From IMG/VR virus record IMGVR_UViG_3300022752_000001, positions 1 to 64,000 of that record: a DNA stretch of 64,000 bases; one strand, 5' to 3'. This DNA comes from a virus. Numbering within the stretch: the stretch's first letter is position 1; every line of letters begins with the position of its first letter. Positions 1 through 64,000 of this stretch are shown here, piece by piece. Under the pieces are notes generated by a model. The model made no database searches and was not told the origin of the DNA. It saw only the letters and a list, made by a program, of their open reading frames with translations. The position numbers and the translations under genes are program-made.

Positions 1-5
1 TTCAT

Positions 6-1238
6 TTATAACTCCGAACTAAAGTCAATATATGTTGTGGTTGAGCTATTACTAATTACTGATTGAGAATAACCAAGTGAAGCCACTGCAGAGTTTGAAG
101 TGTAAAGCAACATTTGAGTAATTGGTGCTGGCTCATTTGCCGCTGCGTAACCATATATATTAGTTAGATTATTAGTTGTAAGTCTTAATTGGAATTGGGA
201 AGCAGGGCTTGCAGAAACAGTTGGTACACTCCTCATTGGAGCTGGGAATTTTATAAGACCTTCAAGCTGCGTTGTAAAATACATATAACCTTGGAAAAAG
301 AATTTTGTGGCTGCTGTACTGAATATTTTCCAATAATACCTCTGACACAACGCCAACTCCGTCCCATACGGCCTGCGCTCAAATTCGGTTGCGGTTGAGC
401 CTGCTTCGAGTTGAACTCCTGTGATTTCCCATGTTGCACCATTTGTCCCAACAACGCTTGTTGCGCCTGTTGCACCAAGTTTACCTCCGCCCCAAGCACC
501 AGCAGTTCCATTGAAATCAGATCCAACTCCAAGCCCAAAATAAACCCTTATGCCAATTCCGCTGTCGGTAAGCCATGTTCCGCTAGTATCACCAGAGGCA
601 GTTATGGTTTTTTGTTCCCATGTGTTTGCCGATGAAATTGTATATGTAAATGGGTATGCCCTTGCGGTTGCTGAGTTTGCAAATACTCCTCCAAATGTTC
701 CAGTAAGGCTTGACTTGACCCAAAATGACAATGTTACTGATCTTGCTCCAGACGTTCCCCATCCAAGATCAGATGAATTAAGTCCTTCAATAAACTGTCC
801 TAATAAGAAATAGTCCGATGAAACAATCGAATAAGCTGATGACGATGTAATCTTTAATGATTTATTGTTATTTCCAGCACTTTCTGGTGATGATATTGTT
901 ACTTGTTGTGCTGTAAGTTTTGAAGCCTGTGTAAGAGAAAAATTCCACCTATCTAATGTATAACTACCATTAGAAGGAGTCACACTCGCCCCAGCATTCC
1001 TCTGGTCGATCCGCATATCGCCGTTGATGATGCGGTTTCTAAAGGATTGATTATTGAGGTTGTTAACCGTAACTAAGCCGCTTGAACTAACGGAAAGAAT
1101 ATCCTGTGTAGTCGCACCACTATTCCCCCTCGCCAGCTTGATCGTGCCATCGGGTGAGGATGGGACGGAGAGGGTGAAGTTCTGCGTGGCTGTGGAGGAT
1201 TGACCGATCTGGACTGAGTTGGCTTTGATTAGGCTCAT
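6..1238 (-). CDS. Distal tail fibre / receptor-binding protein
   Basis: A 410-residue fibre-type protein. The N-terminal part (MSLIKANSVQIG) carries short hydrophilic repeats. Near residue 65 is the NRIINGDMRIDQRNAG segment that recurs in phage tail proteins upstream of a carbohydrate-binding-like beta domain; the rest is Ser/Thr/Gly-rich beta sequence with an 'ITGVQLEAGSTATEFERRP' stretch typical of the same family. The ATG at 1238 overlaps the upstream stop as ATGA, so the longer reading from 1265 is not needed. It is the last fibre gene before the giant internal protein that starts at position 5 if the genome is circular. Receptor binding is inferred from family and position. Confidence 0.8.
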   Translation of the reverse strand: MSLIKANSVQIGQSSTATQNFTLSVPSSPDGTIKLARGNSGATTQDILSVSSSGLVTVNNLNNQSFRNRIINGDMRIDQRNAGASVTPSNGSYTLDRWNFSLTQASKLTAQQVTISSPESAGNNNKSLKITSSSAYSIVSSDYFLLGQFIEGLNSSDLGWGTSGARSVTLSFWVKSSLTGTFGGVFANSATARAYPFTYTISSANTWEQKTITASGDTSGTWLTDSGIGIRVYFGLGVGSDFNGTAGAWGGGKLGATGATSVVGTNGATWEITGVQLEAGSTATEFERRPYGTELALCQRYYWKIFSTAATKFFFQGYMYFTTQLEGLIKFPAPMRSVPTVSASPASQFQLRLTTNNLTNIYGYAAANEPAPITQMLLYTSNSAVASLGYSQSVISNSSTTTYIDFSSEL

Positions 1239-1486
1239 GGTTTTTCTCCAAGGACTTGCGGCCACACGGCCTTGATCTCATCGGGCGAGTTACCAGCAAT
1301 CTCGGTTTGGGTCACATCCCGCAAAGCCTGTTTCTTGGAGGCAATCTCAGCCTGTTTTGCGGAATCGCCAGCCTCAACTGCCTTCATAAATTCGATGTCG
1401 AGCGAGGCAAGGAGGGGCTGGCGAACCCCACGCCATTTATTTTTCCAGATGGCCTTAGCCTTGTCGGGGTTGATGGTAATGCTCAT
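1235..1486 (-). CDS. Small protein beside tail fibre (possible fibre assembly factor)
   Basis: 83 residues, hydrophilic and mostly helical by composition (MSITINPDKAKAIWKNKWR; 'AKQAEIASKKQALRDVTQ'). It starts at an ATGA overlap with the gene upstream and ends in an ATGA overlap with the fibre gene downstream, so all three are translationally coupled. Small proteins of this type commonly sit next to phage tail fibres, where they may act as assembly chaperones; that role is inferred from location only. Confidence 0.75.
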   Translation of the reverse strand: MSITINPDKAKAIWKNKWRGVRQPLLASLDIEFMKAVEAGDSAKQAEIASKKQALRDVTQTEIAGNSPDEIKAVWPQVLGEKP

Positions 1487-1671
1487 TCGGCGTACTCCCA
1501 AGCGTTGCGGAAGGTTCTGTCGGAAGGAACTTCGGAGGCATCCACAATCTTGTACGGACGGCCAGCGGGAACGTCCTTGACGGCAAGCTCCTCGATGGTT
1601 CCGTTCCAGTTGGGGGATGGAACAATGACGGCCACGCCGCCTTCGGTGGTTTGGTAGATAATTCGTTTCAT
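1483..1671 (-). CDS. Conserved small phage protein (MKRIIYQT...GGVAVI type)
   Basis: 62 residues. The opening MKRIIYQTTEGGVAVIVPSP and the later 'DVPAGRPYKIVD' and 'FRNAWEY' segments match a small family I recall from phage tail fibre regions, always without a known function. The ATG at 1671 lies one base after the upstream stop, so the longer reading from 1683 is unlikely. It forms a coupled trio with the next two genes. Confidence 0.75.
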   Translation of the reverse strand: MKRIIYQTTEGGVAVIVPSPNWNGTIEELAVKDVPAGRPYKIVDASEVPSDRTFRNAWEYAE

Positions 1672-1672
1672 A

Positions 1673-2173
1673 TTATGAGCCAAAAATTATTACGCAGGCG
1701 GTTGATGGATCGGCAACATAACCAGCTCCAGAAAAATCATTTGTACATTGAAGCCTTATTGAGGATGTGGATTGCGAAAAATTTGGACCAACCCCCCATT
1801 GGTTCATATATGCGTCAAGATATGAGTCAACTCCATGAGTTGCAAAGGCGTAGTCGGAATTGCTCATGGAGGTCGAAAAGTTAATTGTATAATCACCCGT
1901 TCCATTATCCGTAATCGAGCTAACATTAAAATCATCCCGAATCGCAACTGTTCCAGTTCCATTAAAATTCACCCAAGCCTTCGCCGTGCGCTTGGCCACG
2001 TTGTCGGCTTCCGTGCCGCTGGTGGAGAGTTTCCCATAGGTGATCGCCCCATCGCTTACCTTTGCCGTGGTGACTGCGCTTGAGGCTAGATCGTCAGCCG
2101 TGACGGACGCATCAGGCAATCCACCAGCGGAGATACCTGTGATTGTTCCAGTTCCGTTGATTGAGATGGGCAT
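1673..2173 (-). CDS. Short tail fibre protein
   Basis: 166 residues. The N-terminus (MPISINGTGTITGISAGGLP) followed by 'VTADDLASSAVTTAKVSDGAIT' type repeats is a recurring phage fibre head. The C-terminal half has the 'KAWVNFNGTGTVAIRDDFNV' beta domain found at the ends of short fibres. It is tightly packed in the fibre operon. Attachment or fibre-tip function is inferred. Confidence 0.8.
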   Translation of the reverse strand: MPISINGTGTITGISAGGLPDASVTADDLASSAVTTAKVSDGAITYGKLSTSGTEADNVAKRTAKAWVNFNGTGTVAIRDDFNVSSITDNGTGDYTINFSTSMSNSDYAFATHGVDSYLDAYMNQWGVGPNFSQSTSSIRLQCTNDFSGAGYVADPSTACVIIFGS

Positions 2174-2174
2174 A

Positions 2175-3491
2175 TTAAACCACCGTCCAAACCCCGCCTG
2201 TCGGGATTGTTACAGTGACTCCTGTGTTCACGGCGATCGGGCCGGCCGACACTGCGTTTTTATTGCTGGTCATCGTGTAGTCTGTTGTCACGGTTTGATC
2301 ATTCTCCCAGAAAATTTTATCAGATCCACCCCCGACAGCCCCCGCGGCTATGGTGATCGCGTTGGATGTAACCGATGTCACCCGACCTTTTGCGTCTACT
2401 GTGATGGTTGGAATGGATGAAGTACTTCCGTAACTGCCAGCCGTTACTCCGGTGGAAGCCAGGGTGGCTGTTCCTGTAACATTTGCTGATCCGTCAAAAA
2501 CCCCGGAAGTGTAAGAAACATCGCCCGTAATGCCGATTGTCCGCCCGGTAGCCAGACTTGTAGCGGTTGCGGCGTTGCCGGTGCAAGAGCCTGCCGAACC
2601 AGACACGTTCCCGGTAACATTTCCCGTAACGTTTCCAGTCACATTTCCAGTTACGCCGCCTGTAGCCGTAATCGCTCCGGTGACTGCCAAGGTCCCAGAT
2701 AATGTCTGAGATGCCCCTGCTATCGTGCCGGTTAAGGTCGGAGAAGCTGACATAACTACGTTGCCTGTGCCAGTAATAGCGTTGGATACCAGGGATTTGT
2801 CGGAGCCCGTAAAAACGGCTTGAAGCGCTGTAGTCGAAGAAACGATTGGAGCAGTTGTAAAAGTGCTAGCCCCCGATACCGAAAGAGTGTTTAACGCGGT
2901 ATCTCCTCCAATTGTGACTGTTCCAGTAGGCCCGACACTAAGGCGGGCAACCCCGTTTGTCGTCAAAGCTGTTGTGTTGGCTGCAGGAAAATACACGCCT
3001 GTGTCTTCGTCCCCAAAAGTTGTAATGGATGGGGCAGAGGCTGTTCCTGCTGAAAACTTAAAAGCTCCTGATATACCTGACCCAGCCGCTTCCCACCCAG
3101 AAGCCGTCTTTACTTTCATTCCAGGCATTGAGGTCGAATAATATAAATCGCCGGTTTGAACTGCCGACCCATCCAGGCGGAGAGTTGGGTCAGTGGCGCT
3201 AGTTCCTATAAATGTTGTGTAGTACCGGTTCAGCTCGCCGAGCTTGTCATAAACGGTTTGAACCTTGGTCATGTTGTTCGAAACGTTTACGACCTGCGTA
3301 TTGCTTCCCGCCACAGTATTGATGGAAGCTATATTGGTCGCGTTTGTTAAAACGCTACTGATACTGTTTGAGACAACATCAATCGAAGAAAGGTTTCCGG
3401 CTACTACGGCGATATCCCCGCTATCAACCGTAGCAGTACCTCCAATGGCGGAATCTCCGATGACTGTTACCGGGGTGATTACTTCGCTCAT
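2175..3491 (-). CDS. Repeat-rich tail fibre protein
   Basis: 438 residues, very rich in Thr, Gly, Ser and Val. The middle carries at least five tandem VTGN/VSGN units (forward 2605-2660), encoded by a 12-base DNA repeat, followed by 'NAATATSLATGRTIGITGDV', a motif common in trimeric phage fibres. An earlier 'GDEDTGVYFPA' segment is also typical of fibre shafts. Its start overlaps the stop of the gene upstream (3488-3491). Role: structural shaft, inferred. Confidence 0.8.
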   Translation of the reverse strand: MSEVITPVTVIGDSAIGGTATVDSGDIAVVAGNLSSIDVVSNSISSVLTNATNIASINTVAGSNTQVVNVSNNMTKVQTVYDKLGELNRYYTTFIGTSATDPTLRLDGSAVQTGDLYYSTSMPGMKVKTASGWEAAGSGISGAFKFSAGTASAPSITTFGDEDTGVYFPAANTTALTTNGVARLSVGPTGTVTIGGDTALNTLSVSGASTFTTAPIVSSTTALQAVFTGSDKSLVSNAITGTGNVVMSASPTLTGTIAGASQTLSGTLAVTGAITATGGVTGNVTGNVTGNVTGNVSGSAGSCTGNAATATSLATGRTIGITGDVSYTSGVFDGSANVTGTATLASTGVTAGSYGSTSSIPTITVDAKGRVTSVTSNAITIAAGAVGGGSDKIFWENDQTVTTDYTMTSNKNAVSAGPIAVNTGVTVTIPTGGVWTVV

Positions 3492-5212
3492 ATGATCGGC
3501 ATGATCCCCCCGAGCGAGAAGTTCTGCGCCTGAACCCGAATTGAATGGTGCTCTCCGGTTTTCGATTCCCTGAGTTCATCGCGAAGAAGCATAAGTGCTT
3601 TTTGTTCGTGAATGGCGGATTGCTCGGCGTTGCTTGTGATTGTCAAAGCGGCCAGGGCCATATTAAAGATGGCGGGGTAGTTTTTAATACTCATAACGTC
3701 GCTGTCGTTGGTTTTGTAGACCGGACGTTTTTTGACTAATAGACGGACGTACGAGCTGCTGGCCCAGTTTCCGCGAACAAAATAAGCACGATACTGAACA
3801 TTGTTTACCCTGGTCTCGCCCCTGGCGACCATGCAAGGCGAAGCGGTCAGGTTGGAAGGGTTGTTGGAATCAATATCCGTCTGTTGATACCCGGGACCGT
3901 TTTCCTTGAAGTCGTAAAATTCGTCGTAGACTGGGATTGGAGACCCATTGAAAGTGGCCCCAAGAATGGCCTCCACGTCGTTGGGCACGTAAACAAGACC
4001 GTCTGTCTGGTTAATTGTAAGTGTATAGGTCTTGATTGTGCCTACAAAAGTACCCATCCGCATGCACTGCTCTTCGCTTTGGTTGATGTAGCGAGTCAAC
4101 TCCGAGTCGGACAAACGCAAACCGTTGGGGGCCTCAAGAGCAAATCTGGCTTTCATATAACCAAGAGTTCCGGGGATAGCTGTCGACAAAGCCGTCGTGT
4201 AGGTTCCGTGCCGTTTAGATTCCAGCTCCACATTGAGCTCTTCTTCCAACATCTTAATAGCCTCGGCTTCAAACTTGGCGGCTTGGTCCAAGTTGAGTTG
4301 CGCGTTTTTTGATGATAGTGAAAGCGCAGTCAAAGCCAGGACAGCTAACTTAACGATCTGGTAGTTGGACACAGGAAGTGCAGCTGTATCAGAGACAATG
4401 TAGCTGTAAGTCGGAAGGGTCAGGCCATCCTTGACTCCGTAACGTAGCGAAGACAACAACAACCGTTTTTTGGTAATCAGGAGGTCTTGAGCCTTGTTGA
4501 CCAGGTCAAACAGTTTTGCGTCCTCAAGCTTGATGCCAAACTCAAGATCCAAACCAAGCTTGGCCCGAACATACCCCATTGTGCCAACGGCATGAGTAGA
4601 AAGTTTTGATTGGTAAACAAGCCGACGAGCTTCCTCGACTGTCATATCGGTCTTGTATGCCATGTGCTCTACGGCTTTGGCTTGGAGACTGGTCGCCATA
4701 TCTACTTGATTGTTTTCCTCGCGCCAGAGGGCAAGAACCATCAGCTTCAAAGCTTCGAGGTCAGAAATAATCAATTCGTCCGAATCATTTGCCACCTCGA
4801 CCATCTTTTTCTTGCCCGTAACAATTACGCTTGTGGGAACAGGGCTAACCGAAGAATCAATTCTGAATTGAATGACGTTAGCGGTTGAACCGATAGGTTC
4901 AAAGTTTAGGGGCACCAAATCGCCGTCATCATGAATAAAAACGTAAGCGTTATCACAAAGCAATACGTTGCCTGCTGCAAGGCTGGCATTATTGTTTTTA
5001 GCCACACGAACAATCGACTCCAACTGAGAGGGCAAAGTAAACACACCGGAGGTAACATCAACCTTGTACTTGGCAACCGCCCCCACCCACGCACGGATTG
5101 CGTGAAGTCGGCGCTGAGCCTGGTTGACGCGTTGAACCACCCGAGCGTCCGTTGAAGGAACGCCGTTGTCGACGACGCGCGCGATTTCAGATTTGATTTC
5201 GCCAAATGTCAT
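3488..5212 (-). CDS. Neck/tail structural protein with three repeated adaptor-like domains
   Basis: 574 residues in three related blocks, each opening with a helical segment: residues about 1-40 (MTFGEIKSEIARVVD... VQRVNQAQRRL), about 210-245 (GYVRAKLGLDLEFGI... LVNKAQDLL) and about 350-390 (GYMKARFALEAPNGL... YINQSEEQC). The first and last continue into beta segments (YKVDVTSGVFTLPSQLESI; YTLTINQTDGLVYVPNDVEAI). This resembles single-domain phage proteins in which a helical hairpin precedes a 'P.qi..I' beta unit, sometimes annotated as head-tail adaptor or tail proteins. The triplication is seen; the neck or tail location is inferred. Confidence 0.6.
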   Translation of the reverse strand: MTFGEIKSEIARVVDNGVPSTDARVVQRVNQAQRRLHAIRAWVGAVAKYKVDVTSGVFTLPSQLESIVRVAKNNNASLAAGNVLLCDNAYVFIHDDGDLVPLNFEPIGSTANVIQFRIDSSVSPVPTSVIVTGKKKMVEVANDSDELIISDLEALKLMVLALWREENNQVDMATSLQAKAVEHMAYKTDMTVEEARRLVYQSKLSTHAVGTMGYVRAKLGLDLEFGIKLEDAKLFDLVNKAQDLLITKKRLLLSSLRYGVKDGLTLPTYSYIVSDTAALPVSNYQIVKLAVLALTALSLSSKNAQLNLDQAAKFEAEAIKMLEEELNVELESKRHGTYTTALSTAIPGTLGYMKARFALEAPNGLRLSDSELTRYINQSEEQCMRMGTFVGTIKTYTLTINQTDGLVYVPNDVEAILGATFNGSPIPVYDEFYDFKENGPGYQQTDIDSNNPSNLTASPCMVARGETRVNNVQYRAYFVRGNWASSSYVRLLVKKRPVYKTNDSDVMSIKNYPAIFNMALAALTITSNAEQSAIHEQKALMLLRDELRESKTGEHHSIRVQAQNFSLGGIMPII

Positions 5213-6036
5213 CAGGTAGTCGGGTAGTAAGGAATCCTTCTAACCGTCCCGTTGATTGTTACGTGAAGCCATCCAACAGCAGTAGCTGGCAGAGCGGGTC
5301 CGCCACCTGCGGAAGCTGATGTAGTCGATGTTGTGGCGGAAGGCAGAACCACGCTCCCTGCAGTTAAAGCTCCTGTCGTTGTGATATTAGCGGCGGTCAA
5401 CAAACCTGCGGAGTTGATAGAGGCCGCCGTGAGAGAAAGCGACCCGCCCGTGATTGCCCCAGTACCAACATTAATTGCAGTGGCTGAAACAGTACCGCCA
5501 GAGGAAGTAATGTTCCCGGATGCGGTAATAGCTCCGGCCGTAATGCTCAAGCTCCCGCTAGATACGGTAATCCCATCTGTTGTAGAAATACCGCCCGTGA
5601 TTGCTAGAGTTCCGCTAGTGGGGTGAATAAGAGCCGGAGTTGTAAGCGAAGTGTCTGTCTTAATCGCCCCGACAACATCAAGCTTTGTCGTTGGGGTTTC
5701 TGTACCAATTCCAACTCGACCCGCGTAGGTGCCCGTATTGTCAATCGAAAGGGCGGGGTTGATCAATCGAATGTTTCCACCCGAGACAGTAAACCCGCTG
5801 GTAAACGTGTTCTGCGCGCTGATTGAAATCCATCCTCCGTTGTAGATCTTTAGAGTTGGATTGGCCGTGGAAGAGTCCAACCAGATCTTGGACTGATCAT
5901 TTGGAGCCGTTGTGCTAAGTACAAACACGCTGGCGTCGGAAACGGGTACAGAAAGGTTTTCTGCAAACAAAGCCAGCAACTCTTGGGGAGTTGAGTACTT
6001 TGTGCCGGCTGGAAGTGTAGATGCGAGTAGAGCCAT
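5212..6036 (-). CDS. Tail fibre protein with GIGTxxPxxKLDV repeat motif
   Basis: 274 residues. After an N-terminal helix (LLALFAENLSVPVSDASV) there is the 'GRVGIGTETPTTKLDVVGAI' motif typical of phage fibre beta-helices that often precede S74-type chaperone domains, then a Gly/Ser/Thr-rich shaft (ITASGNITSSGGTVSA). It lacks a recognisable C-terminal chaperone; it ends in a short basic tip (NGTVRRIPYYPTT). Fibre role is inferred from composition and neighbours. Confidence 0.75.
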   Translation of the reverse strand: MALLASTLPAGTKYSTPQELLALFAENLSVPVSDASVFVLSTTAPNDQSKIWLDSSTANPTLKIYNGGWISISAQNTFTSGFTVSGGNIRLINPALSIDNTGTYAGRVGIGTETPTTKLDVVGAIKTDTSLTTPALIHPTSGTLAITGGISTTDGITVSSGSLSITAGAITASGNITSSGGTVSATAINVGTGAITGGSLSLTAASINSAGLLTAANITTTGALTAGSVVLPSATTSTTSASAGGGPALPATAVGWLHVTINGTVRRIPYYPTT

Positions 6037-6039
6037 AAT

Positions 6040-6735
6040 TTAACTTGTGCCTCCTAAAAGTTCGTTTCCTATAATTGTCAGGGTATTCCCCTGAGTTACG
6101 ACCGCTTTAGAAGTCGCAACATAAGCTGTTCCTGTGCCCAAATTGCCGCCATTCACCCCAACACTATTTCCCCCAACCAAGTAAGAAGAAGGCCAGGTTC
6201 CGTGTGTGTAATTGTACCGACCCTGAAAGCTATACCCAGGATCAATGCCAGCCCCACCGCCACCGTCCCCCAAGGCATTATTGTCACGATTTTGTGTTAT
6301 GGCATGCCCCCCTGATCCACCCGAACCAATTACCCCGCTATTTTGAATGGTAAGCGGGTAACTCAATAAAATGGCTGGTCCGCCTGGCTCAGAGTTGACG
6401 GCTTGCCCAGTTTGATCACAACAACCGCTGGAGCTAGCTGCACCGCCTTTTCCAGCAATAACGCCATTTGCGGGGCTATTTGTTGTGCCTCCGCTGGTGG
6501 CCGGCACAATAAGCTTAATATTTGACCCTGCGGGCCAAGACCCTGTTTGCAAAGAGTAAGTGCTTGTGGAGGTACTTCCAATGTTTCCAAGGACAGTAAA
6601 CTCTACGGTTGCTCCAGTGCCCACATAAGGATACTGAGCTTCAAACAATGTGCGTAAATTAAGGTTGTAGGAGTTGGTATCAGCGGTACCGATATTCAGC
6701 TTGAATGTCGCGCTGTCGACGATGCTAACCATCAT
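6040..6735 (-). CDS. Glycine-rich fibre adhesin
   Basis: 231 residues. The middle and C-terminal parts hold glycine-rich runs (GKGGAASSSG, GSGGSGGHA, GDGGGGAGIDPG) separated by a 'GGPAILLSYPLTIQNSGVI' beta segment. This layout resembles gp38-type and lambda-side-fibre adhesins, where glycine-rich loops or polyglycine helices carry host-range residues. The similarity is by pattern only. It lies between two other fibre genes in the same operon. Confidence 0.65.
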   Translation of the reverse strand: MMVSIVDSATFKLNIGTADTNSYNLNLRTLFEAQYPYVGTGATVEFTVLGNIGSTSTSTYSLQTGSWPAGSNIKLIVPATSGGTTNSPANGVIAGKGGAASSSGCCDQTGQAVNSEPGGPAILLSYPLTIQNSGVIGSGGSGGHAITQNRDNNALGDGGGGAGIDPGYSFQGRYNYTHGTWPSSYLVGGNSVGVNGGNLGTGTAYVATSKAVVTQGNTLTIIGNELLGGTS

Positions 6736-6739
6736 GGCG

Positions 6740-7342
6740 TTAGCTCACGTACCCAAAGGATATGGTTGCGTTGGCGACAGTGCCTGAAAGATTTGAAAAA
6801 GTAGCTGTTACGCTCGTACCCGCGGCAATTACTGTTCCATTAGCCAGTGCAGGAGAAAGCGTGATTGTAGCCGACCCAGACCCGAAAGTAGTCGTCACGG
6901 CTGTATTAATTGTCATGGCATGTGTAGTTTTAAAAAGAACAACCGTTTGGGTGTTGTAGGGTTGAAAAACATTTGCGCTCACCTGTTGGCGAAGGCTGGT
7001 AGACCCAGCGGCCGTAATAAGACCCTGATCGTTTACAGTAAATGTAGGTACAGCACTATTTGAGCCATAAGAGCCAGCGGTCAACCCGGAACGGGTTTCA
7101 AGATTTTCAGGGAGAATTGTACCAAGAGCAATTTTGGCCCCGGTAATGGTGCGGGCGGCAATCTTATCAGTCGTCACCGACGAATTTGAAAGCTGCTGAG
7201 AGGACACTGAACCGCTGGATAGAATATTCCCACGAAGTTCTGAAATAGCAATTTTCTTGGTAACAGAAGAATTTACGACCGGAAACACATCCGTGCTGCT
7301 CAAAGTCCCTGAAAAAGATTGAAGGTCGGTAATCTTAGGCAT
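6740..7342 (-). CDS. Tail fibre protein
   Basis: 200 residues. It begins with MPKITDLQSFSGTLSSTDVFPVVN, a fibre N-terminal form ('DLpslG.ls.tDvlpVvd') often seen in phages, followed by 'VTTDKIAARTITGAKIA' repeats and a 'SNSAVPTFTVNDQGLITAAG' motif typical of fibre shafts. First of the fibre cluster after the big tail protein. It probably attaches to the tail through its N-terminus (inference). Confidence 0.75.
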   Translation of the reverse strand: MPKITDLQSFSGTLSSTDVFPVVNSSVTKKIAISELRGNILSSGSVSSQQLSNSSVTTDKIAARTITGAKIALGTILPENLETRSGLTAGSYGSNSAVPTFTVNDQGLITAAGSTSLRQQVSANVFQPYNTQTVVLFKTTHAMTINTAVTTTFGSGSATITLSPALANGTVIAAGTSVTATFSNLSGTVANATISFGYVS

Positions 7343-7375
7343 AGCGGAATCTCCTATTCTGGGCTACTGGCTCCT

Positions 7376-7576
7376 TTATGTCAATAATGAAGTATCGCTT
7401 TGATCCGTAATAGGTTCGCCAAAAAGGGTCGATCCGCCTGACAAGGTCAAAGTACCGGGCTCAGTGAGTAGTTCTTCCGAAATTACAGAGCTACAAACCT
7501 CTGAGTAATGGAGAAATAAAGAAGTTTCTACAGCGTCAAGCTGTTGCCACTGTGTCTTATTAAGTTCGGTGCTCAT
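7376..7576 (-). CDS. Small unknown protein coupled to large tail protein
   Basis: 66 residues ([20 protein letters not shown]...). Acidic, with an N-terminal amphipathic helix and a Ser/Thr-rich tail; no family recognised. It starts at an ATGA overlap with the stop of the 1207-residue tail protein, so it is translationally coupled to it. It may be a minor tail or assembly factor; nothing in the sequence proves this. Confidence 0.6.
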   Translation of the reverse strand: MSTELNKTQWQQLDAVETSLFLHYSEVCSSVISEELLTEPGTLTLSGGSTLFGEPITDQSDTSLLT

Positions 7577-10500
7577 CAGATATTCCCTCCAACCTGCTCA
7601 ACCAAGGTCTGACAATGTAAAAACATCTTCTGCAAGGTCGCATTGCCCGTCCAAACAATGCGTGCTTGAAAGTCATACCCATGTGAGAACATCCTATTGG
7701 TGATAGGATCAGCTTGCTCCCGGGGATTCATCAATCGAATTTGAGGCGCAAATTGAGGTTTGAGGTTAGGGAGTGTTGTGAAGAAACCAGTTGTGTCCAC
7801 TACATCTGGCGTAGTACCAGTCTGGTTAAACCCATACGGTGTTACGGTTACGTCGTAGGAGGAATTTGGCAAAATGCTTGGGTAGGAAAGCTTGATATAA
7901 AGGTAGTTACCTGTCGGCCGGTAAAGATTAATAAATCTTGAAGCGGTTCTATCCGTAGGAAGATTTACGTTTACTGTCCTAAATGAACCATAAAAAGCTG
8001 TATAATCAGCCGTACCACTCACAAGAGCCGATACCTCTGTTGGGGTTAGGGTGGAGACAAGATAAGACACGCCGATGTAGTAAGGTGCAGATCCGGTACC
8101 GGGAGGGGTCGTGCCGGTTGTAAAATCAAGTCGAAGCCCCAAACCGCGAGTAAGACGAGTCGAGTACTTTGTGAGGTCTGTTTTGTACAAAACAGCTGAT
8201 AAACTAGCCAGGTTACTCGGCGTCAAATACGAGTTCAGTCCTGTCTTTGTAATTGCTTCTCCGCTTAAAGCCCGAACAGAAACTGAAGTTTCAGGCAACA
8301 TGTAGAAGTTATCCCAAAATATCCAGCTGGGGTACTGGTCTGGTTTGTAATAAACCTCTACATCCGTTTGGTCTCTAAGATTTGAAAACCAAAAGTCTGA
8401 TCGTATAAGTTTTTTGAGTTCAAACATTGAACGGAATGAATAGGCCGATGTTTCCAGCTCAGCCCGGATAGGTACTGATCCGGAAGATGTGCCTGTAACG
8501 GCAAGAGCAAACGTAGAAGAGTTTTCTGCCGGCAAAGCGCCAGACGCAACCGCAGAAACGTATATAAAACCAGTAGTGTTGATTGGTCCAAGGTCAACTT
8601 CAGCAGTAGTTTTTCCAGAAGCCTGAGTAGACAGGTTGACGGAAAGATTTTTTAAGAGAGGAGAGATTCTTGCGTCGGAAGTAAATGTTTCTTCTGAAAC
8701 ATCGTAATTACTCACAGCATATGAGATTGATACACCCTGAGTGCCCATGCCAAAAGAAGTCCATGTTGTGGCAGAAGACTCGTTTTCAGTGCTAAGAATA
8801 AGTTTTACACTCTGCGGCCCAAGCGCAGCTATTCTGCTAAGGTCAAACTTGGCTTTACGAGTTCCTGCGAGACTTGTGGTCTGATAAGTGCCGGACAAAA
8901 GACTGTTTGTAAAAACCAACTCACTCCCGGCAATCGGGCGATCCTCGTGAGCGGTCGAATCGATCTCCCAGACGCTGTTTAAATTACAGCTGATGCCAAG
9001 AATGAATGCTTTGTTTCTGCGTCCAAAATCACCCGCAATGACTTGAAGCATATCTATGCCTGTCCACACTCCGTCATAAGCCGCAGCCGTTTTGCCAAGA
9101 CTCCCTGTCATCGAATTAAAATCCAAACTAATCAGGGCTTTGTAGATTTTTTTGGCCTTACTATTGAGGGTTTCGGGTTGATACTCTTGAGGCAAAGCGG
9201 TCATCAACACACGACCGCGGTCTGTGTAAGCTAAGCTGACGTCCTGTAAAAGATGAATCGGTTCCTGATTGAGAATGTAATTCATTTCGGCGCTCATCGC
9301 CGTGTTTCCGTATGTCTCCATTTCAGCGGTGGCGTTCTTGTATGTACGAAGTCCGTCATTGGACCGGAAAAATAAATCCCCGTTAACCTGAGCAAAAGCA
9401 TCGGGCCCTACGGCTCCAATGTTTGTGTAAAGAACAGTCTGGAAGCCCGCCGTAGTACCCCACTGGGATCTTGGCGTAGTCACAGCAAAAGTGGCGGCCC
9501 CGAATTCGCAAAATACAAACAACTGTCCTTGTCCTGCTACAGTGTTCTGAGTGGGGACAAACTGCATTCCCGTGATTCTTCCCATAAACGAAGGCATGAG
9601 AAGGCTTCCACCCTCATTAAGATATGTGTTTTCAGTATTGAAAAGAACAGACGCTCTAGGATCAGACAACGGGTAATTGATAGCTCCGGAGCTCGTTGTT
9701 CCGGCTTTTACGTTTACATGAGACCCAACAAGATCGAGGGCCTGAATCTCAAAACGGTTTGCGTTGGCTACAAAAAGTCTCCCTTGCCCGTACGACATAA
9801 TTGACCCTGTCGGAATCTCTGAAGGATTTTCCAAAATTGCGTAAGCTTTAGCGCCAGACCCGCCGCCACCCGAGAACGTAATTGTAGGTACTGAGGTGTA
9901 ACCTGACCCAACATTGGAAACCGTGATTCGTTCAACTTGGCCGCTTGTAGCGCTAACCGCAGCAGTAGCGGTTGCCGTTGTGCCGCTTCCGCCAGGAGCT
10001 GAAATAGTTACAGTAGGAGCTGAGGTGTACCCAGAACCTCGATTTGTAACGATAACAGATACAACTGTTCCACTTCCGACACCCGTTGAAAGAGCGGGAT
10101 TGGAGGTTACATAAGCTCGTCGAATGTTTTCTCCGTCAAATATAAATGGAGCGTTAATACCGTCTTGAATAATCAAATACTTTTCAGCCTGGCAGAAATA
10201 ATGACGATTGGTTTGATGGTTCTGATCTGGCCAAGGTCTTTCAGAAGCGGAAGAATCTCTTGAAAATCTTAAAGCCAACGAAGCGTTAGTTGAGCCAACA
10301 ACATAAGCTTTTGCGTTTTTGCTGAAACCGGTTCCGCCGTCGGATACAGTGACGTAATTAAGCCCGCCGGATACAGTTGTTGCGGAAGCCGCAAAGTCAG
10401 TTCCAGTTTTTCCAAGCAGAACTCCAGCCGGCAAAGGATCTTCAATGATGACCTTGGAACTATTGGTAAGCCCGGCGCCTGCGGTAGCTTTTCCAGCTCC

Positions 10501-11199
10501 AGCAACACGCAACGTATAGTACGTGGTGTCCATGAACTTTGGTAAGTTAACGTAACCAACAGAAGGATTATAGATGGTGTAAGAGCCAACAGACGAACCG
10601 ACTGAGGAGGAAGAATTAGCCGTGTAGGTAAAAGAGGTTAAGGTCGGTGTTGAAAGGATTGTGGCGTCTGTGACGTTCAGATGCGCCTGAAGTGTGCTGG
10701 CAACTGTGACTTTATCCCCGGGGTTTAATTGATGCGGAACGCTTGTCGTAAGCGTAGCTGTTGTGCCGGTGCAAGTGATGCTGACAATTGTTTTAGGTGA
10801 AGTTGTGGTACCGGAAGTGCCGTTGATTCGGATAATCTTCTTTGTTTGCGGGTCAATCCGGTAAAGCCAACCACTTGCGGCCGCAATAATGTAGGTCTTC
10901 CCCTTTCCTGCGTCAGCCAAGTCAGAAGCCTCGTCCCGATTGGCGGGTTGAGTAAAAAGCGTAGCTCCTTGAAAATAACCACCCTGGAAAGACTCAAGCG
11001 CGTCCGGGTCTTCGGGATCGGATTGCAGATCGAGTTGAACAAAACCGGGTCTGGTTTTTACGGTGCCGCCCCGGGCTGTGACGTTCACGCCGAGGGCATA
11101 ACTTTTTTGGCTGATCATGTTTGGTTCCTTTGAGGAATCCATGCCACTTTCCAGCCCGTTAAACCCTGCTACCTGACGTCCTACATCTTTTATGGCCAT
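7576..11199 (-). CDS. Large tail structural protein (nozzle / tail-tube-B-like)
   Basis: 1207 residues, the longest tail gene before the fibres. The N-terminal third has beta-propeller-like features: '[20 protein letters not shown]', then '[14 protein letters not shown]' and '[17 protein letters not shown]'. Two copies of a 'GSGYTSxPTxTxSxxGGSG' repeat sit around residues 390-450. Podoviral nozzle proteins are often long, beta-rich and placed just upstream of the fibres, which fits the position here. No direct family match can be claimed. It is followed downstream by a coupled 66-residue gene. Confidence 0.65.
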
Positions 11200-11229
11200 A
11201 TTGTTATTTTCTCAGAAATGAAAGACGTT

Positions 11230-11649
11230 TCAACCTTTGGACCTCAATACATCCCAGTTATCTCGCCAGGCTGAGTTGGTAGCTAAATAAATAGACTTTG
11301 TCTTGGGCAGCTTGTTTCGGGGCATGACAAAGACAGCGTCCAAAGGAATATGATAAAAAATGAAAATGTCGCAGTCAGTTTTGTTGTAGATCACCTTTTT
11401 CTTGCATGTTTTAAGAAGGGCTCCGTACCCGTAGCCAGGACCTTTTACAGCCAGAAACTTAAGCTTATTTCGCACCTTGGTATCAGAAGCCCCAGAAGTG
11501 GTTTTAACCTGGACTCTTCTGAGCTTGCCTCTCCAGTCGGTTATCAAATCGTACCCCTCGTCGATTACGGGCGTGCAAACAAGAAACCCCTGCTCCAAGA
11601 GCTTTGCGGCCACTCTTTGAACGCCAATAGCCCCTATACGAAGGCTCAT
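11230..11649 (-). CDS. PD-(D/E)XK-type endonuclease
   Basis: 139 residues. An N-terminal helix (RIGAIGVQRVAAKLLEQGF) is followed by 'CTPVIDEGYDLITDW' and 'LRRVQVKTTSG'. This is the G..G...VA..L...GF / YDL / VQVK order of PDDEXK nucleases of the group-I-intron-endonuclease and resolvase-like type, with the Asp of YDL and the Q-x-K pair as likely catalytic residues. The ATG at 11649 overlaps the endolysin stop as ATGA and has GGAGG eight bases upstream. An odd place for a nuclease: the lysis cassette. Specific substrate unknown. Confidence 0.65.
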   Translation of the reverse strand: MSLRIGAIGVQRVAAKLLEQGFLVCTPVIDEGYDLITDWRGKLRRVQVKTTSGASDTKVRNKLKFLAVKGPGYGYGALLKTCKKKVIYNKTDCDIFIFYHIPLDAVFVMPRNKLPKTKSIYLATNSAWRDNWDVLRSKG

Positions 11650-12173
11650 AGCCAAGACCTCCCCAGGACATTGATCGCAAGCCTGCGACGCCTATAAACC
11701 CCATCTCCGTCGCGGGAACCGCCACCGTTTGTGTTCCCTTCAATCGTTAAAAGCCATTCCCCGTCATTTTTCTCTACAAGCCCGGTATGCGCTACCCGAC
11801 CCATACTGTTAAACCATATCCCAAAGACGTCGGCTGGCTTAAGCGGTATGCCCTTTCTGGATCTATCCCAAATAGGATGGTACAACATTGTGGGCGACCA
11901 AGCCGTCCGGGGGTATGGGTTGAGGGGGCGGGTAAAAGTCTTGTCCCCTACCCAAACAACAAAAGCCGCGCACCAAGGCGCTCGAGTACCTTTTAAACCT
12001 ACCGAGTCTAGGATCTCGTCCACCACGGGCCCGTCGTTCTGTCCCGTAGCTTCTGTGATCCCAATGGCTTTTCTGGCCGTTTCGACAACCCGACTCCTCG
12101 CATCCGCATCACCCAAAGAAATATTGGGGTAGGCAAGAACAAGAGTAATCGCAAAAACATATCTTACCGGCAT
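11646..12173 (-). CDS. Secreted endolysin (CHAP/NlpC-P60-like cysteine hydrolase)
   Basis: 175 residues. A hydrophobic N-terminal signal (MPVRYVFAITLVLAYPNISL) suggests Sec export. The catalytic domain shows Cys in 'APWCAAFVVWVG', His in 'RVAHTGLV' and the third-residue segment 'TIEGNTN', in the order of CHAP-like amidases or endopeptidases. It would cleave host peptidoglycan at the end of the lytic cycle. Its start overlaps the holin-like gene by ten bases. A signal-bearing endolysin needs the holin only for timing or membrane collapse, as known for other exported endolysins. Confidence 0.8.
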   Translation of the reverse strand: MPVRYVFAITLVLAYPNISLGDADARSRVVETARKAIGITEATGQNDGPVVDEILDSVGLKGTRAPWCAAFVVWVGDKTFTRPLNPYPRTAWSPTMLYHPIWDRSRKGIPLKPADVFGIWFNSMGRVAHTGLVEKNDGEWLLTIEGNTNGGGSRDGDGVYRRRRLAINVLGRSWL

Positions 12174-12505
12174 GACAGGATGGCTGCCAGTAACAGGACG
12201 GAAAACATGACTGCAAAAACAAACAGCCTTGTCCTAGGTCCCGATTCCTTCCAGTCATCGCTGAGCGCACCTCGGTCGACGTATTGATCAAGTATCTTCC
12301 AATCCAACTGAAGCACCGTCCAAGCCATGAACGTGCAAAATAGAAATCGAACAGCACCAAATGCCAGGACGTGCAGAGAGCCGAGATCTACGGTTCCAGC
12401 CGTAGTGTCAAAGCCTTGGAGAATTGGCCCTAAAAAGAAAAAGATGATAGTGGCTACAGCAATAGCCAAAAGCCCCTGTATGTTTGAGAATAGCCAGCGT
12501 TTCAC
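12164..12505 (-). CDS. Holin-like membrane protein
   Basis: 113 residues with three hydrophobic segments at about 10-30 (LLAIAVATIIFFFLGPILQ), 45-66 (VLAFGAVRFLFCTFMAWTVL) and 93-111 (LFVFAVMFSVLLLAAIL). Starts with GTG in a GTGA overlap with the spanin gene and is followed by the endolysin. Size, topology and position fit a class I-type holin, but no specific holin family is recognised. Confidence 0.65.
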   Translation of the reverse strand: MKRWLFSNIQGLLAIAVATIIFFFLGPILQGFDTTAGTVDLGSLHVLAFGAVRFLFCTFMAWTVLQLDWKILDQYVDRGALSDDWKESGPRTRLFVFAVMFSVLLLAAILSCR

Positions 12506-12900
12506 CAGGGAATTCCAATGAACTTACGAACTACCCAAAAGATGGGTCCACGTGCGGCAAAAAGAATTGCGGCAATCAAAGCCCCCCTCCACATCCATAA
12601 CTCACCTAGGGCTTTACGCTGTTTGGCTTTCCAGATCTCAGCGTCTTTAACAGCCTCGTTACGTTCTTTGACTGCTGCCTCAAGAGCTTCGGTATTTACA
12701 AAACAAGCCTGCTTTGCTGATTCTAATTGCTTTTTAGCCTCTTCAATATGAACTTTAGCTTCCGGGTTGGCTACAGCTGAGGCCGCATCCAGCCTAGCTT
12801 CGGCAGTCGCAAAGTTGGGCAAACGCTTGGGAGATACGGTAGAACAACCCGTAAAAAGCAACGCAACCACTAGTAGGGTCGGCATATGTACGAGTATCAA
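12502..12900 (-). CDS. Unimolecular spanin (u-spanin) candidate
   Basis: 132 residues. The N-terminus is a lipoprotein signal with lipobox LFTGC (Cys19). The centre is a charged, Ala/Glu/Lys-rich helix likely to form a coiled coil (ATAEARLDAASAVANPEAKV... AAVKERNEAVKDAEIWKAK). The C-terminus has one membrane segment (WRGALIAAILFAARGPIFWVV). Outer-membrane lipid anchor plus inner-membrane C-terminal anchor in one chain is the definition of a u-spanin (as in phage T1). The TTG start at 12900 has AAGGA upstream; an ATG at 12885 is the alternative. No separate Rz/Rz1 pair is seen. Confidence 0.7.
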   Translation of the reverse strand: MILVHMPTLLVVALLFTGCSTVSPKRLPNFATAEARLDAASAVANPEAKVHIEEAKKQLESAKQACFVNTEALEAAVKERNEAVKDAEIWKAKQRKALGELWMWRGALIAAILFAARGPIFWVVRKFIGIPW

Positions 12901-12924
12901 TTACTTCCTTAATTTTGTCAATAA

Positions 12925-13131
12925 TTAACGGCCGTTGAGCTTTTCCCAAAACCATTGCCCAAACATTGTAAACCCCAAGGTAAGTGTAGCGACAATCCCG
13001 TATCCCCTATTGATGTGTCCTTCAACCTTATGAATACGATTGTCGTGGCCGGTAAGTAAATCGATCGTGGAGTCGACTTTAGTCTCGATACGAGCCAAAC
13101 GCTCCCTGATCTCGGATTGGTCTTCGTTCAT
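12925..13131 (-). CDS. XhlA-like haemolysin/lysis accessory protein
   Basis: 68 residues. An N-terminal coiled coil (EIRERLARIETKVDSTIDLL) with the 'HDNRIHKVEGHI' turn is followed by one C-terminal membrane segment (GIVATLTLGFTMFGQWFW). This is the layout of XhlA-type proteins found in phage lysis cassettes. The ATG at 13131 overlaps the upstream stop as ATGA. Precise role in lysis here is inferred. Confidence 0.7.
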   Translation of the reverse strand: MNEDQSEIRERLARIETKVDSTIDLLTGHDNRIHKVEGHINRGYGIVATLTLGFTMFGQWFWEKLNGR

Positions 13132-13412
13132 TTGAGATTCGCAATAACTGGCCGTAGCCGGTCGCAAATTGCGTCCCCGTTTAGCCCGAGCAAATGCCAG
13201 AGCTCATTCTTTTTGTTGAAGAACCAGGCAAAGTGCTGCTTGGTCATCAAATCCTCTGGGTACGCAGATCGGGTGCCGTATTTCTGAGCGTATTTCAAAT
13301 CCCAAACGGCCTGCTCAACGATAGCCAGGCCGAGGTCTTTGATTAAATGCTCAGGACATCCCGGTCTCGATTGAGTCGACGAAGTCGCCTTCTTGGGCTT
13401 GCGGGGTTTCAT
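13128..13412 (-). CDS. Small conserved head-region protein, start uncertain
   Basis: The conserved-looking part runs from 'PEHLIKDLGLAIVEQAVWDL' to the end (about 80 residues) and includes 'KQHFAWFFNKKNELWHLLGL'. There is no ATG, GTG or TTG near the upstream gene's stop; the nearest in-frame ATG is at 13412, which forces a 62-base overlap and adds a Lys/Pro-rich tail. At 13359 an out-of-frame ATG-TCC-TGA would read M-S-E-H-L-I with one base fewer. Either the overlap is real or this spot hides a one-base difference or frameshift. Function unknown. Confidence 0.5.
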   Translation of the reverse strand: MKPRKPKKATSSTQSRPGCPEHLIKDLGLAIVEQAVWDLKYAQKYGTRSAYPEDLMTKQHFAWFFNKKNELWHLLGLNGDAICDRLRPVIANLK

Positions 13413-13596
13413 TCGAGGCCATTTCGTCCTTGGGAGCAGCTTCTTCTTTTTTCTCGCCGACGGGATTACCCTCGACTGAGGAAAGGCAAAACATATCGCC
13501 TTTGATGTAGCCCTCTGCCATGAACTCAAACGTCTCACCTTCTTTAACTCCATCGGGGAGTGTAAAACCTTGCGGAATCGGAAATTCTACTTTCAT
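13351..13596 (-). CDS. Small head-associated protein, paralogue of its upstream neighbour
   Basis: 81 residues. Aligns end to end with the C-terminal two thirds of the next gene upstream: IPxPxGFxxPxxVK, F-x-F-x-A-x-G-x-I-x-G, EGxPV and the terminal D-F-V-D-S-x-E-x-G. That terminal tail also matches the scaffold protein's last residues (FLDALEKGL). Starts in an ATGA overlap. Likely a tandem duplication of a small protein that touches the capsid or scaffold; this role is inferred. Confidence 0.65.
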   Translation of the reverse strand: MKVEFPIPQGFTLPDGVKEGETFEFMAEGYIKGDMFCLSSVEGNPVGEKKEEAAPKDEMASNETPQAQEGDFVDSIETGMS

Positions 13597-13934
13597 AGTT
13601 CAAAACCTTTCTCAACGGAATCTACGAACGCCATGCGTTCTCTTTCCTTGTCCTCTTCGCTCTCAACTCCTGGATTAGGAACTGGAAGACCTTCCAATTT
13701 GGTTACAACGAGCTCTTCCCCATCGATGATACCTGAAGCTACAAAATCAAACTCAGCTCTAGGTTTGACTGGAGTAGGTGCTGAAAACCCAACAGGAAGT
13801 GGAATACGTATTCCGGAAACCTTATCTGTGCTCTTAGGTTCACCAGCAGCTTTGGCAGTCTTAGAGTCTTCAGCCTTTGCTTTAGCCTCAACCTTGCCCT
13901 TGCCAGAAGGGAGAACCAGGAGGATAGATTCCAT
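13593..13934 (-). CDS. Small head-associated protein with scaffold-like C-terminal tail
   Basis: 113 residues. A Lys/Ala-rich linker (residues 10-40) leads to a compact domain (GIRIPLPVGFSAPTPV... FDFVASGIIDGEEL... LEGLPVPNPG) and the tail AFVDSVEKGFEL, which resembles the scaffold's SFLDALEKGLR. The ATG at 13934 lies just past the hairpin that follows the coat gene; the reading from 13979 would run through that hairpin and is rejected. Possibly a capsid-binding protein; no family recognised. Confidence 0.65.
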   Translation of the reverse strand: MESILLVLPSGKGKVEAKAKAEDSKTAKAAGEPKSTDKVSGIRIPLPVGFSAPTPVKPRAEFDFVASGIIDGEELVVTKLEGLPVPNPGVESEEDKERERMAFVDSVEKGFEL

Positions 13935-13950
13935 TTTATAAAAAGTGACT

Positions 13951-13977
13951 GCCCCAGGGGGATTGAACCCCTGGGGC
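13951..13977 (-). terminator. Hairpin terminator downstream of coat protein gene
   Basis: Perfect ten-base stem GCCCCAGGGG / CCCCTGGGGC with a seven-base loop, 16 bases after the coat stop in the minus direction. On the minus strand it is followed by CAGTCACTTTTTA, so a T-run comes six bases after the stem. It probably gives partial termination, lowering expression of downstream genes relative to the coat protein. Confidence 0.7.
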
Positions 13978-13992
13978 AATCGTTCGAATCAA

Positions 13993-15492
13993 TTAGGCTA
14001 CGAAGTCGAGGACAGCCTCGCCGCGTTTGTGACGGATCACATAGCCCCATTCCGGACGAACCGGCTTGGAACCGTTTGCGAACGTCGCGCGGAAGAAGCC
14101 CACCGAGCCGTCGGGGTTGGAATCCCGATCGGGGATGTTCTTCCACTTGAAGTCACCACGATAACCCTGAGCGTCAAAGCCCATCTGTCCCATCGAGCCG
14201 AGAGGCTTCGGAACAACGGAGTGATACACTTCGTTGATCAAGATGATGGAGTCTTCGTAAGCAGCCGACAGGTAGTTCGTGTTGATGTCATATTTGTTGC
14301 CCTTGGTGGCCGAGGTGCGAACAAACGGGAACACGCGCTTCCAAGCAAAGATCTTATCATTGCTCGCTGCGCTAGCCACGGCGGCGGTCAAAACGATGGT
14401 CGTCGCAGTCACGGAAGAAACCGTGCTGGCAGCCGACCTAACCGTCGTACCGTCGTTGGCAGTAACAACAACCACGTCACCGGCTTCAACACCGTGTCCG
14501 GAGGCAACCGTGTAGGTAGCCGAGGCCACAGCGCTGGCAGTCAAGGCGATACGGTTATAGCGAGGAGGATACGGATCAATGATGTGGTAGAAGCCACCGT
14601 AGGACCGTTCCACGCCGAGAGGAGCAAGCAGCTCATTCGGCTTGGTGGAGTAACGGAAGTCACTACGAATGTCGTTGTTGAGCTTGATGATGTCGTCGCT
14701 GGTCTCAGCGCTGGTGATCAAGTTGAACACAGGCGCACCGTTTTCCTTGCCTTGAGCGGCCACACCGGCGCCGTCACGCAGCAACCGCATATAGATCCGA
14801 CGCAGGATTCCCTGGGTCAGTTTGCTGGTCGCGTCAACCACGGGGCTGAAGGAGGATGCGTCACCGGAAACCGTCGCGAAATCCAAAGTGGAACTCGTAG
14901 AAACGGTCGTCGGGGTCACCTTGTTCTGAGCCAACCGGACGTATTCGTCCTGGTAGCGAGTCGTCCAGACCAAAGCGGTTTGCTCGGTCAGGATGTTCAT
15001 GATCTGGGTCAGCTGCTCTTTCCGGCGCACGGGGTAGCGCAAATCTTCGAGCGAAATGTTCGGAGACTCGAGCGCAACACGACGGAGGTCGTAGGTGCGG
15101 AGGGTTTGAGCAAACTCAACGTTAGCGAACTTGGGCAGGCTAATGTTGTTGTTGGCGTCCGTCGAAGCAGTGGCCGAGCCGGCCGGGCTTTGCGTATACG
15201 CATTGAAGCTGGTGTAGGTCTGATCGGTGGGGTTGGACCCGAGGATCGCCGAGGAGCCCTGCCAGACCGACTGAAGATCGAAATCATTCTGCCGTCCGTT
15301 ACGGGCCGCCTGGGGGATAGAACGCTCGTAGGTCAGCACGCTGACCCGATCGCCCATCTCTTCGGGGAAGGTATCTTGTTTAATTAGTTTGAGCCAAACG
15401 TTGTTATCGACCGTTTTGCGGTAGATCTCGGGCCCAATTCGTCCAGCTTCCTTAACCAGGAGCTGCTGAATATTATCATACACAGTAGACAT
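13993..15492 (-). CDS. Major capsid protein
   Basis: 499 residues. Position after portal and scaffold genes, strong AGGAG ribosome binding site (GAAAGGAGAATACC), own promoter-like motif and a terminator hairpin all fit a coat protein. The sequence opens MSTVYDNIQQLLVKEAGRIG and has 'LKLIKQDTFPEEMGD', typical of coat proteins of short-tailed phages with long N-arms. Around residues 310-375 is a beta-rich Ser/Val/Thr stretch (YTVASGHGVEAGDVVVV), probably an inserted surface domain. The fold itself (HK97) is inferred, not seen. Confidence 0.85.
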   Translation of the reverse strand: MSTVYDNIQQLLVKEAGRIGPEIYRKTVDNNVWLKLIKQDTFPEEMGDRVSVLTYERSIPQAARNGRQNDFDLQSVWQGSSAILGSNPTDQTYTSFNAYTQSPAGSATASTDANNNISLPKFANVEFAQTLRTYDLRRVALESPNISLEDLRYPVRRKEQLTQIMNILTEQTALVWTTRYQDEYVRLAQNKVTPTTVSTSSTLDFATVSGDASSFSPVVDATSKLTQGILRRIYMRLLRDGAGVAAQGKENGAPVFNLITSAETSDDIIKLNNDIRSDFRYSTKPNELLAPLGVERSYGGFYHIIDPYPPRYNRIALTASAVASATYTVASGHGVEAGDVVVVTANDGTTVRSAASTVSSVTATTIVLTAAVASAASNDKIFAWKRVFPFVRTSATKGNKYDINTNYLSAAYEDSIILINEVYHSVVPKPLGSMGQMGFDAQGYRGDFKWKNIPDRDSNPDGSVGFFRATFANGSKPVRPEWGYVIRHKRGEAVLDFVA

Positions 15493-15681
15493 ATTAGGTA
15501 TTCTCCTTTCAGAGAAATAAGAGTTTTAAAAACAAGAGGAGAAACCAACACGGTTTCCCGTAGTTTTCAAAGTTGGATCTCCCGGCGGCATCCCGAGACT
15601 TTTATTGCCCGCGTGACCACTTCCATTTTTATAGGTCGTGCCCTCAAAACCCGCTTCCGTTTTTATAGGATCTCTAAGGCA
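15493..15681 (-). promoter_or_regulatory. Coat protein mRNA leader with imperfect direct repeat
   Basis: About 190 bases between the promoter-like motif and the coat start. It holds two 19-base copies (forward 15617-15635 and 15651-15669) of CCTATAAAAAyGGAAGyGG (minus strand) that differ at two bases and are 34 bases apart, so they are not in the same codon phase. A GAAACC / GGTTTC hairpin lies closer to the start, then AGGAG. The region is open in one frame but shows no convincing protein; a regulatory or stabilising leader is more likely. Confidence 0.5.
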
Positions 15682-15687
15682 GATGAG

Positions 15688-15716
15688 AGTATGCGTTACT
15701 GTCTTTTGTTTGTCAA
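15688..15716 (-). promoter_or_regulatory. Promoter for coat protein
   Basis: TTGACA at 15716-15711, 17-base spacer, CATACT at 15693-15688. The spacer contains GACAGTA exactly 13 bases from the first base of the -35 box, the arrangement shared with at least four other sites in the genome. Lies directly after the spliced head-fibre gene's stop. Confidence 0.65.
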
Positions 15717-15724
15717 TACCTAAT

Positions 15725-16502
15725 TTATGCGTTGACCCGCTCCCTAACAAGAACGCATTTATACCAACCCGTCACCGGGTGGATTGGACTATATCTTGGC
15801 GTCGTTAGACGCCCCGCTTGTTCGTGCTGGTTATTAAGGCTTCCTAAGCCTCCAGTAGTCTCTACACCTTACATGCAAGCGTGCATGTCTTGGCTCGGTA
15901 TTGTCTTGGGGATCTCCCAAGAGTTCCACCGAATTAAAGCAGTATGGGCCTAATCTGAAAAAGAACTACTCAAAAATAGCATATCTACAACAAACACCAA
16001 TGCTATTTCCGTAAGAGATTACCCTACGTCTACCAGTATTTGGGGATCCTGGGACTCGGCTCAATACAAATTTGTCCCAAGAAACCCATACTTTAATGAG
16101 CTTATTGATTGGTAGACCTCCAGAATGGTAGGAGTTAAGAAAAGAGTATAAGTTTGGGGATACAGACTGCCAGAACGAATACCTAGGGTTGCTAGAGTCA
16201 GCATATGTCGGAGAACCATATAGAAAATTTTCTTTCCAACTATACTTATTGATGCTTGGGTAATACCGATATGTTGGTGTACTGCCCGAAGGCTTTACAA
16301 ATTCAAAACCAGTAGCTCCGCAATTTTCAATAAACGGACCAGAACCAACACCAGTGTAGAATGTACCAGTTCGCAGTTCAGAAGGAGCTTGCCTAAGATG
16401 AGATATGTTACCAGTTCTAAATGGAGTAGTGTCTCCATGAAATGTAGCAACCTCGTAAATCGTAGGAGCTTTACGGATCTGTAATGGGAGGATGGTGGGC
16501 AT
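15725..16502 (-). CDS. Head fibre/decoration protein, split by a group I intron
   Basis: Exon 1 runs 16502-16021 and exon 2 15755-15725. Joined, they give 170 residues ending ...TGRRRV-VLVRERVNA, a natural basic beta strand, then TAA. Without splicing, translation reads through intron sequence and stops at 15966 after 178 residues. The body (MPTILPLQIRKAPTIYEVAT... 'VWVSWDKFVLSRVPGSPNTG') is beta-rich with no known family. It lies between a fibre-like gene and the coat gene, suggesting a virion surface protein. The splice junction is predicted, not tested. Confidence 0.7.
15756..16020 (-). ncRNA. Group I self-splicing intron
   Basis: All core elements can be paired on the minus strand. P1: GGGU|AAUC (exon end 16021) with GAUU-AG-GCCC (15955-15946), with the U.G wobble at the splice site. 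P3: CTGCTT (15942-15937) with AAGCGG (15819-15814). P4: CGGT/ACCG; P5: CTTGGG/CCCAAG. P6a: ACATGCA/TGCATGT. P7: GAGACTA with AGATATAGTC. P7.1/7.2: CTGG/CCAG around AGGCTT/AAGCCT (group IA feature). P8: GGCGTC/GACGCC. P9: CCCG-GTGA-CGGG. Terminal G at 15756 in ATAAATG, like the T4 td intron end. About 265 nt and no homing endonuclease inside; a nine-base hairpin (AAATAGCAT/ATGCTATTT) fills the P1 loop. Confidence 0.85.
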
Positions 16503-16503
16503 G

Positions 16504-17118
16504 TCAATATCTTAGAGCCACTGGAGAGTGATAATATATATTTGCAAGTGTTACGGAGTTAAGATTTGAGGGTAGTCCGGAAGTTTGCCCAATAACCCCA
16601 ACATGACCCATACTTGCGCCAGCAATTGCGGAATTGTTAAGTGAACCAAAGACTGGCTCGTTCTTTGCAAAATTGCTTCCGACAGTTCCGGCTCCAGTAG
16701 TTGCGATAAAAACAATCGAGGCAATGTACCAACCTTTTGAGTATGCAGAAGACATTGTCTGAGTTTTAGATGGGTTCATATAAGTCGATGTGTTATCGAC
16801 AATTGTTACTGAGTCCACTAGCGTCGAGTCGTAAAGGCTCGAGCCGACGCGATACATTCCCCACACTGCAGTAATTGAATTGCCGCTTTGCCCATAACCA
16901 TTAGCAGCGTAGAAGCCCTTCATTTCTAAAGAATTGGATGGAACGTCGTATTTTATGTAAAATGGAAACAGAGTCATTGTCCCAAGAATTGAAGAATAGG
17001 CTATGGAACCCCCTCCTCCATAGTAATCCCAACAACCATCTGGAGCCCAAGTTCGCTTATTACTTGCGTTGTACTCGGAAATTGGAAAAGGCGGACGAAC
17101 TGGTGCTTTTTGAAGCAT
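16504..17118 (-). CDS. Head-region fibre-like protein
   Basis: 204 residues from the ATG at 17118, six bases after the upstream stop; a longer reading from 17205 overlaps that gene and is unlikely. Ser/Thr/Tyr/Gly-rich beta composition ('GCWDYYGGGGSIAYSSIL', 'AANGYGQSGNSITAVWGM'), no membrane segments. It ends two bases before the intron-containing gene starts. Probably a capsid surface or fibre protein given the position between head-fibre and coat genes; no family recognised. Confidence 0.6.
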   Translation of the reverse strand: MLQKAPVRPPFPISEYNASNKRTWAPDGCWDYYGGGGSIAYSSILGTMTLFPFYIKYDVPSNSLEMKGFYAANGYGQSGNSITAVWGMYRVGSSLYDSTLVDSVTIVDNTSTYMNPSKTQTMSSAYSKGWYIASIVFIATTGAGTVGSNFAKNEPVFGSLNNSAIAGASMGHVGVIGQTSGLPSNLNSVTLANIYYHSPVALRY

Positions 17119-17123
17119 AGGTA

Positions 17124-19040
17124 TTAAACCACTTCGGTGACTCTGGCATTTCCAGCTGTAGCAAACACTGCCGTGTGAGCCAAAGAAGTTTGATTTGAAG
17201 GACATTCCCAGTAGTCGCCAGCGGACAGCCTAACCTGGTACGCGGTAGTTGTGCACGTTGCCCCAACTGAAACGTAAAGCGTGCCGGCTCCTTCGTTGAA
17301 CACAGTTAGAGTTTTTCTATTTGCACTCGCTGCAACCAAAGAAGTGGACGCAGTTGTACTAGTAAAAGTGCTCTGAGTTACAGTTGCACCTTGAGAATTA
17401 TTAATCGTTACCGTCCCGCTTACTGGTTGAGTGACCGAAGAACCATCAACTTTAACAGCTGTTGCATTCGCTCCCGTATTCGCAAGAGTTACTTGAAGCG
17501 GATTAGCAGATCCAACGGCAGTACCGCCTTGGTAAGTTTCAGCCTGAGTTTTAAGATTTGTTGCTGTTCCCTGAGAAACAATCGCACTAACCGTTGGTAA
17601 ATTAGAGACGTACCCAATATCGACTCGTCCGTTTACTCGAGTTATCCCACCGGGATTAGCTCCCCCAAGCGAATACGTCGTGGTTTTATAAGAAACAAAC
17701 TTATATTTCCAAGAACCGTATGCTGCTGGGGTAGTAATTCTAAAATATCTAAAAGTATTGTTTTGATTAACATAAGGGTTTGGTTGAGTACAAGATACGA
17801 TAAATCGACCATAATAGTTACTTCGCGTGCCTCCAAATAATTGACCGTAAACAGTACGATAACTATAGGCATCGGTTGAACTAGATGCGGGAATATCATA
17901 ATAAACCCATGTATACTGCCCAGAAGTCCAGCCCGTGTTGTCAGGAGATCCGTCAATATACAAACCACCGTTTATGCCGGCTCCTTCAATAGTAACCACA
18001 ACGTAATCGGCAGTTGTTCCTGCGTCAAAACTAGCTGTAGTCACCGCAGAGCCTGACAACGAAATAGCGCTAGCTGCGCCAACATTGACGACATAATCAC
18101 CAATTGGTTGAGTTTCTTTTGTGTTTAAAGCCGTTCCCGCTGAAGCTCCTTGAACAGTGATTACATCAGATGAGGGTGTCCCAGCAGTTCCAAGAGCTGG
18201 TTGTTTGGCTGCGGTCGAAGCGCCGGCTGGAAGTGGGAGTGAGGAAGCAGAAATTGGTTGAGTTACACCAGATCCATCGACTGGAATCCTACCGGAAACA
18301 AGAGCTGGAATCTTTGCGAGGAGGCTTGTCCAGTTTTGCATCCCACGTTTGATAAACGCAATTACTGAGAATGTTCCGGTATCTGTTGTAGCGGCGGAAT
18401 CGCTGGTTCCCCCAATGTTGGCGTCCGTCACCGTGCCAGAGATGGGGAGGGGATTGTTTGGATTTACTATTTTGTAATCGTTATCGTAATATCCCAACTG
18501 GACTCCATAAGGTGGTTCTGTCCCTCCGTCATCAGAGGCGATACCTCCTTGAGTATTAGTAAATGCATCTGAAGTTAAATTCGCCGTCACCGTACCAGAG
18601 ATTGGCAGAGAAACTCCTCCATTAATACCCTGGACGCTAACAACGTTTGTAGACGGAGTTCCAGCAGTACCGGTGGTAATATAAGTTACGTCCGCTCCAA
18701 CTGAATCAACGATCTTTGTTTTGGCGTTTCCGCTGGTCATATCGTTGATTGTCAACCCGGCGTTGGTGACGTTTACATTCTGGGTAGCTGGAAAAGTAAC
18801 GCTGATGTTCTCTAGGGCTGCTAAGCTTGTGGCGTCTAGCCCAACGATTCCGCTGACCGGAATCGGATTTCCTGTGCTGTTTGTGACCTCAACTTCGTTA
18901 CTGACTGTAACGGGACCCGTTATAGTGGTGGAGCCGGTCTTGGTATCAATGCTCTTCAAAAGACTATTAATCTTCTGAAGAGACCTATTTGGAGCGTCCC
19001 CTATTTTGGGGTCATCGCCTTCTGGGTAGAAAGCGGGCAT
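17124..19040 (-). CDS. Head fibre protein with repeated VxGSGVTQPVSGTVT-type units
   Basis: 638 residues. Several copies of a 'DGSGVTQPISA / PISGTVTANL / SSVTQPVSGTVTINN' unit are spread along the chain, a hallmark of phage head or tail fibres. Residues about 350-480 form a distinct beta domain (TADYVVVTIEGAGINGGLY). The C-terminal domain (RKTLTVFNEGAGTLYVSVGA... SAGDYWECP) is the small beta barrel common at the ends of such proteins. Encoded between scaffold and coat genes, hence head association (inference). Confidence 0.7.
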   Translation of the reverse strand: MPAFYPEGDDPKIGDAPNRSLQKINSLLKSIDTKTGSTTITGPVTVSNEVEVTNSTGNPIPVSGIVGLDATSLAALENISVTFPATQNVNVTNAGLTINDMTSGNAKTKIVDSVGADVTYITTGTAGTPSTNVVSVQGINGGVSLPISGTVTANLTSDAFTNTQGGIASDDGGTEPPYGVQLGYYDNDYKIVNPNNPLPISGTVTDANIGGTSDSAATTDTGTFSVIAFIKRGMQNWTSLLAKIPALVSGRIPVDGSGVTQPISASSLPLPAGASTAAKQPALGTAGTPSSDVITVQGASAGTALNTKETQPIGDYVVNVGAASAISLSGSAVTTASFDAGTTADYVVVTIEGAGINGGLYIDGSPDNTGWTSGQYTWVYYDIPASSSTDAYSYRTVYGQLFGGTRSNYYGRFIVSCTQPNPYVNQNNTFRYFRITTPAAYGSWKYKFVSYKTTTYSLGGANPGGITRVNGRVDIGYVSNLPTVSAIVSQGTATNLKTQAETYQGGTAVGSANPLQVTLANTGANATAVKVDGSSVTQPVSGTVTINNSQGATVTQSTFTSTTASTSLVAASANRKTLTVFNEGAGTLYVSVGATCTTTAYQVRLSAGDYWECPSNQTSLAHTAVFATAGNARVTEVV

Positions 19041-19047
19041 GAGTTAC

Positions 19048-20280
19048 TTACCTCAGCCCTTTTTCAAGTGCGTCCAAAAAGCTTACGTCGGAAGCAAGTT
19101 CAGGAGAACCAGTCTTGGCGTCGCCACTACCAGCTCCAGGAGTGGCAGCACGATACTCACCTAAAGCTTTTTTAAGTCCGGCAATCTCGCCCTGACTTTT
19201 TTTCACGTAACCCTGGAACAACTGAACCATAAGAGGCATTGCTACCGCTTGGTAGGTCAAGGCTGCCCGGGTTTCGGTATCCAAATCAGACTGCTCCACA
19301 AGCATGGCTTGTTCACGAAGTCCATCGACTCGAGCGTCCCACTCGGCATTGCCGGTCTTTTTGAGGATCGGCACTTCCTGAGTAAAGCGATTCCAAATCT
19401 CATTATAAGCTGTTGTTGTTTCTTCTTGAGCTTTCTTTTGAGCAAGCTCCTGCTGGCGGGTCTGTTCGGCTTGTTGAGCAAGCTCGCGCTTATTAATCTC
19501 TTGCATAGCCTTCTCGGCATTGGTGAGGATGACATCGCGTTTGTTGTAAAGCGCGTTGAGTTCATCCACACGACGACGGACATCAACGGCGTCAATCGGG
19601 TCAAGATTGGTAAGCATTTCTTTGACTGCTGCCCTGCGCTGAGCTGGATCGTTAATTGCGGCAGCTCGAACCACGGCATCCGCATCCATTTCGTACAGCT
19701 TGGCCATCTCTTGAATGGTATTGGTGGCTTCACGAATGGGCGCATCAATCGCAACCTTGTACTGCTTGGTGGCTTGTACGCGGGCTACAGAAAGCTCGCT
19801 CTCGTACTCGTCTCGTTCGGCTTTGAGTGTCTCAAGTTCTTTGCGAAGAATATCAAGTTCAGGAGAAGTCTCCTCCCCGGAATCCTCAACCTTGGTCGTC
19901 TCCTTGTTAATTTTAGATTCAAGTGCGGCCAGCTTGGCTTTGGTGTCACGGAGTTCGGTCGTAACCTTTGCAAAGGCTGTTTGAGCAGACTTTGTAGCCT
20001 CTTTTGGTAATTCAGGAGTTGCTTCTTCCTTTGCGTCCTCGGGCTCTTTCCCAATCGCCTCGAGCACGTCATCCGGAATATCGAGCTTGTTCTCTAAAAC
20101 CTTGGCGGGCGTTGCCTCTGCCTTCGACTCTGTTTTTGCGGGCTCAGCTTTAGCAACTTCAGGAGTTGCAACAGTTTTAGGTTCGGGAGTTTTTGGAGCC
20201 TCTGCTTGAGGAGCCGCGGGAGTATCCAACGCGACGTTTAATGCATCCAATAATCCAAGCTCAGGAGCGGGTGTGCTCAT
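19048..20280 (-). CDS. Scaffolding protein
   Basis: 410 residues, acidic, Ala/Glu/Lys-rich. An unstructured Pro/Ala/Lys N-terminus is followed by a long coiled-coil region (residues about 105-290; 'LRKELETLKAERDEYESEL', 'EKAMQEINKRELAQQAEQ') and a C-terminal end 'SFLDALEKGLR'. This and its position between portal and coat genes define a podoviral scaffold. Starts in an ATGA overlap with the 97-residue gene upstream. The C-terminal tail recurs in two small head proteins (13351, 13593). Confidence 0.85.
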   Translation of the reverse strand: MSTPAPELGLLDALNVALDTPAAPQAEAPKTPEPKTVATPEVAKAEPAKTESKAEATPAKVLENKLDIPDDVLEAIGKEPEDAKEEATPELPKEATKSAQTAFAKVTTELRDTKAKLAALESKINKETTKVEDSGEETSPELDILRKELETLKAERDEYESELSVARVQATKQYKVAIDAPIREATNTIQEMAKLYEMDADAVVRAAAINDPAQRRAAVKEMLTNLDPIDAVDVRRRVDELNALYNKRDVILTNAEKAMQEINKRELAQQAEQTRQQELAQKKAQEETTTAYNEIWNRFTQEVPILKKTGNAEWDARVDGLREQAMLVEQSDLDTETRAALTYQAVAMPLMVQLFQGYVKKSQGEIAGLKKALGEYRAATPGAGSGDAKTGSPELASDVSFLDALEKGLR

Positions 20281-20570
20281 TCGTTATTTTTTCCTTTGTT
20301 TTCAGTCCAGGGTTCCGGCAACACTGCCGGCTGCTCCGCCAAATTGGTCAGAGCCCCAAAGTTTCTGAGACAGTCATAAAATCCTTCTCGACGTGCGTTT
20401 TGAAGAGCACCCCACAAAGCAATGTCCGCGCCTTGCGGAACGGGCATGGCTTTCGGTAGAGCAAAATCCACAAGTACTTCAAATGCGCGCTCTAAAGCCG
20501 GTTGCTTTAAAAGTTCTCTTAGTTCAAGCTGAAGGTCTTCCCTTTTACGCCATTCGTCGATAGTCATCAT
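20277..20570 (-). CDS. Small head-assembly region protein
   Basis: 97 residues, helical ('EWRKREDLQLELRELLKQPA', 'GALQNARREGFYDCLRNFG'). Sits between portal and scaffold genes and is coupled to the scaffold start. Similar small helical proteins occur at this place in other podoviruses without a defined role. The ATGATG start allows either methionine. Upstream lies an AT-rich TATATAT stretch. Confidence 0.7.
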   Translation of the reverse strand: MMTIDEWRKREDLQLELRELLKQPALERAFEVLVDFALPKAMPVPQGADIALWGALQNARREGFYDCLRNFGALTNLAEQPAVLPEPWTENKGKNNE

Positions 20571-20616
20571 ATATATCTTATTGACAGACTTGTGCCATTA
20601 TGGCAAGCACAAAATA

Positions 20617-22827
20617 TTAGGAGTTTCTGATCTTGCTTGCGATTTCAGCATCGCGAAGCGCCATCTTCTGCTGGTGATCTGCCAACTTGATCTGCTGATC
20701 AACTTTGGCTTCTTCAACTTTCATCTGCATGGCAAGCTGATGATCTTGCAGTCTGGCCGCCATATTAGGGTCAACTCCGCCCTGCCCACCGCCATTCTTA
20801 GCCATAGCCTCTTGATGCTTTCGCATGTTCTCTTGTTGCGCTCTCATGTTGTTTTCCAAAGCCACGATAGCTTCACGCATAAGGTTGAGCATTTCATTGT
20901 ATTGCCCAACCTCAACTTTCCGCGTGGGATCGCCAGCAATCTGCTGAAGGTGCATCATGGAGTGCTGGTAGTTAAGAGTCAGATAAGCCAAAGCCATATC
21001 TGGCTTGGCGATACCCTGTGAAGTGGCGTCGAGCATTCCGCGAGCATCGGCCAAGTGAACACGAATATGAACCGAGTGGTTTTCGGTAGGCATAACAGAA
21101 ATAGGACGTCCGTCTTGGAACTGAGCGTTTTCGAGCTCGGCAATCTTGGCGTCCGTAGGTAGGCGTTCTTTGAGTTTCCCGGCCGGGAGATACCGATCGA
21201 CCTGGTCGTAACCAACCCGGGCGGCAACACGGTCACGAATAAGATTCTGTTGACCCACTTCGTCAAACCGAGGAAGGAGTTGGATAAATTCGTTGAAGGC
21301 CAAGATACGAGCTCCGCTAGACCCATAACCAACAGCGCGGACGGGCGTGACATCGTAAACATCAATAACCGCTTTCCAAGGCACGCCACGTTGTTCGAGT
21401 CTGGAGCGGAACTTCTGATAACCTTCATAACCGGCATCACCTGGCTGCCAAGTATCTTTCTGCAAACGCTTGAAACTTTCTTTAAGGAGCTTGCCCCAGG
21501 TCACATAAAACAAATTGATGCTGGCCGTGGTCAAAACAGACTCGTTTGCCAATTGAGCTTGAACTTCGGTTGCAGTTCTCTCTTTGCTGCCTTGCACTTG
21601 TTGGTGTGTTCGGTAGCTACCCGTATTAGCTTGGCGGGTCATGGAAAGTTCCTGAACAACCGGCATCACGCTGTTGTTGAAATTCGGGAATGCGGTCGGA
21701 ACTACCTCAAGATTCGGAGGAAGGAATGAAATAGGTCCTGCAAAAGCAAGAGACAAGCGACTCACGTCTTCAGCAGTCTTGGGTTGAAGAACCAAACTGG
21801 TCGACATCATCGAGCCGTCGACCATCGCACAACGAAGACGATTGCTTACCTGGATGTGGGGAAAGATTTTGTAACCCAAGCCACGGATTGAGTGGTAGGT
21901 GCCGTTCCCAACACCAAAAGTAAATAGGTTGAAAGCTTCAGAAGCTTTCTTGAATCGGCTCTCCTTCTTGTACAAAAAGTCGGTGTTTGATCCGTCGCGC
22001 AACCCAATGTAGTGACTGACCGTGCCGTCGTATTCACGTACGTAATAGTGGTTCACGCGAATCTCGCCGGCGCGAGCGTAGGAATAAAACAGATCGTTAT
22101 TCTTAAATTCTTTTTCGAGCTCTTCCCAGCCTTGGTCGGCGGGGCGGTTTCCCTTGTGAAGCGCAGCCAGAGCCTTGCGAACTTCCTCCACATTCCAGCC
22201 AGCTTCTTTGGCGGCCTTGGGATTCTTGATGAAATTATAAAGTTCGTGAGCCAAGTAAACCCGGCGGGCTACGGCAAACTCAATACGATCTTCAGTGGCC
22301 TGTGTGCCGCGCGGAATAAGAAAATCGCCAATCCCGCAAACACGCCAGCGCCAGTCTTTATCGTTCTCAAAAAAGGTAACACCGAGCCCTTGGGAAATAA
22401 AGTGATGGGCCAGTAGTTGAAAATTAAAATGAAATTGATCCCATTCAACCAAAGTCCGGTGAAACTCCTCGGAGATTGCGCCTGCCCAATTCTGCCGTTC
22501 GCTCTCATCGCCGAACGTAGTCTTAACTTCGACTAGCTTCTCCACGCCGTTTACCAAATCGGTGTACGCGGCCAGGGCATTCTCAAGATCGGCCGCGGCT
22601 TCACCAAAGTTTAGGTTGGCGCGATACGCCTGCCCCATACTACGAAGCGTGTTCGGATTGTAGGGCGGATCTCCATCGAACATCGCTTGGACCTTGCTGC
22701 GGTCCTGGTCAGCGTGCGCATCCGACTCTCTCAGCGTAGTATAAATACTGTGAGCCGACTTGGCGTCTTTAAGACGCGCCTTTGGCGGAGCTCCTGTTTC
22801 GCCGATATTTTCGAGTAAGATGTCCAC
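20617..22827 (-). CDS. Portal protein
   Basis: 736 residues, usual length for podoviral portals. Features: N-terminal 'LRESDAHADQDRSKVQAMFDG', 'PYNPNTLRSMGQAYRANLNFG', stem-like 'LLAHHFISQGLGVTFFEND', a tunnel-region 'RTHQQVQGSKERTATEVQAQ' and a C-terminal coiled barrel rich in Gln/Glu/Lys ('ENNMRAQQENMRKHQEAMA'). Located between terminase and scaffold genes. The GTG start at 22827 has no Shine-Dalgarno and lies only ten bases after a -10-like hexamer, suggesting a leaderless or near-leaderless message. Confidence 0.9.
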   Translation of the reverse strand: MDILLENIGETGAPPKARLKDAKSAHSIYTTLRESDAHADQDRSKVQAMFDGDPPYNPNTLRSMGQAYRANLNFGEAAADLENALAAYTDLVNGVEKLVEVKTTFGDESERQNWAGAISEEFHRTLVEWDQFHFNFQLLAHHFISQGLGVTFFENDKDWRWRVCGIGDFLIPRGTQATEDRIEFAVARRVYLAHELYNFIKNPKAAKEAGWNVEEVRKALAALHKGNRPADQGWEELEKEFKNNDLFYSYARAGEIRVNHYYVREYDGTVSHYIGLRDGSNTDFLYKKESRFKKASEAFNLFTFGVGNGTYHSIRGLGYKIFPHIQVSNRLRCAMVDGSMMSTSLVLQPKTAEDVSRLSLAFAGPISFLPPNLEVVPTAFPNFNNSVMPVVQELSMTRQANTGSYRTHQQVQGSKERTATEVQAQLANESVLTTASINLFYVTWGKLLKESFKRLQKDTWQPGDAGYEGYQKFRSRLEQRGVPWKAVIDVYDVTPVRAVGYGSSGARILAFNEFIQLLPRFDEVGQQNLIRDRVAARVGYDQVDRYLPAGKLKERLPTDAKIAELENAQFQDGRPISVMPTENHSVHIRVHLADARGMLDATSQGIAKPDMALAYLTLNYQHSMMHLQQIAGDPTRKVEVGQYNEMLNLMREAIVALENNMRAQQENMRKHQEAMAKNGGGQGGVDPNMAARLQDHQLAMQMKVEEAKVDQQIKLADHQQKMALRDAEIASKIRNS

Positions 22828-22837
22828 GTGAACGACT

Positions 22838-22865
22838 ATTCTGTCTACTGTCAGTTAAAAGTCAA
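22838..22865 (-). promoter_or_regulatory. Promoter for portal operon
   Basis: TTGACT at 22865-22860 (overlapping the terminase stop), GACAGTA at 22852-22846, 16-base spacer, CAGAAT at 22843-22838. Same spacing as the coat, 37.2-kb, 38.1-kb and 55.4-kb motifs. Confidence 0.55.
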
Positions 22866-24577
22866 TAATTTAACACAGGGTCTTTGTTGGTGTCGATCAC
22901 ACGATCCAGCCGGCGAGCTTGCTCTTGCCAACCCCCGCTTTTCCTAGCCATCACGGTTCCTCCGGCCATTGCGCCGACTCGTACTCGAATACACTCCAAC
23001 CCAACAAAGGCTGCGTCCGCCAAATCGGGGCTCTTTCCTACCCGCGACTTGTAATCTCTCTTGGATTCTACGACCAGCTTACCCCCGGCCATCGTGGTGT
23101 ATTTCCTGCTGGTTAGTTCTCTAGCCAGCTCAGGAGTCACGCCCTTCAGCTGGCCTGACCGCATAAACTCAACGCCACCGAACCAAAGCTCGGTGACCTT
23201 GTTGCCGTATTTGTCCTTGGCCTCGACCATCGAGCTTGAGCTGATTGGCATAGTGCTAGGCTTTTCTCCAAACTTCACCCGCAGGATTCGTGGAGACCAC
23301 GTCTCGGAGATAATATCGCAAAGCGGATCTCCTGCGCCGGTGGCGTCGACCGCCAGATATTCCGGGGGCACGCCTTGCTTTTGACATTCGGCCATAACTT
23401 GACGAGCCACCTGAAAGTTTCTGGGCTGCGGATCGTTTACGTTCTCTCTGATGATAGTGAAATCTTTAAAGTTCACAGTAGGTCCAGCTTCCTCAGTCCG
23501 TCCGTACTCCAAGAAATACAGCACCGTTCTGTCTCCGCCGTTGGTAAACGAAGGATCAAGTCCAGCAACTACCTTGGGCGGCTCAATCCACTTGGGGGCT
23601 TTATCCACCTCAAACTTGCGGAAGTCTGCTTCCGAGTAAATAGACTCCTCGGCTCCACCAGGAGCTGGGAAGGAACGGATGAATCGCCAAAAAGAAATAC
23701 TGTGCTCGCCGTCGTGGTCTTCGGCGTGCCGTAGCTGTTTTGTTGTAAGCAGGAACGGCCAAGCGTCGTCATGTTCAAGGTTGGGCGTCTTGGCTCCGTC
23801 CAAGTGAAGGCATAAACCCAGCTTGGTCTTCCACTCCTCCTGATCTACCGTGACCGAGTTCCACCCGCCGACAGGGGTGGCAAACATACCAAACGGGTCG
23901 TACTGGCTGGAAAAGTTACCCAGGGCTATGCACTGGAACGTAGGGTTAGCGTTTAGATTGGAGATAGCTTCAAAGACCGAGTTGGTCACGTCGGTGGCCT
24001 CGTCGATGATAAGGAACACCCTCTGGTTCTTAAGACCGATAAGTTTGGCCGTGGCCTCCTTCTCTTTGTCAGGGCTAGACGGCACCAGGGTTATGGACGA
24101 TCGGTCGCTGGACTCTCCTTCCGTCAAAATGATCTTACCCATGGAGTCGATCAATTTTCCCGGAAAGCCTGGAACCTGCAAAAATCGCTCACGAATGCCT
24201 CCCCAAAGGCGTTTGCGGGCTTCCCGGATAGATGTGCTGGTAACCAGAACAAGCGTCTCGTGAGGAGCACACAACCAATTTACAAGCCCCCACATGGCGA
24301 AGGTGGCAGTCTTGCCACTGGACTTGGGGCCAGAGATAGCCAGGTAGTCCTGCTCGCAAGCCGCTTGGATCATACGCTCTGCCCAGGGATGCCAACAGAA
24401 CCCGGCTTTGTTTCGCGTCTTGTGATACGGCCAAAGAAGCTCTACAATGTTCTTGAAATGCTGAAACTTGCCCAAACCCCCCGTTTCGGGGGTCAGCCCA
24501 AGCTTGAAAGCCATAAGCTCAATTTCGAGTTTTCCGGCCCCATCTGGCCATACCTTTCCATACAAAGTCGTTGGCAT
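22862..24577 (-). CDS. terL: Large terminase subunit (TerL)
   Basis: 571 residues. The ATPase domain has Walker A GPKSSGKT (83-90) and Walker B 'VFLIIDEATDV'. The C-terminal nuclease domain has 'VVAGLDPSFTNGGDRTVLYF' (first catalytic Asp) and 'YLAVDATGAGDPLCDII' (second). It packages DNA through the portal encoded next. The start at 24577 follows a TTGACA and the first copy of a 21-base repeat that flanks attP. No small terminase lies beside it; an HTH protein at 41.3 kb is a candidate. Confidence 0.92.
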   Translation of the reverse strand: MPTTLYGKVWPDGAGKLEIELMAFKLGLTPETGGLGKFQHFKNIVELLWPYHKTRNKAGFCWHPWAERMIQAACEQDYLAISGPKSSGKTATFAMWGLVNWLCAPHETLVLVTSTSIREARKRLWGGIRERFLQVPGFPGKLIDSMGKIILTEGESSDRSSITLVPSSPDKEKEATAKLIGLKNQRVFLIIDEATDVTNSVFEAISNLNANPTFQCIALGNFSSQYDPFGMFATPVGGWNSVTVDQEEWKTKLGLCLHLDGAKTPNLEHDDAWPFLLTTKQLRHAEDHDGEHSISFWRFIRSFPAPGGAEESIYSEADFRKFEVDKAPKWIEPPKVVAGLDPSFTNGGDRTVLYFLEYGRTEEAGPTVNFKDFTIIRENVNDPQPRNFQVARQVMAECQKQGVPPEYLAVDATGAGDPLCDIISETWSPRILRVKFGEKPSTMPISSSSMVEAKDKYGNKVTELWFGGVEFMRSGQLKGVTPELARELTSRKYTTMAGGKLVVESKRDYKSRVGKSPDLADAAFVGLECIRVRVGAMAGGTVMARKSGGWQEQARRLDRVIDTNKDPVLNY

Positions 24578-24598
24578 CAGACATTAATTGTCAGTAAT
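24578..24598. repeat. 21-base direct repeat, copy 1 (attP arm)
   Basis: Begins CAGACATTAA and ends TCAGTAAT; exact match to 24831-24851 in the same orientation. The two copies flank the tRNA-derived attP core. They could be integrase arm-type sites, or operators for the divergent terminase and integrase promoters. Confidence 0.6.
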
Positions 24599-24667
24599 CG
24601 AGAATTTGTCAATACAAATTTTTAAGGGGTCATTCACTCAAGCTACTGTATTTCAACTACTTAAATT

Positions 24668-24714
24668 GGAGCCGGCTGTCGGATTTGAACCGACGACCAG
24701 CGGTTTACAAAACC
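24668..24714 (-). other. attP: attP core: 3' half of a tRNA-Thr(TGT) gene
   Basis: On the minus strand this reads an anticodon loop TTTGTAA with half of its stem (ACCGC), a five-base variable loop, a perfect T arm (GTCGG-TTCAAAT-CCGAC), acceptor strand AGCCGGC, discriminator T and encoded CCA. The 5' half (D arm, GCCGGCT acceptor strand) is absent: homology stops inside the anticodon stem. Phages that integrate into tRNA genes carry just such a 3' half to rebuild the host gene. The integrase begins about 150 bases away. The host site is therefore predicted to be tRNA-Thr(TGT). Confidence 0.85.
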
Positions 24715-24830
24715 ATTGACTGTCAGTAACTTGTACACGATTTGTCTAGGCTTTTGTTGAGTAAAAACGACTTACAGTTGACACTAATGACGGGCGAGCG
24801 GTCATAAAATGTACAACTTTTCCTTGACGA

Positions 24831-24851
24831 CAGACATTAATTGTCAGTAAT
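24831..24851. repeat. 21-base direct repeat, copy 2 (attP arm)
   Basis: Identical to 24578-24598. It overlaps the alternative upstream starts (TTG 24841, ATG 24850) of the integrase, which favours a downstream start and a regulatory or recombination role. A third, shorter TGTCAGTAA sits at 24720-24728 at the edge of the tRNA-derived core. Confidence 0.6.
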
Positions 24852-24864
24852 GTTTCGATTCAGC

Positions 24865-26091
24865 ATGAAAAAAGAATTTAAGCCGATCGAGATCCAAGAT
24901 GGATTCGCCAATGTTAAAATATATCAGTGCGTCAACAATAAGAATTATTTGACGTACATGGTTACGTGGTGGGCCGAGGGGAAAAGACAACGTCGAGCAA
25001 TTGCAGAACTTACCGAAGCAAAGCGCGAGGCTCGTAGAATTGCCAGAGACTTGGCTGACGGAAGAGCTTCGATGGTCGCCGTGTCAAATAAAGAGCTGAT
25101 TTATTTTAGGGACCTAGAAAAAAAGATGGGCGGTACTCCCCTGAGTGAGGCAGTCAACCTGTGGTTGAGAACCAGTGATAACAAACTACCAAAGATCACG
25201 GTTAGTGAAATTTTGAAGGAAATGCTCAACATCAAGCTGAACGATACCTTTATTGAAAAGCGGCAGAAACAAACTCTCCAGGTTCGTTGGGGTAAGTTTG
25301 AGAGGGTTTTTGGTGGCCGAGTTATCTCAACAATCAAGGCCAAGGAATTGGATTCATTCTTGGCCAACCCGGAATGGCAGCCAAGAACTCGACAGCACTA
25401 CCGCGGAGCCATCAGCATGATTTTTGATTACGCCAAGAGGAAGGACTACTTGGAACCAGATAAGGATCACCAAGCTGAAAAGACTGAAAGTATCCGGGTT
25501 AATGACGCTAAATTGGAAAGTTGGTCCGTCGAGGACATGCGTCTAATTTTAAAACACGCCCCAAAAAGGATTATTCCATGGGTTGTTTTGGGTGCTTTTG
25601 CGGGGGTGAGATCGTCCGAAATAGAGAGAATGAACTGGGAAGACCTCGACTGGTCTAGCAATTTGATTTTAATTAAAGGAAAGCTTGTAGGTGGTTCTAA
25701 ATCAAGAGCTAACAACGATAGAACTATTGCAATGACCGACAACCTAAAAGCTTGGCTTAGCCCTTTTAGGCTATATAAAGGAAATATACTTAAAAGTCTT
25801 GGATCAGGTGAAATTAATAAAGACCTGTATGCTTGGCTTGAAGATTTAATTCACAAAATACAAAAGGAAAAACCGCTTTTTACTTGGAAACAAAACGCAA
25901 ATCGTCACAGCTTTGCTACCTACTACTTAGCTATGACAGGAGATGCTTCAACAACTGCACTGGCGATGGGCAATAGCCCGACAATGGTGCTGCGTAGGTA
26001 CAAGACCATCCAGGTGGATGGGAAAACAGTGACCCGGACTATGGCGGAGAGGTACTTCGCAATTCTGCCGGGTCAAGGAGGAACAAATTAA
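24865..26091 (+). CDS. int: Tyrosine integrase
   Basis: 408 residues from ATG 24865 (ATG 24850 is possible). N-terminal arm-binding and core-binding domains precede the catalytic domain: first Arg in 'AGVRSSEIERMNWEDLDW' (about 249), 'NANRHSFATYYLAMTG' (about 344) and nucleophile Tyr in 'MVLRRYKTI' (about 379). The usual HxxR is NxxR and the later His/Trp (GH/GW) is GN (MGNSP). Such substitutions occur in active integrases, often from Verrucomicrobiota in my memory. It lies beside attP and catalyses integration at tRNA-Thr. Confidence 0.9.
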   Translation: MKKEFKPIEIQDGFANVKIYQCVNNKNYLTYMVTWWAEGKRQRRAIAELTEAKREARRIARDLADGRASMVAVSNKELIYFRDLEKKMGGTPLSEAVNLWLRTSDNKLPKITVSEILKEMLNIKLNDTFIEKRQKQTLQVRWGKFERVFGGRVISTIKAKELDSFLANPEWQPRTRQHYRGAISMIFDYAKRKDYLEPDKDHQAEKTESIRVNDAKLESWSVEDMRLILKHAPKRIIPWVVLGAFAGVRSSEIERMNWEDLDWSSNLILIKGKLVGGSKSRANNDRTIAMTDNLKAWLSPFRLYKGNILKSLGSGEINKDLYAWLEDLIHKIQKEKPLFTWKQNANRHSFATYYLAMTGDASTTALAMGNSPTMVLRRYKTIQVDGKTVTRTMAERYFAILPGQGGTN

Positions 26092-26281
26092 AGAACAGCA
26101 GGAGAGGAGTCACGAAAGATCGAGTAACCAAACAGTAAAAACAATAAGCTTACCCAAGCACATGGCAAAATTCCTCGAAGAGGAAAGCCGGCGAATAGGG
26201 GTAAACAACGTTTCAGGATTGGTCAGAATGGTTTTGGCACAGTACATCGATGCGCAGGGTAGAAAAACGCTTAAGAGGTGA
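26087..26281 (+). CDS. Ribbon-helix-helix regulator with probable ATT start
   Basis: Reads ...VKTISLPKHMAKFLEEESRR and then GVNNVSGLVRMVLAQYI, the strand-helix-helix pattern of RHH (MetJ/Arc) DNA-binding proteins. The first in-frame ATG (26162) would cut off the essential beta strand. In-frame sequence upstream contains no ATG, GTG or TTG, but an ideal AAGGAGG (26075-26081) sits five bases before ATT at 26087, inside the integrase stop region. That gives 64 residues. Probably regulates the lysogeny region; target unknown. The start codon is an inference. Confidence 0.5.
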   Translation: MKEQQERSHERSSNQTVKTISLPKHMAKFLEEESRRIGVNNVSGLVRMVLAQYIDAQGRKTLKR

Positions 26282-26432
26282 CTTTGCACCAAAAAGATAA
26301 GACGGAGTAAGGATTAACATTAAAGAGTCATAAATGAAGTCTTATCAAAAAGAAGATTCCCGCAAAAAACACATCTAGTTTTTAATTTGGATTGACTGCC
26401 GTAAGACGGCGTGTTTAGATGTAACACACCGT

Positions 26433-26729
26433 ATGAATCTAATATTGGAAGCTCAGTCTTTTAAAGTCGCAGTCACTCCTTCCAACAAACTTCACATTGT
26501 CGTTGAGAATGTAAATCCATCTGAAGTAAGCAAACAAATCCCAGAAAAGATTTACTCCGTAAAAGAAGCAGCCTCTCGGCTTCATGTTGGCGACCGCACA
26601 ATTCGCCGTTACTTAAACAACAAACGTCATCCCCTCCCTCACTCGAAAGCTGGTGGAATTATCCGCATTTGTGAGTCGGATATCCAGGCGTGGCTCGCGA
26701 ATGATAAATTCGGAGTCGCACGTGAATAG
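26433..26729 (+). CDS. Excisionase-like / MerR-type HTH DNA-binding protein
   Basis: 98 residues. A short N-terminal beta region is followed by a helix-turn-helix (YSVKEAASRLHVGDRTIRRYL) and wing (HSKAGGIIRICESDIQAWLA) of the excisionase/HTH_17 family. Downstream of the integrase, so a recombination directionality factor or a lysogeny regulator is likely. The leader has TTGACT and two small hairpins (GCCGT/ACGGC and GTGTT/AACAC) just before the ATG. Confidence 0.7.
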   Translation: MNLILEAQSFKVAVTPSNKLHIVVENVNPSEVSKQIPEKIYSVKEAASRLHVGDRTIRRYLNNKRHPLPHSKAGGIIRICESDIQAWLANDKFGVARE

Positions 26730-27054
26730 TCGTGCCAAGGGTTGTGTCGGTGAGCGTGAGTGGAGAGACGAAGTCAAAAAACGTGGCTACACCGCAAGGC
26801 GTGGCCAGCAGTTCTCTGGGAATCCGGATGCACCCGACGTCATTTCAGAGCTCCCCTTCCATTTCGAAGTCAAAAGGGTTCAGGCCCTCAACGTCGGAAA
26901 AGCTGTTGAACAAGCGGTACGGGACTGCGGAGGGAAACCAATCGCAGTGGCGCACCGTAAAAACAATTCACCCTGGCTCGTGACCATGACCGCGGATTCA
27001 TGGTTCGAGCTGGTAACTAAAGTGCATCCGCCCCGTGGAGAAGAAATAAAATGA
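26722..27054 (+). CDS. PDDEXK nuclease, Holliday-junction-resolvase-like
   Basis: 110 residues from GTG 26722, which has GGAG six bases upstream (ATG 26701 is the alternative). Motifs: Glu in 'VGEREWRDEVKKRG', 'ARRGQQFSG', Asp in 'DAPDVI', E-x-K in 'FHFEVKRV', and a later 'VAHRKNNSPWLVT'. This order is that of small phage resolvase-like nucleases. First gene of the replication module; likely resolves branched replication intermediates (inference from family). Confidence 0.75.
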   Translation: MNSRAKGCVGEREWRDEVKKRGYTARRGQQFSGNPDAPDVISELPFHFEVKRVQALNVGKAVEQAVRDCGGKPIAVAHRKNNSPWLVTMTADSWFELVTKVHPPRGEEIK

Positions 27055-27215
27055 CAGTTGGAGAACTGTTGGAAAAGCTGCAAAAGGTAAGCCCCCACCT
27101 CGACATCTGCGTCGATGTGGATTCGGACTGCTTCGATATCCAGGAAGTTCAGGTCTGGCGAAGTGGAAGTGATGATCCTGAAGGTTCGTTTGTATCGTTG
27201 ATCATCGAAACTTGA
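27051..27215 (+). CDS. Small unknown protein in replication module
   Basis: 54 residues (MTVGELLEKLQKVSPHLDIC... FVSLIIET). ATGA overlap with the resolvase stop and TTGA overlap with the helicase start, so it is part of the coupled operon. The alternating pattern (VDVDSDCFDIQEVQV) suggests a small beta-alpha fold. Function unknown. Confidence 0.7.
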   Translation: MTVGELLEKLQKVSPHLDICVDVDSDCFDIQEVQVWRSGSDDPEGSFVSLIIET

Positions 27216-28486
27216 ATCTTTTTCCTTGGCAGAAGGAAAACGCGTCCCAGTTGATGGACGCCCTGATCAACAACCGTGTGGCGTTGGACGCTAGCGATTG
27301 CGGAACAGGAAAAACGGTCACGGCGGCTTTTGTCGCCAAACAAATGAATATGCCCGTGGCCGTGATATGTCCTAAAGCGGTCATACCTTCTTGGAAGCAT
27401 TGGCTTAAAGAAGCCGGCGTCGAACCCTTGTTTGTGATCAACTACGAAAAACTCCGAACAGGAAAAAAGCACGGCAAGTGGGTTGCCAAGAAATGGCAGT
27501 GGGATCTCCCCTCCTCTACCCTTCTGATTTTTGACGAGGTTCATAAGTGCAAAGGATACAGCAGTCAGAACGGTAAGATCTTGGGTGCGTCTAAAGCCGA
27601 TCATACCGTATTGATGCTCTCAGCTACGGCCGCTCAAAACCCTCTGGATATGCGATGGACGGGCGACCTTCTCGGCATCCATACCGGCGTTAACTACTGG
27701 GGTTGGCTCAAAACCATGAAAGTGGCACAAGCCCCTTGGGGTGGCTTCCAATACTACGGAGGCAAAGAAGGTCTTCTCCAGATTCACGCACATATTTTCC
27801 CCAAGCGTGGCGTACGTACTCGCGTGGAAGAGCTGGGGGATGCCTTCCCTCAAAACAACGTCATGTCCGAGGTCTTCGATATCGATGACCGCATTGGCAA
27901 GCTCTACGGCCAAATGGAGGCCGAGCTGGCGGCCTTGGCAGAGGCTAAGTCCAACGATTTTGACCCATCTGAGCCCCGTACAAGGCTATTAAGACTTCGC
28001 CAGGAGGTTGAACTGCTCCGTGTGCCTGTTCTTACCGAGATGGCGAAGGAACATGTGGAGGCTGGATGCAGTGTCGTTATCTTTACCAACTTCATGCAGA
28101 CCTGCCGGACGCTTATGGAGCGTTTAAATGCCCCTGCAATTCACGGAGAGCAAAGCGCAGAAGAGCGTCAGGAAGCAATCGACAAGTTTCAAGCGAACAA
28201 AGAACACGTAATCATCGTGCAAATTCAAGCCGGCGGTGTCGGACTCTCGCTTCACGATTTACACGGCCGCCCTCGAGTGAGTTTGGTATGCCCGACATAC
28301 TCGGCGATTGATTTAAAACAAGCTCTCGGTCGTATCGCACGCACCGGATCGAAGAGTCATTGCAGGCAATATTTAGTTTACGCCGCAAATTCAGTCGAAG
28401 AACAAGTCGCACGTAAAACAAAATCCAAAATTCGTGAAATTGACTTGCTTAATGACGGCGATCTGGTAGTAACTTTGCCCTCATGA
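27212..28486 (+). CDS. SNF2-type DNA helicase/translocase
   Basis: 424 residues, TTG start overlapping the preceding TGA. Walker A 'DCGTGKTV' (29-36), DEVH box 'LLIFDEVHKCKG' (about 107), motif III 'SATAAQNP', and in the second lobe 'GGVGLSLHDL' and motif VI 'QALGRIARTGS' (about 369). This is the short SNF2-like helicase found in phage modules with DUF2800 nuclease and PolA. It probably remodels forks or assists recombination. Confidence 0.85.
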   Translation: MNLFPWQKENASQLMDALINNRVALDASDCGTGKTVTAAFVAKQMNMPVAVICPKAVIPSWKHWLKEAGVEPLFVINYEKLRTGKKHGKWVAKKWQWDLPSSTLLIFDEVHKCKGYSSQNGKILGASKADHTVLMLSATAAQNPLDMRWTGDLLGIHTGVNYWGWLKTMKVAQAPWGGFQYYGGKEGLLQIHAHIFPKRGVRTRVEELGDAFPQNNVMSEVFDIDDRIGKLYGQMEAELAALAEAKSNDFDPSEPRTRLLRLRQEVELLRVPVLTEMAKEHVEAGCSVVIFTNFMQTCRTLMERLNAPAIHGEQSAEERQEAIDKFQANKEHVIIVQIQAGGVGLSLHDLHGRPRVSLVCPTYSAIDLKQALGRIARTGSKSHCRQYLVYAANSVEEQVARKTKSKIREIDLLNDGDLVVTLPS

Positions 28487-29583
28487 GTACTACTGACAAT
28501 CACGCTAGCTACTCACCGAGCAGCCTCAAGTACTTTGAGCTCTGCCCCTGCTATCAAAAAGACAATTCTGGCGAAGTTCATCCAGTAACTCTCCGCGGAA
28601 CTGCGATGCACAAAGCGTGTGAGACCGGCGAGATGGAAGGTCTCGACTCCACTGAAAAAGCTCTCGTCCACAAATGTCTTTCATTCGTCGAAGCAGCCAA
28701 AGCTGAGTACACGGAAAAGAATTCCAAGTTCATGGACTTGTCCGAACAGAAGCTCGATGTGTTTGACCAATGGGGTTACGTCGATCGCTTTTTCATTTGT
28801 GCAGATGAGGCTGCGATGTTCGATTTTAAATTTGGTTTTAACCCCGTTGACCCAGCGGAGACCAACCCGCAGATGTGGGCGTACGCAATCGGCGTCTTTA
28901 AGAAGTATCCGTACGTAAAGAATCTCAAGCTTCACATTCTCCAGCCCCGTTTGGATTACGTGGATTCCGCTTCATTTACCAGGGACGGAGATCTCCCCAA
29001 GATGAATGCCAGAATCAAGGGCATCATCGAAAGGGCCCGGAATAACACCCCGGATATGGCCCGTCCAGGTGACCAGTGCATCTACTGTTCCCGTATTGCG
29101 ACCTGTGACGCAGTCCAGGCTATGTCCCTTTCCCTGGCCAAGTCTTATGACCTGGCCCACGACGCTCAGCTTCCCGATCTTTTCCACCCAAGCCAGCTAG
29201 CCACACCGGAAAAACGATCACAGGCACAACGCCTCGTACCGGTCCTGGAAGCTTGGTGCGGTTCCGTACGCAAACACAACGTTGAGTACGCGAAGGAAGG
29301 AAACGAGATCCCTGGATATGGTCTTACGGCCGTCCAGGGTGCCAGAAAGATCACGGACGCCAACAAGGCGTACGATTTGGTCAAAGACAAAATCTCGACG
29401 GCTGAGTTTATGGAAGCCGTCACAGTCAACTTCAAGGAGCTAGCTGATCAAGTCGCCAGCAAGGCTCCTCGGGGCACAAAACAAGAAGAACGCGACAACC
29501 TTGAGGATGCATTAACCGAGGCGAACGCCCTGACGCGCGGTAGTGAGTCCTATCAACTAAGAAAAATAAAGGATAAACAATGA
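28483..29583 (+). CDS. RecB/Cas4-type nuclease (DUF2800-like)
   Basis: 366 residues. N-terminal 'YSPSSLKYFELCPCYQ' and 'RGTAMHKACE', core 'GYVDRFF... AAMFDFKFGF' (GxxDR and DxK, the PD-(D/E)XK active site) and C-terminal 'CIYCSRIATC'. The N-terminal Cys pair and the C-terminal Cys cluster resemble the iron-sulphur staple of AddB/Cas4 nucleases. Family members sit next to phage SNF2 helicase and DNA polymerase. Starts in an ATGA overlap. Confidence 0.8.
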   Translation: MSTTDNHASYSPSSLKYFELCPCYQKDNSGEVHPVTLRGTAMHKACETGEMEGLDSTEKALVHKCLSFVEAAKAEYTEKNSKFMDLSEQKLDVFDQWGYVDRFFICADEAAMFDFKFGFNPVDPAETNPQMWAYAIGVFKKYPYVKNLKLHILQPRLDYVDSASFTRDGDLPKMNARIKGIIERARNNTPDMARPGDQCIYCSRIATCDAVQAMSLSLAKSYDLAHDAQLPDLFHPSQLATPEKRSQAQRLVPVLEAWCGSVRKHNVEYAKEGNEIPGYGLTAVQGARKITDANKAYDLVKDKISTAEFMEAVTVNFKELADQVASKAPRGTKQEERDNLEDALTEANALTRGSESYQLRKIKDKQ

Positions 29584-30305
29584 AAACTACGTTCCCTAAA
29601 GAACAAAAAGCAAAAGTAGAAGCAAAACCAGAAACAGTAACCGAGTCGAGCAAGGCACTGACGGAGGTTGTTGAACAACCCCTCACCTTGACCACCAATG
29701 CCGGCATGGAGGGAGAATTTAACGTCTCCGACTTCCAGATCCCCCGGCTTAACATCGCCAACAAGACTGGCGAACTCTCCAACGACTTCCCGCCCGGCAG
29801 CATCGTCTTCCGGAAAGAGGTGTCGGTTGGAAATCAGAAGTCTCCTGCCAAGTTGACGATCATCCGCATGGCAAAGAAGTACATGCAGAGGATTCCCTAC
29901 GGCACGGAAGAACGCCCGAAAATCTTTAACACGGCAGCCGACGTGCGTACTGCAGGCGGCACCACCGACATCACTGAGGGTGATATGGATATCTATGACC
30001 CGATCCTCATCCTCACGATGGCCGTCCAAAGCCCCGAAGGCGCACATCCCCTGTTCGCCTTTGAGAAAGACGGAGCCCACTACGCTCTGGCGCAGATGAT
30101 TCTGGCCAAGAGCGCGTACAACAACGCTGGCAAGCAGTTGATCACGGAAGCCACCACGGCTCTCCGCGAGAAGCTCTCTGGCGGCAAGTACGAGTTGGTT
30201 ACCCAACTTCGTTCCAACACAATGGGCAGCTGGTTCACACCAGTGTTCCGTTTGGTCGGCAAGAACACCCCAGAAACCACCGCGTGGTTTGACGGGTTGA
30301 TCTAA
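29580..30305 (+). CDS. Putative single-stranded DNA-binding protein (DUF2815 position)
   Basis: 241 residues. A Lys/Glu-rich N-terminal tail, then a beta-rich core (FQIPRLNIANKTGELS, 'PAKLTIIRMAKKYMQRIPYG', 'GSWFTPVFRLVG'). In related phage modules the gene between DUF2800 nuclease and polymerase is an SSB-like protein (often DUF2815). The function is assigned mainly from that order. ATGA overlap with the nuclease. Confidence 0.55.
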   Translation: MKTTFPKEQKAKVEAKPETVTESSKALTEVVEQPLTLTTNAGMEGEFNVSDFQIPRLNIANKTGELSNDFPPGSIVFRKEVSVGNQKSPAKLTIIRMAKKYMQRIPYGTEERPKIFNTAADVRTAGGTTDITEGDMDIYDPILILTMAVQSPEGAHPLFAFEKDGAHYALAQMILAKSAYNNAGKQLITEATTALREKLSGGKYELVTQLRSNTMGSWFTPVFRLVGKNTPETTAWFDGLI

Positions 30306-30321
30306 AAACTGGGATTCGGCC

Positions 30322-30675
30322 ATGGTGTTACAGGAGAACTGTAAACGGAGCAAGACCTCCGCTCTATTGAAACAGCCGAGTTCCTATCCTCTGCCTCAGG
30401 AAATGGCAAAAAGCACATTCACAGAGATTGTTTATGTCATGACGCGGGGCGGGAAATCAAAAACAGGTTCAACAAAATCAGGCCCCGGACAATGGTACAC
30501 TCGGGATTCGATTCGATACTCGGCGGATCGAGCAGTAAGTCACATGGTCACAGCAATGATGATGTTGGACGGAAATAAAAAAGAGGACAAAGAGGGAGTC
30601 ATCGGACACTTGCAACGAGCTTTATGCAGGTCGGCGATGGTTCTTTATAAAATAAGAAAGGGTCAGCAAAAATGA
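30322..30675 (+). CDS. Small conserved phage protein
   Basis: Up to 117 residues; ATG 30403 (MAKSTFTEIVYVMTRGG) is an alternative start. The C-terminal part 'AVSHMVTAMMMLDG... GVIGHLQRALCRSAMVLYKI' has the His-rich helical pattern 'HLxRAxxRxxM' seen in small phage proteins of unknown role. Located between the SSB candidate and small genes leading to DNA polymerase. Confidence 0.6.
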   Translation: MVLQENCKRSKTSALLKQPSSYPLPQEMAKSTFTEIVYVMTRGGKSKTGSTKSGPGQWYTRDSIRYSADRAVSHMVTAMMMLDGNKKEDKEGVIGHLQRALCRSAMVLYKIRKGQQK

Positions 30676-30926
30676 AAACTAAGGGCAAAGCACAAATTTA
30701 TAACAAGAGAACGGGTAAAGATATTGGGCAGATCAAGGTGTTGGACGTAAGGGAAGTTGATAACGTTGAGATCGATCTTCAGATGGAAGACGATGTATAT
30801 AACGAATTCGTATATCTTGGTAGAAAAGATGCTACGAGAGACGATTTCTTCAGCATCGCATTCAAAAAGATGCTGGCAGAAACAATTCAGGATTTGGGGA
30901 AGAAACGGAGCAAAAATGGTAAATAA
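30672..30926 (+). CDS. Small unknown protein
   Basis: 84 residues, charged (MKTKGKAQIYNKRTGKDIGQ ... MLAETIQDLGKKRSKNGK). ATGA overlap with the gene before it. The pattern of strands then helices could be a small alpha/beta protein. No family recognised. Confidence 0.65.
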   Translation: MKTKGKAQIYNKRTGKDIGQIKVLDVREVDNVEIDLQMEDDVYNEFVYLGRKDATRDDFFSIAFKKMLAETIQDLGKKRSKNGK

Positions 30927-31113
30927 ACTTTTGATGCTCATTTTTCTTAAGCTGGCTCAACGTTGGTTTGGGTTTACCGACATCTACTGCCCAAATGATC
31001 AGGTAGAAGCGATCATTTTTGCGGTAGACCAGAAGCAACATCGGGACGCCATAAAGTCGGCCGCCAAATTCATATATGAAGCCAAAGACGAAAGAACAGC
31101 CGTCGGCGTTTGA
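30916..31113 (+). CDS. Small unknown protein
   Basis: 65 residues (MVNKLLMLIFLKLAQRWFGF...). Starts inside the previous gene with GGAG six bases upstream. The first 15 residues are hydrophobic, so it could be membrane-attached or simply amphipathic. No family recognised. Confidence 0.6.
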   Translation: MVNKLLMLIFLKLAQRWFGFTDIYCPNDQVEAIIFAVDQKQHRDAIKSAAKFIYEAKDERTAVGV

Positions 31114-31228
31114 CGTTGACGTGCCCGAACAAAACACAAGGAACGATCACGGATATCCCATATGGACGAAATTAGAAATACAGCGAATGAAGCTCCAAAT
31201 CGAGAAATCGAAGTTGGAGAAGAAATAG
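31076..31228 (+). CDS. Possible overlapping small protein
   Basis: 50 residues (MKPKTKEQPSAFDVDVPEQN ... IQRMKLQIEKSKLEKK). Starts inside the gene before it and ends inside the gene after it. The acidic-to-basic layout with a terminal helix looks protein-like, but no ribosome binding site stands out and the overlap with the next frame (31162-31416) lowers confidence. Confidence 0.3.
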   Translation: MKPKTKEQPSAFDVDVPEQNTRNDHGYPIWTKLEIQRMKLQIEKSKLEKK

Positions 31229-31416
31229 CCGACGTCTTTAACCCAATATTTATGAGAACATCAGAACAAATACTCGAGCTCGGTCTCCGGCAAATGCGCG
31301 AGGAGAACGAATCCCTGTCATCAGAGAACCGTCGTCTTAAGGACGAAATACGGACTCTCATTGAGCAAGCCCGCCGTGCCGGGTTTGTGGGTGCCACCAA
31401 AGACACGCATCCGTGA
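31162..31416 (+). CDS. Small coiled-coil protein
   Basis: 84 residues. An acidic N-terminus leads into a clear coiled coil ('RQMREENESLSSENRRLKDE' then 'IRTLIEQARRAGFVG'). Unknown function; part of the coupled run upstream of DNA polymerase. Confidence 0.6.
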   Translation: MDEIRNTANEAPNREIEVGEEIADVFNPIFMRTSEQILELGLRQMREENESLSSENRRLKDEIRTLIEQARRAGFVGATKDTHP

Positions 31417-31565
31417 TCCAACTGGAATTTACATTTATGAAAGACCTTTACCCGACTACCGAAGCAACGGCTCAGGGTACGACCACAACGGTGAATTACA
31501 CCTTCGGCGCTGCGATTGAAAGCGTAAGCACCACAACTCACACAACGAAAGGAAACTCAATATGA
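31413..31565 (+). CDS. Small unknown protein
   Basis: 50 residues from GTG 31413 in a GTGA overlap (MIQLEFTFMKDLYPTTEATA ...), ending in an ATGA overlap with the next gene. Thr-rich. The double coupling supports translation; the product has no recognised family. Confidence 0.55.
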   Translation: MIQLEFTFMKDLYPTTEATAQGTTTTVNYTFGAAIESVSTTTHTTKGNSI

Positions 31566-31798
31566 GCGTAGACGTAAGAGTACGCATTTCAGCGGTCGAG
31601 GGTGAACTCAAGTTTGAAGTTCACACCGATCACATGGATGCACAACCGGTCGAAAAGACGGTGGCTGAGGAGCTCAAGGGCCTCACCTGCCGGCTGCTTG
31701 ACCTATATCTCGAAACCCTCAAGGAACCCAAAGAAGAAATCCAAGCCGAATGCGAAACATTGCCATCGATTTCGAATCCTACTACGACAACGAGCTGA
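31562..31798 (+). CDS. Small unknown protein overlapping DNA polymerase start
   Basis: 78 residues (MSVDVRVRISAVEGELKFEV ...). Starts in an ATGA overlap with AAAGGAAA upstream. Its last 49 bases overlap the polymerase gene in another frame, so it probably couples polymerase translation. Beta strand plus helix pattern; no family recognised. Confidence 0.6.
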   Translation: MSVDVRVRISAVEGELKFEVHTDHMDAQPVEKTVAEELKGLTCRLLDLYLETLKEPKEEIQAECETLPSISNPTTTTS

Positions 31799-33510
31799 GC
31801 ATTAAGACGCTCGGCCAGTGGCACTACCTACGCGATCCGCGCGGGGAGATCTACATGGTGTCGATGGTTGGTGACGGTATTGAGCCGTATTGCGGTCCCG
31901 TGGACAAGGCTCCCTGGGACAAGATCGACGGCTGCCGGTGGATTGCGCACAACTACAGCTTTGACGGAGCCTGTGTTGAGGCTCTTGGCGACCGAATCAA
32001 GTCGAAGCCTGCGGATTTCTTCTGCACGGCCAATCTTGCGGCCTACCTGGGCTCTCCAAGGGATCTGGAGGGTGCCTGTTCTAACCTCCTTGGTAAGGAG
32101 ATTTCGAAGGACCCGCGCAAAAAGATGAAGGGTAAGAAGTGGTCTAGTATAGCCAATACTGAGTTTGCGGAGGAGATGACGCAATACGCTTTAGCGGATT
32201 CTGTGAGCTGTTTGGAGCTCTACAAGAAGTACGCATCGGAGATGCCGGAGATTGAGCGCAAGTTATCCAAGCACACGATTGAAATGGCGTGGAAGGGTTT
32301 TGCGATTGATCAGCCTCTGGTTAAAGAAGGCATCAAGAAGCTCGATAAAATCAAGTGGGAGGCTGAACAGAAGCTCCCCTGGATGGACAAAGGAGACGGC
32401 GTTGTTCTTTCCATCAAGAATTTTAGGGCTGAGTGCATCAACCAAGGCATCCCCTGGCCTGATTCTCTTTCAGAAGATTCGGAAGAGTGTGCGGTGTGGG
32501 AAAAGAAATACGGCGACAAGGTTCCTTTTGTTGCCGCCATGCGGGATTGGAGAAAATGCAATTCCTACTTGGTTAAGATGAAGGTGCTTGATTCTCGTGT
32601 GCGCCCAGATATGACAGCGTCTTACGGCATGAAGTTCTTTGGGGCGCATACAGGTCGGTTTAGTGGGGATAGCCGCTTTAACGTTCAGAATCTGCCCAGA
32701 GAGCCCCATTTTGGGGTCGATATGCGAGGCTGCATTATCCCTCGTCCAGGCAAGAAGTTCATTGTTTGCGACCTTTCTCAGATTGAACCCAGGGTTCTGG
32801 CCTGGCTTTCCGGGAATACAGCTCTTCTGGAAGCCGTTCGTAACGGGTACGGCATCTACGAAGCCTTTGCCATCTCTGCCAATTTATGGCGGGGGGATAA
32901 AGGAACACTTAAGAAAACCAATACAGCCATGTACCAACTTGCCAAGGCAATGGTGCTGGGTCTTGGGTATGGCGCAGGCGCCAAGAAATTCGCCTACATG
33001 GCCAACACATCATACGGCCTGGAAGTGGACGAAGCAGAGGCGGCAAACATTGTAAGAACATACCGCTCTAAAAATCATCACGTCGTCAATTTTTGGAAGA
33101 AGTTGGAGACGGCCTTCAAACAGTCCAAAGCAGACGGACAATACGAGATCGAGCTCCCCTCTTGGCGCTCCCTCAAATACCGCAACATTCGCACGCAAAA
33201 CCTCGCAAGTGGATACGCAGGATACACAGCTCAGACCATCATGGGTGGTCCTCACGTCAATTTCTACGGTGGGAACTTATGCAATAACACCGTTCAGGCT
33301 ACAGCCCGGGATGTCATGGCCGAATGCATCCTCCGACTCGAAAAGGCTGGCCTACCCCTTGTCCTTCATGTTCACGACGAAGCCGTTGTGGAGGTCGACA
33401 AGGATGTGAAACCAAAAGATGTGGAAATGTTGATGTCGGTAACCCCGGACTGGTTACAAGGCTGCCCGGTCGCAGCCGAGGCCGTGGAAACCGACAGATA
33501 CGTTAAATAG
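31750..33510 (+). CDS. polA: Family A DNA polymerase with 3'-5' exonuclease domain
   Basis: 586 residues. The N-terminal exonuclease begins 'NIAIDFESYYD' (Asp-Glu pair) with later 'WIAHNYSFDG'. Polymerase motif A is 'CDLSQIEPRVLAWLSG' (about 340), motif B 'KAMVLGLGYGAGAKKF' and motif C 'HVHDEAVVEV' (about 540). The DLSQIEPRV form is usual in phage polymerases that accompany DUF2800 and SNF2 genes. It replicates the phage genome. Starts inside the previous gene. Confidence 0.92.
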   Translation: MRNIAIDFESYYDNELSIKTLGQWHYLRDPRGEIYMVSMVGDGIEPYCGPVDKAPWDKIDGCRWIAHNYSFDGACVEALGDRIKSKPADFFCTANLAAYLGSPRDLEGACSNLLGKEISKDPRKKMKGKKWSSIANTEFAEEMTQYALADSVSCLELYKKYASEMPEIERKLSKHTIEMAWKGFAIDQPLVKEGIKKLDKIKWEAEQKLPWMDKGDGVVLSIKNFRAECINQGIPWPDSLSEDSEECAVWEKKYGDKVPFVAAMRDWRKCNSYLVKMKVLDSRVRPDMTASYGMKFFGAHTGRFSGDSRFNVQNLPREPHFGVDMRGCIIPRPGKKFIVCDLSQIEPRVLAWLSGNTALLEAVRNGYGIYEAFAISANLWRGDKGTLKKTNTAMYQLAKAMVLGLGYGAGAKKFAYMANTSYGLEVDEAEAANIVRTYRSKNHHVVNFWKKLETAFKQSKADGQYEIELPSWRSLKYRNIRTQNLASGYAGYTAQTIMGGPHVNFYGGNLCNNTVQATARDVMAECILRLEKAGLPLVLHVHDEAVVEVDKDVKPKDVEMLMSVTPDWLQGCPVAAEAVETDRYVK

Positions 33511-33521
33511 GAGCAAATAAA

Positions 33522-33698
33522 ATGGATAACGCGAGGTACATAGTGTTGAGAGACGGTTCAAGAGTGTCCGAACGGACACACCGGACAAAACTGGACGCAC
33601 AAGTCGAGGCTGATTACTGGCATGATATTGTCAGGAGATGGCCTGATGGGTCTGTAGTCCGAATCGAAACCATATTCTTTAAAAGCCGCGGGGAGTAA
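33522..33698 (+). CDS. Small unknown protein between polymerase and primase
   Basis: 58 residues (MDNARYIVLRDGSRVSERTH ... VVRIETIFFKSRGE). Strong AGGAG eight bases upstream. Looks like a small beta protein with charged loops. No family recognised. Confidence 0.7.
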   Translation: MDNARYIVLRDGSRVSERTHRTKLDAQVEADYWHDIVRRWPDGSVVRIETIFFKSRGE

Positions 33699-33702
33699 GG
33701 CC

Positions 33703-35820
33703 ATGAGTCTTTACGCCCTGAAGAACCTGGCTTGCCTGGAGGTCGCTCCAGTCGACGCCTGGCTTCACACAACCCCACTACCCAACATGACCAAGGAGGA
33801 GTTTTCCTCCTGGTCTACCAACCCCTCGACGGATTGGCTGTTTGTGTCCGGTTTTGAGGGTCGTGCGCCCAACCTCCGGGTCTCCCGCGAGAACCAGGCA
33901 GTCAAGATGCACGCCCTTGTGGCGGACTACGACGCTCAGATCACGGCCGAGGAAATGCTTGAGGGTCTTACCCGTCGCTCGAAAGCCGGCATGAAGCCCG
34001 CCTACGCCCATCGCACCATCAGCGGTGGAGTACGGGTTATCTGGCTGTTTGAGAAACCCGTAGCCATTGCGCCCGGGATATTTGATCCCTTCATCACTCG
34101 TCTGATGAAGGAGCTCAATGTCCGCAAGCTGTTCCCTGGACTGGATGACAACATCCGCAAGCCAGAACAGTACTACGCTTGGAATCCTCCAGCCACCGAG
34201 GTCAGTGATAACCGAGTTAAGTTTGATACCCTCTGTGCCCTCCTGGCTTCAGCCTTTGATGCTTCTCACCGCTATCGTGGTGAAGGAGATACCGAGATTC
34301 CCATTGAGAAGATCAAGGAACGGGTGGAAAGCCTGTTTCCTGGTCGACTTCGTGGAACGCTAGATATTAACGGGCGTTGTAACGCTTTTTGGTCTCCGGA
34401 TTCTACCAATCCGTCAGCTTGTATTGTTACGGCAACCGGGATGGTTTCATTCTCGCAAGATCGGGCGTTCTATCCTTGGGCAGATATCTTGGGTGCGGAT
34501 TGGGTCGATGAATTTAACAACACTCGTCTGGGCGGGCCTCTGGGTTCGTACTGGTACGACGGAAGTAAGTATTGGCGCAGGGATATGGAAGGCAGCTGGA
34601 GAGACGCACCTTCGGAGACAGCCCGCAAGGACATTGCAGGCTTGTTTGGTTTAAGTCTCACCAGCGATGCCCGCGGAGATATGTCGGAGACCGACGAAGC
34701 CATGCTTCGCATTCGGGAAAACCGTCGTGTCGATGCCACCGGCCCTGTGCTCTACAGCCATGAGGAAATCGTGCGATTTGGCAGCCGATGCATCCTCAAC
34801 ACCTCCAGGGTAAAAGTGATGCCGCCCAGCAACACTCCTGGAGAGTGGGGCGAGCACTTCCCTTGGACGGCGAGTCTGTTGGACGAGTTCTTTGATCCGT
34901 CTGACAGTCTCCAGTACTTCCTGGCCTGGCTGAAACGGTTCTACACCACAGCCAGCGCCGGGGCCCCCGCCCAAGGTCAGGCCGTGTTTATCGCCGGTCC
35001 GGTCGAGCAAGGGAAAACCTTGATCGGTACCAAGATTGTCGCCGCTCTTATGGGCGGAGGTTGCGATGCCTCCTCCCATATAAGTGGCGGGGATCAGTTC
35101 AATAACGAGCTCTTCGAAGTCGGCGTGCTCAACATTGACGATACCGTCGCTTCGACCAGCTACGAGAAACACCTTCTCTTCACCAACTCGATCAAGAAGT
35201 TCGTCGCCAACACTCAGCACCGCCACCGTGCGATGCGCGAGAACCCAACGACGATCAACTGGATTGGGCGGATCATCTTTACGCTGAATGATGACCCCGA
35301 ATCGATGCGGGCGATCCCCTACACCGACACCTCCATCCTGGACAAGATCATGCTCTTCAAAGCGAGGCACCGGAAGTTCCCCTTCCCTCCTCGCCAGGAG
35401 ATTGATCGGATCTTGGCCAGGGAGCTGCCCAACTTTGCCCGATGGCTTCTGGATTGGAATCCGCCGGCGCACCTGGAAGGCACCAACCGGTTCGGTGTAG
35501 CGAACTACCATCACCCCGACATTTTGGAAGATACGAGAACAACCCACCCTAACCACGCTTTCTCCGAGCTCCTCGATAAGTACCTCATAAATTACAAAAT
35601 CGCGGCGAACGGGAAAAACCCAAAACAGTGGGTTGGTTCAGCGACCGACCTACTCAACAACATGCTTAATGATGCCGAACTCGAAAAGCTCGCACGTCAT
35701 TACGTTTCAAGTCCGGACCGCATGGGTCAGAGATTGGCCAAGATTATGGCCATCCGGCCCGAGCAGGTTATCCGGCGCAAATCAGGAGGAAAAATCACAT
35801 GGGAAATCAATCTGGAATAA
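33703..35820 (+). CDS. Primase-helicase (AEP-like primase + SF3 helicase)
   Basis: 705 residues. The N-terminal part has 'HALVADYDAQI' (D-x-D, about 69) and 'AHRTISGGVRVIWLF', the DxD and (S)-x-H-like motifs of archaeo-eukaryotic primases. The C-terminal part has Walker A 'GPVEQGKTLIG' (about 431), Walker B 'VGVLNIDDTVA' (about 475) and 'IGRIIFTLNDDPESMRAIP', as in superfamily 3 helicases of phage primase-helicases. It unwinds and primes the replication fork. Upstream of an overlapping 2OG oxygenase gene. Confidence 0.85.
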   Translation: MSLYALKNLACLEVAPVDAWLHTTPLPNMTKEEFSSWSTNPSTDWLFVSGFEGRAPNLRVSRENQAVKMHALVADYDAQITAEEMLEGLTRRSKAGMKPAYAHRTISGGVRVIWLFEKPVAIAPGIFDPFITRLMKELNVRKLFPGLDDNIRKPEQYYAWNPPATEVSDNRVKFDTLCALLASAFDASHRYRGEGDTEIPIEKIKERVESLFPGRLRGTLDINGRCNAFWSPDSTNPSACIVTATGMVSFSQDRAFYPWADILGADWVDEFNNTRLGGPLGSYWYDGSKYWRRDMEGSWRDAPSETARKDIAGLFGLSLTSDARGDMSETDEAMLRIRENRRVDATGPVLYSHEEIVRFGSRCILNTSRVKVMPPSNTPGEWGEHFPWTASLLDEFFDPSDSLQYFLAWLKRFYTTASAGAPAQGQAVFIAGPVEQGKTLIGTKIVAALMGGGCDASSHISGGDQFNNELFEVGVLNIDDTVASTSYEKHLLFTNSIKKFVANTQHRHRAMRENPTTINWIGRIIFTLNDDPESMRAIPYTDTSILDKIMLFKARHRKFPFPPRQEIDRILARELPNFARWLLDWNPPAHLEGTNRFGVANYHHPDILEDTRTTHPNHAFSELLDKYLINYKIAANGKNPKQWVGSATDLLNNMLNDAELEKLARHYVSSPDRMGQRLAKIMAIRPEQVIRRKSGGKITWEINLE

Positions 35821-36455
35821 TCGAACCGCAAAGATCGGTGGCACCACTATTCAGCACCCCGCTGTTTATCTCGCAGCTGGGACAACCCGATAGCCAATCT
35901 ATCGCGGTTGTAAAACAAGCCGACATGCGTCGGGTCAAAGCCAACAACGGCTGGAGTTCCGTCGACACCAGGATTCTGGACGTCCCGGATATGCAGTATC
36001 TGAAGGCATCTATCCTGCGGGAGATCAGCGCATATGCGTTCGAAGCTCTCGGCCTAAAGAGAAAGTACCAGTTCCAAATCACCAACTCCTGGGTCATGAA
36101 ACATCAGAAAGGTGACTTTGCCCACGCTCATGCACACGAGAACTCACTGATCTCGGGTGTCTACTATGTAGAGACGTACGACAACAGCGGTCCGATTTTG
36201 TTCTCCAAGTCCTTCAAAGACTTCAACCTATTCCCTGCCTTCTTCGGCTGGGAGTTTGAGAAGAGAGACATCCTGAATGCAGACGTGTGGCCAGTACTGC
36301 CCAAGAACGGAATGTTGGTTCTGTTTCCCTCCCACTTGTCGCATCACGTGGAGCCAAGTCAGGCAGACGCCGACCGGTATTGCGTTGCGTTCAACGTGTT
36401 TGTGAAAGGTAAGTTTGGCTCGGAAGAAACCTTCAGTGCCCTGGAGATTCTATGA
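35799..36455 (+). CDS. 2OG-Fe(II) oxygenase
   Basis: 218 residues. 'AHAHAHENSLISGVYYVET' (metal-binding His/acid region, about 107-125), 'NGMLVLFPSHLSHHVEP' (distal His, about 180) and 'DRYCVAFNVF' (2OG-binding Arg) give the double-stranded beta-helix oxygenase pattern of the 2OG-FeII_Oxy_5 type common in phages. The substrate is unknown; nucleic-acid or protein hydroxylation have been proposed for phage members. It overlaps the primase gene by 22 bases. Confidence 0.8.
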   Translation: MGNQSGIIEPQRSVAPLFSTPLFISQLGQPDSQSIAVVKQADMRRVKANNGWSSVDTRILDVPDMQYLKASILREISAYAFEALGLKRKYQFQITNSWVMKHQKGDFAHAHAHENSLISGVYYVETYDNSGPILFSKSFKDFNLFPAFFGWEFEKRDILNADVWPVLPKNGMLVLFPSHLSHHVEPSQADADRYCVAFNVFVKGKFGSEETFSALEIL

Positions 36456-36580
36456 ATGGTTTAGTTATTTGCCTGGCTGTAGTCGTTTTCATGATCATCG
36501 TCCCGGTGTGCGTCGCTTTTGGATTGTGGTTTAAAGACCGCAAAGACGAAGAACGGAAAGGATATTGGGACTCAGAATGA
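36452..36580 (+). CDS. Small single-span membrane protein
   Basis: 42 residues: one membrane segment (VICLAVVVFMIIVPVCVAFG) then a charged tail (KDRKDEERKGYWDSE). ATGA overlaps at both ends. Topology suggests inner membrane; function unknown. Confidence 0.65.
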   Translation: MNGLVICLAVVVFMIIVPVCVAFGLWFKDRKDEERKGYWDSE

Positions 36581-36747
36581 AAAAGAAAAAACGAATCCGA
36601 AACATCACGGTTCGAAAGCCGTGGTACGTCGAAAACAAGTTTGGCATGTGGAAGACTGCTCCGATTGGCGTCTGTGAAAGACAATGGAGGAAGCGTCCTG
36701 GCTTTTTCGCCCGCCTATTGAGGTGGTTTTTGGAGAAGTTAAACTAA
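36577..36747 (+). CDS. Small basic protein
   Basis: 56 residues from the ATGA-coupled ATG at 36577 (MKKKKRIRNITVRKPWYV ...). Very basic, Trp/Arg-rich, ending in an amphipathic helix 'FFARLLRWFLEKLN'. Could bind nucleic acid or membrane; no family recognised. Confidence 0.65.
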   Translation: MKKKKRIRNITVRKPWYVENKFGMWKTAPIGVCERQWRKRPGFFARLLRWFLEKLN

Positions 36748-36751
36748 CCCG

Positions 36752-36991
36752 ATGACGCTGGATCAGATCAAGAGTTTTTCCAATTCCGTGTCCACCTGGA
36801 TTATCAACGGAATGAGAACAGCTTCGGATGAGCAGCGTGCAGAGAGATATGCCATCTGTCAGGCGTGTCAAAACTTTGACCAACGAGTATTCGGAGGTCA
36901 CGGAGTTTGCAAGATTTGTGGGTGCAATATGCGCACCAAAACGGTGTTCCCCCACGAGAAATGTCCCATTGATAAATGGGGAAAGGTTTAA
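36752..36991 (+). CDS. Small zinc-ribbon protein
   Basis: 79 residues. After a helix, 'RYAICQACQNFD ... CKICGCNMRTKTVFPHEKC' supplies CxxC, CxxCxC and Cys/His positions for one or two zinc sites. Similar small ribbons are frequent in phages, with unknown role. Confidence 0.7.
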   Translation: MTLDQIKSFSNSVSTWIINGMRTASDEQRAERYAICQACQNFDQRVFGGHGVCKICGCNMRTKTVFPHEKCPIDKWGKV

Positions 36992-36993
36992 CC

Positions 36994-37224
36994 ATGCCGC
37001 TAGGAAAACGAGACTATGCCAAGGAATACCGGGAATATCACGGTAAGCCTGATCAAATCAAACGTCGTGCCGGACGTAACGCTGCCCGAAGATCGATGAC
37101 CAAACGTCGTGGTTTGGCTGCCATGCGTGGGAAAGACGTCAATCACAAGGACGGCAACACCATGAATAATGCGGCGTCGAACCTGAATCTTGAGTCAAAG
37201 AGCGTGAACCGGGGTCGCAAGTAG
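36994..37224 (+). CDS. HNH-like small protein
   Basis: 76 residues (MPLGKRDYAKEYREYHG ...). Basic N-terminal helices lead to 'GKDVNHKDGNTMNNAASNLN', which resembles the H-x-D-G-N-x-x-N-N-x-x-x-N-L core of HNH nucleases and homing-type HNH proteins. The chain is shorter than a full HNH enzyme, so nuclease activity is uncertain. ATG 36994 preferred to 36976, which overlaps the previous gene. Confidence 0.65.
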   Translation: MPLGKRDYAKEYREYHGKPDQIKRRAGRNAARRSMTKRRGLAAMRGKDVNHKDGNTMNNAASNLNLESKSVNRGRK

Positions 37225-37233
37225 TAAGTAGTA

Positions 37234-37261
37234 TTGACTAATATCTGACAGTATTTAATAT
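37234..37261 (+). promoter_or_regulatory. Promoter, TTGACW-N7-GACAGTA class
   Basis: TTGACT 37234-37239, GACAGTA 37247-37253, 16-base spacer, TAATAT 37256-37261. The ATG is only eight bases after the -10 hexamer and no Shine-Dalgarno is present, implying a leaderless message. Confidence 0.6.
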
Positions 37262-37269
37262 AAAACCTT

Positions 37270-37593
37270 ATGGCATACGAACCCTCCAGCAGCGATAACG
37301 AAAACTATACGTTACGGAAACTTAACTACTTGGCTTCAGATACTGAAAAGGACACAAGTCTTTCACTTGGACAATATGGGGCTGTTTACAAAACTGCTGC
37401 CGGTGCTCTTTCGGGTGGGCCTTGGGGTGCTATCCAGGCTACTGCCACGGCAGTCGTTAATGTAACCTCTGGTAACTGGACGAACAGTGACGCAACGACT
37501 GCGGTGGACGTTCCTGCAGGTTCGACCATCTTTGGCAATTTTACGGCCATTACCCTGACCAGCGGCAAGATCATCGCCTACAAAAGCGCTTAA
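37270..37593 (+). CDS. Small beta-rich protein, possible virion decoration
   Basis: 107 residues. C-terminal half 'VNVTSGNWTNSDATTAVDVP' then 'GSTIFGNFTAITLTSGKII' is a compact beta unit of a kind often encoded near phage head or tail genes. It is driven by its own promoter and lies far from the main structural operon. Function inferred weakly. Confidence 0.6.
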   Translation: MAYEPSSSDNENYTLRKLNYLASDTEKDTSLSLGQYGAVYKTAAGALSGGPWGAIQATATAVVNVTSGNWTNSDATTAVDVPAGSTIFGNFTAITLTSGKIIAYKSA

Positions 37594-37599
37594 ACTGCC

Positions 37600-38010
37600 A
37601 TGCCGAAACTCGGCTTAGGCTTAAGCTTGTCGGTTCCTATTGTTGGTGGGGGAGTAGCCGCGCCGACAACAATTGCTCTTGGCACACCTTTCCTATATTT
37701 AAGCGGCCTCACGTTTCCATCAGTAGATGGACAATGGTCTAATTTTTCAATTCAAAACCCATATTATTGGGAAGGAGCCTTAAATGGTTGGCTTAGCCAA
37801 TACGGCAGTGGATCAATTACATGGAATTCCTATGACACAAAATGGTACATTGGAGTTCAAGGTTATTATGAAACTGGAGACGAAAATAGTGGTTATGAAA
37901 GCAGAACAGCGGCCAGAATAACAGCATCATCTTCGGCTCTTCCATTATATGGATGGACAAATGAATCATGGGTTACTGGCGGAACACTTGTAATCAGCAC
38001 AACTCCTTGA
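37600..38010 (+). CDS. Unknown, possibly structural protein
   Basis: 136 residues. The Gly/Leu/Ser-rich N-terminus (MPKLGLGLSLSVPIVGGGV) is followed by Tyr/Trp/Ser-rich beta sequence ('WSNFSIQNPYYWEGALNGW'), resembling fibre or decoration domains. AT-richer than neighbours, which hints at recent acquisition. Six bases after the preceding gene. Confidence 0.6.
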   Translation: MPKLGLGLSLSVPIVGGGVAAPTTIALGTPFLYLSGLTFPSVDGQWSNFSIQNPYYWEGALNGWLSQYGSGSITWNSYDTKWYIGVQGYYETGDENSGYESRTAARITASSSALPLYGWTNESWVTGGTLVISTTP

Positions 38011-38053
38011 GTCTACCCACCGCATAATAATATATCTTATTTGCCAGTTAATA

Positions 38054-38081
38054 TTGACTGTAAAAAGACAGTAACTAGCAT
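38054..38081 (+). promoter_or_regulatory. Promoter, TTGACW-N7-GACAGTA class
   Basis: TTGACT 38054-38059, GACAGTA 38067-38073, 16-base spacer, TAGCAT 38076-38081. The start codon at 38088 is six bases beyond the -10 hexamer with no Shine-Dalgarno. Confidence 0.6.
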
Positions 38082-38087
38082 CAACTT

Positions 38088-38561
38088 ATGACTAAAAAAG
38101 AAATCCCTGGACTGTTGATTAGGGGTCTTGGCGTGGCTAAAACAGAGCCCATGCACGACGAGGCGACAGAAGGACCGGAAATCATGGAGGCTTTTGCATC
38201 CTCCCCTGCCCCTGGAGAGTTCTTCTCTACCCTCCTGCACTCGGCCACCATCGCCCATCAAATTCATTTTAAGACTCGTTCTTTTGCCGTTCATAAAGCC
38301 CTTGGCAAGTTCTACGACGAGATTGTGGAACTTACCGATGGGCTCGTGGAGTCTTGGCAGGGCAAGTACGGGTTGGTTCAGAACTTTCCTTTCAAATATG
38401 ACCTTGAGACCGAGGATCCTGAATCATTCCTGGCAGACCTTGATTACTACGTTAAGACGCACCGCGAGCTAGTTTCAGACGATTCTGAGATCCAGAACGA
38501 CATTGATACGATCCAGACCCTGATTAACTCCACCACCTACAAGATCCGCTTCCTCAAATAA
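38088..38561 (+). CDS. Helical phage protein (DUF5856-like)
   Basis: 157 residues. 'FFSTLLHSATIAHQIHFKTR' and 'HKALGKFYDEIVELTDGLVE' then 'SWQGKYGLV' match a family of ferritin/Dps-like helical proteins found in phages, with conserved His and Glu/Asp. Whether it binds metal is unknown. It has its own promoter and probably a leaderless mRNA. Confidence 0.7.
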   Translation: MTKKEIPGLLIRGLGVAKTEPMHDEATEGPEIMEAFASSPAPGEFFSTLLHSATIAHQIHFKTRSFAVHKALGKFYDEIVELTDGLVESWQGKYGLVQNFPFKYDLETEDPESFLADLDYYVKTHRELVSDDSEIQNDIDTIQTLINSTTYKIRFLK

Positions 38562-38565
38562 GTTT

Positions 38566-38862
38566 ATGCCACTGGGCAAAAAAGCTTCTATGCCCTGCAA
38601 CAGCCCGAGGCCAAGCACACGGCCAGGCAAGAAACGGATGGTCAAAGCTTGTGAGGGTGGCAAGGAGAAGCTGGTTTACTTTGGGGCTAAGGGGTACGGA
38701 AACAACTACTCGGCGGCAGCCCGCAAATCATTTAGAGCACGGCATAACTGCGACAACCCGGGGAGCAAGCTAGGTGCCCGTTACTGGGCGTGTAAGAACC
38801 TTTGGGCTGGCCCAGGCGGAGCAACTACTCCCAACCCTAAAGGCCGGCAAGGTAAGTACTAA
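38566..38862 (+). CDS. Conserved basic phage protein
   Basis: 98 residues. 'PGKKRMVKACEGGKEKLVYF', 'GAKGYGNNYSAAARKSFRAR', then 'KLGARYWACKNLW' with four Cys (ACEGG, HNCDN, WACK and the N-terminal MPCN). I recall near-identical small proteins in aquatic phages, without function. Follows the DUF5856-like gene by four bases. Confidence 0.7.
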   Translation: MPLGKKASMPCNSPRPSTRPGKKRMVKACEGGKEKLVYFGAKGYGNNYSAAARKSFRARHNCDNPGSKLGARYWACKNLWAGPGGATTPNPKGRQGKY

Positions 38863-38913
38863 ATATATCCCTTTGGGGGTATATGTCCCTTTAGGGATAA
38901 ATATTTCAATTTA

Positions 38914-39189
38914 GGGTAACATAAGTTACCCCAAAATACAGGTTACCAGGGCAAGTTACCCCAAAATAACCGCTGTACTTCAATCAGTTACGGCAAAAAG
39001 GGTAACTGGGTAACTTGTTTTTCGACTTTGGGGTTCCCAAGCCCGGCACACACAGCGCAAATATTTCACGCCAGATTATATAGATTAATATATTATAGTT
39101 ACCCTAGTTACCCTAGTTACCCTAAATATTATAACCACAAATACTTAAAATGGGTAACTTTGAAATTTTTGGGGTAACTTAGGTTACCC
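38914..39189. repeat. Iteron-like GGGTAAC cluster, candidate replication origin
   Basis: Noncoding stretch (38863-39188) with eleven exact copies of GGGTAAC/GTTACCC and one near copy in 276 bases: 38914, 38925, 38942 (near), 38955, 39000, 39008, 39098, 39107, 39116, 39152, 39172 and 39183. Both orientations occur. 38914-38931 is a palindrome with a four-base gap, and 39098-39122 is a nine-base-period triple. An A/T-only-rich block (39073-39097, ATTATATAGATTAATA) lies between copies. Iterons plus a melting region suggest an origin, or a repressor/partition site. Confidence 0.65.
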
Positions 39190-39290
39190 TAAAGCCGCTT
39201 TACCCCGTCATGGGCAGTCCTCTTGGCTAGGACCCAGATAACCGCTGTCGCAGCCAGAAAAATAAGCTTACCTAGGATTTGCCGTATCAT
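39189..39290 (-). CDS. Possible small membrane protein
   Basis: 33 residues (MIRQILGKLIFLAATAVIWV ...), one hydrophobic segment and a basic tail. Starts within the preceding small minus-strand frame. No ribosome binding site stands out, so it may not be real. Confidence 0.3.
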   Translation of the reverse strand: MIRQILGKLIFLAATAVIWVLAKRTAHDGVKRL

Positions 39291-39396
39291 TGGCTCGGCT
39301 TTGGTAAAGCGCCCACTTTGTAATCTTGGCTATCAGCCTTTTGCTGTTCACCGGCCTTTGCGTAACCGCGACCTTTGGTTTAGGGGTCTTAGCCAC
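39268..39396 (-). CDS. Possible small basic protein
   Basis: 42 residues from GTG 39396 (MAKTPKPKVAVTQRPVNSKR ...), overlapping the end of the Cys-containing gene upstream. Basic and Pro-rich at its start. Coupling by overlap is the only support. Confidence 0.3.
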   Translation of the reverse strand: MAKTPKPKVAVTQRPVNSKRLIAKITKWALYQSRANDTANPR

Positions 39397-39715
39397 GACG
39401 AGGCATCCTACTGTTCAACCAGGCTCTTCGTTTGGCACACGCTTTACAGGTGCTTAAACGACTCCCAAACACCGAATCCAGGGCTTTCGCGACAGGCAAG
39501 GCAAGAACATGCACCAGATCCCCCAGGCCCTTTGATTCGCAGAACCCCGGGTCCTTGGCACAGCTCTGTCGAATGATCTCCTTCCGGTACAGTTCCCTTG
39601 CTTGATACTCCCATGGGTCCTGCCCCTTGGATGAGAGAATCTGAGTTATTAGATCGTCCAGGTTTTCGTGGATCCTCTTGACCGGCCCTTCCTCGTATGT
39701 CCATATGAATTTCAT
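39389..39715 (-). CDS. Small protein with CxxC motif
   Basis: 108 residues. N-terminal 'MKFIWTYEEGPVKRIHENLD', a helical middle and a C-terminal 'STCKACAKRRAWLNSRMP', a CxxC-plus-basic ending often seen in small phage proteins. It diverges from 39741 on the plus strand; the 25 bases between hold TTGACA. Function unknown. Confidence 0.6.
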   Translation of the reverse strand: MKFIWTYEEGPVKRIHENLDDLITQILSSKGQDPWEYQARELYRKEIIRQSCAKDPGFCESKGLGDLVHVLALPVAKALDSVFGSRLSTCKACAKRRAWLNSRMPRRG

Positions 39716-39740
39716 GACAATCCGTTGACATTAATCCAAC

Positions 39741-40022
39741 ATGCCCCAAAATCGTTTGGTGGATTTGGAAGATCTCAATTTGCGTTTTGTTGATGAAGAC
39801 TCAATCCTGACAGTTCTTTTGGCTGCATGCGTGGACTCCCCGAACAGCGAACTGCAGATCTCCAGGAAAGCCTTTGTGGAGCTCAAGGAGCGAATGAAAG
39901 CTCTCAAGCCCGGCAACAAACCTGTTTTAGTTGCGGTCGATGAACAAGATTCTTTTCGTGTACGGTTCATGGTCAATGAACAAGAAGTGCATGATTTCGT
40001 GCAGGACTTCATACCAGATTAG
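39741..40022 (+). CDS. Unknown small protein
   Basis: 93 residues, acidic ('LVDLEDLNLRFVDEDSILTV', 'VLVAVDEQDSFRVRF'). Mixed alpha/beta pattern. It converges on the next minus-strand gene, and the two stop codons overlap (TTAG at 40019-40022). No family recognised. Confidence 0.65.
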   Translation: MPQNRLVDLEDLNLRFVDEDSILTVLLAACVDSPNSELQISRKAFVELKERMKALKPGNKPVLVAVDEQDSFRVRFMVNEQEVHDFVQDFIPD

Positions 40023-40327
40023 AAATCCGCCTTTTCAAACTCGGACAGCAGCGCCTGAGCGTCGTCCACGTTATCTTCGATATAACCGCGGAGTTTGTGT
40101 TGTAGAACCCGCTCTTCTTTTTTCTGCTCTGCTTTGAGCTCGTTCAGAGCCACGCAGGATTCTTTATGAATCTTAACCTTGTCTCGCAATTCGTCCCGAA
40201 GGAAACAGATTTGCAGGTCCAGATTTTCTAGAAGTTTTTCAGTGCGGTCTATTCCCCGTTTCATCGCTCGCATCCGCGAGCCCATTTTTTGAAACCACGA
40301 TTTAAATTTCACCTTCTCCATGCCCAC
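40019..40327 (-). CDS. Coiled-coil protein
   Basis: 102 residues (ATG 40327, or 40321 MEKVKFKSW). Almost wholly helical and charged ('KLLENLDLQICFLRDELRDK', 'NELKAEQKKEERVLQHKL'). Probably a dimeric coiled coil. Unknown role. Confidence 0.6.
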   Translation of the reverse strand: MGMEKVKFKSWFQKMGSRMRAMKRGIDRTEKLLENLDLQICFLRDELRDKVKIHKESCVALNELKAEQKKEERVLQHKLRGYIEDNVDDAQALLSEFEKADF

Positions 40328-40374
40328 AGTTTGCGGACATGGAGAGGCGAATCAATTAGTCAACGTAAGACAGA

Positions 40375-40635
40375 TTAACGTAATGTTTGCAGCAACGCGT
40401 TTGCCTGCGCTCGTGTCATGCGACTGTCGTCAACATGCACGTCGTAACCACCGTACCATTTTTCTTGTCCCCAAACCGAAGCCTTCGCTTCACCAACCTT
40501 GACTCCACCCGCGTAGAGATCGTAACCGCCGGGCCATTTCTGGGTTCCCCACACGGAAGGACGAATGGCAAAGTCCTCCGCCTGGGCGCCTGCTGCAAAG
40601 GCTACCACGCATAATGCAGCGATTAGTTTCTTCAT
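40375..40635 (-). CDS. Secreted two-repeat protein
   Basis: 86 residues. Sec signal peptide MKKLIAALCVVAFAAGAQA with likely cleavage after AQA. The mature part (about 67 residues) is two copies of a unit: SVWGTQKWPGGYDLYAGG and SVWGQEKWYGGYDVHVDD, then a short helix. It would be exported to the periplasm or surface. In a phage outside the structural operon this looks like a lysogenic-conversion or superinfection-related moron. No family recognised. ATG 40635 chosen because it opens the signal peptide. Confidence 0.65.
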   Translation of the reverse strand: MKKLIAALCVVAFAAGAQAEDFAIRPSVWGTQKWPGGYDLYAGGVKVGEAKASVWGQEKWYGGYDVHVDDSRMTRAQANALLQTLR

Positions 40636-40723
40636 TGTTGAAACAGTATACTGACATCGTTTAGTCAGCAATAAAAATAAATTAAATTTTTCTCATACGT
40701 GTATTTATAGAACTTAAACTTCA

Positions 40724-40747
40724 GGGGGGGGAGGGTGGGTGTGGGGG
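40724..40747 (+). other. G-quadruplex motif
   Basis: G8-A-G3-T-G3-TGT-G5: four G-runs with loops of one to three bases, a textbook intramolecular G4 sequence. It lies in a 233-base noncoding gap between divergent genes. It could affect transcription or replication. Nothing else recognised in the gap except a weak AGGAG before 40869. Confidence 0.6.
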
Positions 40748-40868
40748 TAGTAGCCCAACATTAAGCACTTACACCGCCCCGCAGCCTATTTGTATTATTA
40801 GCAGAGAGAGAAGGGAACCGGATGGATCCCTGTATCTCACAAAACCCCTGCTATAGATAGGAGACACC

Positions 40869-41192
40869 ATGGCATATGATACTCAAACCGTAGTAGCACA
40901 AACCGCAACGACTTACGCACCGAAGAACGATGCGTTGTACTTGACGGTGAAACGGAGCAAGTTCGGCCACCTCGGCACGATCAACCCCAGCTCGACCAAC
41001 GGCTCGGAGCAGGCTGCTGCTCTCGCCGCCCTGGCGAAGATCGCGCTCAGTGGCAAGTGCTTGGACATCAGCGTGCGTCCCGCAAAGGACGATGTGGAGA
41101 ACCTCACCCTGCGCTTCTCGGTGAGTTCGTTCGTTCCGCAGCAGCGGACGTCGTTGGCAGAGCGGCTCGTCACCGCTCACCTCAATAGCTAA
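40869..41192 (+). CDS. Unknown protein with own leader
   Basis: 107 residues (MAYDTQTVVAQTATTYAPKN ...), Ala/Ser/Thr-rich with 'EQAAALAALAKIALSGKCLD' helix and a final beta/helix 'RFSVSSFVPQQRTSLAERL'. Good AGGAG upstream and hairpin downstream suggest a single-gene, possibly strongly expressed unit. Function unknown. Confidence 0.65.
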   Translation: MAYDTQTVVAQTATTYAPKNDALYLTVKRSKFGHLGTINPSSTNGSEQAAALAALAKIALSGKCLDISVRPAKDDVENLTLRFSVSSFVPQQRTSLAERLVTAHLNS

Positions 41193-41205
41193 TTGAGGCT
41201 CCGGA

Positions 41206-41232
41206 CCCCGTGGGGACTGCAAACCCACGGGG
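41206..41232 (+). terminator. Hairpin between convergent genes
   Basis: CCCCGTGGG / CCCACGGGG, nine-base perfect stem with a nine-base loop, 14 bases after the preceding stop; a second small hairpin (CGGTTT/AAACCG) follows. Placed between convergent genes, it may work in both directions, though a T-run is weak. Confidence 0.55.
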
Positions 41233-41253
41233 AACGGTTTATCAAACCGCTCG

Positions 41254-41715
41254 CTACACAGTGATAACTGGATTACTGGCAGTTACTGACACCGAATCTT
41301 GTGGAAGTTGTTGTAAAACCGCAATGTTCACTGTTTGGGTTTTCGAGCCTTCCGACAAGCCAAAAGCTGTCGTTGCCACACGATTCACCTTTTCCAACGC
41401 AGTGAAATGTTCTTCAACTTCACTACGGGTAGCTGGGGCTTCTGCCTCCAGCGCATTCATCCCGCCCTCAACCTGTTTCTTTAACCTTACTAGATATGAT
41501 TGGGCTTCACCCACCATTTCATTCGTTGCAACACGATGCGCTTCTGCCACTCGTTGCAGAGATTGCTGCTTGTAAGTTGCAAGTTTGAAGCGCGCAACGT
41601 GACTGCGTATCGACGCAGCATTCACGTTGAATCTAGTAGCTAATATCTGAGGTGGAATACCTTTCGCGTATTCCGCTTCAATCGGGCCCCAATCAATCAC
41701 TGAACGCTTTCTCAT
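41254..41715 (-). CDS. HTH protein, candidate small terminase or regulator
   Basis: 153 residues. N-terminal HTH 'IEAEYAKGIPPQILATRFNV' with recognition helix 'NAASIRSHVARFKLA', then a long helical region ('RVAEAHRVATNEMVGEAQSY') and a short C-terminal beta segment (KTQTVNIAVLQQL). This layout is common in phage TerS-like proteins, and no TerS lies near terL. Two CGTTGCAACG-type palindromes just upstream suggest it may bind its own promoter region, as either a regulator or a pac-site binder. Confidence 0.55.
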   Translation of the reverse strand: MRKRSVIDWGPIEAEYAKGIPPQILATRFNVNAASIRSHVARFKLATYKQQSLQRVAEAHRVATNEMVGEAQSYLVRLKKQVEGGMNALEAEAPATRSEVEEHFTALEKVNRVATTAFGLSEGSKTQTVNIAVLQQLPQDSVSVTASNPVITV

Positions 41716-41718
41716 GCT

Positions 41719-41748
41719 GTTGCAACGATTGTACCAGACGTTGCAACG
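41719..41748. promoter_or_regulatory. Paired palindromic operator
   Basis: GTTGCAACG at 41719-41727 and the perfect palindrome CGTTGCAACG at 41739-41748; centres are about 20 bases (two helical turns) apart. They sit four bases upstream of the HTH gene's start and between it and the divergent operon. Likely sites for a dimeric or tetrameric HTH protein. Confidence 0.55.
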
Positions 41749-41832
41749 CTATGCAAGTTACTGACAGACATCAGTCATCTTCAACCACGATCGATAAACC
41801 ACAACCCATAACCCATAACCAAGGAGACAACC

Positions 41833-42099
41833 ATGAAAGCAACTTACAAGAACAGCAACAGCTGGTCCCAGATCGACAAGAAATGGCACGAGGACAGGAA
41901 CGAGCGGATCATGATCACAATGCTCTGCCCTTACGCCGTAGGACAGATCATCACTCAGGATAACGGCACCCAGGAGATCGTCAGCCACATCTCCAAAGTC
42001 GACGATGAGTTCATCGTTCAGACCAAGGTCTTGGCTGGTCTCAGCGGCTACTACAAGGTGCAGGCCGACGGCTCCTTGAAGAACGGGCTGAGCCGATGA
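41833..42099 (+). CDS. Unknown protein, first gene of the early accessory operon
   Basis: 88 residues (MKATYKNSNSWSQIDKKWHE ...). Strong AAGGAG upstream. The middle 'VGQIITQDNGTQEIVSHISK' looks like a small beta barrel. Unknown function. Confidence 0.65.
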   Translation: MKATYKNSNSWSQIDKKWHEDRNERIMITMLCPYAVGQIITQDNGTQEIVSHISKVDDEFIVQTKVLAGLSGYYKVQADGSLKNGLSR

Positions 42100-42224
42100 A
42101 CCAGTACGCAGTTGTTTATAACGGCCACGTGCAACGGGAGTTCAAGCGTCGTGAAGATGCTTGGGACTACCTGGTGCAACGTGGCTGGCGTTGGTCTGAC
42201 GAAGCCTACATCGCAACCTTTTAA
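42096..42224 (+). CDS. Small unknown protein
   Basis: 42 residues (MNQYAVVYNGHVQREFKRRE ... EAYIATF). ATGA overlap. A hydrophobic start and basic middle; no family recognised. Followed by a stem-loop. Confidence 0.6.
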   Translation: MNQYAVVYNGHVQREFKRREDAWDYLVQRGWRWSDEAYIATF

Positions 42225-42234
42225 TTGAATTTCC

Positions 42235-42264
42235 TGCAACGCGGTACTTTGCCTCCGCGTTGCA
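42235..42264 (+). terminator. Stem-loop inside early operon
   Basis: TGCAACGCGG / CCGCGTTGCA, perfect ten-base stem, ten-base loop. It contains the TGCAAC/GTTGCA half-sites also found at 41719-41748, so it may be an attenuator or another binding site. Confidence 0.4.
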
Positions 42265-42297
42265 TCCTGACGGTAAGGCAAAACAAGAGGTACATAT

Positions 42298-42462
42298 ATG
42301 CGTAACATGATCCCAATCGACCATGTCGAAGTGGAAGAATACACAAACCAATCAACCCTTGATGCCGTGAGCAGCGAGTACGTTGCAATGCGGCACCCCA
42401 TGCTCGAGATGGACGAAGCGTCCATGCGGGCTGAGTGCGTCCGGAGGTTCATCAATGATTAA
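42298..42462 (+). CDS. Small acidic protein
   Basis: 54 residues (MRNMIPIDHVEVEEYTNQST ... AECVRRFIND), AAGAGG upstream. Acidic and helical. Overlaps the next gene's start. Unknown function. Confidence 0.6.
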   Translation: MRNMIPIDHVEVEEYTNQSTLDAVSSEYVAMRHPMLEMDEASMRAECVRRFIND

Positions 42463-42784
42463 CCTAACCGAACAACTCGAAGCGATCCGGCCTAGCTTGA
42501 ACCTCAAGCCCAGCCCGGTGCAACCGACGGCCAAAGTTCCGGTACCGGCACAGGTCTTCCGTATCCCTGCCAAGGTGATGCGAGACGGCGTGGCTTGGTC
42601 ACCGACCTATTGGTACAACCCCAAAAGCAACCACGATCGGCAGCGTGCGATGAGCGAGCTGCGGTCTGCGTTGCAGTATGGCACCAGCTTGGAAGGCGCA
42701 AGCGCTTCCCGTTGGGGCGTACAGATCGGAGACAAAACCTTCACCGTCAACCCGGTTGGGCTGACCGAGTGGATCAATAGTTAA
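42455..42784 (+). CDS. Unknown protein
   Basis: 109 residues (MINLTEQLEAIRPSLNLKPS ...). The ATG at 42455 has GGAGG nine bases upstream, inside the preceding gene. Later 'VAWSPTYWYNPKSNHDRQRA' and 'WGVQIGDKTFTVNP'. No family recognised. Confidence 0.65.
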   Translation: MINLTEQLEAIRPSLNLKPSPVQPTAKVPVPAQVFRIPAKVMRDGVAWSPTYWYNPKSNHDRQRAMSELRSALQYGTSLEGASASRWGVQIGDKTFTVNPVGLTEWINS

Positions 42785-42849
42785 TTATTGACAGGGACGT
42801 GCTAGTAGTTCAATCCTTTAGCACCTTCCTGACAGAAAGGATTTACCCT

Positions 42850-42915
42850 ATGAGCAGCGTATCGACCAAACCCAAGACCCTTAAAGAGTATGCCGACGCA
42901 GCTTTCGGGGCATAA
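42850..42915 (+). CDS. Possible 21-residue peptide
   Basis: Reads MSSVSTKPKTLKEYADAAFG-A. AAAGGA lies nine bases upstream and the next gene's AAGGAG follows at once. Good signals but a very short product, so only tentative. Confidence 0.35.
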   Translation: MSSVSTKPKTLKEYADAAFGA

Positions 42916-42928
42916 GGAGTAATCATTT

Positions 42929-43213
42929 ATGAAAGTAACCATGCCATACGAGATTATAATTACGGGAAGAAACAAAATGCCACCCGTCCCAAACTTAATT
43001 CGTGGCACCAGAAAAAGCCGGATTCTGTTCCGGCATCCCGAGTCCCAGCGATATCAAAGTATCATCGTGCATCACGATGTGTGGATGAACGAAAGCGGGT
43101 TGGAGTTTATTGACGACAGAACCATGCGGGTCATGGAGTTGGTCAAAGCAAAGCACTCCGGCTTACTCGAAATGCCAAAGACGATTAATCAGAAAGGAAA
43201 ACCATGCACTTAA
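42929..43213 (+). CDS. Unknown small protein
   Basis: 94 residues (MKVTMPYEIIITGRNKMPPV ...). 'FRHPESQRYQSIIVHHDVWM' suggests a beta sheet; C-terminal 'MPKTINQKGKPCT'. AAGGAG eight bases upstream. No family recognised. Confidence 0.65.
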   Translation: MKVTMPYEIIITGRNKMPPVPNLIRGTRKSRILFRHPESQRYQSIIVHHDVWMNESGLEFIDDRTMRVMELVKAKHSGLLEMPKTINQKGKPCT

Positions 43214-43272
43214 AAATTAAACTCAATAAAAGCCAGCAGAAGGTTCACAAAAAAGGAACGGCATCCAAATGA
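43204..43272 (+). CDS. Possible 22-residue basic peptide
   Basis: Reads MHLKIKLNKSQQKVHKKGTA-SK, fully basic. Overlaps the genes on both sides (ATGA with the next), so it may exist mainly to couple translation. Tentative. Confidence 0.35.
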   Translation: MHLKIKLNKSQQKVHKKGTASK

Positions 43273-43592
43273 CCGTCGAGATTGATTACGCCGAAGCTAC
43301 GTTCCGGCACAAAAACCAGGACTACCTAGCTATCGGCGGAGTAACCCACAATACCGCGTCCGAAGATGTAGGTATTGGAAGCTACGAATACTGGGGCAGT
43401 CGGGAGTATGACTCCAAGGTAGTAGAGGTCAGTGAGTTTGCCGAAGCCAAGTTCGGTGACATCGACATCTACCCTGCCGGGTCAGACACACCACTCTGTG
43501 ACGTATCCCCTGCCCTACTCGAAGCAGCCCAGGAAGCACTGTTCAACAAGACATGTGACCTGGCTGAAGAGAAAGCATTGGAGGCAGCGTGA
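43269..43592 (+). CDS. Unknown acidic protein
   Basis: 107 residues. 'ATFRHKNQDYLAIGGVTHNT' then 'EDVGIGSYEYWGSREYDSKV' and an acidic helical C-terminus (LLEAAQEALFNKTCDLAEEK). AAAGGAAC upstream. No family recognised; negatively charged surface could suit a nucleic-acid mimic, but this is speculation. Confidence 0.6.
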   Translation: MTVEIDYAEATFRHKNQDYLAIGGVTHNTASEDVGIGSYEYWGSREYDSKVVEVSEFAEAKFGDIDIYPAGSDTPLCDVSPALLEAAQEALFNKTCDLAEEKALEAA

Positions 43593-43744
43593 AACCTACA
43601 CTCAAACAGATCAAAGCAGAGCTAAAGAAAATAACCAAAGACCTAGAGAAGTACCGCAAGTTCATACCCAACGAGCAGGAAGAACTGCTCTGTGTGGGTT
43701 GGATCGAGGCACTGACCTGGGTCTTGGGCGAGGAGGCAACATGA
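43589..43744 (+). CDS. Small helical protein
   Basis: 51 residues from GTG in a GTGA overlap (MKPTLKQIKAELKKITKDLE ... WVLGEEAT), ending in an ATGA overlap. Coiled-coil-like. Unknown. Confidence 0.6.
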   Translation: MKPTLKQIKAELKKITKDLEKYRKFIPNEQEELLCVGWIEALTWVLGEEAT

Positions 43745-43998
43745 TTGTCACCACAATTGGCGGTCTGAAGAAGAGCTTAAAGACCTACCCCAAGTCGGCA
43801 CAGAACGAGGTGGTCGGTATCGTTTGGTACCGAAAGAAGTTCTTCAAGGATGACGTGGAGAACAAGAAGTTCCTCACGGACGCTGTCTTTGAGGACGCCT
43901 TAAACAGCGTCAACGACGAGGCGGCCGACGAAATGATGGCTGACCAAATTATCGGCCGTCTGCAGGAGATGGAACAAGAAGCAAAGGAGGAAGCATGA
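43741..43998 (+). CDS. Small unknown protein
   Basis: 85 residues (MIVTTIGGLKKSLKTYPKSA ... EMEQEAKEEA). Starts from the ATGA at 43741. Basic first half, acidic second half. No family recognised. Confidence 0.65.
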   Translation: MIVTTIGGLKKSLKTYPKSAQNEVVGIVWYRKKFFKDDVENKKFLTDAVFEDALNSVNDEAADEMMADQIIGRLQEMEQEAKEEA

Positions 43999-44117
43999 AC
44001 AATATTGAGATACTGAGAGCAGCGCTACAGGACTTTGTAGATTTCTACAATGATCCAAACATGCCGATGGCTGAGCTTGTTAGCCGGGCTCAAGAAGCAT
44101 TAGACAAAACCAAATGA
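43995..44117 (+). CDS. Small acidic protein
   Basis: 40 residues (MNNIEILRAALQDFVDFYND ...). GGAGGA seven bases upstream and ATGA overlaps at both ends. Unknown. Confidence 0.6.
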   Translation: MNNIEILRAALQDFVDFYNDPNMPMAELVSRAQEALDKTK

Positions 44118-44296
44118 GCTACACCGTACGTGAGTGCGACTGTGGTTCAGGCAAGACAAGCGATTGGGTAAACGACGGCCACGGCATACCGCTGTGCCGG
44201 ACCTGTCCCGATTGCCACGACACAAAGATCAGCAGATACCGTCCCGATATCTTCAGTAGGTATCAGACGGAAGAGCAGATCGATGAAGACTATTGA
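44114..44296 (+). CDS. Small zinc-ribbon-like protein
   Basis: 60 residues. 'ECDCGSGKTSDWVNDG' and 'CRTCPDC' provide two Cys pairs for a possible zinc site. ATGA-coupled. Unknown role. Confidence 0.6.
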   Translation: MSYTVRECDCGSGKTSDWVNDGHGIPLCRTCPDCHDTKISRYRPDIFSRYQTEEQIDEDY

Positions 44297-44516
44297 TATG
44301 AATCTACCGACCATCAATCGATTAAAGGCAGTCCATCTGATGGACCAGTCAGAGTTGGCGATGCTGGTTGAGCAGTTCAACGCACTGCTTGCCTCGCATC
44401 AACGAGTTAAAGCGGAAGTGGAAACACTACGCCAAACCCTTAGCTCCTACGTTGGCTTCACGCAGAAGCTGACCGAGGAAATCACCCAATACAAAAGGAA
44501 CAAAAGACCACGATGA
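44283..44516 (+). CDS. Small coiled-coil protein
   Basis: 77 residues; middle and end are coiled coil ('QFNALLASHQRVKAEVETLR', 'KLTEEITQYKRNKRPR'). Overlaps both neighbours. Unknown role. Confidence 0.6.
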   Translation: MKTIDMNLPTINRLKAVHLMDQSELAMLVEQFNALLASHQRVKAEVETLRQTLSSYVGFTQKLTEEITQYKRNKRPR

Positions 44517-44836
44517 TCAACCTAACCAAAGAACCCATCAACAGGATTGAACCTTGCGATGACAACCCTGGTACACACAAGACCGGGGAGTTACGCAACA
44601 TTACAGCCGACGAGATAACCGCGATCCTTGGCTTCGAGCCCAACTTCTCTGATGATCCAGACAAGGTGGTTCACTCTTGGCTTGGACGATTCAATTACTC
44701 GGATGGAGAACGCAAGATGTTCGCTATCTGGGACTACAAAGGGTCGCACTTAGAGAACAAGTTCAGTACGTGGGGTGACCATGAGTTACTCAACGGACTG
44801 TTTCATGGACATTACAGCCACGGTTTAGGTTGGTAA
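44513..44836 (+). CDS. Conserved phage protein of unknown function
   Basis: 107 residues. 'ITADEITAILGFEPNFSDDP' and 'MFAIWDYKGSHLENKFSTWG' match a widespread small phage family (pattern ILGFxPN...DDPxKV...W...AIWDYKGS...). ATGA-coupled. Function unknown. Confidence 0.7.
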   Translation: MINLTKEPINRIEPCDDNPGTHKTGELRNITADEITAILGFEPNFSDDPDKVVHSWLGRFNYSDGERKMFAIWDYKGSHLENKFSTWGDHELLNGLFHGHYSHGLGW

Positions 44837-44851
44837 ATTACTGACTGTTAT

Positions 44852-45049
44852 ATGTCAGCAACTTATACCATTCCTGGTTGGTTTAGTCCTGCCATGTCTC
44901 GCGCGATCATTCACGCATACAAGGAGGGCTATAAAGTCAGAGAGATCAGTCGTTTATTCAACATTAAGTACAACCAAATCTATCGGTTCCTTGTGCTTAG
45001 CAAGCACTTGATCCCAACCAAGAAAGCCAAAGCCAATGAAAATAAATAA
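44852..45049 (+). CDS. HTH protein
   Basis: 65 residues. 'AIIHAYKEGYKVREISRLFN' then 'IKYNQIYRFLVLSKHLI' is a helix-turn-helix of the Hin/resolvase-like type. A TGACT-N7-GTCAGCA sequence lies across its start codon, so the gene may be controlled by the factor that reads the phage-wide motif. Targets unknown. Confidence 0.65.
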   Translation: MSATYTIPGWFSPAMSRAIIHAYKEGYKVREISRLFNIKYNQIYRFLVLSKHLIPTKKAKANENK

Positions 45050-45050
45050 A

Positions 45051-45197
45051 ATGAATGTCAAAACCTTGAACAACATCAAGGCCCGACTTGAAACGATAAG
45101 TGAGAAGACGGACACGACACCTGCCAAGGGTGACGAGTCCCCCTCCCTTTTCTACAAACACATCATTGAACAACTACAACGCAAGGAGGCCAAATGA
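45051..45197 (+). CDS. Small unknown protein
   Basis: 48 residues (MNVKTLNNIKARLETISEKT ... IIEQLQRKEAK). Helical. ATGA overlap with the next gene. Unknown. Confidence 0.55.
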   Translation: MNVKTLNNIKARLETISEKTDTTPAKGDESPSLFYKHIIEQLQRKEAK

Positions 45198-45295
45198 ACC
45201 TGGCTTTAACCGAAACAATACTTCGATGGGTCTTCCCCTTGTTCTCCATGTTCATCTTCTGGATGGCGTGGCTTCTGCTTAGGGGGCAGCGATGA
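45194..45295 (+). CDS. Small membrane peptide
   Basis: 33 residues with one membrane segment (WVFPLFSMFIFWMAWLLL). AAGGAGG upstream, ATGA at both ends. Unknown. Confidence 0.55.
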   Translation: MNLALTETILRWVFPLFSMFIFWMAWLLLRGQR

Positions 45296-45426
45296 AGGTT
45301 GCACTCAAACGCATCATCAAACTAGTCGAAGACTGGTGCGACAACCCCAAGAAAGACCACGTTGAGACGCTGAACAAGATCCTTGAAACAGCCCTCGACG
45401 CCTTGAAAGGAGGCAAAAACAAATGA
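45292..45426 (+). CDS. Small unknown protein
   Basis: 44 residues (MKVALKRIIKLVEDWCDNPK ...), helical; ATGA overlap at both ends, GGGGGCAG upstream. Unknown. Confidence 0.55.
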   Translation: MKVALKRIIKLVEDWCDNPKKDHVETLNKILETALDALKGGKNK

Positions 45427-45869
45427 AATCAGCCGTGCTCGATACGTTGGATGAGATGGATGTAGGTATTGACCAGCTTCTACCTACCCCGAGCGATACA
45501 CCTACAGGTAAAAACCTTTGGGCTATCTGCACGGAAAGCCAATGGCTTAGTCGTGCCTGTGGTTGGGAGAAGATTGCCAAAACTTCAACGGATCAGTTCC
45601 CTGATGACAAGGCAACCGTCCGCGCTAACCGCAATACCGGCAAGCCGGACATGATCTACACGGTGTACTTCAACCAAGGTACACGGACACACACAAACAA
45701 TTGGGGTACCTACAAAACAAGAAGCCGATTGATGATTAGCACAATAGGCGAACCAGTTAATCGTCAATTCCACTTCAACGGTAGTTGTCCCAGCGACGGA
45801 GAACTTCAAAAGATCACCGACACAATGGAGTTCATTGAGTCGAGGATCCAGGCCGCGAGTAACGGCTAA
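45423..45869 (+). CDS. Unknown protein
   Basis: 148 residues (MKSAVLDTLDEMDVGIDQLL ...). 'GKNLWAICTESQWLSRACGW' and 'YTVYFNQGTRTHTNNWGTYK' suggest an alpha/beta domain. AAAGGAGG upstream. No family recognised. Confidence 0.65.
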   Translation: MKSAVLDTLDEMDVGIDQLLPTPSDTPTGKNLWAICTESQWLSRACGWEKIAKTSTDQFPDDKATVRANRNTGKPDMIYTVYFNQGTRTHTNNWGTYKTRSRLMISTIGEPVNRQFHFNGSCPSDGELQKITDTMEFIESRIQAASNG

Positions 45870-45929
45870 TCGGTACGGTTCCATGAACCGCGATCGACAA
45901 ATCAATAAACTAAAACGGAGGATACACAC

Positions 45930-46280
45930 ATGGCTTACGTCGTCACAGCGACACCTGACCAGGTTGACTTGTTCGGCAAGGCATCTGATCAGCTCAACAA
46001 AGCAAAGAAGGTACGCGATGATCTCGTCAAACGGGTCTTCATACCTTCGTCCGATAACGGTAACACGCACTGGGCAGGGTCACATTATCAGATCACTGCC
46101 TCTGAAAGGCGTGTTAACCGGTTCGATCTACCCACGTTGATCGAGAAACTTCAGGAGCGTGGCATCGAGGATGCCAACGCGTTGGTTGAATCCTGTCAGA
46201 AAGATTCCATCAGCGTCTCGTTCCGATCCACCGTCCTTGTTGGACGGCTGGCACTACAACTAGCGGAAGCAACTAGCTAA
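45930..46280 (+). CDS. Unknown protein upstream of DUF932-like gene
   Basis: 116 residues (MAYVVTATPDQVDLFGKASD ...). 'THWAGSHYQITASERRVNRF' in the middle, helical ends. CGGAGG upstream. The 60-base gap before it holds a CGGTTC/GAACCG hairpin. Unknown role. Confidence 0.65.
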   Translation: MAYVVTATPDQVDLFGKASDQLNKAKKVRDDLVKRVFIPSSDNGNTHWAGSHYQITASERRVNRFDLPTLIEKLQERGIEDANALVESCQKDSISVSFRSTVLVGRLALQLAEATS

Positions 46281-46294
46281 AGGAGATACTCATC

Positions 46295-47041
46295 ATGGCT
46301 AAACTCAAAGCAACTGCACCCGTGTCCGTCGAAGCACTCGACGTACATCCCCTGCCCCCATCAACCGAAACCTTCCATCCCGTAGCGCACGGCAACCTGC
46401 ACAAGATGTTCCTGCAAGCATCCGAGGCTGCCGGACTGACTGTGGTACCGGCTAAGTTCCAGCTCGCACCCAATGGCGAGATGGCAATCGGTACTTACAA
46501 CCTCATCGACTCACGCCTGGACGCGACAGAGACCAAGGCGCAGATCGGTTGGTTCAATAGCTGGGACAAGTCTTGCTCAGCCCGCATGTACATGGCGGAC
46601 GAGATCAAGTGGTGCACCAACGGAATGGTCTTTGCTATGCGGGTGCTGGCCCGTAAGCACACGGCCAACATTCTAGCTGACCTGCCCGGTGGCATAGCCA
46701 AAGCTATGCACGATGCAGTACCCAAGTTCCTGGGTAACCGCATGCGTATCGACACCTACAAGTCGGTGCCCTTGGAGACCAAGGACGCTGACCACTTGCT
46801 CATGGAACACTGGCGTCAAGGTATCCTTGGTGACCGGCAGTTGAAGCGTGCTCACTCCGAGTGGGTCGAGCCTACCTACAATGCGTTCAAAGCACGCAGT
46901 GTCTGGTCCTTCCACAACGCCATCACCGAATCCTTGAAGTCAGCCGTCGTGTTCGATGCTCCGCATCTGACCACGCTAAGCAACGACATCCTGGATTCGT
47001 ACACAAACTTCAGCGAACCCGTATTCGCTGGGGCCAACTGA
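46295..47041 (+). CDS. DUF932-like protein
   Basis: 248 residues. 'IGWFNSWDKSCSARMYMADE', 'CTNGMVFAMRVLARKH' and the Leu-rich C-terminus follow the phage/plasmid DUF932 pattern (x-x-N-S-x-D-K-S ... C-x-N-x-M). Family function is unclear, though often linked to plasmid or phage transfer modules. Strong AAAGGAG upstream; followed by a strong hairpin. Confidence 0.6.
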   Translation: MAKLKATAPVSVEALDVHPLPPSTETFHPVAHGNLHKMFLQASEAAGLTVVPAKFQLAPNGEMAIGTYNLIDSRLDATETKAQIGWFNSWDKSCSARMYMADEIKWCTNGMVFAMRVLARKHTANILADLPGGIAKAMHDAVPKFLGNRMRIDTYKSVPLETKDADHLLMEHWRQGILGDRQLKRAHSEWVEPTYNAFKARSVWSFHNAITESLKSAVVFDAPHLTTLSNDILDSYTNFSEPVFAGAN

Positions 47042-47047
47042 TTGGAT

Positions 47048-47080
47048 GGGGAGGTGGTCACAATTCGTGACTGCCTCCCC
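47048..47080 (+). terminator. Rho-independent-type terminator
   Basis: GGGGAGG / CCTCCCC stem with an inner GTCAC/GTGAC stem and five-base loop, starting six bases after the DUF932-like stop and followed by TCCCTTT. Likely lowers transcription into the rII genes. Confidence 0.65.
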
Positions 47081-47087
47081 TCCCTTT

Positions 47088-47177
47088 ATGGCAACCGTAA
47101 GCAACAAACTCGGTAAGATTCTAGCCATCCTATCGGTGGTTGGTTTCTTACTCTTACTACTACTGATGAAAATATGA
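47088..47177 (+). CDS. Small membrane peptide before rIIA
   Basis: 29 residues, mostly one membrane segment (ILAILSVVGFLLLLLLMKI). ATGA overlap with the rIIA-like start, so it may be translated to couple rIIA. T4 rIIA/rIIB are membrane-associated, which makes a small membrane partner plausible, but this is speculation. Confidence 0.5.
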   Translation: MATVSNKLGKILAILSVVGFLLLLLLMKI

Positions 47178-49519
47178 TCATAACAAACTCAAGACAGACA
47201 CCATTCCAGTCAGCACAGTTTGTAGAAAAACAATTCAGTATCCGCATCAACCCTAAACTATTCGAGGCTCTCGGTTCGTTGTACACGGACCCAATCCTAG
47301 CCATCTGCCGTGAGTACATGACCAATGCAGATGAAGCGCACCAGCTTGCTGGTCACAAGCAACCGATCCGGGTTACGTTACCCACGGTACTAAAGCCTGA
47401 GCTTGCCATCGAGGACAAGGGTCCTGGCTTATCGCAAGATAAGATCTTTGAGCTGTTCACCACATACGGTGCAAGCGGCGACGAGAAAGAGACAAGCAAT
47501 GCATACGAGGGTGGCTTTGGTCTAGGCGGTAAGTGCTGGCGGTCCTATGCCGACAGCATCATCGTCGAGTCCAAGCACGACGGGACAAAGACAACCTACT
47601 CGTTCTTTTTGGACGAAACAGGTATGGGTAAGGCTGCTGTACTTGATAAGACCGCAGTCACCGGCACGGGTGTAACCATCCGTATCCCCATCAAGAAGGA
47701 TGACATCGGTACCTTTACTGCACGTGCAGTAAAGATTGGCTCAATGTTTCCTGTCCGACCTACCTTCACCAACCTGACCGACGCACAGTTCAAGGAAGAG
47801 CTGAGCGATGACATGAACTTCGAAACACGCAGTGTTATCCATAAGACGGATAAGTTCACTTACTTCGGTGACGGCAACGCTTCGTTTGTTCGCATGGGTA
47901 GGCTGATCTACCCCGTCAACAGTCAGCATCTTCCCTCCAACTTCAGCGAGATTCTCAAGAGTCTGCTCGAAGCTGGCGTGTTGATTAACTTTGCTGTTGG
48001 CGAACTGGATCTTGCGCCTAGTCGTGAGACGCTTAAGTACACCACCAAAACCGTATCGGCTTTGTTTGGTGAGCTGAAAGCTGCGGCTGACGGGATGGCA
48101 AAAGGTATCTTGAAGGAAGTTAACGACCTTCCCTCCGAACACTTGGCCATCATCAAGATCAACGAGCTGACCCGCAAGTCGTACCGAGGCGGTGGATATC
48201 ACAGTAATCATGTGGAAAAGTTCAGCAGCATGTTGGCTGAGAAGCTGGACAAGAAGTGGACGTGGCAGGGTAAACCCCTTCTGCATAACACCTATGCGCT
48301 GGACAAAGCATTCCCACCTGAGCCGGCTAACTACCAGAACACCACGGTTGAGTACTACAAGTCGCTAGGTTTGAGCAGTCGTGTGTTCTGGTTGAAGAAT
48401 TGGGGTACTAAAAACCTACAGTTCCAAGACGAACGGGAGATCATCCCGTCCAAGCGTGCTGCCTTTGTAACCACGGGCACTCGCATGTCCTCGCCCAATG
48501 CAAGGATTAAAAAGTACCTCAACGATAACAAGGAGTTTGACCACGTTTATGTGCTGGGTCTTAGCGACGCAGCCAAAGCCAAGGTCATGGCCAAGTACCC
48601 GGGATTGATGAGCCTACCGTTCATTGAAGCCGATACCTTGCCGCTACCTGAAAGGGACAGCTCCGGCGATGGCAACACAGCTGCTGGCGTCAAGAGTAAG
48701 AAGCACTGCAAGGGCAACGTGTTTGTGTTCGATGGCAATAACTCGGATGCAGATAAACGTTCAGACTTGTGGAGCATAACCAAAGACTACGACTTAGACG
48801 TACAAGAGATCTATGTCGTGTTGGATAACTTCCACGCGACCACCCTGAAGGGTGCGCACTTTGGTATGTGTCTCAACACCGCCAGGGAAGCATTGGCCTC
48901 AGTAGGTATGAAGTTTGATTACATCCACGGTATCAAGACTAGCGAACTGGATAAGGTTAAAGACTCCAAGTGGTTGCATATCACCGAAGCTTTCGACTTA
49001 GCCTGCGCCAAGCTTGATGCTGACGAAGCATTGAAGGCCAAGGTCTACCCGATCATGGTTTACTCGATGGCAAGCAAAGGACTTCATTGGTCCAGTCGAC
49101 CAAAGAACATGACGGAGAAACAACACGGCAATCTGTCTTATCTGAAAGAAATGCTTAAACGAGTGACCTCGTTTGTTCAAGGCACAAAAGGACTTGATGA
49201 AGTTCTCTTGGATATTAACCGCGAGTTCCAAGCGTTAAGCGATGAACGCGCAACCTACGACAGTTGGTTGAGCATGGCGTATACCCTCGACTTTGATTGG
49301 TCAAAGGTTGTGGGGTATGAGCCAGCAGTCTTCGACAAGATGCGTTTGTTACTCAGACATTACCCACTGCTGCGTTACTTCAATTACAACTCCAATGTTC
49401 TGAACGAAACGTTCAAATCTAAAGGAGTCGCAGCTTTGAATGAATACATAACTTTGAAGCAACCCCTGGTTCAGAAGAATCAGGCTCAGCTTCCCAACAA
49501 AGAAAGAGAGGTAGCATGA
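47174..49519 (+). CDS. rIIA: rIIA-like GHKL ATPase
   Basis: 781 residues. The N-terminal GHKL fold has 'AICREYMTNADEAH' (N-box, about 43-56), 'AIEDKGPGLS' (G1 box) and 'GGFGLGGKCW' (G2 region, about 113-122), matching T4 rIIA. T4 rIIA/rIIB protect against RexAB exclusion and affect membrane or replication functions; here the role is inferred. ATGA overlap with rIIB-like. Confidence 0.85.
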   Translation: MIITNSRQTPFQSAQFVEKQFSIRINPKLFEALGSLYTDPILAICREYMTNADEAHQLAGHKQPIRVTLPTVLKPELAIEDKGPGLSQDKIFELFTTYGASGDEKETSNAYEGGFGLGGKCWRSYADSIIVESKHDGTKTTYSFFLDETGMGKAAVLDKTAVTGTGVTIRIPIKKDDIGTFTARAVKIGSMFPVRPTFTNLTDAQFKEELSDDMNFETRSVIHKTDKFTYFGDGNASFVRMGRLIYPVNSQHLPSNFSEILKSLLEAGVLINFAVGELDLAPSRETLKYTTKTVSALFGELKAAADGMAKGILKEVNDLPSEHLAIIKINELTRKSYRGGGYHSNHVEKFSSMLAEKLDKKWTWQGKPLLHNTYALDKAFPPEPANYQNTTVEYYKSLGLSSRVFWLKNWGTKNLQFQDEREIIPSKRAAFVTTGTRMSSPNARIKKYLNDNKEFDHVYVLGLSDAAKAKVMAKYPGLMSLPFIEADTLPLPERDSSGDGNTAAGVKSKKHCKGNVFVFDGNNSDADKRSDLWSITKDYDLDVQEIYVVLDNFHATTLKGAHFGMCLNTAREALASVGMKFDYIHGIKTSELDKVKDSKWLHITEAFDLACAKLDADEALKAKVYPIMVYSMASKGLHWSSRPKNMTEKQHGNLSYLKEMLKRVTSFVQGTKGLDEVLLDINREFQALSDERATYDSWLSMAYTLDFDWSKVVGYEPAVFDKMRLLLRHYPLLRYFNYNSNVLNETFKSKGVAALNEYITLKQPLVQKNQAQLPNKEREVA

Positions 49520-50358
49520 ACATAATCATAACCGAAAACGACCTGACTGCGGTCATCAACAACAAGTCCTACACCCTTCGAAAGGAACACCCAAACTTCC
49601 GATTGGTGGTGGACGGCATCAAGAACAAGCTTCCTGAAACGGAAATCGTTGACTTGATGGACGTCACTAAGAGCGTTGTTCACTACACCAACGGTAAGGT
49701 GGAAGTGCGTAACGGCCAGGTGTTCTACGACAACGAGCCAGTACAAGGCACGTTGGTAGAGCGTCTGCTCAGCTTTATGCAGGAAGGTCTCCCGCATGAA
49801 CCCTACATAAAGTTCTTAGAGAACCTTATGCAGAACCCCAGCAGTCGTAGCCGGTCTCAGTTGTACCGCTTCCTTGAGCACAAGAGTCTGCCCATCACAG
49901 ATGATGGCTGCTTCCTTGCATACAAGGGGGTCAGAGATAACTACCTGGACTGCCACTCTGGCACGATCGACAACCATCCCGGACGGCGCATTACCATGCC
50001 CCGCTCCAGGATCTCGGACGATCCTGACCTGGGTTGTCACACCGGGTTACACGTGGGTAGCGAGGAGTATGCGACCAGCTTTGGTCAGCGTACCGTCATC
50101 GTTAAGGTTAACCCTCGTGACGTGGTGTCTGTGCCACTCGACTGCGAGTGCCAAAAGATGCGGGTCTGTGAGTATGAAGTGACGTCGGACTACGCCGGCT
50201 CCATGCGTCAGACCTACAGCTCCAACAACACTGGGTATGGCGACAACGCCTACTACAACACCGATGACGGCTGGGGTGAAGAGGATGAGTCGGGTGCGCA
50301 CAGCACATCAGTCCTCAACCCTAATCGTTACGAATACAAGTTCACACATCAGGTCTAA
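49516..50358 (+). CDS. rIIB: rIIB-like protein
   Basis: 280 residues. 'FLENLMQNPSSRSRSQLYRF', 'LPITDDGCFLAYKGVRDNY', 'CHSGTIDNHPG', 'GLHVGSEEYATSF' and 'VKVNPRDVVSVPLD' follow T4 rIIB order. The C-terminal tail (residues about 235-265) is acidic and Asn/Tyr-rich, unlike T4. ATGA-coupled to rIIA-like. Confidence 0.85.
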   Translation: MNIIITENDLTAVINNKSYTLRKEHPNFRLVVDGIKNKLPETEIVDLMDVTKSVVHYTNGKVEVRNGQVFYDNEPVQGTLVERLLSFMQEGLPHEPYIKFLENLMQNPSSRSRSQLYRFLEHKSLPITDDGCFLAYKGVRDNYLDCHSGTIDNHPGRRITMPRSRISDDPDLGCHTGLHVGSEEYATSFGQRTVIVKVNPRDVVSVPLDCECQKMRVCEYEVTSDYAGSMRQTYSSNNTGYGDNAYYNTDDGWGEEDESGAHSTSVLNPNRYEYKFTHQV

Positions 50359-50381
50359 TTACTGACTGATGATGGCCAGTA

Positions 50382-50411
50382 AGGGGCGGTCGCCCCTATT
50401 CGACCGCCCCT
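50382..50411 (+). terminator. Strong stem-loop after rIIB-like gene
   Basis: AGGGGCGGTCG / CGACCGCCCCT, perfect eleven-base stem, eight-base loop, about 25 bases after the stop; no T-run. A CTGACT-N7-GCCAGTA element lies just upstream. Confidence 0.5.
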
Positions 50412-50431
50412 GAAAACCATAAGGAGGACAC

Positions 50432-50632
50432 ATGAGTGGAGTTACATACGGACAGTGGCAAGCAAGGATGACGTCTCAAGCTGCAGCTGAAAACTCTCGT
50501 GAATACCACGATCTTAAATGTCAGATGCTCAGGCTAGAGAATCAAAAGCTTAAGGAAGAAATCCTTAAGCTGCAAAAAGACAACAACATAATTGAACGGG
50601 AGCAACAGCTCCAGTCGGATCGTTGGGCATGA
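50432..50632 (+). CDS. Small coiled-coil protein
   Basis: 66 residues; last two thirds coiled coil ('QMLRLENQKLKEEILKLQKD'). AAGGAGG upstream. Unknown. Confidence 0.6.
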   Translation: MSGVTYGQWQARMTSQAAAENSREYHDLKCQMLRLENQKLKEEILKLQKDNNIIEREQQLQSDRWA

Positions 50633-50847
50633 GCCTGCTCAACAAAGCAGCAGTTAAACGCAGTGCCCTTGACCTGGCGTCAGCCAAGTTCAAGGAGCGC
50701 AACAAGACTAGGTTGGAGATGGGCATCGCCCCGCTGAAGGCTGCGCCTTCACGGGTCAGCGGCGAGTTCATCGACAACTTCGAAGCCAAGGTGATTGGCT
50801 TACTCAACAGTATGGTCAGCGACCATAAGACAGGAGCAACACTATGA
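50629..50847 (+). CDS. Small unknown protein
   Basis: 72 residues (MSLLNKAAVKRSALDLASAK ...), ATGA overlap. Basic then neutral helices. Unknown. Confidence 0.6.
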   Translation: MSLLNKAAVKRSALDLASAKFKERNKTRLEMGIAPLKAAPSRVSGEFIDNFEAKVIGLLNSMVSDHKTGATL

Positions 50848-51116
50848 AGAAACCTAAGATGCATTATTACTTTGGGGAAGTTGAAGAACACAACGGCGAG
50901 TATGAATACAACCAGAAGTATTTATTCAAGACCACAGGCAACCCAGAAGAATATACCAAGAAAGTCGCTCGAGATTGGTACGGCGAAGACTCATCGAGAA
51001 CCGAAGAAGACGGCGGCTTCTGGCATAACGGTGAAGTTATAACTTACCCCGGGTCACATCAGAGAATATCTGAAGACAACTTCAAAGTAATGAAACGGTA
51101 CTTACTTGTACTGTAA
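50844..51116 (+). CDS. Small acidic protein
   Basis: 90 residues (MKKPKMHYYFGEVEEHNGEY ... MKRYLLVL). ATGA overlap, AGGAG upstream. Tyr/Glu-rich. Unknown. Confidence 0.6.
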   Translation: MKKPKMHYYFGEVEEHNGEYEYNQKYLFKTTGNPEEYTKKVARDWYGEDSSRTEEDGGFWHNGEVITYPGSHQRISEDNFKVMKRYLLVL

Positions 51117-51133
51117 CCGAAAGAAACAACACC

Positions 51134-51772
51134 ATGACATTAGCTATGGCTGAGTCCATGATCGGGGCTCTGTCCAACCCAAGTAAGATGCCCGGCTGGG
51201 GCTGGGGTATCTCCGCACTCAACTGCAACATCGGCAGCAAGCTAAGAGAAGTAGTCGATAGCATATGCGCTGAGTGCTACGCCCTACGCAATCATTACGT
51301 CATGCAGAATGTGGTGCAGGCTCACGCTAAGCGTCAGCTTGCATCCAACCGCGATGATTGGGTCGACCTCATGGCGTTTATGATCAACGCCAAATCAAAG
51401 AACAAAGGCGGAGACGCCTTCCGTTGGTTTGATTCGGGCGACCTTCAGTCGGTACAATTACTGACAAAAATCTGTCAGGTTTGCGTCAAGACACCCAAGG
51501 TAAAGCACTACCTACCTACAAAGGAATACAAGATCGTACAGGATTATGTCCAGGGTGGAGGGGTTATCCCTGACAACCTGTGCATCAGGCTGTCCGCTTA
51601 CATCATTGACGGTCCCCTGCCTCAAGCCTTGGCCCAACGCCTCGGCGTACAGACAGCTTCAACCGTAACTAGCAACGCTACCTGCCCAGCCAAACAGCAG
51701 AACAACAAGTGCTTGGACTGCCGCATTTGCTGGGACAAATCCACACCCAGCGTCAGCTACATCAAACATTAA
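51134..51772 (+). CDS. GP88-like protein
   Basis: 212 residues. 'SICAECYALRNHYVMQNVVQ' (CxxCYA), 'AFRWFDSGDLQSVQLLTKIC', 'KHYLPTKEYKIV' and a C-terminal 'CPAKQQNNKCLDCRICWD' are the pattern of the phage gene-product-88 family with conserved Cys, possibly a metal or Fe-S protein. Biochemical role unknown. Confidence 0.7.
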   Translation: MTLAMAESMIGALSNPSKMPGWGWGISALNCNIGSKLREVVDSICAECYALRNHYVMQNVVQAHAKRQLASNRDDWVDLMAFMINAKSKNKGGDAFRWFDSGDLQSVQLLTKICQVCVKTPKVKHYLPTKEYKIVQDYVQGGGVIPDNLCIRLSAYIIDGPLPQALAQRLGVQTASTVTSNATCPAKQQNNKCLDCRICWDKSTPSVSYIKH

Positions 51773-51782
51773 GAAAGGATAC

Positions 51783-52355
51783 ATGATACAACCCATTAAC
51801 CCTGTCAATGTTACGGACTACCAAAGAGACGACGCCAACCTTCAAGCCTTCTGGATCTTCTGCGTACTGACCGCCGGCAAGAATGCCGACACGGCAGCAA
51901 AGAAAGTATCGGAGCTACTAAACCGATTCACCACGCAGAAACCCTTTGAGTACATACGACAGCTTGGTCCTATTGCCCTGCGCAACGCCCTGCTCTCCGC
52001 CAAAAGCGGACAGTATGAGCGGATCTCCCAAGCTTTAATGGAGTCATGCAGCCTGAACTTACGACACGCAACAACGGATGAACTGGACGAGGTCTACGGT
52101 GTAGGCCCCAAGACAGCCAGGTTCTTCATCCTACATACCAGACCCTTGGTTAGGGTCGCTGTGCTCGACACCCACATCCTCAAATGGATGAAGAGTGTCG
52201 GCGTAGAAGATGTGCCTGAGGCATCCCCAACAGACAAAGAAGTGTACGAAAAGTATGAACGCATTTGGCTCACGCTTTACCCGTCACACTTCCCCAACTG
52301 CACGCCGGCTCAAGCCGACTTGCTTATCTGGAGATTAATGAGCGGACGCGAATGA
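51783..52355 (+). CDS. HhH-GPD DNA glycosylase-like protein
   Basis: 190 residues. The helix-hairpin-helix 'DEVYGVGPKTARFF' carries the catalytic-type Lys110; 'VAVLDTHILKWM' carries Asp129. Both match endonuclease III-type DNA glycosylases. It lacks the C-terminal Fe-S Cys cluster. It may act on modified or damaged DNA; substrate unknown. AAGGA eight bases upstream. Confidence 0.7.
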   Translation: MIQPINPVNVTDYQRDDANLQAFWIFCVLTAGKNADTAAKKVSELLNRFTTQKPFEYIRQLGPIALRNALLSAKSGQYERISQALMESCSLNLRHATTDELDEVYGVGPKTARFFILHTRPLVRVAVLDTHILKWMKSVGVEDVPEASPTDKEVYEKYERIWLTLYPSHFPNCTPAQADLLIWRLMSGRE

Positions 52356-52564
52356 GATTCTTTTACCACTTCAACAAACCCTTATCGGTACAACGCAAGG
52401 ACGTCTGGTGGACTATTCACTACCAGGGTCGTTGCGTTCCCATCGCAGGTTTCGACTGCCGTGTGCCGACACACGATCGCAAACGAAAATCACAACCCCG
52501 TGCCGTTGTCTGGGGCGATGCCCATAGCATCAGCATACAAGACAACCGCGCAATTATTACATGA
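52352..52564 (+). CDS. Small unknown protein
   Basis: 70 residues from ATGA-coupled ATG 52352 (MRFFYHFNKPLSVQRKDVWW ...). 'YQGRCVPIAGFDCRVPTHDR' and 'AVVWGDAHSISIQDN' suggest a beta domain. Unknown. Confidence 0.6.
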   Translation: MRFFYHFNKPLSVQRKDVWWTIHYQGRCVPIAGFDCRVPTHDRKRKSQPRAVVWGDAHSISIQDNRAIIT

Positions 52565-52575
52565 AGGAAAACCCT

Positions 52576-52791
52576 ATGACGACATACGCCATTAAGAATA
52601 ACCGCAACCTTTGGCTCTCAATCGACGATACATGGCTTAGCCTTGAAGAAGGCATACGCCAAGACACGATACGTGGCTACACAGAATTGGACGCAGTTAA
52701 CGAGGATCTACTCAAGTACCAGGAGGAGAAAGCTAATGTTTCCTACCACCCCTGGCAGATGGGTAAGACACGGGAACTGCAGCTTACATGA
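52576..52791 (+). CDS. Small unknown protein
   Basis: 71 residues from ATG 52576 (MTTYAIKNNRNLWLSIDDTW ...), which has AAGGA seven bases upstream; ATG 52561 is coupled to the previous gene but lacks this signal. Overlaps the next gene. Unknown. Confidence 0.6.
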   Translation: MTTYAIKNNRNLWLSIDDTWLSLEEGIRQDTIRGYTELDAVNEDLLKYQEEKANVSYHPWQMGKTRELQLT

Positions 52792-53432
52792 CAGCCGCCA
52801 TTAGGGATCTCTACTACAACCTTAAACAATCCGACATCGACAGCTACACCCGCTACTGGGATGCAATTAATCCCAGAGGAAATAAGATGCGGGAGTTCAA
52901 GTTCTGGATGTTCAGTATCTTTGCAGCCAACATGGGCTGGGAAGACAACGTCAAGTGCATGGAAGCTGTCGGTAACCACAATGATTGGATCGACAATACA
53001 GCCGAGTTGGAACGTAGACTGTACAACGCACGCACTGGTTTATGGCGGAGCAAAGCCAGAGACATCCAGCGTTTCACGCAGTTGTTTATGCACAAGTATC
53101 ACAGCTTTGTGCGTCAATCCAACGAAAGCTGTACCGAATACCGCAATCGCATTGCTGAGACTGTCCCTGGTTTAGGGCTGGCTAAAGCCAGCTTTGCCAT
53201 TGGCATGTTGAATCCTAGCTGCATGGTCGTCTGCTTGGATCGATTAATCTTGCGTGGAATTCATGCATTAAAAGGACGGCAAGTAAACAAAACGGAGTAC
53301 ACAAAAATGGAGAACCATTGGACTAGACTCGCTTCTGACTATGACGTTAAACCGTTCATTGCCAGAGAGATATGGTGGAACAAGCTTCAAGGCTTTAAGT
53401 CCACACGATATTGGAGTAAGACATTGGAATGA
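52788..53432 (+). CDS. Second HhH-domain protein
   Basis: 214 residues, helical. 'ETVPGLGLAKASFAIGMLNP' then 'MVVCLDRLILRGI' is a helix-hairpin-helix followed by the C-L-D segment of HhH-GPD-like phage proteins. No clear catalytic Lys in the hairpin (LAKAS has Lys at a similar place). May bind DNA or act as a glycosylase. ATGA overlaps at both ends. Confidence 0.6.
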   Translation: MTAAIRDLYYNLKQSDIDSYTRYWDAINPRGNKMREFKFWMFSIFAANMGWEDNVKCMEAVGNHNDWIDNTAELERRLYNARTGLWRSKARDIQRFTQLFMHKYHSFVRQSNESCTEYRNRIAETVPGLGLAKASFAIGMLNPSCMVVCLDRLILRGIHALKGRQVNKTEYTKMENHWTRLASDYDVKPFIAREIWWNKLQGFKSTRYWSKTLE

Positions 53433-54016
53433 CCAACAAGCGATTATTATGGAGAGCAGATAAAGACTATAAACATTATGAACAAGGAGACATTAAACTC
53501 GGCGTAGATCTTGCCAACTGGGCTCATGCCCAGACGCAAATTGAGCTTAAGAACTCCAAGCAATTAGCCAAGAAAAGCAAAACGTATTGGATGACCTGGG
53601 ATGAATGCAGTGAGTATTACCAAAAGCACTGCAATCATGTACTGCCTCATGATTGTGAGTTTGGCCATAAGAACTGTTCAGATACCCCCAACGGTGTCTG
53701 CGTTTATTGTACCGCCATGTTTGAATACATGCGTGTTCATGAGTCATCGTTGCTTGCTGCATTCCAAGACGAAAGGATCCAGGAGATCCTTGGCCCGGAG
53801 GAAGTCAACGCATACTACCAACGTATGCTTGGCTATGACGCCGAGCTTAACAAAGATATCAACAAGAACCTTCTTAGTAAGAAGTGTCTGATCGATATTC
53901 CTTCAAGATATAAAGGTCAAGGCCAGCAGTTAAAGGAGCTGTACGATGCCTTCAAGGGTCCAAGCCCGATGGTCAGGGCTGACGATCCTCCAGAACCACC
54001 CTGTAAAGTGTTCTAG
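53429..54016 (+). CDS. Unknown Cys-containing protein
   Basis: 195 residues. 'CNHVLPHDCEFGHKNCSDTP' and 'CVYCTAMFEYMRVHESSLLA' may form a zinc site in the middle; helical C-terminus. Its TAG and that of the convergent minus gene share the same CTAG (54013-54016). Last gene of the early operon. Confidence 0.6.
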   Translation: MTNKRLLWRADKDYKHYEQGDIKLGVDLANWAHAQTQIELKNSKQLAKKSKTYWMTWDECSEYYQKHCNHVLPHDCEFGHKNCSDTPNGVCVYCTAMFEYMRVHESSLLAAFQDERIQEILGPEEVNAYYQRMLGYDAELNKDINKNLLSKKCLIDIPSRYKGQGQQLKELYDAFKGPSPMVRADDPPEPPCKVF

Positions 54017-55347
54017 AAAAGCCTGCCAGACGGCGAGCGTCTCGATCCCCCACCTGCCATGGTGCCAAATCTTCCCGTGTTCACAAAGAAACGTGGAGGG
54101 GGTCGGACGTTCGCCGTTGTGGTAGATGAGGGGCTTGTGCCGTCCTCGTCATCTTCATTTTTTTTAAGCGGTTTAAAGTCGGGAATATTACCGGCAGACT
54201 GAACTCGATTGGCTTGCTTGGCAGCCAGCTCTGCAATCATCCCTTGTGTGTCGGGGTTGCTCAGGAATGACATAATGTCTGGCTCCAGGGCTTTGTCTTG
54301 AATCCCAATGGGTGCTTTGACTGCTTGCTCTGCCATCGCTACGGATTCCTTGACGGAAGGTTTGTAAGTATCTGCGGAAGGTTTGGGCTCAGGCGTCTTA
54401 TTGATTTGCTCCTGCTGTCTCCTGCTCAGCTCTTCAAAAGCCTTTTGGAAGTTACCCTCGGTAGCGTCCATACCTTTTTCTTTAAGCCAGTTGCTAGCTT
54501 CTTCAATCCCGATAGAAGGCACGTTCTTTGTGGGCTGCTCCGGCCCCGCTGACTTTGCGTTAGCTACTGCCGTAGGCTCTTCAGACTTTAAGATACTCAT
54601 AGCGTCCATAGCTTTGTCACCAACCATTGGTAGTAAAGTGCCACCAGCAAAAGCCCCAATCCCCGGCGCCCCCACTCTGCCTCCTAACGCCGCACCAACT
54701 TTTGAACCGATACCAACCAACGCGGTGTTTACTGCCTGACGAGCCAGCCTCTTATTTGACTCAGGTTTATCCAGGGCCTCCGTGAAAGACTGTCCCTTAT
54801 CCATATCTGACTTCATCTCCCATGCTCTACTGACAGCTGGAAAAGCAGCATACGCAGTCGCCATTTTATTATTTAACACCGCCTTACCTATCTTAGAACC
54901 CGAGGCTTTTCCTAAACCCTTACCTGTTGCCTCCTTAAGATTTTTAAATTCTTGCCCCAGGCCCTGCACATATTTTCCAAAAGGTCCCGCTTCTTTAGCC
55001 GCACCGGCCGCCGCCTTACCGGCTGTATCCGCTGCCGCTTTGCCAACCGCAGTCGCTTCAGCCGCAACCGCGTCCTTTGTAGCTTTGGCCGCAGGGTTAG
55101 TGGCTACGGACTTTAACTTGGCGCCCTTGGCTTTAGGGGTTGTAGTTCCAGCGGAAGCTTCAGCCTGCGGAACGCTTTGTGTTGGCTTTTGTTTGCTTGC
55201 CCACCCAGCGGGAAGCTCTGCTTTAACTTCCTTTAGTAAACCCTTTTCAAGCATATCCCCCAAGCGAGTTTGTTTTTCAAGGGGCTGCGTTTTAAGCCAC
55301 TCTCTTATCTTTGCTACCTGCTTGTCGCTTGCGGTCATTGTCGCCAT
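54013..55347 (-). CDS. Ala-rich internal virion (ejection) protein
   Basis: 444 residues. Lys/Ala-rich N-terminus, a long Ala/Gly helix region ('AAADTAGKAAAGAAKEAGPF', 'AALGGRVGAPGIGAFAGGTL') and a disordered C-terminus with 'RPPPRFFVNTGRFGTMAG'. Composition and position after the glucosaminidase fit podoviral internal core or ejection proteins that coat DNA or form a transmembrane channel. AAAGGAG upstream. Confidence 0.6.
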   Translation of the reverse strand: MATMTASDKQVAKIREWLKTQPLEKQTRLGDMLEKGLLKEVKAELPAGWASKQKPTQSVPQAEASAGTTTPKAKGAKLKSVATNPAAKATKDAVAAEATAVGKAAADTAGKAAAGAAKEAGPFGKYVQGLGQEFKNLKEATGKGLGKASGSKIGKAVLNNKMATAYAAFPAVSRAWEMKSDMDKGQSFTEALDKPESNKRLARQAVNTALVGIGSKVGAALGGRVGAPGIGAFAGGTLLPMVGDKAMDAMSILKSEEPTAVANAKSAGPEQPTKNVPSIGIEEASNWLKEKGMDATEGNFQKAFEELSRRQQEQINKTPEPKPSADTYKPSVKESVAMAEQAVKAPIGIQDKALEPDIMSFLSNPDTQGMIAELAAKQANRVQSAGNIPDFKPLKKNEDDEDGTSPSSTTTANVRPPPRFFVNTGRFGTMAGGGSRRSPSGRLF

Positions 55348-55359
55348 ATGTATTACTCC

Positions 55360-55387
55360 TTTTTAGCTACTGTCAACTATTAGTCAA
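55360..55387 (-). promoter_or_regulatory. Promoter, TTGACW-N7-GACAGTA class
   Basis: TTGACT 55387-55382, GACAGTA 55374-55368, 16-base spacer, TAAAAA 55365-55360; 12 bases before the ATG, with AAAGGAG in between. Confidence 0.55.
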
Positions 55388-55389
55388 TA

Positions 55390-55536
55390 TTATCGCTTGC
55401 CTAGCCCGCGTCGAGCTCTTGCTTGAAACTCTTTTTTGCCGTACTTCTTGCGCCCAATCCAAGCGGCCAAGGCTCTCGGATCCTGCGCCCCTTGCTTGTC
55501 CAGCTTGTTAACCAGCTTCTTATATTTGGAAATCAT
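55390..55536 (-). CDS. Conserved small basic phage protein
   Basis: 48 residues. 'KKLVNKLDKQGAQDPRALAA' and 'WIGRKKYGKKEFQARARRG' match a small basic family common in podovirus structural operons. ATGA overlap with the gene before it. Function unknown. Confidence 0.7.
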   Translation of the reverse strand: MISKYKKLVNKLDKQGAQDPRALAAWIGRKKYGKKEFQARARRGLGKR

Positions 55537-55697
55537 TTTTGTTTTTGCTCCTTTTCCCATTGATCATCATCACCATCATCGTCTTTATCTTTAAAGGCCC
55601 AAGGCATACGACTGCCTGGGTGCTTAGAAAAAAGCCAGTCAGTTTCTGGATGCTCTTCACGGGCAATCTGTCTTGGTTTTCTTTTTTTACCGGCCAT
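55533..55697 (-). CDS. Small charged protein
   Basis: 54 residues: basic start (MAGKKRKPRQIAREEHPETD), acidic run (KDKDDDGDDDQWEKEQ). Short gap after the glucosaminidase. Unknown; virion or assembly role is possible. Confidence 0.65.
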   Translation of the reverse strand: MAGKKRKPRQIAREEHPETDWLFSKHPGSRMPWAFKDKDDDGDDDQWEKEQKQK

Positions 55698-55699
55698 GA

Positions 55700-56560
55700 C
55701 TACCCGTTAAAGAACCCCGGGAACGTGTATCTTACTGGTTGTTCGTAGCCGAAAGTCGGCTTATTTAAACTGTTGGCGTAATCATCAAGCATCATGTTGG
55801 TTGCGTTTGACCCAGCCGAATCCCCTGCCCCTGCAAAACTGGACAGCAATCCCGCCAAGCCACCTATAATGTCCATACCATTGCCGGCCACTGCACCGCC
55901 CTCCATACCCTTCCCCATCAAGGCGCCTCGACTCGGGCTAGTCGAAGACATGAGGTTCTCACTAAAAGGAGACATACCACCATTGGCATTTGAACTCATT
56001 GGCTTACTCATTTGAGCCGATTCTTTTTTTAAAGAGAACTCAGGTTGCACATCTACGGGCTGACTGGTGGCCTGATTAGCTGCGGGCATTGATGACTTAA
56101 TCTCGGGGAGCAACCGGTCCACACTCTTCATTGCACCCATGATAGAGTTTGAATACTCGCGGGGATTGGTTGTGGCGTACCCAGAAGTGGCCAAGGCATT
56201 GGCAAAGCCCATAGGGTCTGCTTGCCCGCGAACATTCTTGTACCTATCTGTAGATAAAAACTTGGTGTACTCATCCGCGTACTGGTTGAAGTCATTAAAC
56301 TTTTTGAAGTCGGCCTCAGTATTAATCACCCTGCCGTTGACGGTCTCTTTAGTCGGCATCCGCACGGACGGCCCACCCTTCCACTCTTTAATTCCGCCGA
56401 AATTATTTGCTGCCTTCGCAAGCTTGCTTGTTCCCCAACCAGATTCCATAGCCCACTGCGCTATGACCGCATTACTTGGGACACCTAATCTTGCGGCTAC
56501 GCGTTCGGCGGGGACAACTGCTGCTCTGATGAAGTCGATCTGTTCTTGTCTTGTAGCCAT
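55700..56560 (-). CDS. Virion glucosaminidase (FlgJ-type)
   Basis: 286 residues. N-terminal half is a glucosaminidase domain: 'VIAQWAMESGWGTSKLAKAA' (catalytic Glu in MESGWG) and 'NNFGGIKEWKGG'. The C-terminal half is Ser/Gly/Met-rich and disordered, probably for virion packing. In podoviruses such enzymes open the peptidoglycan during DNA ejection. No Shine-Dalgarno; -10-like TAGAAT eight bases before the ATG suggests a leaderless mRNA. Confidence 0.8.
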   Translation of the reverse strand: MATRQEQIDFIRAAVVPAERVAARLGVPSNAVIAQWAMESGWGTSKLAKAANNFGGIKEWKGGPSVRMPTKETVNGRVINTEADFKKFNDFNQYADEYTKFLSTDRYKNVRGQADPMGFANALATSGYATTNPREYSNSIMGAMKSVDRLLPEIKSSMPAANQATSQPVDVQPEFSLKKESAQMSKPMSSNANGGMSPFSENLMSSTSPSRGALMGKGMEGGAVAGNGMDIIGGLAGLLSSFAGAGDSAGSNATNMMLDDYANSLNKPTFGYEQPVRYTFPGFFNG

Positions 56561-56568
56561 ATGTTTAT

Positions 56569-56596
56569 ATTCTAATTACTTACGTTTTTTGGTCAA
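56569..56596 (-). promoter_or_regulatory. Promoter for glucosaminidase
   Basis: TTGACC 56596-56591, GTAAGTA (variant of GACAGTA) 56583-56577, 16-base spacer, TAGAAT 56574-56569. Confidence 0.5.
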
Positions 56597-56601
56597 TAAT
56601 C

Positions 56602-59600
56602 CTACAGCTTTACGCCTTGTCTGATTAGTTCGGGTGTAATTTGTTTCTTGGCGGTCTCTGACGCTTGCTGGCCAAGCTTCTGTAGATAGTTGTCCAACTG
56701 CTCCGAACTCATTCTTTTGGCCATCGCAAAGAAAGACGGGCGTCGCACAACCTGGGCAATAATCTTTCCCCTCATCTCCCTAAATTTATAGAACTGCTCA
56801 TCGTTTAGCTGGTAATTACCCACCTTGGTTCCTCGTCTTGCGTCCGGGATAAAGGCGTTCTTGGCCATGAAGAGTTTAAACAAGGGATCGGCCTCAGAGG
56901 TGTTAATAAACCTTTGAAGGAATAGCATACGCTCGGGTCCAGCCGGGGCGTTAACAACCTCACCCAGCACGTTGAGTTGAGGTGTCCCGGTCATGCTTTT
57001 AAGGATAGGCACTTTATTAAAGAGCCACTTTCCAACAAAGCTCGTCTGCTGTTGCGGGGTGGGTTCGAAGATCTGGTCGGCTTGTTTGATAACGTTGGGA
57101 ACAGCGTTGCCCACCGCACCGGAGAAGAAGTTCTGCAATGCAGAAACGTCCTGACCCTCAGACGTTCCGTCCAACATCTTAAACAAGTTGGACAACCCTT
57201 GAAGGAATGATTGGTTGAAAGGTACCTGCGCGACGGCGAGGGCGGCCGAGGTCAGCTTCTCGGTCATGTCTTTCTCGCGACCTCTTGGGTAGTTGGATTG
57301 ATCGAACCACGTTCCGACAATCGACAAAGGAATAGCTAGCGGAGTGGAAAGGTAGCTGAGCTTGATGCTGTTGCCCCCGAAAGAGAACGAGTAAGGAACA
57401 TACCCGCCTTCTCGCGCCTGTTTTCTTGCCGCCGGATCGGAAGGCCCCCCACCGGTGATAGTAAACCCATCATCCTGACCGTCATCGTCCTTATCTTTTA
57501 ACATTCCAACTAGACCAGCCAGAACCAACATCGCGCTTGTTCCAATAACTGATTGAATGGCGTACAAACTGCCCTGCTCTATCTTTTTAATCTGTTCCAT
57601 TTGTTCAACCGTCTTAGCCAACCCGCTGGTCTTTTTAGTTCCAGCTTCACCCCAAGCTTTAAAGGCCCTGTATGCGCCGATTGGAGTGTAGTTGATACTT
57701 TCGTTGGTCACGTTTGAAACGATCTTTGTGAAAGGCACAAACAACGGAACAAGGATTGGATGCTCCCTGGACAACGTGCCAATGCCTTCGGCGATGTGCC
57801 CAAGTAACCCGTAGGGTTTATTGTTGTACGTCGCATACAGCGACAGGTCTTCAGCCCTGCGCATGATCGTAGCTCTCTCCGGGTCAGCCTGGATCGCCAA
57901 GTCGCGGAGTTCATACACCCGCTTCGTGAAATCCGCCGTACCAGGAGTCAACTTTTCGCCGATAGCTTGCTTTGTGGCCTGCTCTACGAACGAATCCGTC
58001 TGATTGAGTAGTCTTGCGGTCTCTTCCTCGACCGATAGATCGGTTACTCCACCTTCCACATTCTCGATCGCTTGGATCTGAGCTTGAATAGCGGCAAATC
58101 CTTCCATCGCAGAGCGGCCGAACAATGCGTCTGAAGCAGACATAATCCTGAAAATATATTTACCCTTGGACAGTACCTTCTTCATCAAGGTATCGGTTCC
58201 CATAGACTCAAGGGCATTGATGCTTGCCTCGTCCACGTACTTTCCGTTTGTCCTGGGGTTAATGTCCCCATGAAGAAGGATGCCCTTGGCCTCAGCTAAA
58301 GCGATGGTGTGCATCGAAGCTAAGAATGTTTTATACCCGAGTGTCATGTATTTGATTGCCAGCGCCGGGTTTCCTCGGGTAGCGGCCGCGGCCATTGAGT
58401 ATGTCGCGATGTCAGCGATTGCCTTAAATGCGGTTGACACAAAGTTCATCCAGAAGGTTGCCGGACCGGACAACATGGACATGTACCAGTAAGCGGAAAC
58501 TTGAGGAAGCGCACCCGACTTTGTGGAGTTATGAAGAAGTCTAAGGGCATCATGGAACTTCCTATCTCTTTGGAAACCGTAAGGTGTCCTTGAAGCATCA
58601 ACCATCATCTTGCGAAGAGTTTCAGCCGTGTTTACATCGAACGAAGGGAACTTGCCCAGGCTTTCAATGGTTGAGAGCACGACGTCATCATTGATTGCCC
58701 CCAAGGCAGCCAGCTCAAGGATCTTTCTGGCGTCGCCTGAGATAGCATCCTCGATGGTGTTACCTGACTTGGAGATTGGAGGCTTCACCACTTCATGCAT
58801 TTCCCCGATCAGTTGCTCAATACGCTCGGCCCGAAGCTCAGCGTTATTCATGCCTTTACGGTTTACAATATTCCTGCGGAGCGTGCGGCCACGTAGACTC
58901 AAAGCCTTGCCGAGTTGGGTCTGCATGTTCTTTTGAACCATGTCAGCCAACTCAAATAGCAGGGGCTTGTTCTCATATTCCGGCAGAAGTTTGGCCAACA
59001 CGCTGACAAGGTTTTCTCCGCTGAACTCGGCGTAATGATTTCGGATGATAGTGGCTAGATCTTCCTGATTGGCCTGTGCCAATGCTGCTCCGTATAGTGT
59101 GTTGATCTGCTGGATCAGCGCCTGAACACCAGCATCATTCAGAGTAAGTCCCAATGCTTCGCCTTGAGCCTGCCTAACCTCTTCCCCGAGCGAATCCAGC
59201 TGCTCGCCTACCTTGTTCTTTAACTCGGCTCTTGTTTCCGCAAGTCGAGAGACATATTCACTCACCATCCCGGATGGTGTGCGCATCAGAAATTCTTTAA
59301 GAAGCCTATACCCAATTGAAATTGTTTGGCCCATACCCCGACCCAGACGACTTACCTGTTTTAAAAGGGTTGTTGCCTTGTGAAGCTGTCCAGTCTCCGT
59401 AAACCGACCGATAGCAATGCTGGCTAAGGTGACGATTTGAGTTTGATTAAGATTATAACTCTGATCACCGATATCCACCAACGATGTTTTGTCCGGGTCT
59501 ACGGCGGCTGAAGAAAGCCATACAGCGACTTTGTCTGCGCTCAACTCATTTAGGATGCTTTCGATGCTATCAATAGCACCCAGGTTCTTTAAGTAAGCGA

Positions 59601-62600
59601 TCTCTCCTGCTCTGGTTTTTTCTTCGTACGTGGGAACACCGCCCTCGTTTTCAAATAACTCCGCCCGCCTGGATGCGGCCGCTTCTTGTCTTTGCGCCCC
59701 GATAGGTTTTTCCCGGTTTAACGCTTCCCCAACGGAAGCCAGTCCCTCGGCCTCAATACTCGGCTCGTTAACCGTCGGGGGAGCTACGTAATCAGAGTAG
59801 TAGCGTTCATAAAGCTCGCTGACTTTGTTGTACGTCTCGTAAAGACTTCTGGCTCTCGGGTCGGATGAAGCTTTAAGGGCGCTAAAGAGATTAAAGACCG
59901 AATCAAGCACCGTCCGCAACCAACCGAGGAATGATTTTCTTTGCGCCCTGGCGAAGTTATCCATCGCCATAATTTGCTGACGGGATTGCCCACGGATTAG
60001 GCTCGATACCCGGTCCTGCACCTGAAGGCTTCTTTGAAGCTCCAAGCCTTCGGTAAATATTTTAGCTCCCCTGCTCTTGTCCAACTCCAGAAGTAGCCGC
60101 AAGAACTCAGCCACCAGGACTTCATCGCTTTGCTTGGTTTCCGGGTAAAGTTCGCCAAGAGCTTCCGTAACTGAAACCGCCTTTTGCCCAGGTAGTTTGA
60201 CCTTGAGTCCATTATCTTCTGATCGCAAGAAGTTTGCCGCTTCGCGGACGCGGCCGTTGTAGTAAGACTCCCAAGATACGCCGCCGTTGGGGAACTGAGC
60301 CCTGTATTCTTTACGGAGTTGCTCGAAGTATGAAAGATGCGCCACTTCGTGCGCAATCAGCTGGTCCATCAACTGCTCGGTCAGTTTGTCGTACGTGTTT
60401 CGAGCTACGGGGTCAAGGAAGTTAATGTCTTTCTGCTGGAAAAGTTTTTCTGCCAGAAGCTCAGGGTTAACGAAAATAGTCGAATTTACCGGGTCCATAG
60501 GATTGTCGGAACCGCGAACCGTAAACACCGGGTAGTTCTCCGTGGTGTTCGACTGAAAGTTCACGTTCTTCAACCCCTTGCGTCGGGCCGAGGACCGCAA
60601 ATACTCCATTGCCTTCTCCTGCCTCTGGTCCTGGAGATTAAGAAGGTTAGAATCAAAACTTACACCCGCATCGGCAAACCCTTCTTCTGTCGCGTACTTG
60701 GAGGCTCCTGATACATCCGCCTCAATCTTCCTTACCCTGGAGATGTTGGCCTGCTTGCGGTAAGGGTCGTTGACCTTGCGCATCTCGTTAAGGACGTAGG
60801 CAGGGTCGAAGGAGCTCCGGTTTTCAAAAGCCGGCAGGAGAACATTAAACAAAATATCGCGAACACGAGCCCTGTCGTTTTCAGGGCTGATAAGCTCATC
60901 CGGGCTTAGCGTTCCGTCAAACTTACCTACCGGGTCCAGCAGTTGCTCGAATAACTGCTCCCTTGTGGTGCCATTAAATTTGTAGATTTGGTTTAGCCGA
61001 TTAAGGATAAGTTCTGACGCATCCTTTAACGACGCCATGGGGCTGTTTGCGAGAATGTTTAAAAGGGTCTTCGGCAATGCCCCCACTCGCTTTGGGTTAG
61101 CGGCAAGGTTGATTATCCTTGTCTCTGGAGTTGATTTGTTGCCGATAGGAATTCCGGCCTGCCGAATGTCCTTCCGCAGCTGAGCCGCCCGGTTTTGTTC
61201 ATCAACAATCTCCTGCTCATATTGCCGAAGCGCCTCACGTACTTTTTCAGCATCCGCAAACTCCTGCATGTCGTTGCGTACAAGCTCCTGAAGAATCCCT
61301 TCGTATTGTTCTTTGGCGATTTGACCGAGAACAGCCGGCTCAATGAAAGAGGACGGAATGCCAGGCAGTGCCCCGAATATCGAGTTAAGGAGCTTGCCAC
61401 TGAGAAAGCCCTTACCCTTTCCAGCATCACCAATTTGCGATTCTTCTTTAAGTTTGACGGTGGGAAACAGAATATCCAACTGGGCGTTGCTTTTGCCGAA
61501 CACCAACCCCTGCTGGGCTTTTTCATCACCTTGATACACAGTAGGGACATAACCCGCAGTAAATCCAAACCCTTCGCGCATAACAATGTCATGAACCGCC
61601 CGCCTAATGAAAGGAAGTCCTTCCCTATACTCAGCCATCTGATTGATAAAGGCTTCGTACTTTTTCCTGCGTTTGTCTTTGGTTGGTAGTGTTTCATATT
61701 TGTCTAGCTCCGTGTCGTATGAGTCACCTGCTAAATCTTTTTGGGCGTCATAGTCGTTGCCGCTTTGGTCCGGCAAGAAGGCAACGTCGATAGCCTTTGA
61801 TTCTGTTTCATTTGATTCGACCTTTTCCGTTGTCCCTTCCAATGAGACGAAGGAAACCTCGTTTATTTTCATGTTAGCGGCAATACCCACTACCCGTTTT
61901 GCCAGACCGTCAACGCCACCATAGCCCTCAACTGACAAGGCAGTCACAAAACCGTAAAGCGTATTTGTAGGACGAGACTCGTTTAAGTACTCATCGCCAA
62001 ACTGTTCGCGCATGTCTTCGTACTCAGAAAGAATCTTATTGAGCACGGCGTTGAGTTTCGCGCCATCAGCAGTCTTACTCATTAAGAGGGTTTCAATAAA
62101 CACTCTGCGCATCAACTCACTATCCTTAAAAGTCTCGGTCTGATTGATATTAAGATTGTCGACCAGGTTGTTTGCCTCTTGCTCCGGGATACCGCTTTTC
62201 TTTACGCGACTCAGGAAGTGCTCTCTTGGCCGCCCCGACGTGTTCGGGAACTTCCTAGAGACACCCGCGTTCCAGCCTTTGGTCGTATCGTTGGCGTCCA
62301 CCGGGCTGTACACCACACCACTATTAAATACGTTAACCGCATCTTCAATGAGCCTCGGCAATAGACGAAGTTCATCGGCGTCGAAAGCTCCCTCGTTAAT
62401 AGCCTGCTGGAAGCGAGACTCGACATTCTCCAGGAATAGATAGTTCTGCTTCTCCCTTGTCTTTAGGCTCATTATGTTCGCGAGCCCCTTCTCTAACGAC
62501 TCACGCGTCTTTCCGAATCCGTCTAGGTAGGACTGAGCAACGGCTTGAAGCAAGAGAACTCGGTTCTTAATTTCGTCGTCCGAGAAAGTTACGTCATCCA

Positions 62601-64000
62601 ACGAAAGAGTATCCACACTGGCTGCTCTCTTTTCCCGCAACCATTCGTTAATGTTGTTGCCAAGATCGATAGCTTGTTCACGCGATAGAGCTGCAACCTC
62701 TCCAGTAGTCATTCTTCTTGCCCCATAAGGCAACTGACCAATCCACTCACCTTTAGAGTTATCGTAAACCCCGGTCAGGTAAAATCCGTCGTCGGTAGCA
62801 TCAAAGGAAACGACATTTTGAAGCGCCTGAAGCTGTTGGTTAAACTCCAGAACATCCCTTGAAACAAGAATAGGACTGCTAGAATCCTTAATCGTACTTA
62901 ATATATTCTGATACGTGCTTACCAGATCCTGAATACTAATATCCTTTGGTAGAAAGATATATTGGCCCAGCTTATCCTGCTCTGCGGCTACAGCGGTAGC
63001 GGCTTGGAGACTCTCTTCTTCGGAAGCTACTTCATCTGTCGGACGCTGTGGAAGCGGAGCTTTATCTCCCATGTACTCACCCGTGCGAGGATCTGTAATT
63101 CCTGTAACGATTGCGTAACCATCTTTGGTCGTGACAGGCATCTCTTTGCCCGTCGTTCTGGCAATATAGGAAATTCTTGGAAGAACAATCATCCGAACGT
63201 ACTTGCCTTCGGGGTCTGCTTTGCGGATCAGCTCAGCTTTTTCTGGCGAGATCAACATGCTTAACCTAGCAGACTTAACTTCCTTAGCCCCCTCGGCTGG
63301 TTCAAGAAGCCTATTATAAGCCACTCCACCCATTCCTCTGTCTACCTCGCCCGCGCCCTTCTGTGTTTCTATTTCCGGGATAGATTCGTCGGCAAGCCCT
63401 TCCTCAAACCTTCGCTCACCTTCACTCAACTGCTTATTTACGGACGGGATAGTTTCTCCAGTGGGGCTAAAAGCCGGAACGGTATCCCCAACTACGCCGA
63501 CCCCACCCCCAGCAATTTCTTCCTTAGTGCCTAGTTCGATCTCTTTATTAAATTCGTTTTCTTGGGTCGCAAAGAACGGCTGAAGGAGCCTGTAAAATAC
63601 GCTTGTAAAGTCCTTTGATAATCCAGCTACAGGAGCTTCGGATGTTACAATTCCGAAGGCTGTTTTCATCTCGGTGACCATGATGCTGTCGCCGTGCCTG
63701 ACGACGCCGGTGAAGATGCCAGGGTACGCTCGCACAAACTGAATAGTGTCCTGATCTGCAATAACTACGGGTTCGCCACGGGCCAGTTTTTCTGACACAT
63801 CCAACGCAAACCTACCTCTCCAGTCGGTGCTTGGGATTTCACCAAGCAAACCCTTAGCCTGGGCCCAGCTCATATCTCGGAGTTCTTCCGGGGTCAGTGC
63901 TTTTTGAGCCGACATCTCACGAGTATCGAAAGCTTTAAGAGAGGTGGTCGGGTGTAAAACATCCGTATCCGGCACGATATTTACTCCGCCTGCATTGGGT
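56602..64000 (-). CDS. Giant internal virion / ejection protein, open at window edge
   Basis: At least 2466 residues; open to the right edge. Joined to positions 5-1 it becomes 2467 residues with ATG at 5, reading M-K-P-N-A-G-G-V-N-I-V, and GGAG six bases upstream. Around residue 1219 is HEVAH (in 'DQLIAHEVAHLSYFEQ'), a zinc metallopeptidase signature. Further on are long helices, Ala/Gly-rich amphipathic stretches (about residues 1850-2050) and a basic C-terminus. Size, operon place and glucosaminidase neighbour fit gp16-like or PLxRFG-type giant ejection proteins. The GTG at 63975 is probably not the true start. Confidence 0.75.
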   Translation of the reverse strand, partial: PNAGGVNIVPDTDVLHPTTSLKAFDTREMSAQKALTPEELRDMSWAQAKGLLGEIPSTDWRGRFALDVSEKLARGEPVVIADQDTIQFVRAYPGIFTGVVRHGDSIMVTEMKTAFGIVTSEAPVAGLSKDFTSVFYRLLQPFFATQENEFNKEIELGTKEEIAGGGVGVVGDTVPAFSPTGETIPSVNKQLSEGERRFEEGLADESIPEIETQKGAGEVDRGMGGVAYNRLLEPAEGAKEVKSARLSMLISPEKAELIRKADPEGKYVRMIVLPRISYIARTTGKEMPVTTKDGYAIVTGITDPRTGEYMGDKAPLPQRPTDEVASEEESLQAATAVAAEQDKLGQYIFLPKDISIQDLVSTYQNILSTIKDSSSPILVSRDVLEFNQQLQALQNVVSFDATDDGFYLTGVYDNSKGEWIGQLPYGARRMTTGEVAALSREQAIDLGNNINEWLREKRAASVDTLSLDDVTFSDDEIKNRVLLLQAVAQSYLDGFGKTRESLEKGLANIMSLKTREKQNYLFLENVESRFQQAINEGAFDADELRLLPRLIEDAVNVFNSGVVYSPVDANDTTKGWNAGVSRKFPNTSGRPREHFLSRVKKSGIPEQEANNLVDNLNINQTETFKDSELMRRVFIETLLMSKTADGAKLNAVLNKILSEYEDMREQFGDEYLNESRPTNTLYGFVTALSVEGYGGVDGLAKRVVGIAANMKINEVSFVSLEGTTEKVESNETESKAIDVAFLPDQSGNDYDAQKDLAGDSYDTELDKYETLPTKDKRRKKYEAFINQMAEYREGLPFIRRAVHDIVMREGFGFTAGYVPTVYQGDEKAQQGLVFGKSNAQLDILFPTVKLKEESQIGDAGKGKGFLSGKLLNSIFGALPGIPSSFIEPAVLGQIAKEQYEGILQELVRNDMQEFADAEKVREALRQYEQEIVDEQNRAAQLRKDIRQAGIPIGNKSTPETRIINLAANPKRVGALPKTLLNILANSPMASLKDASELILNRLNQIYKFNGTTREQLFEQLLDPVGKFDGTLSPDELISPENDRARVRDILFNVLLPAFENRSSFDPAYVLNEMRKVNDPYRKQANISRVRKIEADVSGASKYATEEGFADAGVSFDSNLLNLQDQRQEKAMEYLRSSARRKGLKNVNFQSNTTENYPVFTVRGSDNPMDPVNSTIFVNPELLAEKLFQQKDINFLDPVARNTYDKLTEQLMDQLIAHEVAHLSYFEQLRKEYRAQFPNGGVSWESYYNGRVREAANFLRSEDNGLKVKLPGQKAVSVTEALGELYPETKQSDEVLVAEFLRLLLELDKSRGAKIFTEGLELQRSLQVQDRVSSLIRGQSRQQIMAMDNFARAQRKSFLGWLRTVLDSVFNLFSALKASSDPRARSLYETYNKVSELYERYYSDYVAPPTVNEPSIEAEGLASVGEALNREKPIGAQRQEAAASRRAELFENEGGVPTYEEKTRAGEIAYLKNLGAIDSIESILNELSADKVAVWLSSAAVDPDKTSLVDIGDQSYNLNQTQIVTLASIAIGRFTETGQLHKATTLLKQVSRLGRGMGQTISIGYRLLKEFLMRTPSGMVSEYVSRLAETRAELKNKVGEQLDSLGEEVRQAQGEALGLTLNDAGVQALIQQINTLYGAALAQANQEDLATIIRNHYAEFSGENLVSVLAKLLPEYENKPLLFELADMVQKNMQTQLGKALSLRGRTLRRNIVNRKGMNNAELRAERIEQLIGEMHEVVKPPISKSGNTIEDAISGDARKILELAALGAINDDVVLSTIESLGKFPSFDVNTAETLRKMMVDASRTPYGFQRDRKFHDALRLLHNSTKSGALPQVSAYWYMSMLSGPATFWMNFVSTAFKAIADIATYSMAAAATRGNPALAIKYMTLGYKTFLASMHTIALAEAKGILLHGDINPRTNGKYVDEASINALESMGTDTLMKKVLSKGKYIFRIMSASDALFGRSAMEGFAAIQAQIQAIENVEGGVTDLSVEEETARLLNQTDSFVEQATKQAIGEKLTPGTADFTKRVYELRDLAIQADPERATIMRRAEDLSLYATYNNKPYGLLGHIAEGIGTLSREHPILVPLFVPFTKIVSNVTNESINYTPIGAYRAFKAWGEAGTKKTSGLAKTVEQMEQIKKIEQGSLYAIQSVIGTSAMLVLAGLVGMLKDKDDDGQDDGFTITGGGPSDPAARKQAREGGYVPYSFSFGGNSIKLSYLSTPLAIPLSIVGTWFDQSNYPRGREKDMTEKLTSAALAVAQVPFNQSFLQGLSNLFKMLDGTSEGQDVSALQNFFSGAVGNAVPNVIKQADQIFEPTPQQQTSFVGKWLFNKVPILKSMTGTPQLNVLGEVVNAPAGPERMLFLQRFINTSEADPLFKLFMAKNAFIPDARRGTKVGNYQLNDEQFYKFREMRGKIIAQVVRRPSFFAMAKRMSSEQLDNYLQKLGQQASETAKKQITPELIRQGVKL

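What the first reader, a model, noticed from the sequence alone, without database searches (positions are those of the whole stretch)
15756..16020. A compact group I intron without endonuclease splits a head-fibre gene directly upstream of the coat gene
All paired elements P1 to P9, including P7 (GAGACTA/AGATATAGTC) and a GNRA-capped P9, can be drawn on the minus strand. The unspliced gene stops within the intron, while splicing at GGGT|AATC and ATAAATG|CG gives an in-frame 170-residue protein that ends just before the coat promoter. The P1 loop is enlarged by a separate hairpin, which is unusual. Splicing could be a checkpoint on virion maturation.
Basis: partly seen in the sequence, partly recalled or inferred. 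Interest (0 to 1): 0.85.

Follow-up and report, generated by a model that had tools for sequence, protein, structure and literature searches.

The report
Rearranged group I ribozyme between phage genes
A self-splicing-type RNA enzyme sits just after the end of a phage structural gene; its target site appears to lie downstream instead of upstream, so it probably cuts the message between two genes rather than joining two halves of one gene, an arrangement I found no natural precedent for.

Summary
The group I core is real: Rfam RF00028, 57.7 bits against a cut-off of 50, minus strand, no endonuclease. The claim that it splits a fibre gene is not supported.

The ribozyme lies after the stop codon, between that gene and the promoter of the next one. 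Eleven further phage loci hold the same anatomy between other genes. In all 15, the guide strand beside P3 (window GGCCC) matches a site downstream of the core (GGGU|C or GGAU|C). A U·G wobble is invariant at that site and its neighbours covary (permutation p = 0.0009). A second stem pairs the presumed terminal-G region with sequence just past the site (p < 5e-5). A joint blind search finds the site in members (p = 7e-5), not in 11 other introns (p = 0.36).

Best explanation: a naturally permuted group I ribozyme that cuts mRNA between genes. Cleavage is inferred. An 8-bp conventional P1 in the window family is the main counter-evidence.

The parts
15966..16502 (-). 178-aa virion-type gene that ends, with an intact UAG stop, just upstream of the ribozyme
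   Evidence: Relatives in L002/L007, L003, L004-L006 keep the whole reading incl. GVCCRYAIF-stop
15946..15950 (-). guide (IGS-like) strand GGCCC directly 5' of P3
   Evidence: Same position as the guide strand of conventional sister introns; covaries with the downstream motif in 15 members
15814..15942 (-). P3 (15942-15937 with 15819-15814), enclosing P4, P5, P6/P6a, the 5' strand of P7 and P7.1/P7.2
   Evidence: RF00028 match; pair counts on 15 sequences
15827..15862 (-). P7 5' strand (GACUA 15860-15856) and P7.1/P7.2 (15855-15827)
15787..15813 (-). P8 (15813-15808 with 15803-15798) and P7 3' strand UAGUC (15791-15787)
   Evidence: P8 GGCGUC/GACGCC against GGUGUC/GACAUC in relatives
15763..15784 (-). 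P9 with GNRA loop GUGA
   Evidence: compensatory changes in P9; loops GUGA, GCGA, GUAA in the window family
15756..15762 (-). AUAAAUG: presumed omega-G (15756), the 3' splice site in the permuted reading
   Evidence: AUAAAUG in all four window-family members; usually (A/U)AUG after P9 elsewhere; a resemblance to known phage 3' splice sites (own knowledge), not a test
15738..15755 (-). variable hairpin CGUUCUU-GUUA-GGGAGCG between omega-G and the substrate motif ('exon' of the permuted ribozyme)
   Evidence: stem kept by paired changes in L002, L003, L004; the window 3' domain folds with z = -3.2
15734..15738 (-). substrate motif GGGU|C, proposed cleavage between U15735 and C15734
   Evidence: U.G invariant 15/15, neighbours covary
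15727..15732 (-). ACGCAU, 3' strand of the outer stem with AUGCGU (15758-15753)
   Evidence: outer stem in members, permutation p < 5e-5
15688..15716 (-). sigma-70-like promoter (TTGACA-17-CATACT) of the downstream presumed coat gene
   Evidence: conserved in about 17 relatives with and without the ribozyme
13993..15492 (-). 499-aa presumed coat gene downstream
   Evidence: 42 related loci; the name 'coat' rests on gene order only

Best explanation
It is a group I ribozyme of the P7.1/P7.2 (IA-like) kind placed after the stop codon of the 178-aa gene, in the spacer before the next promoter. Its architecture appears naturally permuted: the site read by the guide strand (the '5' splice site', GGGU|C) lies downstream of the catalytic core and of the terminal G, not upstream. 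Proposed working, inferred: (1) the core folds and the guide strand GGCCC pairs with GGGUC to form P1 with the required U.G wobble; (2) guanosine bound in P7 attacks after U15735, so the downstream RNA leaves with an added 5' G; (3) this frees the omega-G at 15756 from the outer stem, and the new 3' OH may attack after it, releasing a circle of about 21 nt and leaving the upstream message with a folded ribozyme at its 3' end. Net effect: the transcript is cut between two genes, and no gene is spliced. Shown by comparison: the core, its place after a conserved stop, the P1-like pairing with invariant U.G, and the outer stem. Not shown: catalysis, the second step, the circle, any regulatory role.
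For: RF00028 hit, and hits above the cut-off in nine further members. Core covariation 0/500 shuffles. Conserved coding to the stop codon in all four window-family members. Twelve lineages with other upstream and downstream genes share the layout: usually a stop codon just upstream, guide strand, core, P9, (A/U)AUG or another G, hairpin(s), GGGU(C/G/A)A. Guide and downstream motif pair in 83 of 90 cells, U.G in 15/15; G-C is replaced by C-G in L065 and U-A in L086 next to it, C-G by U-A in L063/L081; permutation p = 0.0009, or 0.0033 with the window family reduced. Outer stem p < 5e-5. Joint blind search: the same site in 14 of 15 members, Fisher p = 7e-5; 11 control introns p = 0.36. Positive control: sister introns in ribonucleotide reductase genes have the guide at the same place, pair it with an upstream exon (..GRR|GALM.. 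restored in frame) and show P10, i.e. conventional order. In seven members the motif is followed within 2-7 nt by the start codon of the next gene.
Against: No reaction has been observed. The P1-like helix is short (4-7 pairs) and not significant in single sequences. L075 has a mismatch next to the U.G, and five or six others one position further out. In the window family the guide strand can also pair perfectly over 8 bp, with a terminal U.G, to GUAUGGGU|U inside the 178-aa gene (16091-16084; p about 0.02; present in all four), which would be a conventional 5' splice site. Permutation tests ignore shared descent. The outer stem contains the presumed omega-G, which would have to open. Two related loci (L068, L071) lack the GGCCC/GGGUC pair and instead have long inverted repeats.
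Confidence: 0.57

Rival explanations
1. A conventional group I intron whose 5' splice site lies inside the 178-aa gene, not where the reader put it but at GUAUGGGU|UUC (after 16084) or, in relatives, GGUGUU|UG. Splicing would replace the C-terminus.
For: 8-bp contiguous P1 with terminal U.G in all four window-family members, p about 0.02 each. The window guide change G to A keeps the pair. Codons 169-177 evolve more slowly than the rest of the gene, as if also constrained as RNA.
Against: The 38 residues after that site are still coding in all four: in-frame length changes, and changes in the last nine shared codons synonymous only. The exon-2 frame is not kept between the window and relatives, and that segment changes as a hairpin. 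Lineages with the same guide (L076, L083, L085) have no good upstream site; non-window lineages p = 0.89 upstream. The four sequences are not independent.
Confidence: 0.2
2. A conventional intron spliced out of the untranslated spacer: 5' splice site just after the stop codon (UAGUU|C, P1 with GAUUA), exon 2 from C15755, leaving the protein unchanged.
For: Compatible with the conserved 178-aa reading; UAGUU and GAUUA are invariant in the four sequences; AGUUCUUU recurs after other fibre genes.
Against: Only 5 bp with two G.U pairs; the guide would be 11 nt from P3, unlike sister introns; not conserved in L075, L076, L083-L086; does not explain the GGCCC/GGGUC covariation or the outer stem.
Confidence: 0.12
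3. A decayed, inactive group I intron left behind after loss of its endonuclease.
For: No endonuclease; no activity data; the window P1-like helix is among the weaker ones.
Against: The catalytic core, P7 and J8/7 are nearly invariant and peripheral stems keep pairing through many double changes; kept in 15 loci of distinct phages in similar places.
Confidence: 0.08
4. A lariat-capping (GIR1-like) ribozyme that branches near GCAU downstream and caps the following message.
For: Long-range pairing of a 5' strand with a strand beyond P9, and position before a start codon in seven members, are reminiscent (own knowledge of GIR1).
Against: No P15-like pairing seen; the pairing here lies downstream of omega-G with a U.G typical of P1; G|CAU is absent from most members.
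Confidence: 0.03

Closest known systems
Phage group I introns with P7.1/P7.2 (IA type); Rfam RF00028
   Same: Core P3-P9, P7 guanosine site, GNRA L9, AUG-type 3' end; the ribonucleotide reductase introns in L069/L072/L077/L082 are sister sequences
   Different: Those splice a gene in conventional order; here the ribozyme lies after a stop codon and the guide pairs downstream
Permuted intron-exon (PIE) constructs
   Same: 3' splice site upstream of the 5' splice site, exon between them, circle expected
   Different: PIE constructs are laboratory-made and split the intron in a peripheral loop; here the whole core is upstream and the natural 'exon' is a 17-60-nt hairpin
[quoted passage not shown]
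   Same: Natural permutation of a splicing ribozyme in bacteria, giving circles
   Different: Group II, other mechanism; a 2023 survey (PMC10085705) lists permuted natural RNAs including group II introns but no group I
Coral mitochondrial ND5-717 giant group I intron, removed by back-splicing (PMC6545197)
   Same: Group I back-splicing
   Different: Known from the title, abstract and hit table only; mitochondrial gene, not a phage intercistronic spacer
Clostridioides c-di-GMP riboswitch with group I ribozyme (reviewed in PMC3984707)
   Same: Group I RNA in an untranslated region acting on a neighbouring gene
   Different: Conventional order with an aptamer upstream; no such aptamer matched here

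Membership tests
Group I intron/ribozyme (RF00028) | Core helices P3-P8 with P7 guanosine site | tested here: met
Group I intron/ribozyme (RF00028) | 5' splice site U paired to a guide G (P1), upstream of the core | tested here: inconclusive
   A U.G-containing pairing is found, but downstream, in 15/15; an upstream 8-bp candidate exists only in the window family
Group I intron/ribozyme (RF00028) | Terminal G (omega-G) after P9 | tested here: inconclusive
   AUAAAUG, G15756, conserved in the window family; position less clear in L073, L074, L083, L084
Group I intron/ribozyme (RF00028) | Interrupts a gene whose ends rejoin | tested here: not met
   178-aa reading conserved to its stop; exon-2 frame not kept
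Group I intron/ribozyme (RF00028) | Guanosine-dependent self-splicing | not testable with these tools
   needs in vitro RNA
Subgroup IA | P7.1/P7.2 between P7 and P3' | tested here: met
   P7.1/P7.2 counted as helices 9-10, 97-100% paired; P7.1/P7.2 named among class features in PMC3984707
Permuted group I (PIE-like) | Guide-complementary site downstream of the 3' splice site with U.G wobble | tested here: met
Permuted group I (PIE-like) | Circular exon product | not testable with these tools
   needs RNA
Lariat-capping ribozyme (GIR1) | P15 pseudoknot and branching at G|CAU | tested here: not met
   by inspection only: no P15-like strand; G|CAU absent from most members
IStron | Group I intron fused to an IS element | not tested
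   no transposase-type gene noticed near the element, but the record was not searched for one

The most novel reading that the evidence does not exclude
Phages have turned group I introns into permuted ribozymes that act as guanosine-dependent cutters between genes. The target lies downstream, often 2-7 nt before the next start codon, so cutting would release a nearly leaderless message and a mini-circle, and would leave the upstream message ending in a folded ribozyme.
Probability: 0.45. Interest if true: 0.88.

Novelty: new variant of a known kind. Interest (0 to 1): 0.7.

Why it matters
If right, it would be a natural permuted group I ribozyme in viruses, with a job other than intron removal: processing of polycistronic phage messages. 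Annotation pipelines report such hits as introns and look for split genes, so the class would be missed; in Flavobacterium phage immuto the ribozyme core is annotated as a 44-codon protein, gp045. It would be directly testable in that cultured phage.

Tried and rejected
P1 = UAGUU|C/GAUUA: not conserved outside the window family. Reading GGGUC as P10: the nucleotide that would start the guide after it is variable and not G, unlike the true P10 of sister introns. Fusion of neighbouring genes by splicing in L065/L074/L076/L083/L085/L086: the upstream RGG-codon site is not conserved. GIR1-like capping: see rivals. Homology of the 178-aa protein to the L073 fibre end: too weak to claim (hhalign probability 9.9). 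No related loci in bacterial genome contigs for the downstream protein, and none for the P7/P7.1 pattern; none in plasmids. The pattern GATATAGTCC..GGGTCAATG found one known member and otherwise only chance matches. One search used wrong coordinates and is uninformative. Structure models of the 178-aa and 499-aa proteins were too poor to name them. In cyanophage S-RIM32 a relative of the gene downstream of the L083 ribozyme has a different upstream neighbour, so no empty site was obtained.

Full report
Observation. Rfam finds one group I match in the window, at 16002-15765 on the minus strand, 57.7 bits against a cut-off of 50, and no other in the 72-kb virus record. No endonuclease lies in it.

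Does it split a gene? Relatives of the 178-aa protein were found in six IMG/VR contigs, three distinct sequences (repeated with an alignment). All carry the same ribozyme behind the gene, and all keep the full reading to ...GVCCRYAIF(S/E)-stop. In the last nine shared codons the only changes are synonymous, and the stop is UAG in all. Length differences between the sequences fall in frame in the stretch after every conventional 5' splice site I could propose inside the gene. The proposed exon 2 changes like an RNA hairpin (CGUUCUU/GGGAGCG, CGAUUCU/GGGAUCG, CAAGUCU/GGGCUUG, CGCGUCU/GGGCGCG), with a 1-nt loop deletion in the window that would break its frame. The 178-residue reading is therefore the real protein end, and the ribozyme lies behind it.

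Surroundings. Behind the element is a sigma-70-like promoter and a long conserved leader of the 499-aa presumed coat gene. About 17 relatives share promoter and leader. Most have no ribozyme and have other genes in the upstream cassette.

Wider family. A P7/P7.1 pattern and a guide/P3/P4 pattern in IMG/VR returned further loci. Eleven (L063/L078, L065, L073, L074, L075, L076, L081, L083, L084, L085, L086) have an endonuclease-free core in a spacer behind a stop codon, usually a few nucleotides to about 30 nt behind it. Nine of them pass the Rfam cut-off. The core counts on 15 sequences are overwhelming: 93.2% of cells paired, covariation score 0.498 against 0.151 in shuffles and 0.04-0.09 when slid.

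Where is P1? Four sister introns in ribonucleotide reductase genes gave a positive control. Their guide (GCGUCUU or close to it) sits just before P3, pairs with the upstream exon (..AGACGU|), and the spliced reading ..GRR|GALM.. is restored. In the 15 spacer ribozymes the guide sits at the same place, but its partner is a motif beyond P9: GGGU|C in most, GGGU|G in L065 and L075, GGGU|A in L086, AGGAU|C in L063, UGGAU|C in L081. The U.G wobble is invariant (15/15), and 83 of 90 cells pair. Re-dealing partners among members reaches this in 0.085% of permutations, or 0.33% with the window family reduced to two. A second feature is a stem between the presumed omega-G region and the sequence 2-3 nt after the motif (window AUGCGU/ACGCAU; L065 UAUAUGG/CCAUAUA; L085 UAUGUGC/GCACAUA; L075 AAUGCU/AGCAUU; L073 AAAAAG/CUUUUU). 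No permutation in 20,000 reaches the observed sum. An automatic search for both features together, with no knowledge of the motif, returned the same site in 14 of 15 members (Fisher p = 7e-5) and nothing unusual in 11 control introns (p = 0.36). Between omega-G and motif lies a hairpin or hairpins of very variable length; the window 3' domain folds as drawn (z = -3.2).

Interpretation. A conserved U.G pair at the boundary of a guide helix is the signature of a group I 5' splice site (established knowledge). Here it is downstream of the core, so the ribozyme reads as permuted. The simplest outcome is guanosine-dependent cutting after GGGU, with a possible second step that closes the hairpin into a circle. 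In seven members the cut would fall 2-7 nt before the start codon of the next gene. In the window family it falls just upstream of the coat promoter; elsewhere before a terminator-like hairpin (L063, L081) or towards a converging gene (L073). I infer that the element separates the upstream message from what follows. Ordering of the two steps by opening of the outer stem, and stabilisation of the upstream message, are speculation.

Main counter-evidence. In the window family the guide also matches GUAUGGGU|U inside the gene over 8 bp (p about 0.02 per sequence), a possible conventional 5' splice site. I rank it lower because coding constraint continues for 38 residues beyond it, because exon 2 has no conserved frame, and because lineages with the same guide lack it (non-window lineages p = 0.89). 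It is the best reason for doubt. The individual downstream helices are short and none is convincing alone. Permutation tests do not correct for descent. Codons 169-177 are unusually conserved at silent sites, which neither reading explains fully; transfer together with the ribozyme would.

Known or new. The core is an ordinary group I core with P7.1/P7.2, an IA-type feature. In the literature that could be searched, natural permuted forms are listed for group II introns but not for group I, and searches for permuted or intercistronic group I ribozymes in phages found nothing. A coral mitochondrial group I intron is removed by back-splicing. Most subscription papers and preprints were not searchable, so priority is not certain. 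I rate it a new variant of a known kind.

Noticed in passing
window 15495-15700 (-): The presumed coat leader is a conserved, structured RNA (two CCTATAAAAAYGGAAGYGG motifs, GGCAAUAAAAG, a GGGAUGCCGCC hairpin with paired changes in L002) ending in a terminator-like hairpin (15559-15539) before the start codon. It looks like an attenuator or riboregulator and matches no Rfam family.
   Followed up: partly
L068 and L071, around the ribozyme: The ribozyme unit is flanked by 16-27-bp inverted repeats (ACAGTTCTTT...); in L068 it is antisense to the neighbouring fibre gene, which suggests inversion, or a much longer guide/target helix.
   Followed up: partly
L063 1497-1631 (Flavobacterium phage immuto gp045): An annotated 44-aa hypothetical protein is the ribozyme core read as a gene.
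   Followed up: yes
It did not reach the Rfam cut-off.
   Followed up: partly
L008-L029, upstream of the coat promoter: The genes between scaffold and coat are swapped wholesale among close relatives (L015 seems to have none), while promoter and leader stay constant.
   Followed up: no
window codons 169-177 of the 178-aa gene (about 15969-15998, -): Silent sites are much more conserved here (3 of 3 four-fold codons identical) than in the rest of the gene (6 of 31).
   Followed up: partly

What the first reader, a model, noticed from the sequence alone, without database searches (positions are those of the whole stretch)
38863..39189. Cluster of eleven GGGTAAC repeats with an A/T block: candidate origin
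The only sizeable noncoding region lacking a structured RNA holds twelve close copies in both orientations, a nearly perfect palindrome and a triple tandem, with an A/T melting block. No phage initiator is obvious; the AEP/SF3 protein could act without one.
Basis: partly seen in the sequence, partly recalled or inferred. Interest (0 to 1): 0.65.

Follow-up and report, generated by a model that had tools for sequence, protein, structure and literature searches.

The report
Replication start site of uncultivated phages
The repeat cluster is very probably the place where this phage starts copying its DNA: distant relatives keep the same layout of repeats beside the copying genes but have changed the repeat word, as expected if each phage's own starter protein reads its own word.

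Summary
In detail: 11 exact GGGTAAC copies (5 +, 6 -) lie in 38914-39189; no 7-mer exceeded 4 copies per 276 bp in 100 shuffles. The A/T block inside is the weakest 30-bp and 80-bp duplex of the window. Best explanation: a replication origin whose short repeats (iterons) are read by the phage's own primase/SF3-helicase, encoded 3.1 kb upstream beside a family A polymerase. Of 29 clades of this protein tested, 15 carry a mixed-orientation repeat cluster downstream of it that beats all 40 shuffles; the repeat word differs between clades while order and spacing persist (window + - - ++ [AT] --- ++ -; a relative 46% identical in the protein + - - +++ [AT] --- ++ -). The protein models as a D5-type helicase (NrS-1, SaPI5 PriRep1) with a C-terminal winged helix. 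Published satellite (PICI) origins share this plan: two iteron sets flanking an AT-rich region, 3' of the initiator gene. Here it serves ~70-kb phages with their own terminase. attP and ParABS readings are disfavoured. Against: GC skew gives no support, eight of 23 clades with at least 8 kb downstream show no cluster, and binding and initiation are inferred, not shown.

The parts
33703..35820 (+). Prim-SF3 protein (705 aa): N-terminal AEP-type primase domain, SF3/D5-type helicase, C-terminal winged helix (about 642-703); proposed initiator that reads the iterons
   Evidence: AlphaFold2 pLDDT 88 with 31 sequences; fold matches to NrS-1 CTR and SaPI5 PriRep1; D75, D77, G437, K438, D479, D480, N529 invariant in 31 sequences; the motif roles of those residues are recalled
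31750..33510 (+). family A DNA polymerase with 3'-5' exonuclease, upstream of Prim-SF3
   Evidence: phrog_17 E 2.1e-91; DNA_pol_A E 8.8e-27
38869..38896 (.). two CCCTTTNGGG-type short hairpins at the left edge (38869-38878, 38887-38896)
   Evidence: terminator role is a guess
38914..38931 (.). left outer palindromic iteron pair GGGTAAC-N4-GTTACCC (+ -)
38942..38948 (-). degenerate iteron GTTACCA
   Evidence: read
38955..38961 (-). single iteron
39000..39014 (+). left tandem array, two iterons 8 bp apart, pointing to the A/T block
39026..39041 (.). G+C-rich imperfect hairpin between left array and A/T block
   Evidence: weak
39072..39101 (.). A/T block: weakest 30-bp duplex of the 64-kb window, proposed unwinding site
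39098..39122 (-). right tandem array, three iterons with 9-bp period, pointing back to the A/T block
39152..39158 (+). single iteron
39172..39189 (.). right outer palindromic iteron pair (+ -), inverted counterpart of 38914-38931
38566..38862 (+). left flanking gene (98 aa, weak DUF5754), points towards the cluster
39389..39715 (-). right flanking gene (108 aa), points towards the cluster, so the cluster lies between convergent genes
   Evidence: matched in one other clade

Best explanation
The cluster is the phage's origin of replication. The Prim-SF3 protein made 3 kb upstream binds the 7-bp iterons, probably through its C-terminal winged helix. Two tandem arrays pointing at each other (++ at 39000-39014 and --- at 39098-39122) load two head-to-head hexamers on either side of the A/T block, which is melted; the primase domain then lays primers and the phage's own family A polymerase extends them. 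The outer palindromic pairs would stabilise or regulate the complex. Shown here: the cluster, its conservation, its conserved layout with lineage-specific words, its constant position downstream of Prim-SF3, the predicted fold, the weak duplex. Inferred: binding, hexamer loading, melting, initiation and the mode of replication.
For: Cluster unique and far beyond chance. Present in 7 of 10 loci of its clade, the other three ending within 2.2 kb of the gene; the 77% relative L028 has 8 exact copies. In L028 iteron bases are kept more than spacers (60/77 v 103/199, Fisher p 7e-5), and in the six close sequences 75/77 v 173/199 columns are invariant. Of 29 clades tested, 15 have a mixed-orientation downstream cluster beating 40 of 40 shuffles, each with its own or a related word; L080 (0/40, one orientation by exact match) and L060 (11/40, weak) look alike by eye. 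All 11 strong mixed-orientation clusters (log10 p <= -11) lie downstream, none upstream. Same orientation order in L059 and, without the left tandem array, in L062; similar in L077. Word similarity follows Prim-SF3 similarity (Mantel r 0.36-0.37 for the three domains, p <= 0.0006, 17 clades). L059 and L052 have polymerases 93% identical but Prim-SF3 76% identical and different words. No DnaB-type helicase in 6 of 6 records. D5-type fold with C-terminal winged helix. A/T block weakest duplex. Relatives of this fold read downstream iterons through the C-terminal domain (PMC7581432, passages and section 6), and PICI origins have two iteron sets flanking an AT-rich region (PMC6092414, passages).
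Against: No replication data. GC skew: the detrended cumulative maximum lies near the cluster in G000 and G006, 3.2 kb off in G016, elsewhere in G012, G015 and G008, and a maximum is opposite to the usual bacterial sign. Eight of 23 clades with at least 8 kb downstream (L031, L054, L058, L068, L070, L071, L073, L082) have no acceptable cluster. Winged-helix similarity does not explain word similarity beyond the rest of the protein (partial Mantel p 0.12), and over 17 close pairs its relative conservation is not correlated with word similarity (rho -0.11), so the reading domain is not shown. Polymerase similarity runs largely parallel to Prim-SF3 similarity.
Confidence: 0.86

Rival explanations
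1. Operator/regulatory cluster: a phage repressor or activator binds the repeats to control neighbouring promoters.
For: Inverted and tandem short repeats are common in operators (recalled). In L061 and L062 a same-direction gene starts directly after or within the cluster.
Against: In the window the cluster lies between convergent genes, so there is no obvious promoter to control; 10 of 19 gene maps show a + gene left and a - gene right (maps are noisy). Two weak promoter-like sites lie in it or at its edge, 3 found against 1.7 expected in the region. The word is not enriched elsewhere in the genome. The position follows Prim-SF3 while neighbouring genes change.
Confidence: 0.06
2. attP site with arm-type repeats for the tyrosine integrase at 24841-26091.
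For: The window phage encodes a tyrosine integrase; attP regions carry clustered arm sites (recalled). A tRNA-Tyr gene lies beside the cluster in L019 and L041.
Against: The integrase gene is 13 kb away. PF00589 was found in 3 of 11 records searched: in none of the 7 GGGTGG-clade records, which carry the same kind of cluster, nor in G016. G016 may lack it because its contig ends near that place.
Confidence: 0.03
3. Partition (centromere) site of a phage-plasmid.
For: Iteron-like centromeres exist (recalled).
Against: No ParB_N or AAA_31 (ParA-type) match in 6 of 6 records; other partition types were not searched. A central A/T block and a link to Prim-SF3 are not expected.
Confidence: 0.02
4. 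Replication terminus or fork barrier rather than origin.
For: The cluster lies at a convergent gene junction, and in G000 and G006 near the detrended cumulative GC-skew maximum.
Against: That skew pattern is absent in G012, G015 and G008. An initiator-like protein beside it and an easily melted core fit initiation.
Confidence: 0.03

Closest known systems
PICI/SaPI replication origins with Pri-Rep (SaPIbov1, SaPI5, EcCICFT073)
   Same: [quoted passage not shown] initiator fold: SaPI5 PriRep1 7ola Z 16.6, rmsd 6.6, 361 residues.
   Different: Carried by ~70-kb phages with their own terminase and polymerase, not by satellites; origin displaced by up to 7.5 kb from the gene; outer palindromic pairs; repeat words differ by lineage.
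SCCmec Cch2 and its AAGTG iterons
   Same: D5-type helicase whose isolated C-terminal domain binds iterons downstream of its gene (PMC7581432, section 6 and passages); AAGTG resembles words such as AAGTGGAT in L049.
   Different: Three iterons only, separate primase-polymerase, integrated cassette.
NrS-1 phage polymerase (PrimPol-helicase)
   Same: Best fold match of the helicase and C-terminal part, 6k9c_A Z 22.3, rmsd 5.5, 366 residues.
   Different: 13% identity; the NrS-1 paper reports two copies of an 8-nt recognition sequence mid-genome, not an iteron cluster (PMC7102993, passages).
pRN1-type plasmid origin
   Same: Essential noncoding region just downstream of a prim-SF3 gene; conserved in structure but not in sequence (PMC4234260, passages).
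   Different: A 100-nt stem-loop; the authors found no iterons.
Phage P4 alpha/ori-crr
   Same: Single primase-helicase-initiator protein with short iterons (recalled).
   Different: Satellite; different words; no comparison run here.

Membership tests
[quoted passage not shown]
   Left ++ and right --- arrays around the A/T block in the window; the same in L059 and L077
PICI-type iteron origin | lies 3' of the initiator (pri-rep) gene | tested here: met
   All accepted clusters lie downstream, +22 to +7510 bp; not always immediately adjacent
PICI-type iteron origin | initiator of Pri-Rep type with C-terminal DNA-binding domain | tested here: met
   Fold match to PriRep1 and a C-terminal winged helix; prediction only, DNA binding not shown
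PICI-type iteron origin | initiator binds the iterons | not testable with these tools
   needs a protein-DNA binding assay
PICI-type iteron origin | initiator plus origin sustain plasmid replication | not testable with these tools
   needs a plasmid assay
PICI (the element) | satellite without its own full virion gene set | tested here: not met
   terminase large subunit at 22862-24577, polymerase and RIIA/RIIB, 72-kb record
attP of a tyrosine integrase | cognate integrase in the same element | tested here: not met
   PF00589 absent from 7 of 7 GGGTGG-clade records that carry the same kind of cluster
ParABS partition site | ParA/ParB genes | tested here: inconclusive
   PF02195 and PF13614: 0 of 6 records each; other types not searched

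The most novel reading that the evidence does not exclude
A large family of uncultivated phages, at least some of Verrucomicrobiota, uses satellite-style origins in which the layout is fixed but the repeat word is rewritten lineage by lineage together with Prim-SF3, giving a set of mutually incompatible (orthogonal) initiator-origin pairs; PICI origins and these phage origins would then descend from one ancestral module.
Probability: 0.5. Interest if true: 0.72.

Novelty: new variant of a known kind. Interest (0 to 1): 0.6.

Why it matters
[quoted passage not shown] Here it appears in ~70-kb phages with no relative of their Prim-SF3 in a collection of 50,697 phage records. The 17 clades supply natural initiator-iteron pairs at 29 to 86% protein identity (pairs listed), so how a D5-type initiator reads and changes its origin word becomes directly testable by swaps, and the cluster predicts where replication starts in phages nobody has grown.

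Tried and rejected
GC skew as an origin marker: no consistent signal in six records. Winged-helix/word co-variation: the overall Mantel correlation is significant, but partial Mantel and a block test over 17 close pairs (block 1-100 gave rho 0.59, p 0.014, uncorrected, probably chance) do not single out the winged helix. A relaxed one-mismatch scan found no convincing cluster in the eight negative clades. Second 7-mer cluster TGCAACG 42130-42387: inside an open frame, word not enriched window-wide. attP, ParABS, operator and terminus readings: see rivals. Four strong upstream clusters (L033, L069, L070, L073) are single-orientation repeats inside long frames and were dropped. L054, L058, L068, L070 and L071 also have downstream clusters beating 40 of 40 shuffles that I dropped because they lie mostly or wholly in frames of 90 to 397 aa (L054 and L071 are mixed in orientation, L058 partly). 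Some accepted clusters (L041, L061, L062, L078, L020) also overlap short frames of 87-121 aa, which I judged spurious without a test. L036, a fragment holding 88 residues of Prim-SF3, was left out of the clades. Solved-structure search by sequence: no match. Literature: 0 papers on iterons with Verrucomicrobia and phage; listings showed none on this family; this is a limited library.

Full report
WHAT IS THERE. The window is bases 1-64000 of a 72,269-base IMG/VR virus record. GGGTAAC occurs 17 times, 11 of them in 38914-39189. Shuffled windows never gave more than 4 copies of any 7-mer in 276 bp (100 shuffles). The order of the exact copies is + - - ++ [A/T block] --- + + -. The outermost pairs are near palindromes and mirror each other: arms 38910-38936 and 39167-39193 are 96% complementary; folded as one DNA strand the region is much more stable than shuffles (z -6.3). 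The A/T block starting at 39072 is the weakest 30-bp and 80-bp duplex of the whole window. The cluster lies between two genes pointing at it, 38566-38862 (+) and 39389-39715 (-). Upstream are a family A polymerase (31750-33510) and Prim-SF3 (33703-35820).

CLOSE RELATIVES. A search of viral contigs with Prim-SF3 gave 27 loci. In the clade of the window (at least 90% identity, 10 loci including the window) 7 carry the cluster, one of them cut by its contig end; the other three stop 1.3-2.1 kb after the gene. The distance from gene to cluster varies from 2.3 to 7.5 kb, so genes come and go between them while the cluster stays. In the 77% relative L028 the iteron bases are kept better (60/77) than spacers (103/199; p 7e-5), and among the six close sequences 75/77 iteron columns against 173/199 spacer columns are invariant.

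DISTANT RELATIVES. An alignment search kept the best 80 of 212 matching stretches, 76 loci; the loci used fall into 33 clades at 90% identity. I tested the 29 clades with at least 2.3 kb downstream for the strongest k-mer cluster against 40 dinucleotide shuffles each and checked orientation and reading frames. Fifteen have a mixed-orientation downstream cluster that no shuffle reached: window AGTTACCC, L028 GGGTAAC, L020 AGGGTGGG, L041 ATACCCCC, L044 ATCCACC, L049 AAGTGGAT, L059 AACCCACT, L052 AATACACT, L061 AGTGTCCC, L062 TGACACT, L066 AGTGGG, L077 TACCCCAC, L076 CAGGGG, L078 CATCACCA, L084 TCTCCACC. L080 (0 of 40 shuffles, exact copies in one orientation) and L060 (11 of 40, weak) look alike and were added by eye. 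Of the 23 clades with at least 8 kb downstream, 15 are positive (L080 counted) and eight negative. All 11 strong mixed-orientation clusters (log10 p of -11 or lower) are downstream, none upstream; three weaker mixed ones lie upstream (L049, L076, L077).

LAYOUT. Position strings: window + - - ++ [AT] --- + + - at 0 11 41 86 94 | 184 193 202 238 258 269; L059 (46% identical Prim-SF3) + - - +++ [AT] --- + + - at 0 15 33 68 77 86 | 174 184 193 229 241 266; L062 + - - [AT] --- + + -. The word orientation in this table was chosen by me so that the array after the A/T block mostly reads '-', so the single sign is conventional; the order is not. L077 is similar; others are partial. Order and spacing thus outlive both the word and the spacer sequence.

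AlphaFold2 with 31 family members gives pLDDT 88; the C-terminus (about 642-703) has a strand, three helices and two strands, as in a winged helix. Best solved folds are the NrS-1 C-terminal region (Z 22.3, rmsd 5.5, 366 aligned) and SaPI5 PriRep1 (Z 16.6, rmsd 6.6, 361 aligned), then D5-type helicases; identity is 9-14%. No DnaB-type helicase was found in 6 of 6 records. Word similarity follows Prim-SF3 similarity over 17 clades (Mantel r 0.36-0.37, p 0.0006 or lower), but equally for primase, helicase and winged-helix parts. One pair separates genes: L059 and L052 have polymerases 93% identical, Prim-SF3 76%, winged helix 59%, and different words. This is one pair, and a formal test over 17 pairs did not tie the winged helix to the word.

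COMPARISON. In SaPIs and SCCmec the D5-type helicase binds short iterons downstream of its gene through its C-terminal domain; Cch2 needs AAGTG (PMC7581432, section 6 and passages). [quoted passage not shown]). pRN1 also has its origin downstream of a prim-SF3 gene, as a stem-loop conserved in structure but not sequence (PMC4234260, passages). The element here works like a PICI origin but the record is not a PICI: it has a terminase and RIIA/RIIB.

HOST AND RANGE. No isolate phage matched three divergent members in 50,697 records. In bacterial genome contigs 6 loci matched: three titled Verrucomicrobi-, one Phycisphaerales, two without a group. L093 (Verrucomicrobiaceae bacterium E54) has the module with word TACTGTCA (7 copies, +142 to +397). 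Whether that contig is an integrated prophage was not tested; the host of the window's phage itself is not known.

LIMITS. No replication, binding or expression data. GC skew is inconsistent. Eight well-covered clades show no cluster. Gene maps rest on cross-clade BLAST support and are noisy.

Noticed in passing
L044:14398-14575, L028:14552-14562; also L059, L078, L080, L020: An element TAAGTCGTTGA/TCAACGACTTA lies in or just beside the iteron cluster in several clades, inverted around the A/T block in the L044 clade; absent from the window's own cluster. Possible second binding site.
   Followed up: partly
38869-38896: Short CCCTTTNGGG hairpins edge the cluster; the CCCTTTNNGG pattern also occurs beside the clusters of several relatives, such as L014, L018, L020, L024, L027, L049, L059. 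7 in the window against 2.9 expected.
   Followed up: partly
15765-16002: Group I intron on the minus strand, Rfam RF00028, E 4.9e-12.
   Followed up: no
L019:14303-14386 and L041:14620-14702: tRNA-Tyr(gta) gene directly beside the iteron cluster in two phage contigs.
   Followed up: no
41524-42675: Loose cluster of CGTTGCA/TGCAACG (five copies at 42130-42387), overlapping an open frame; beats 40 shuffles locally but the word is not enriched window-wide.
   Followed up: partly
L033:640-1030: Twenty single-orientation copies of ATCTGACA inside a long frame: repetitive coding sequence.
   Followed up: no
24841-26091 (window) and related records: Tyrosine integrase present in GGGTAAC-clade phages and not found in GGGTGG-clade records: related phages may differ in lifestyle.
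   Followed up: no
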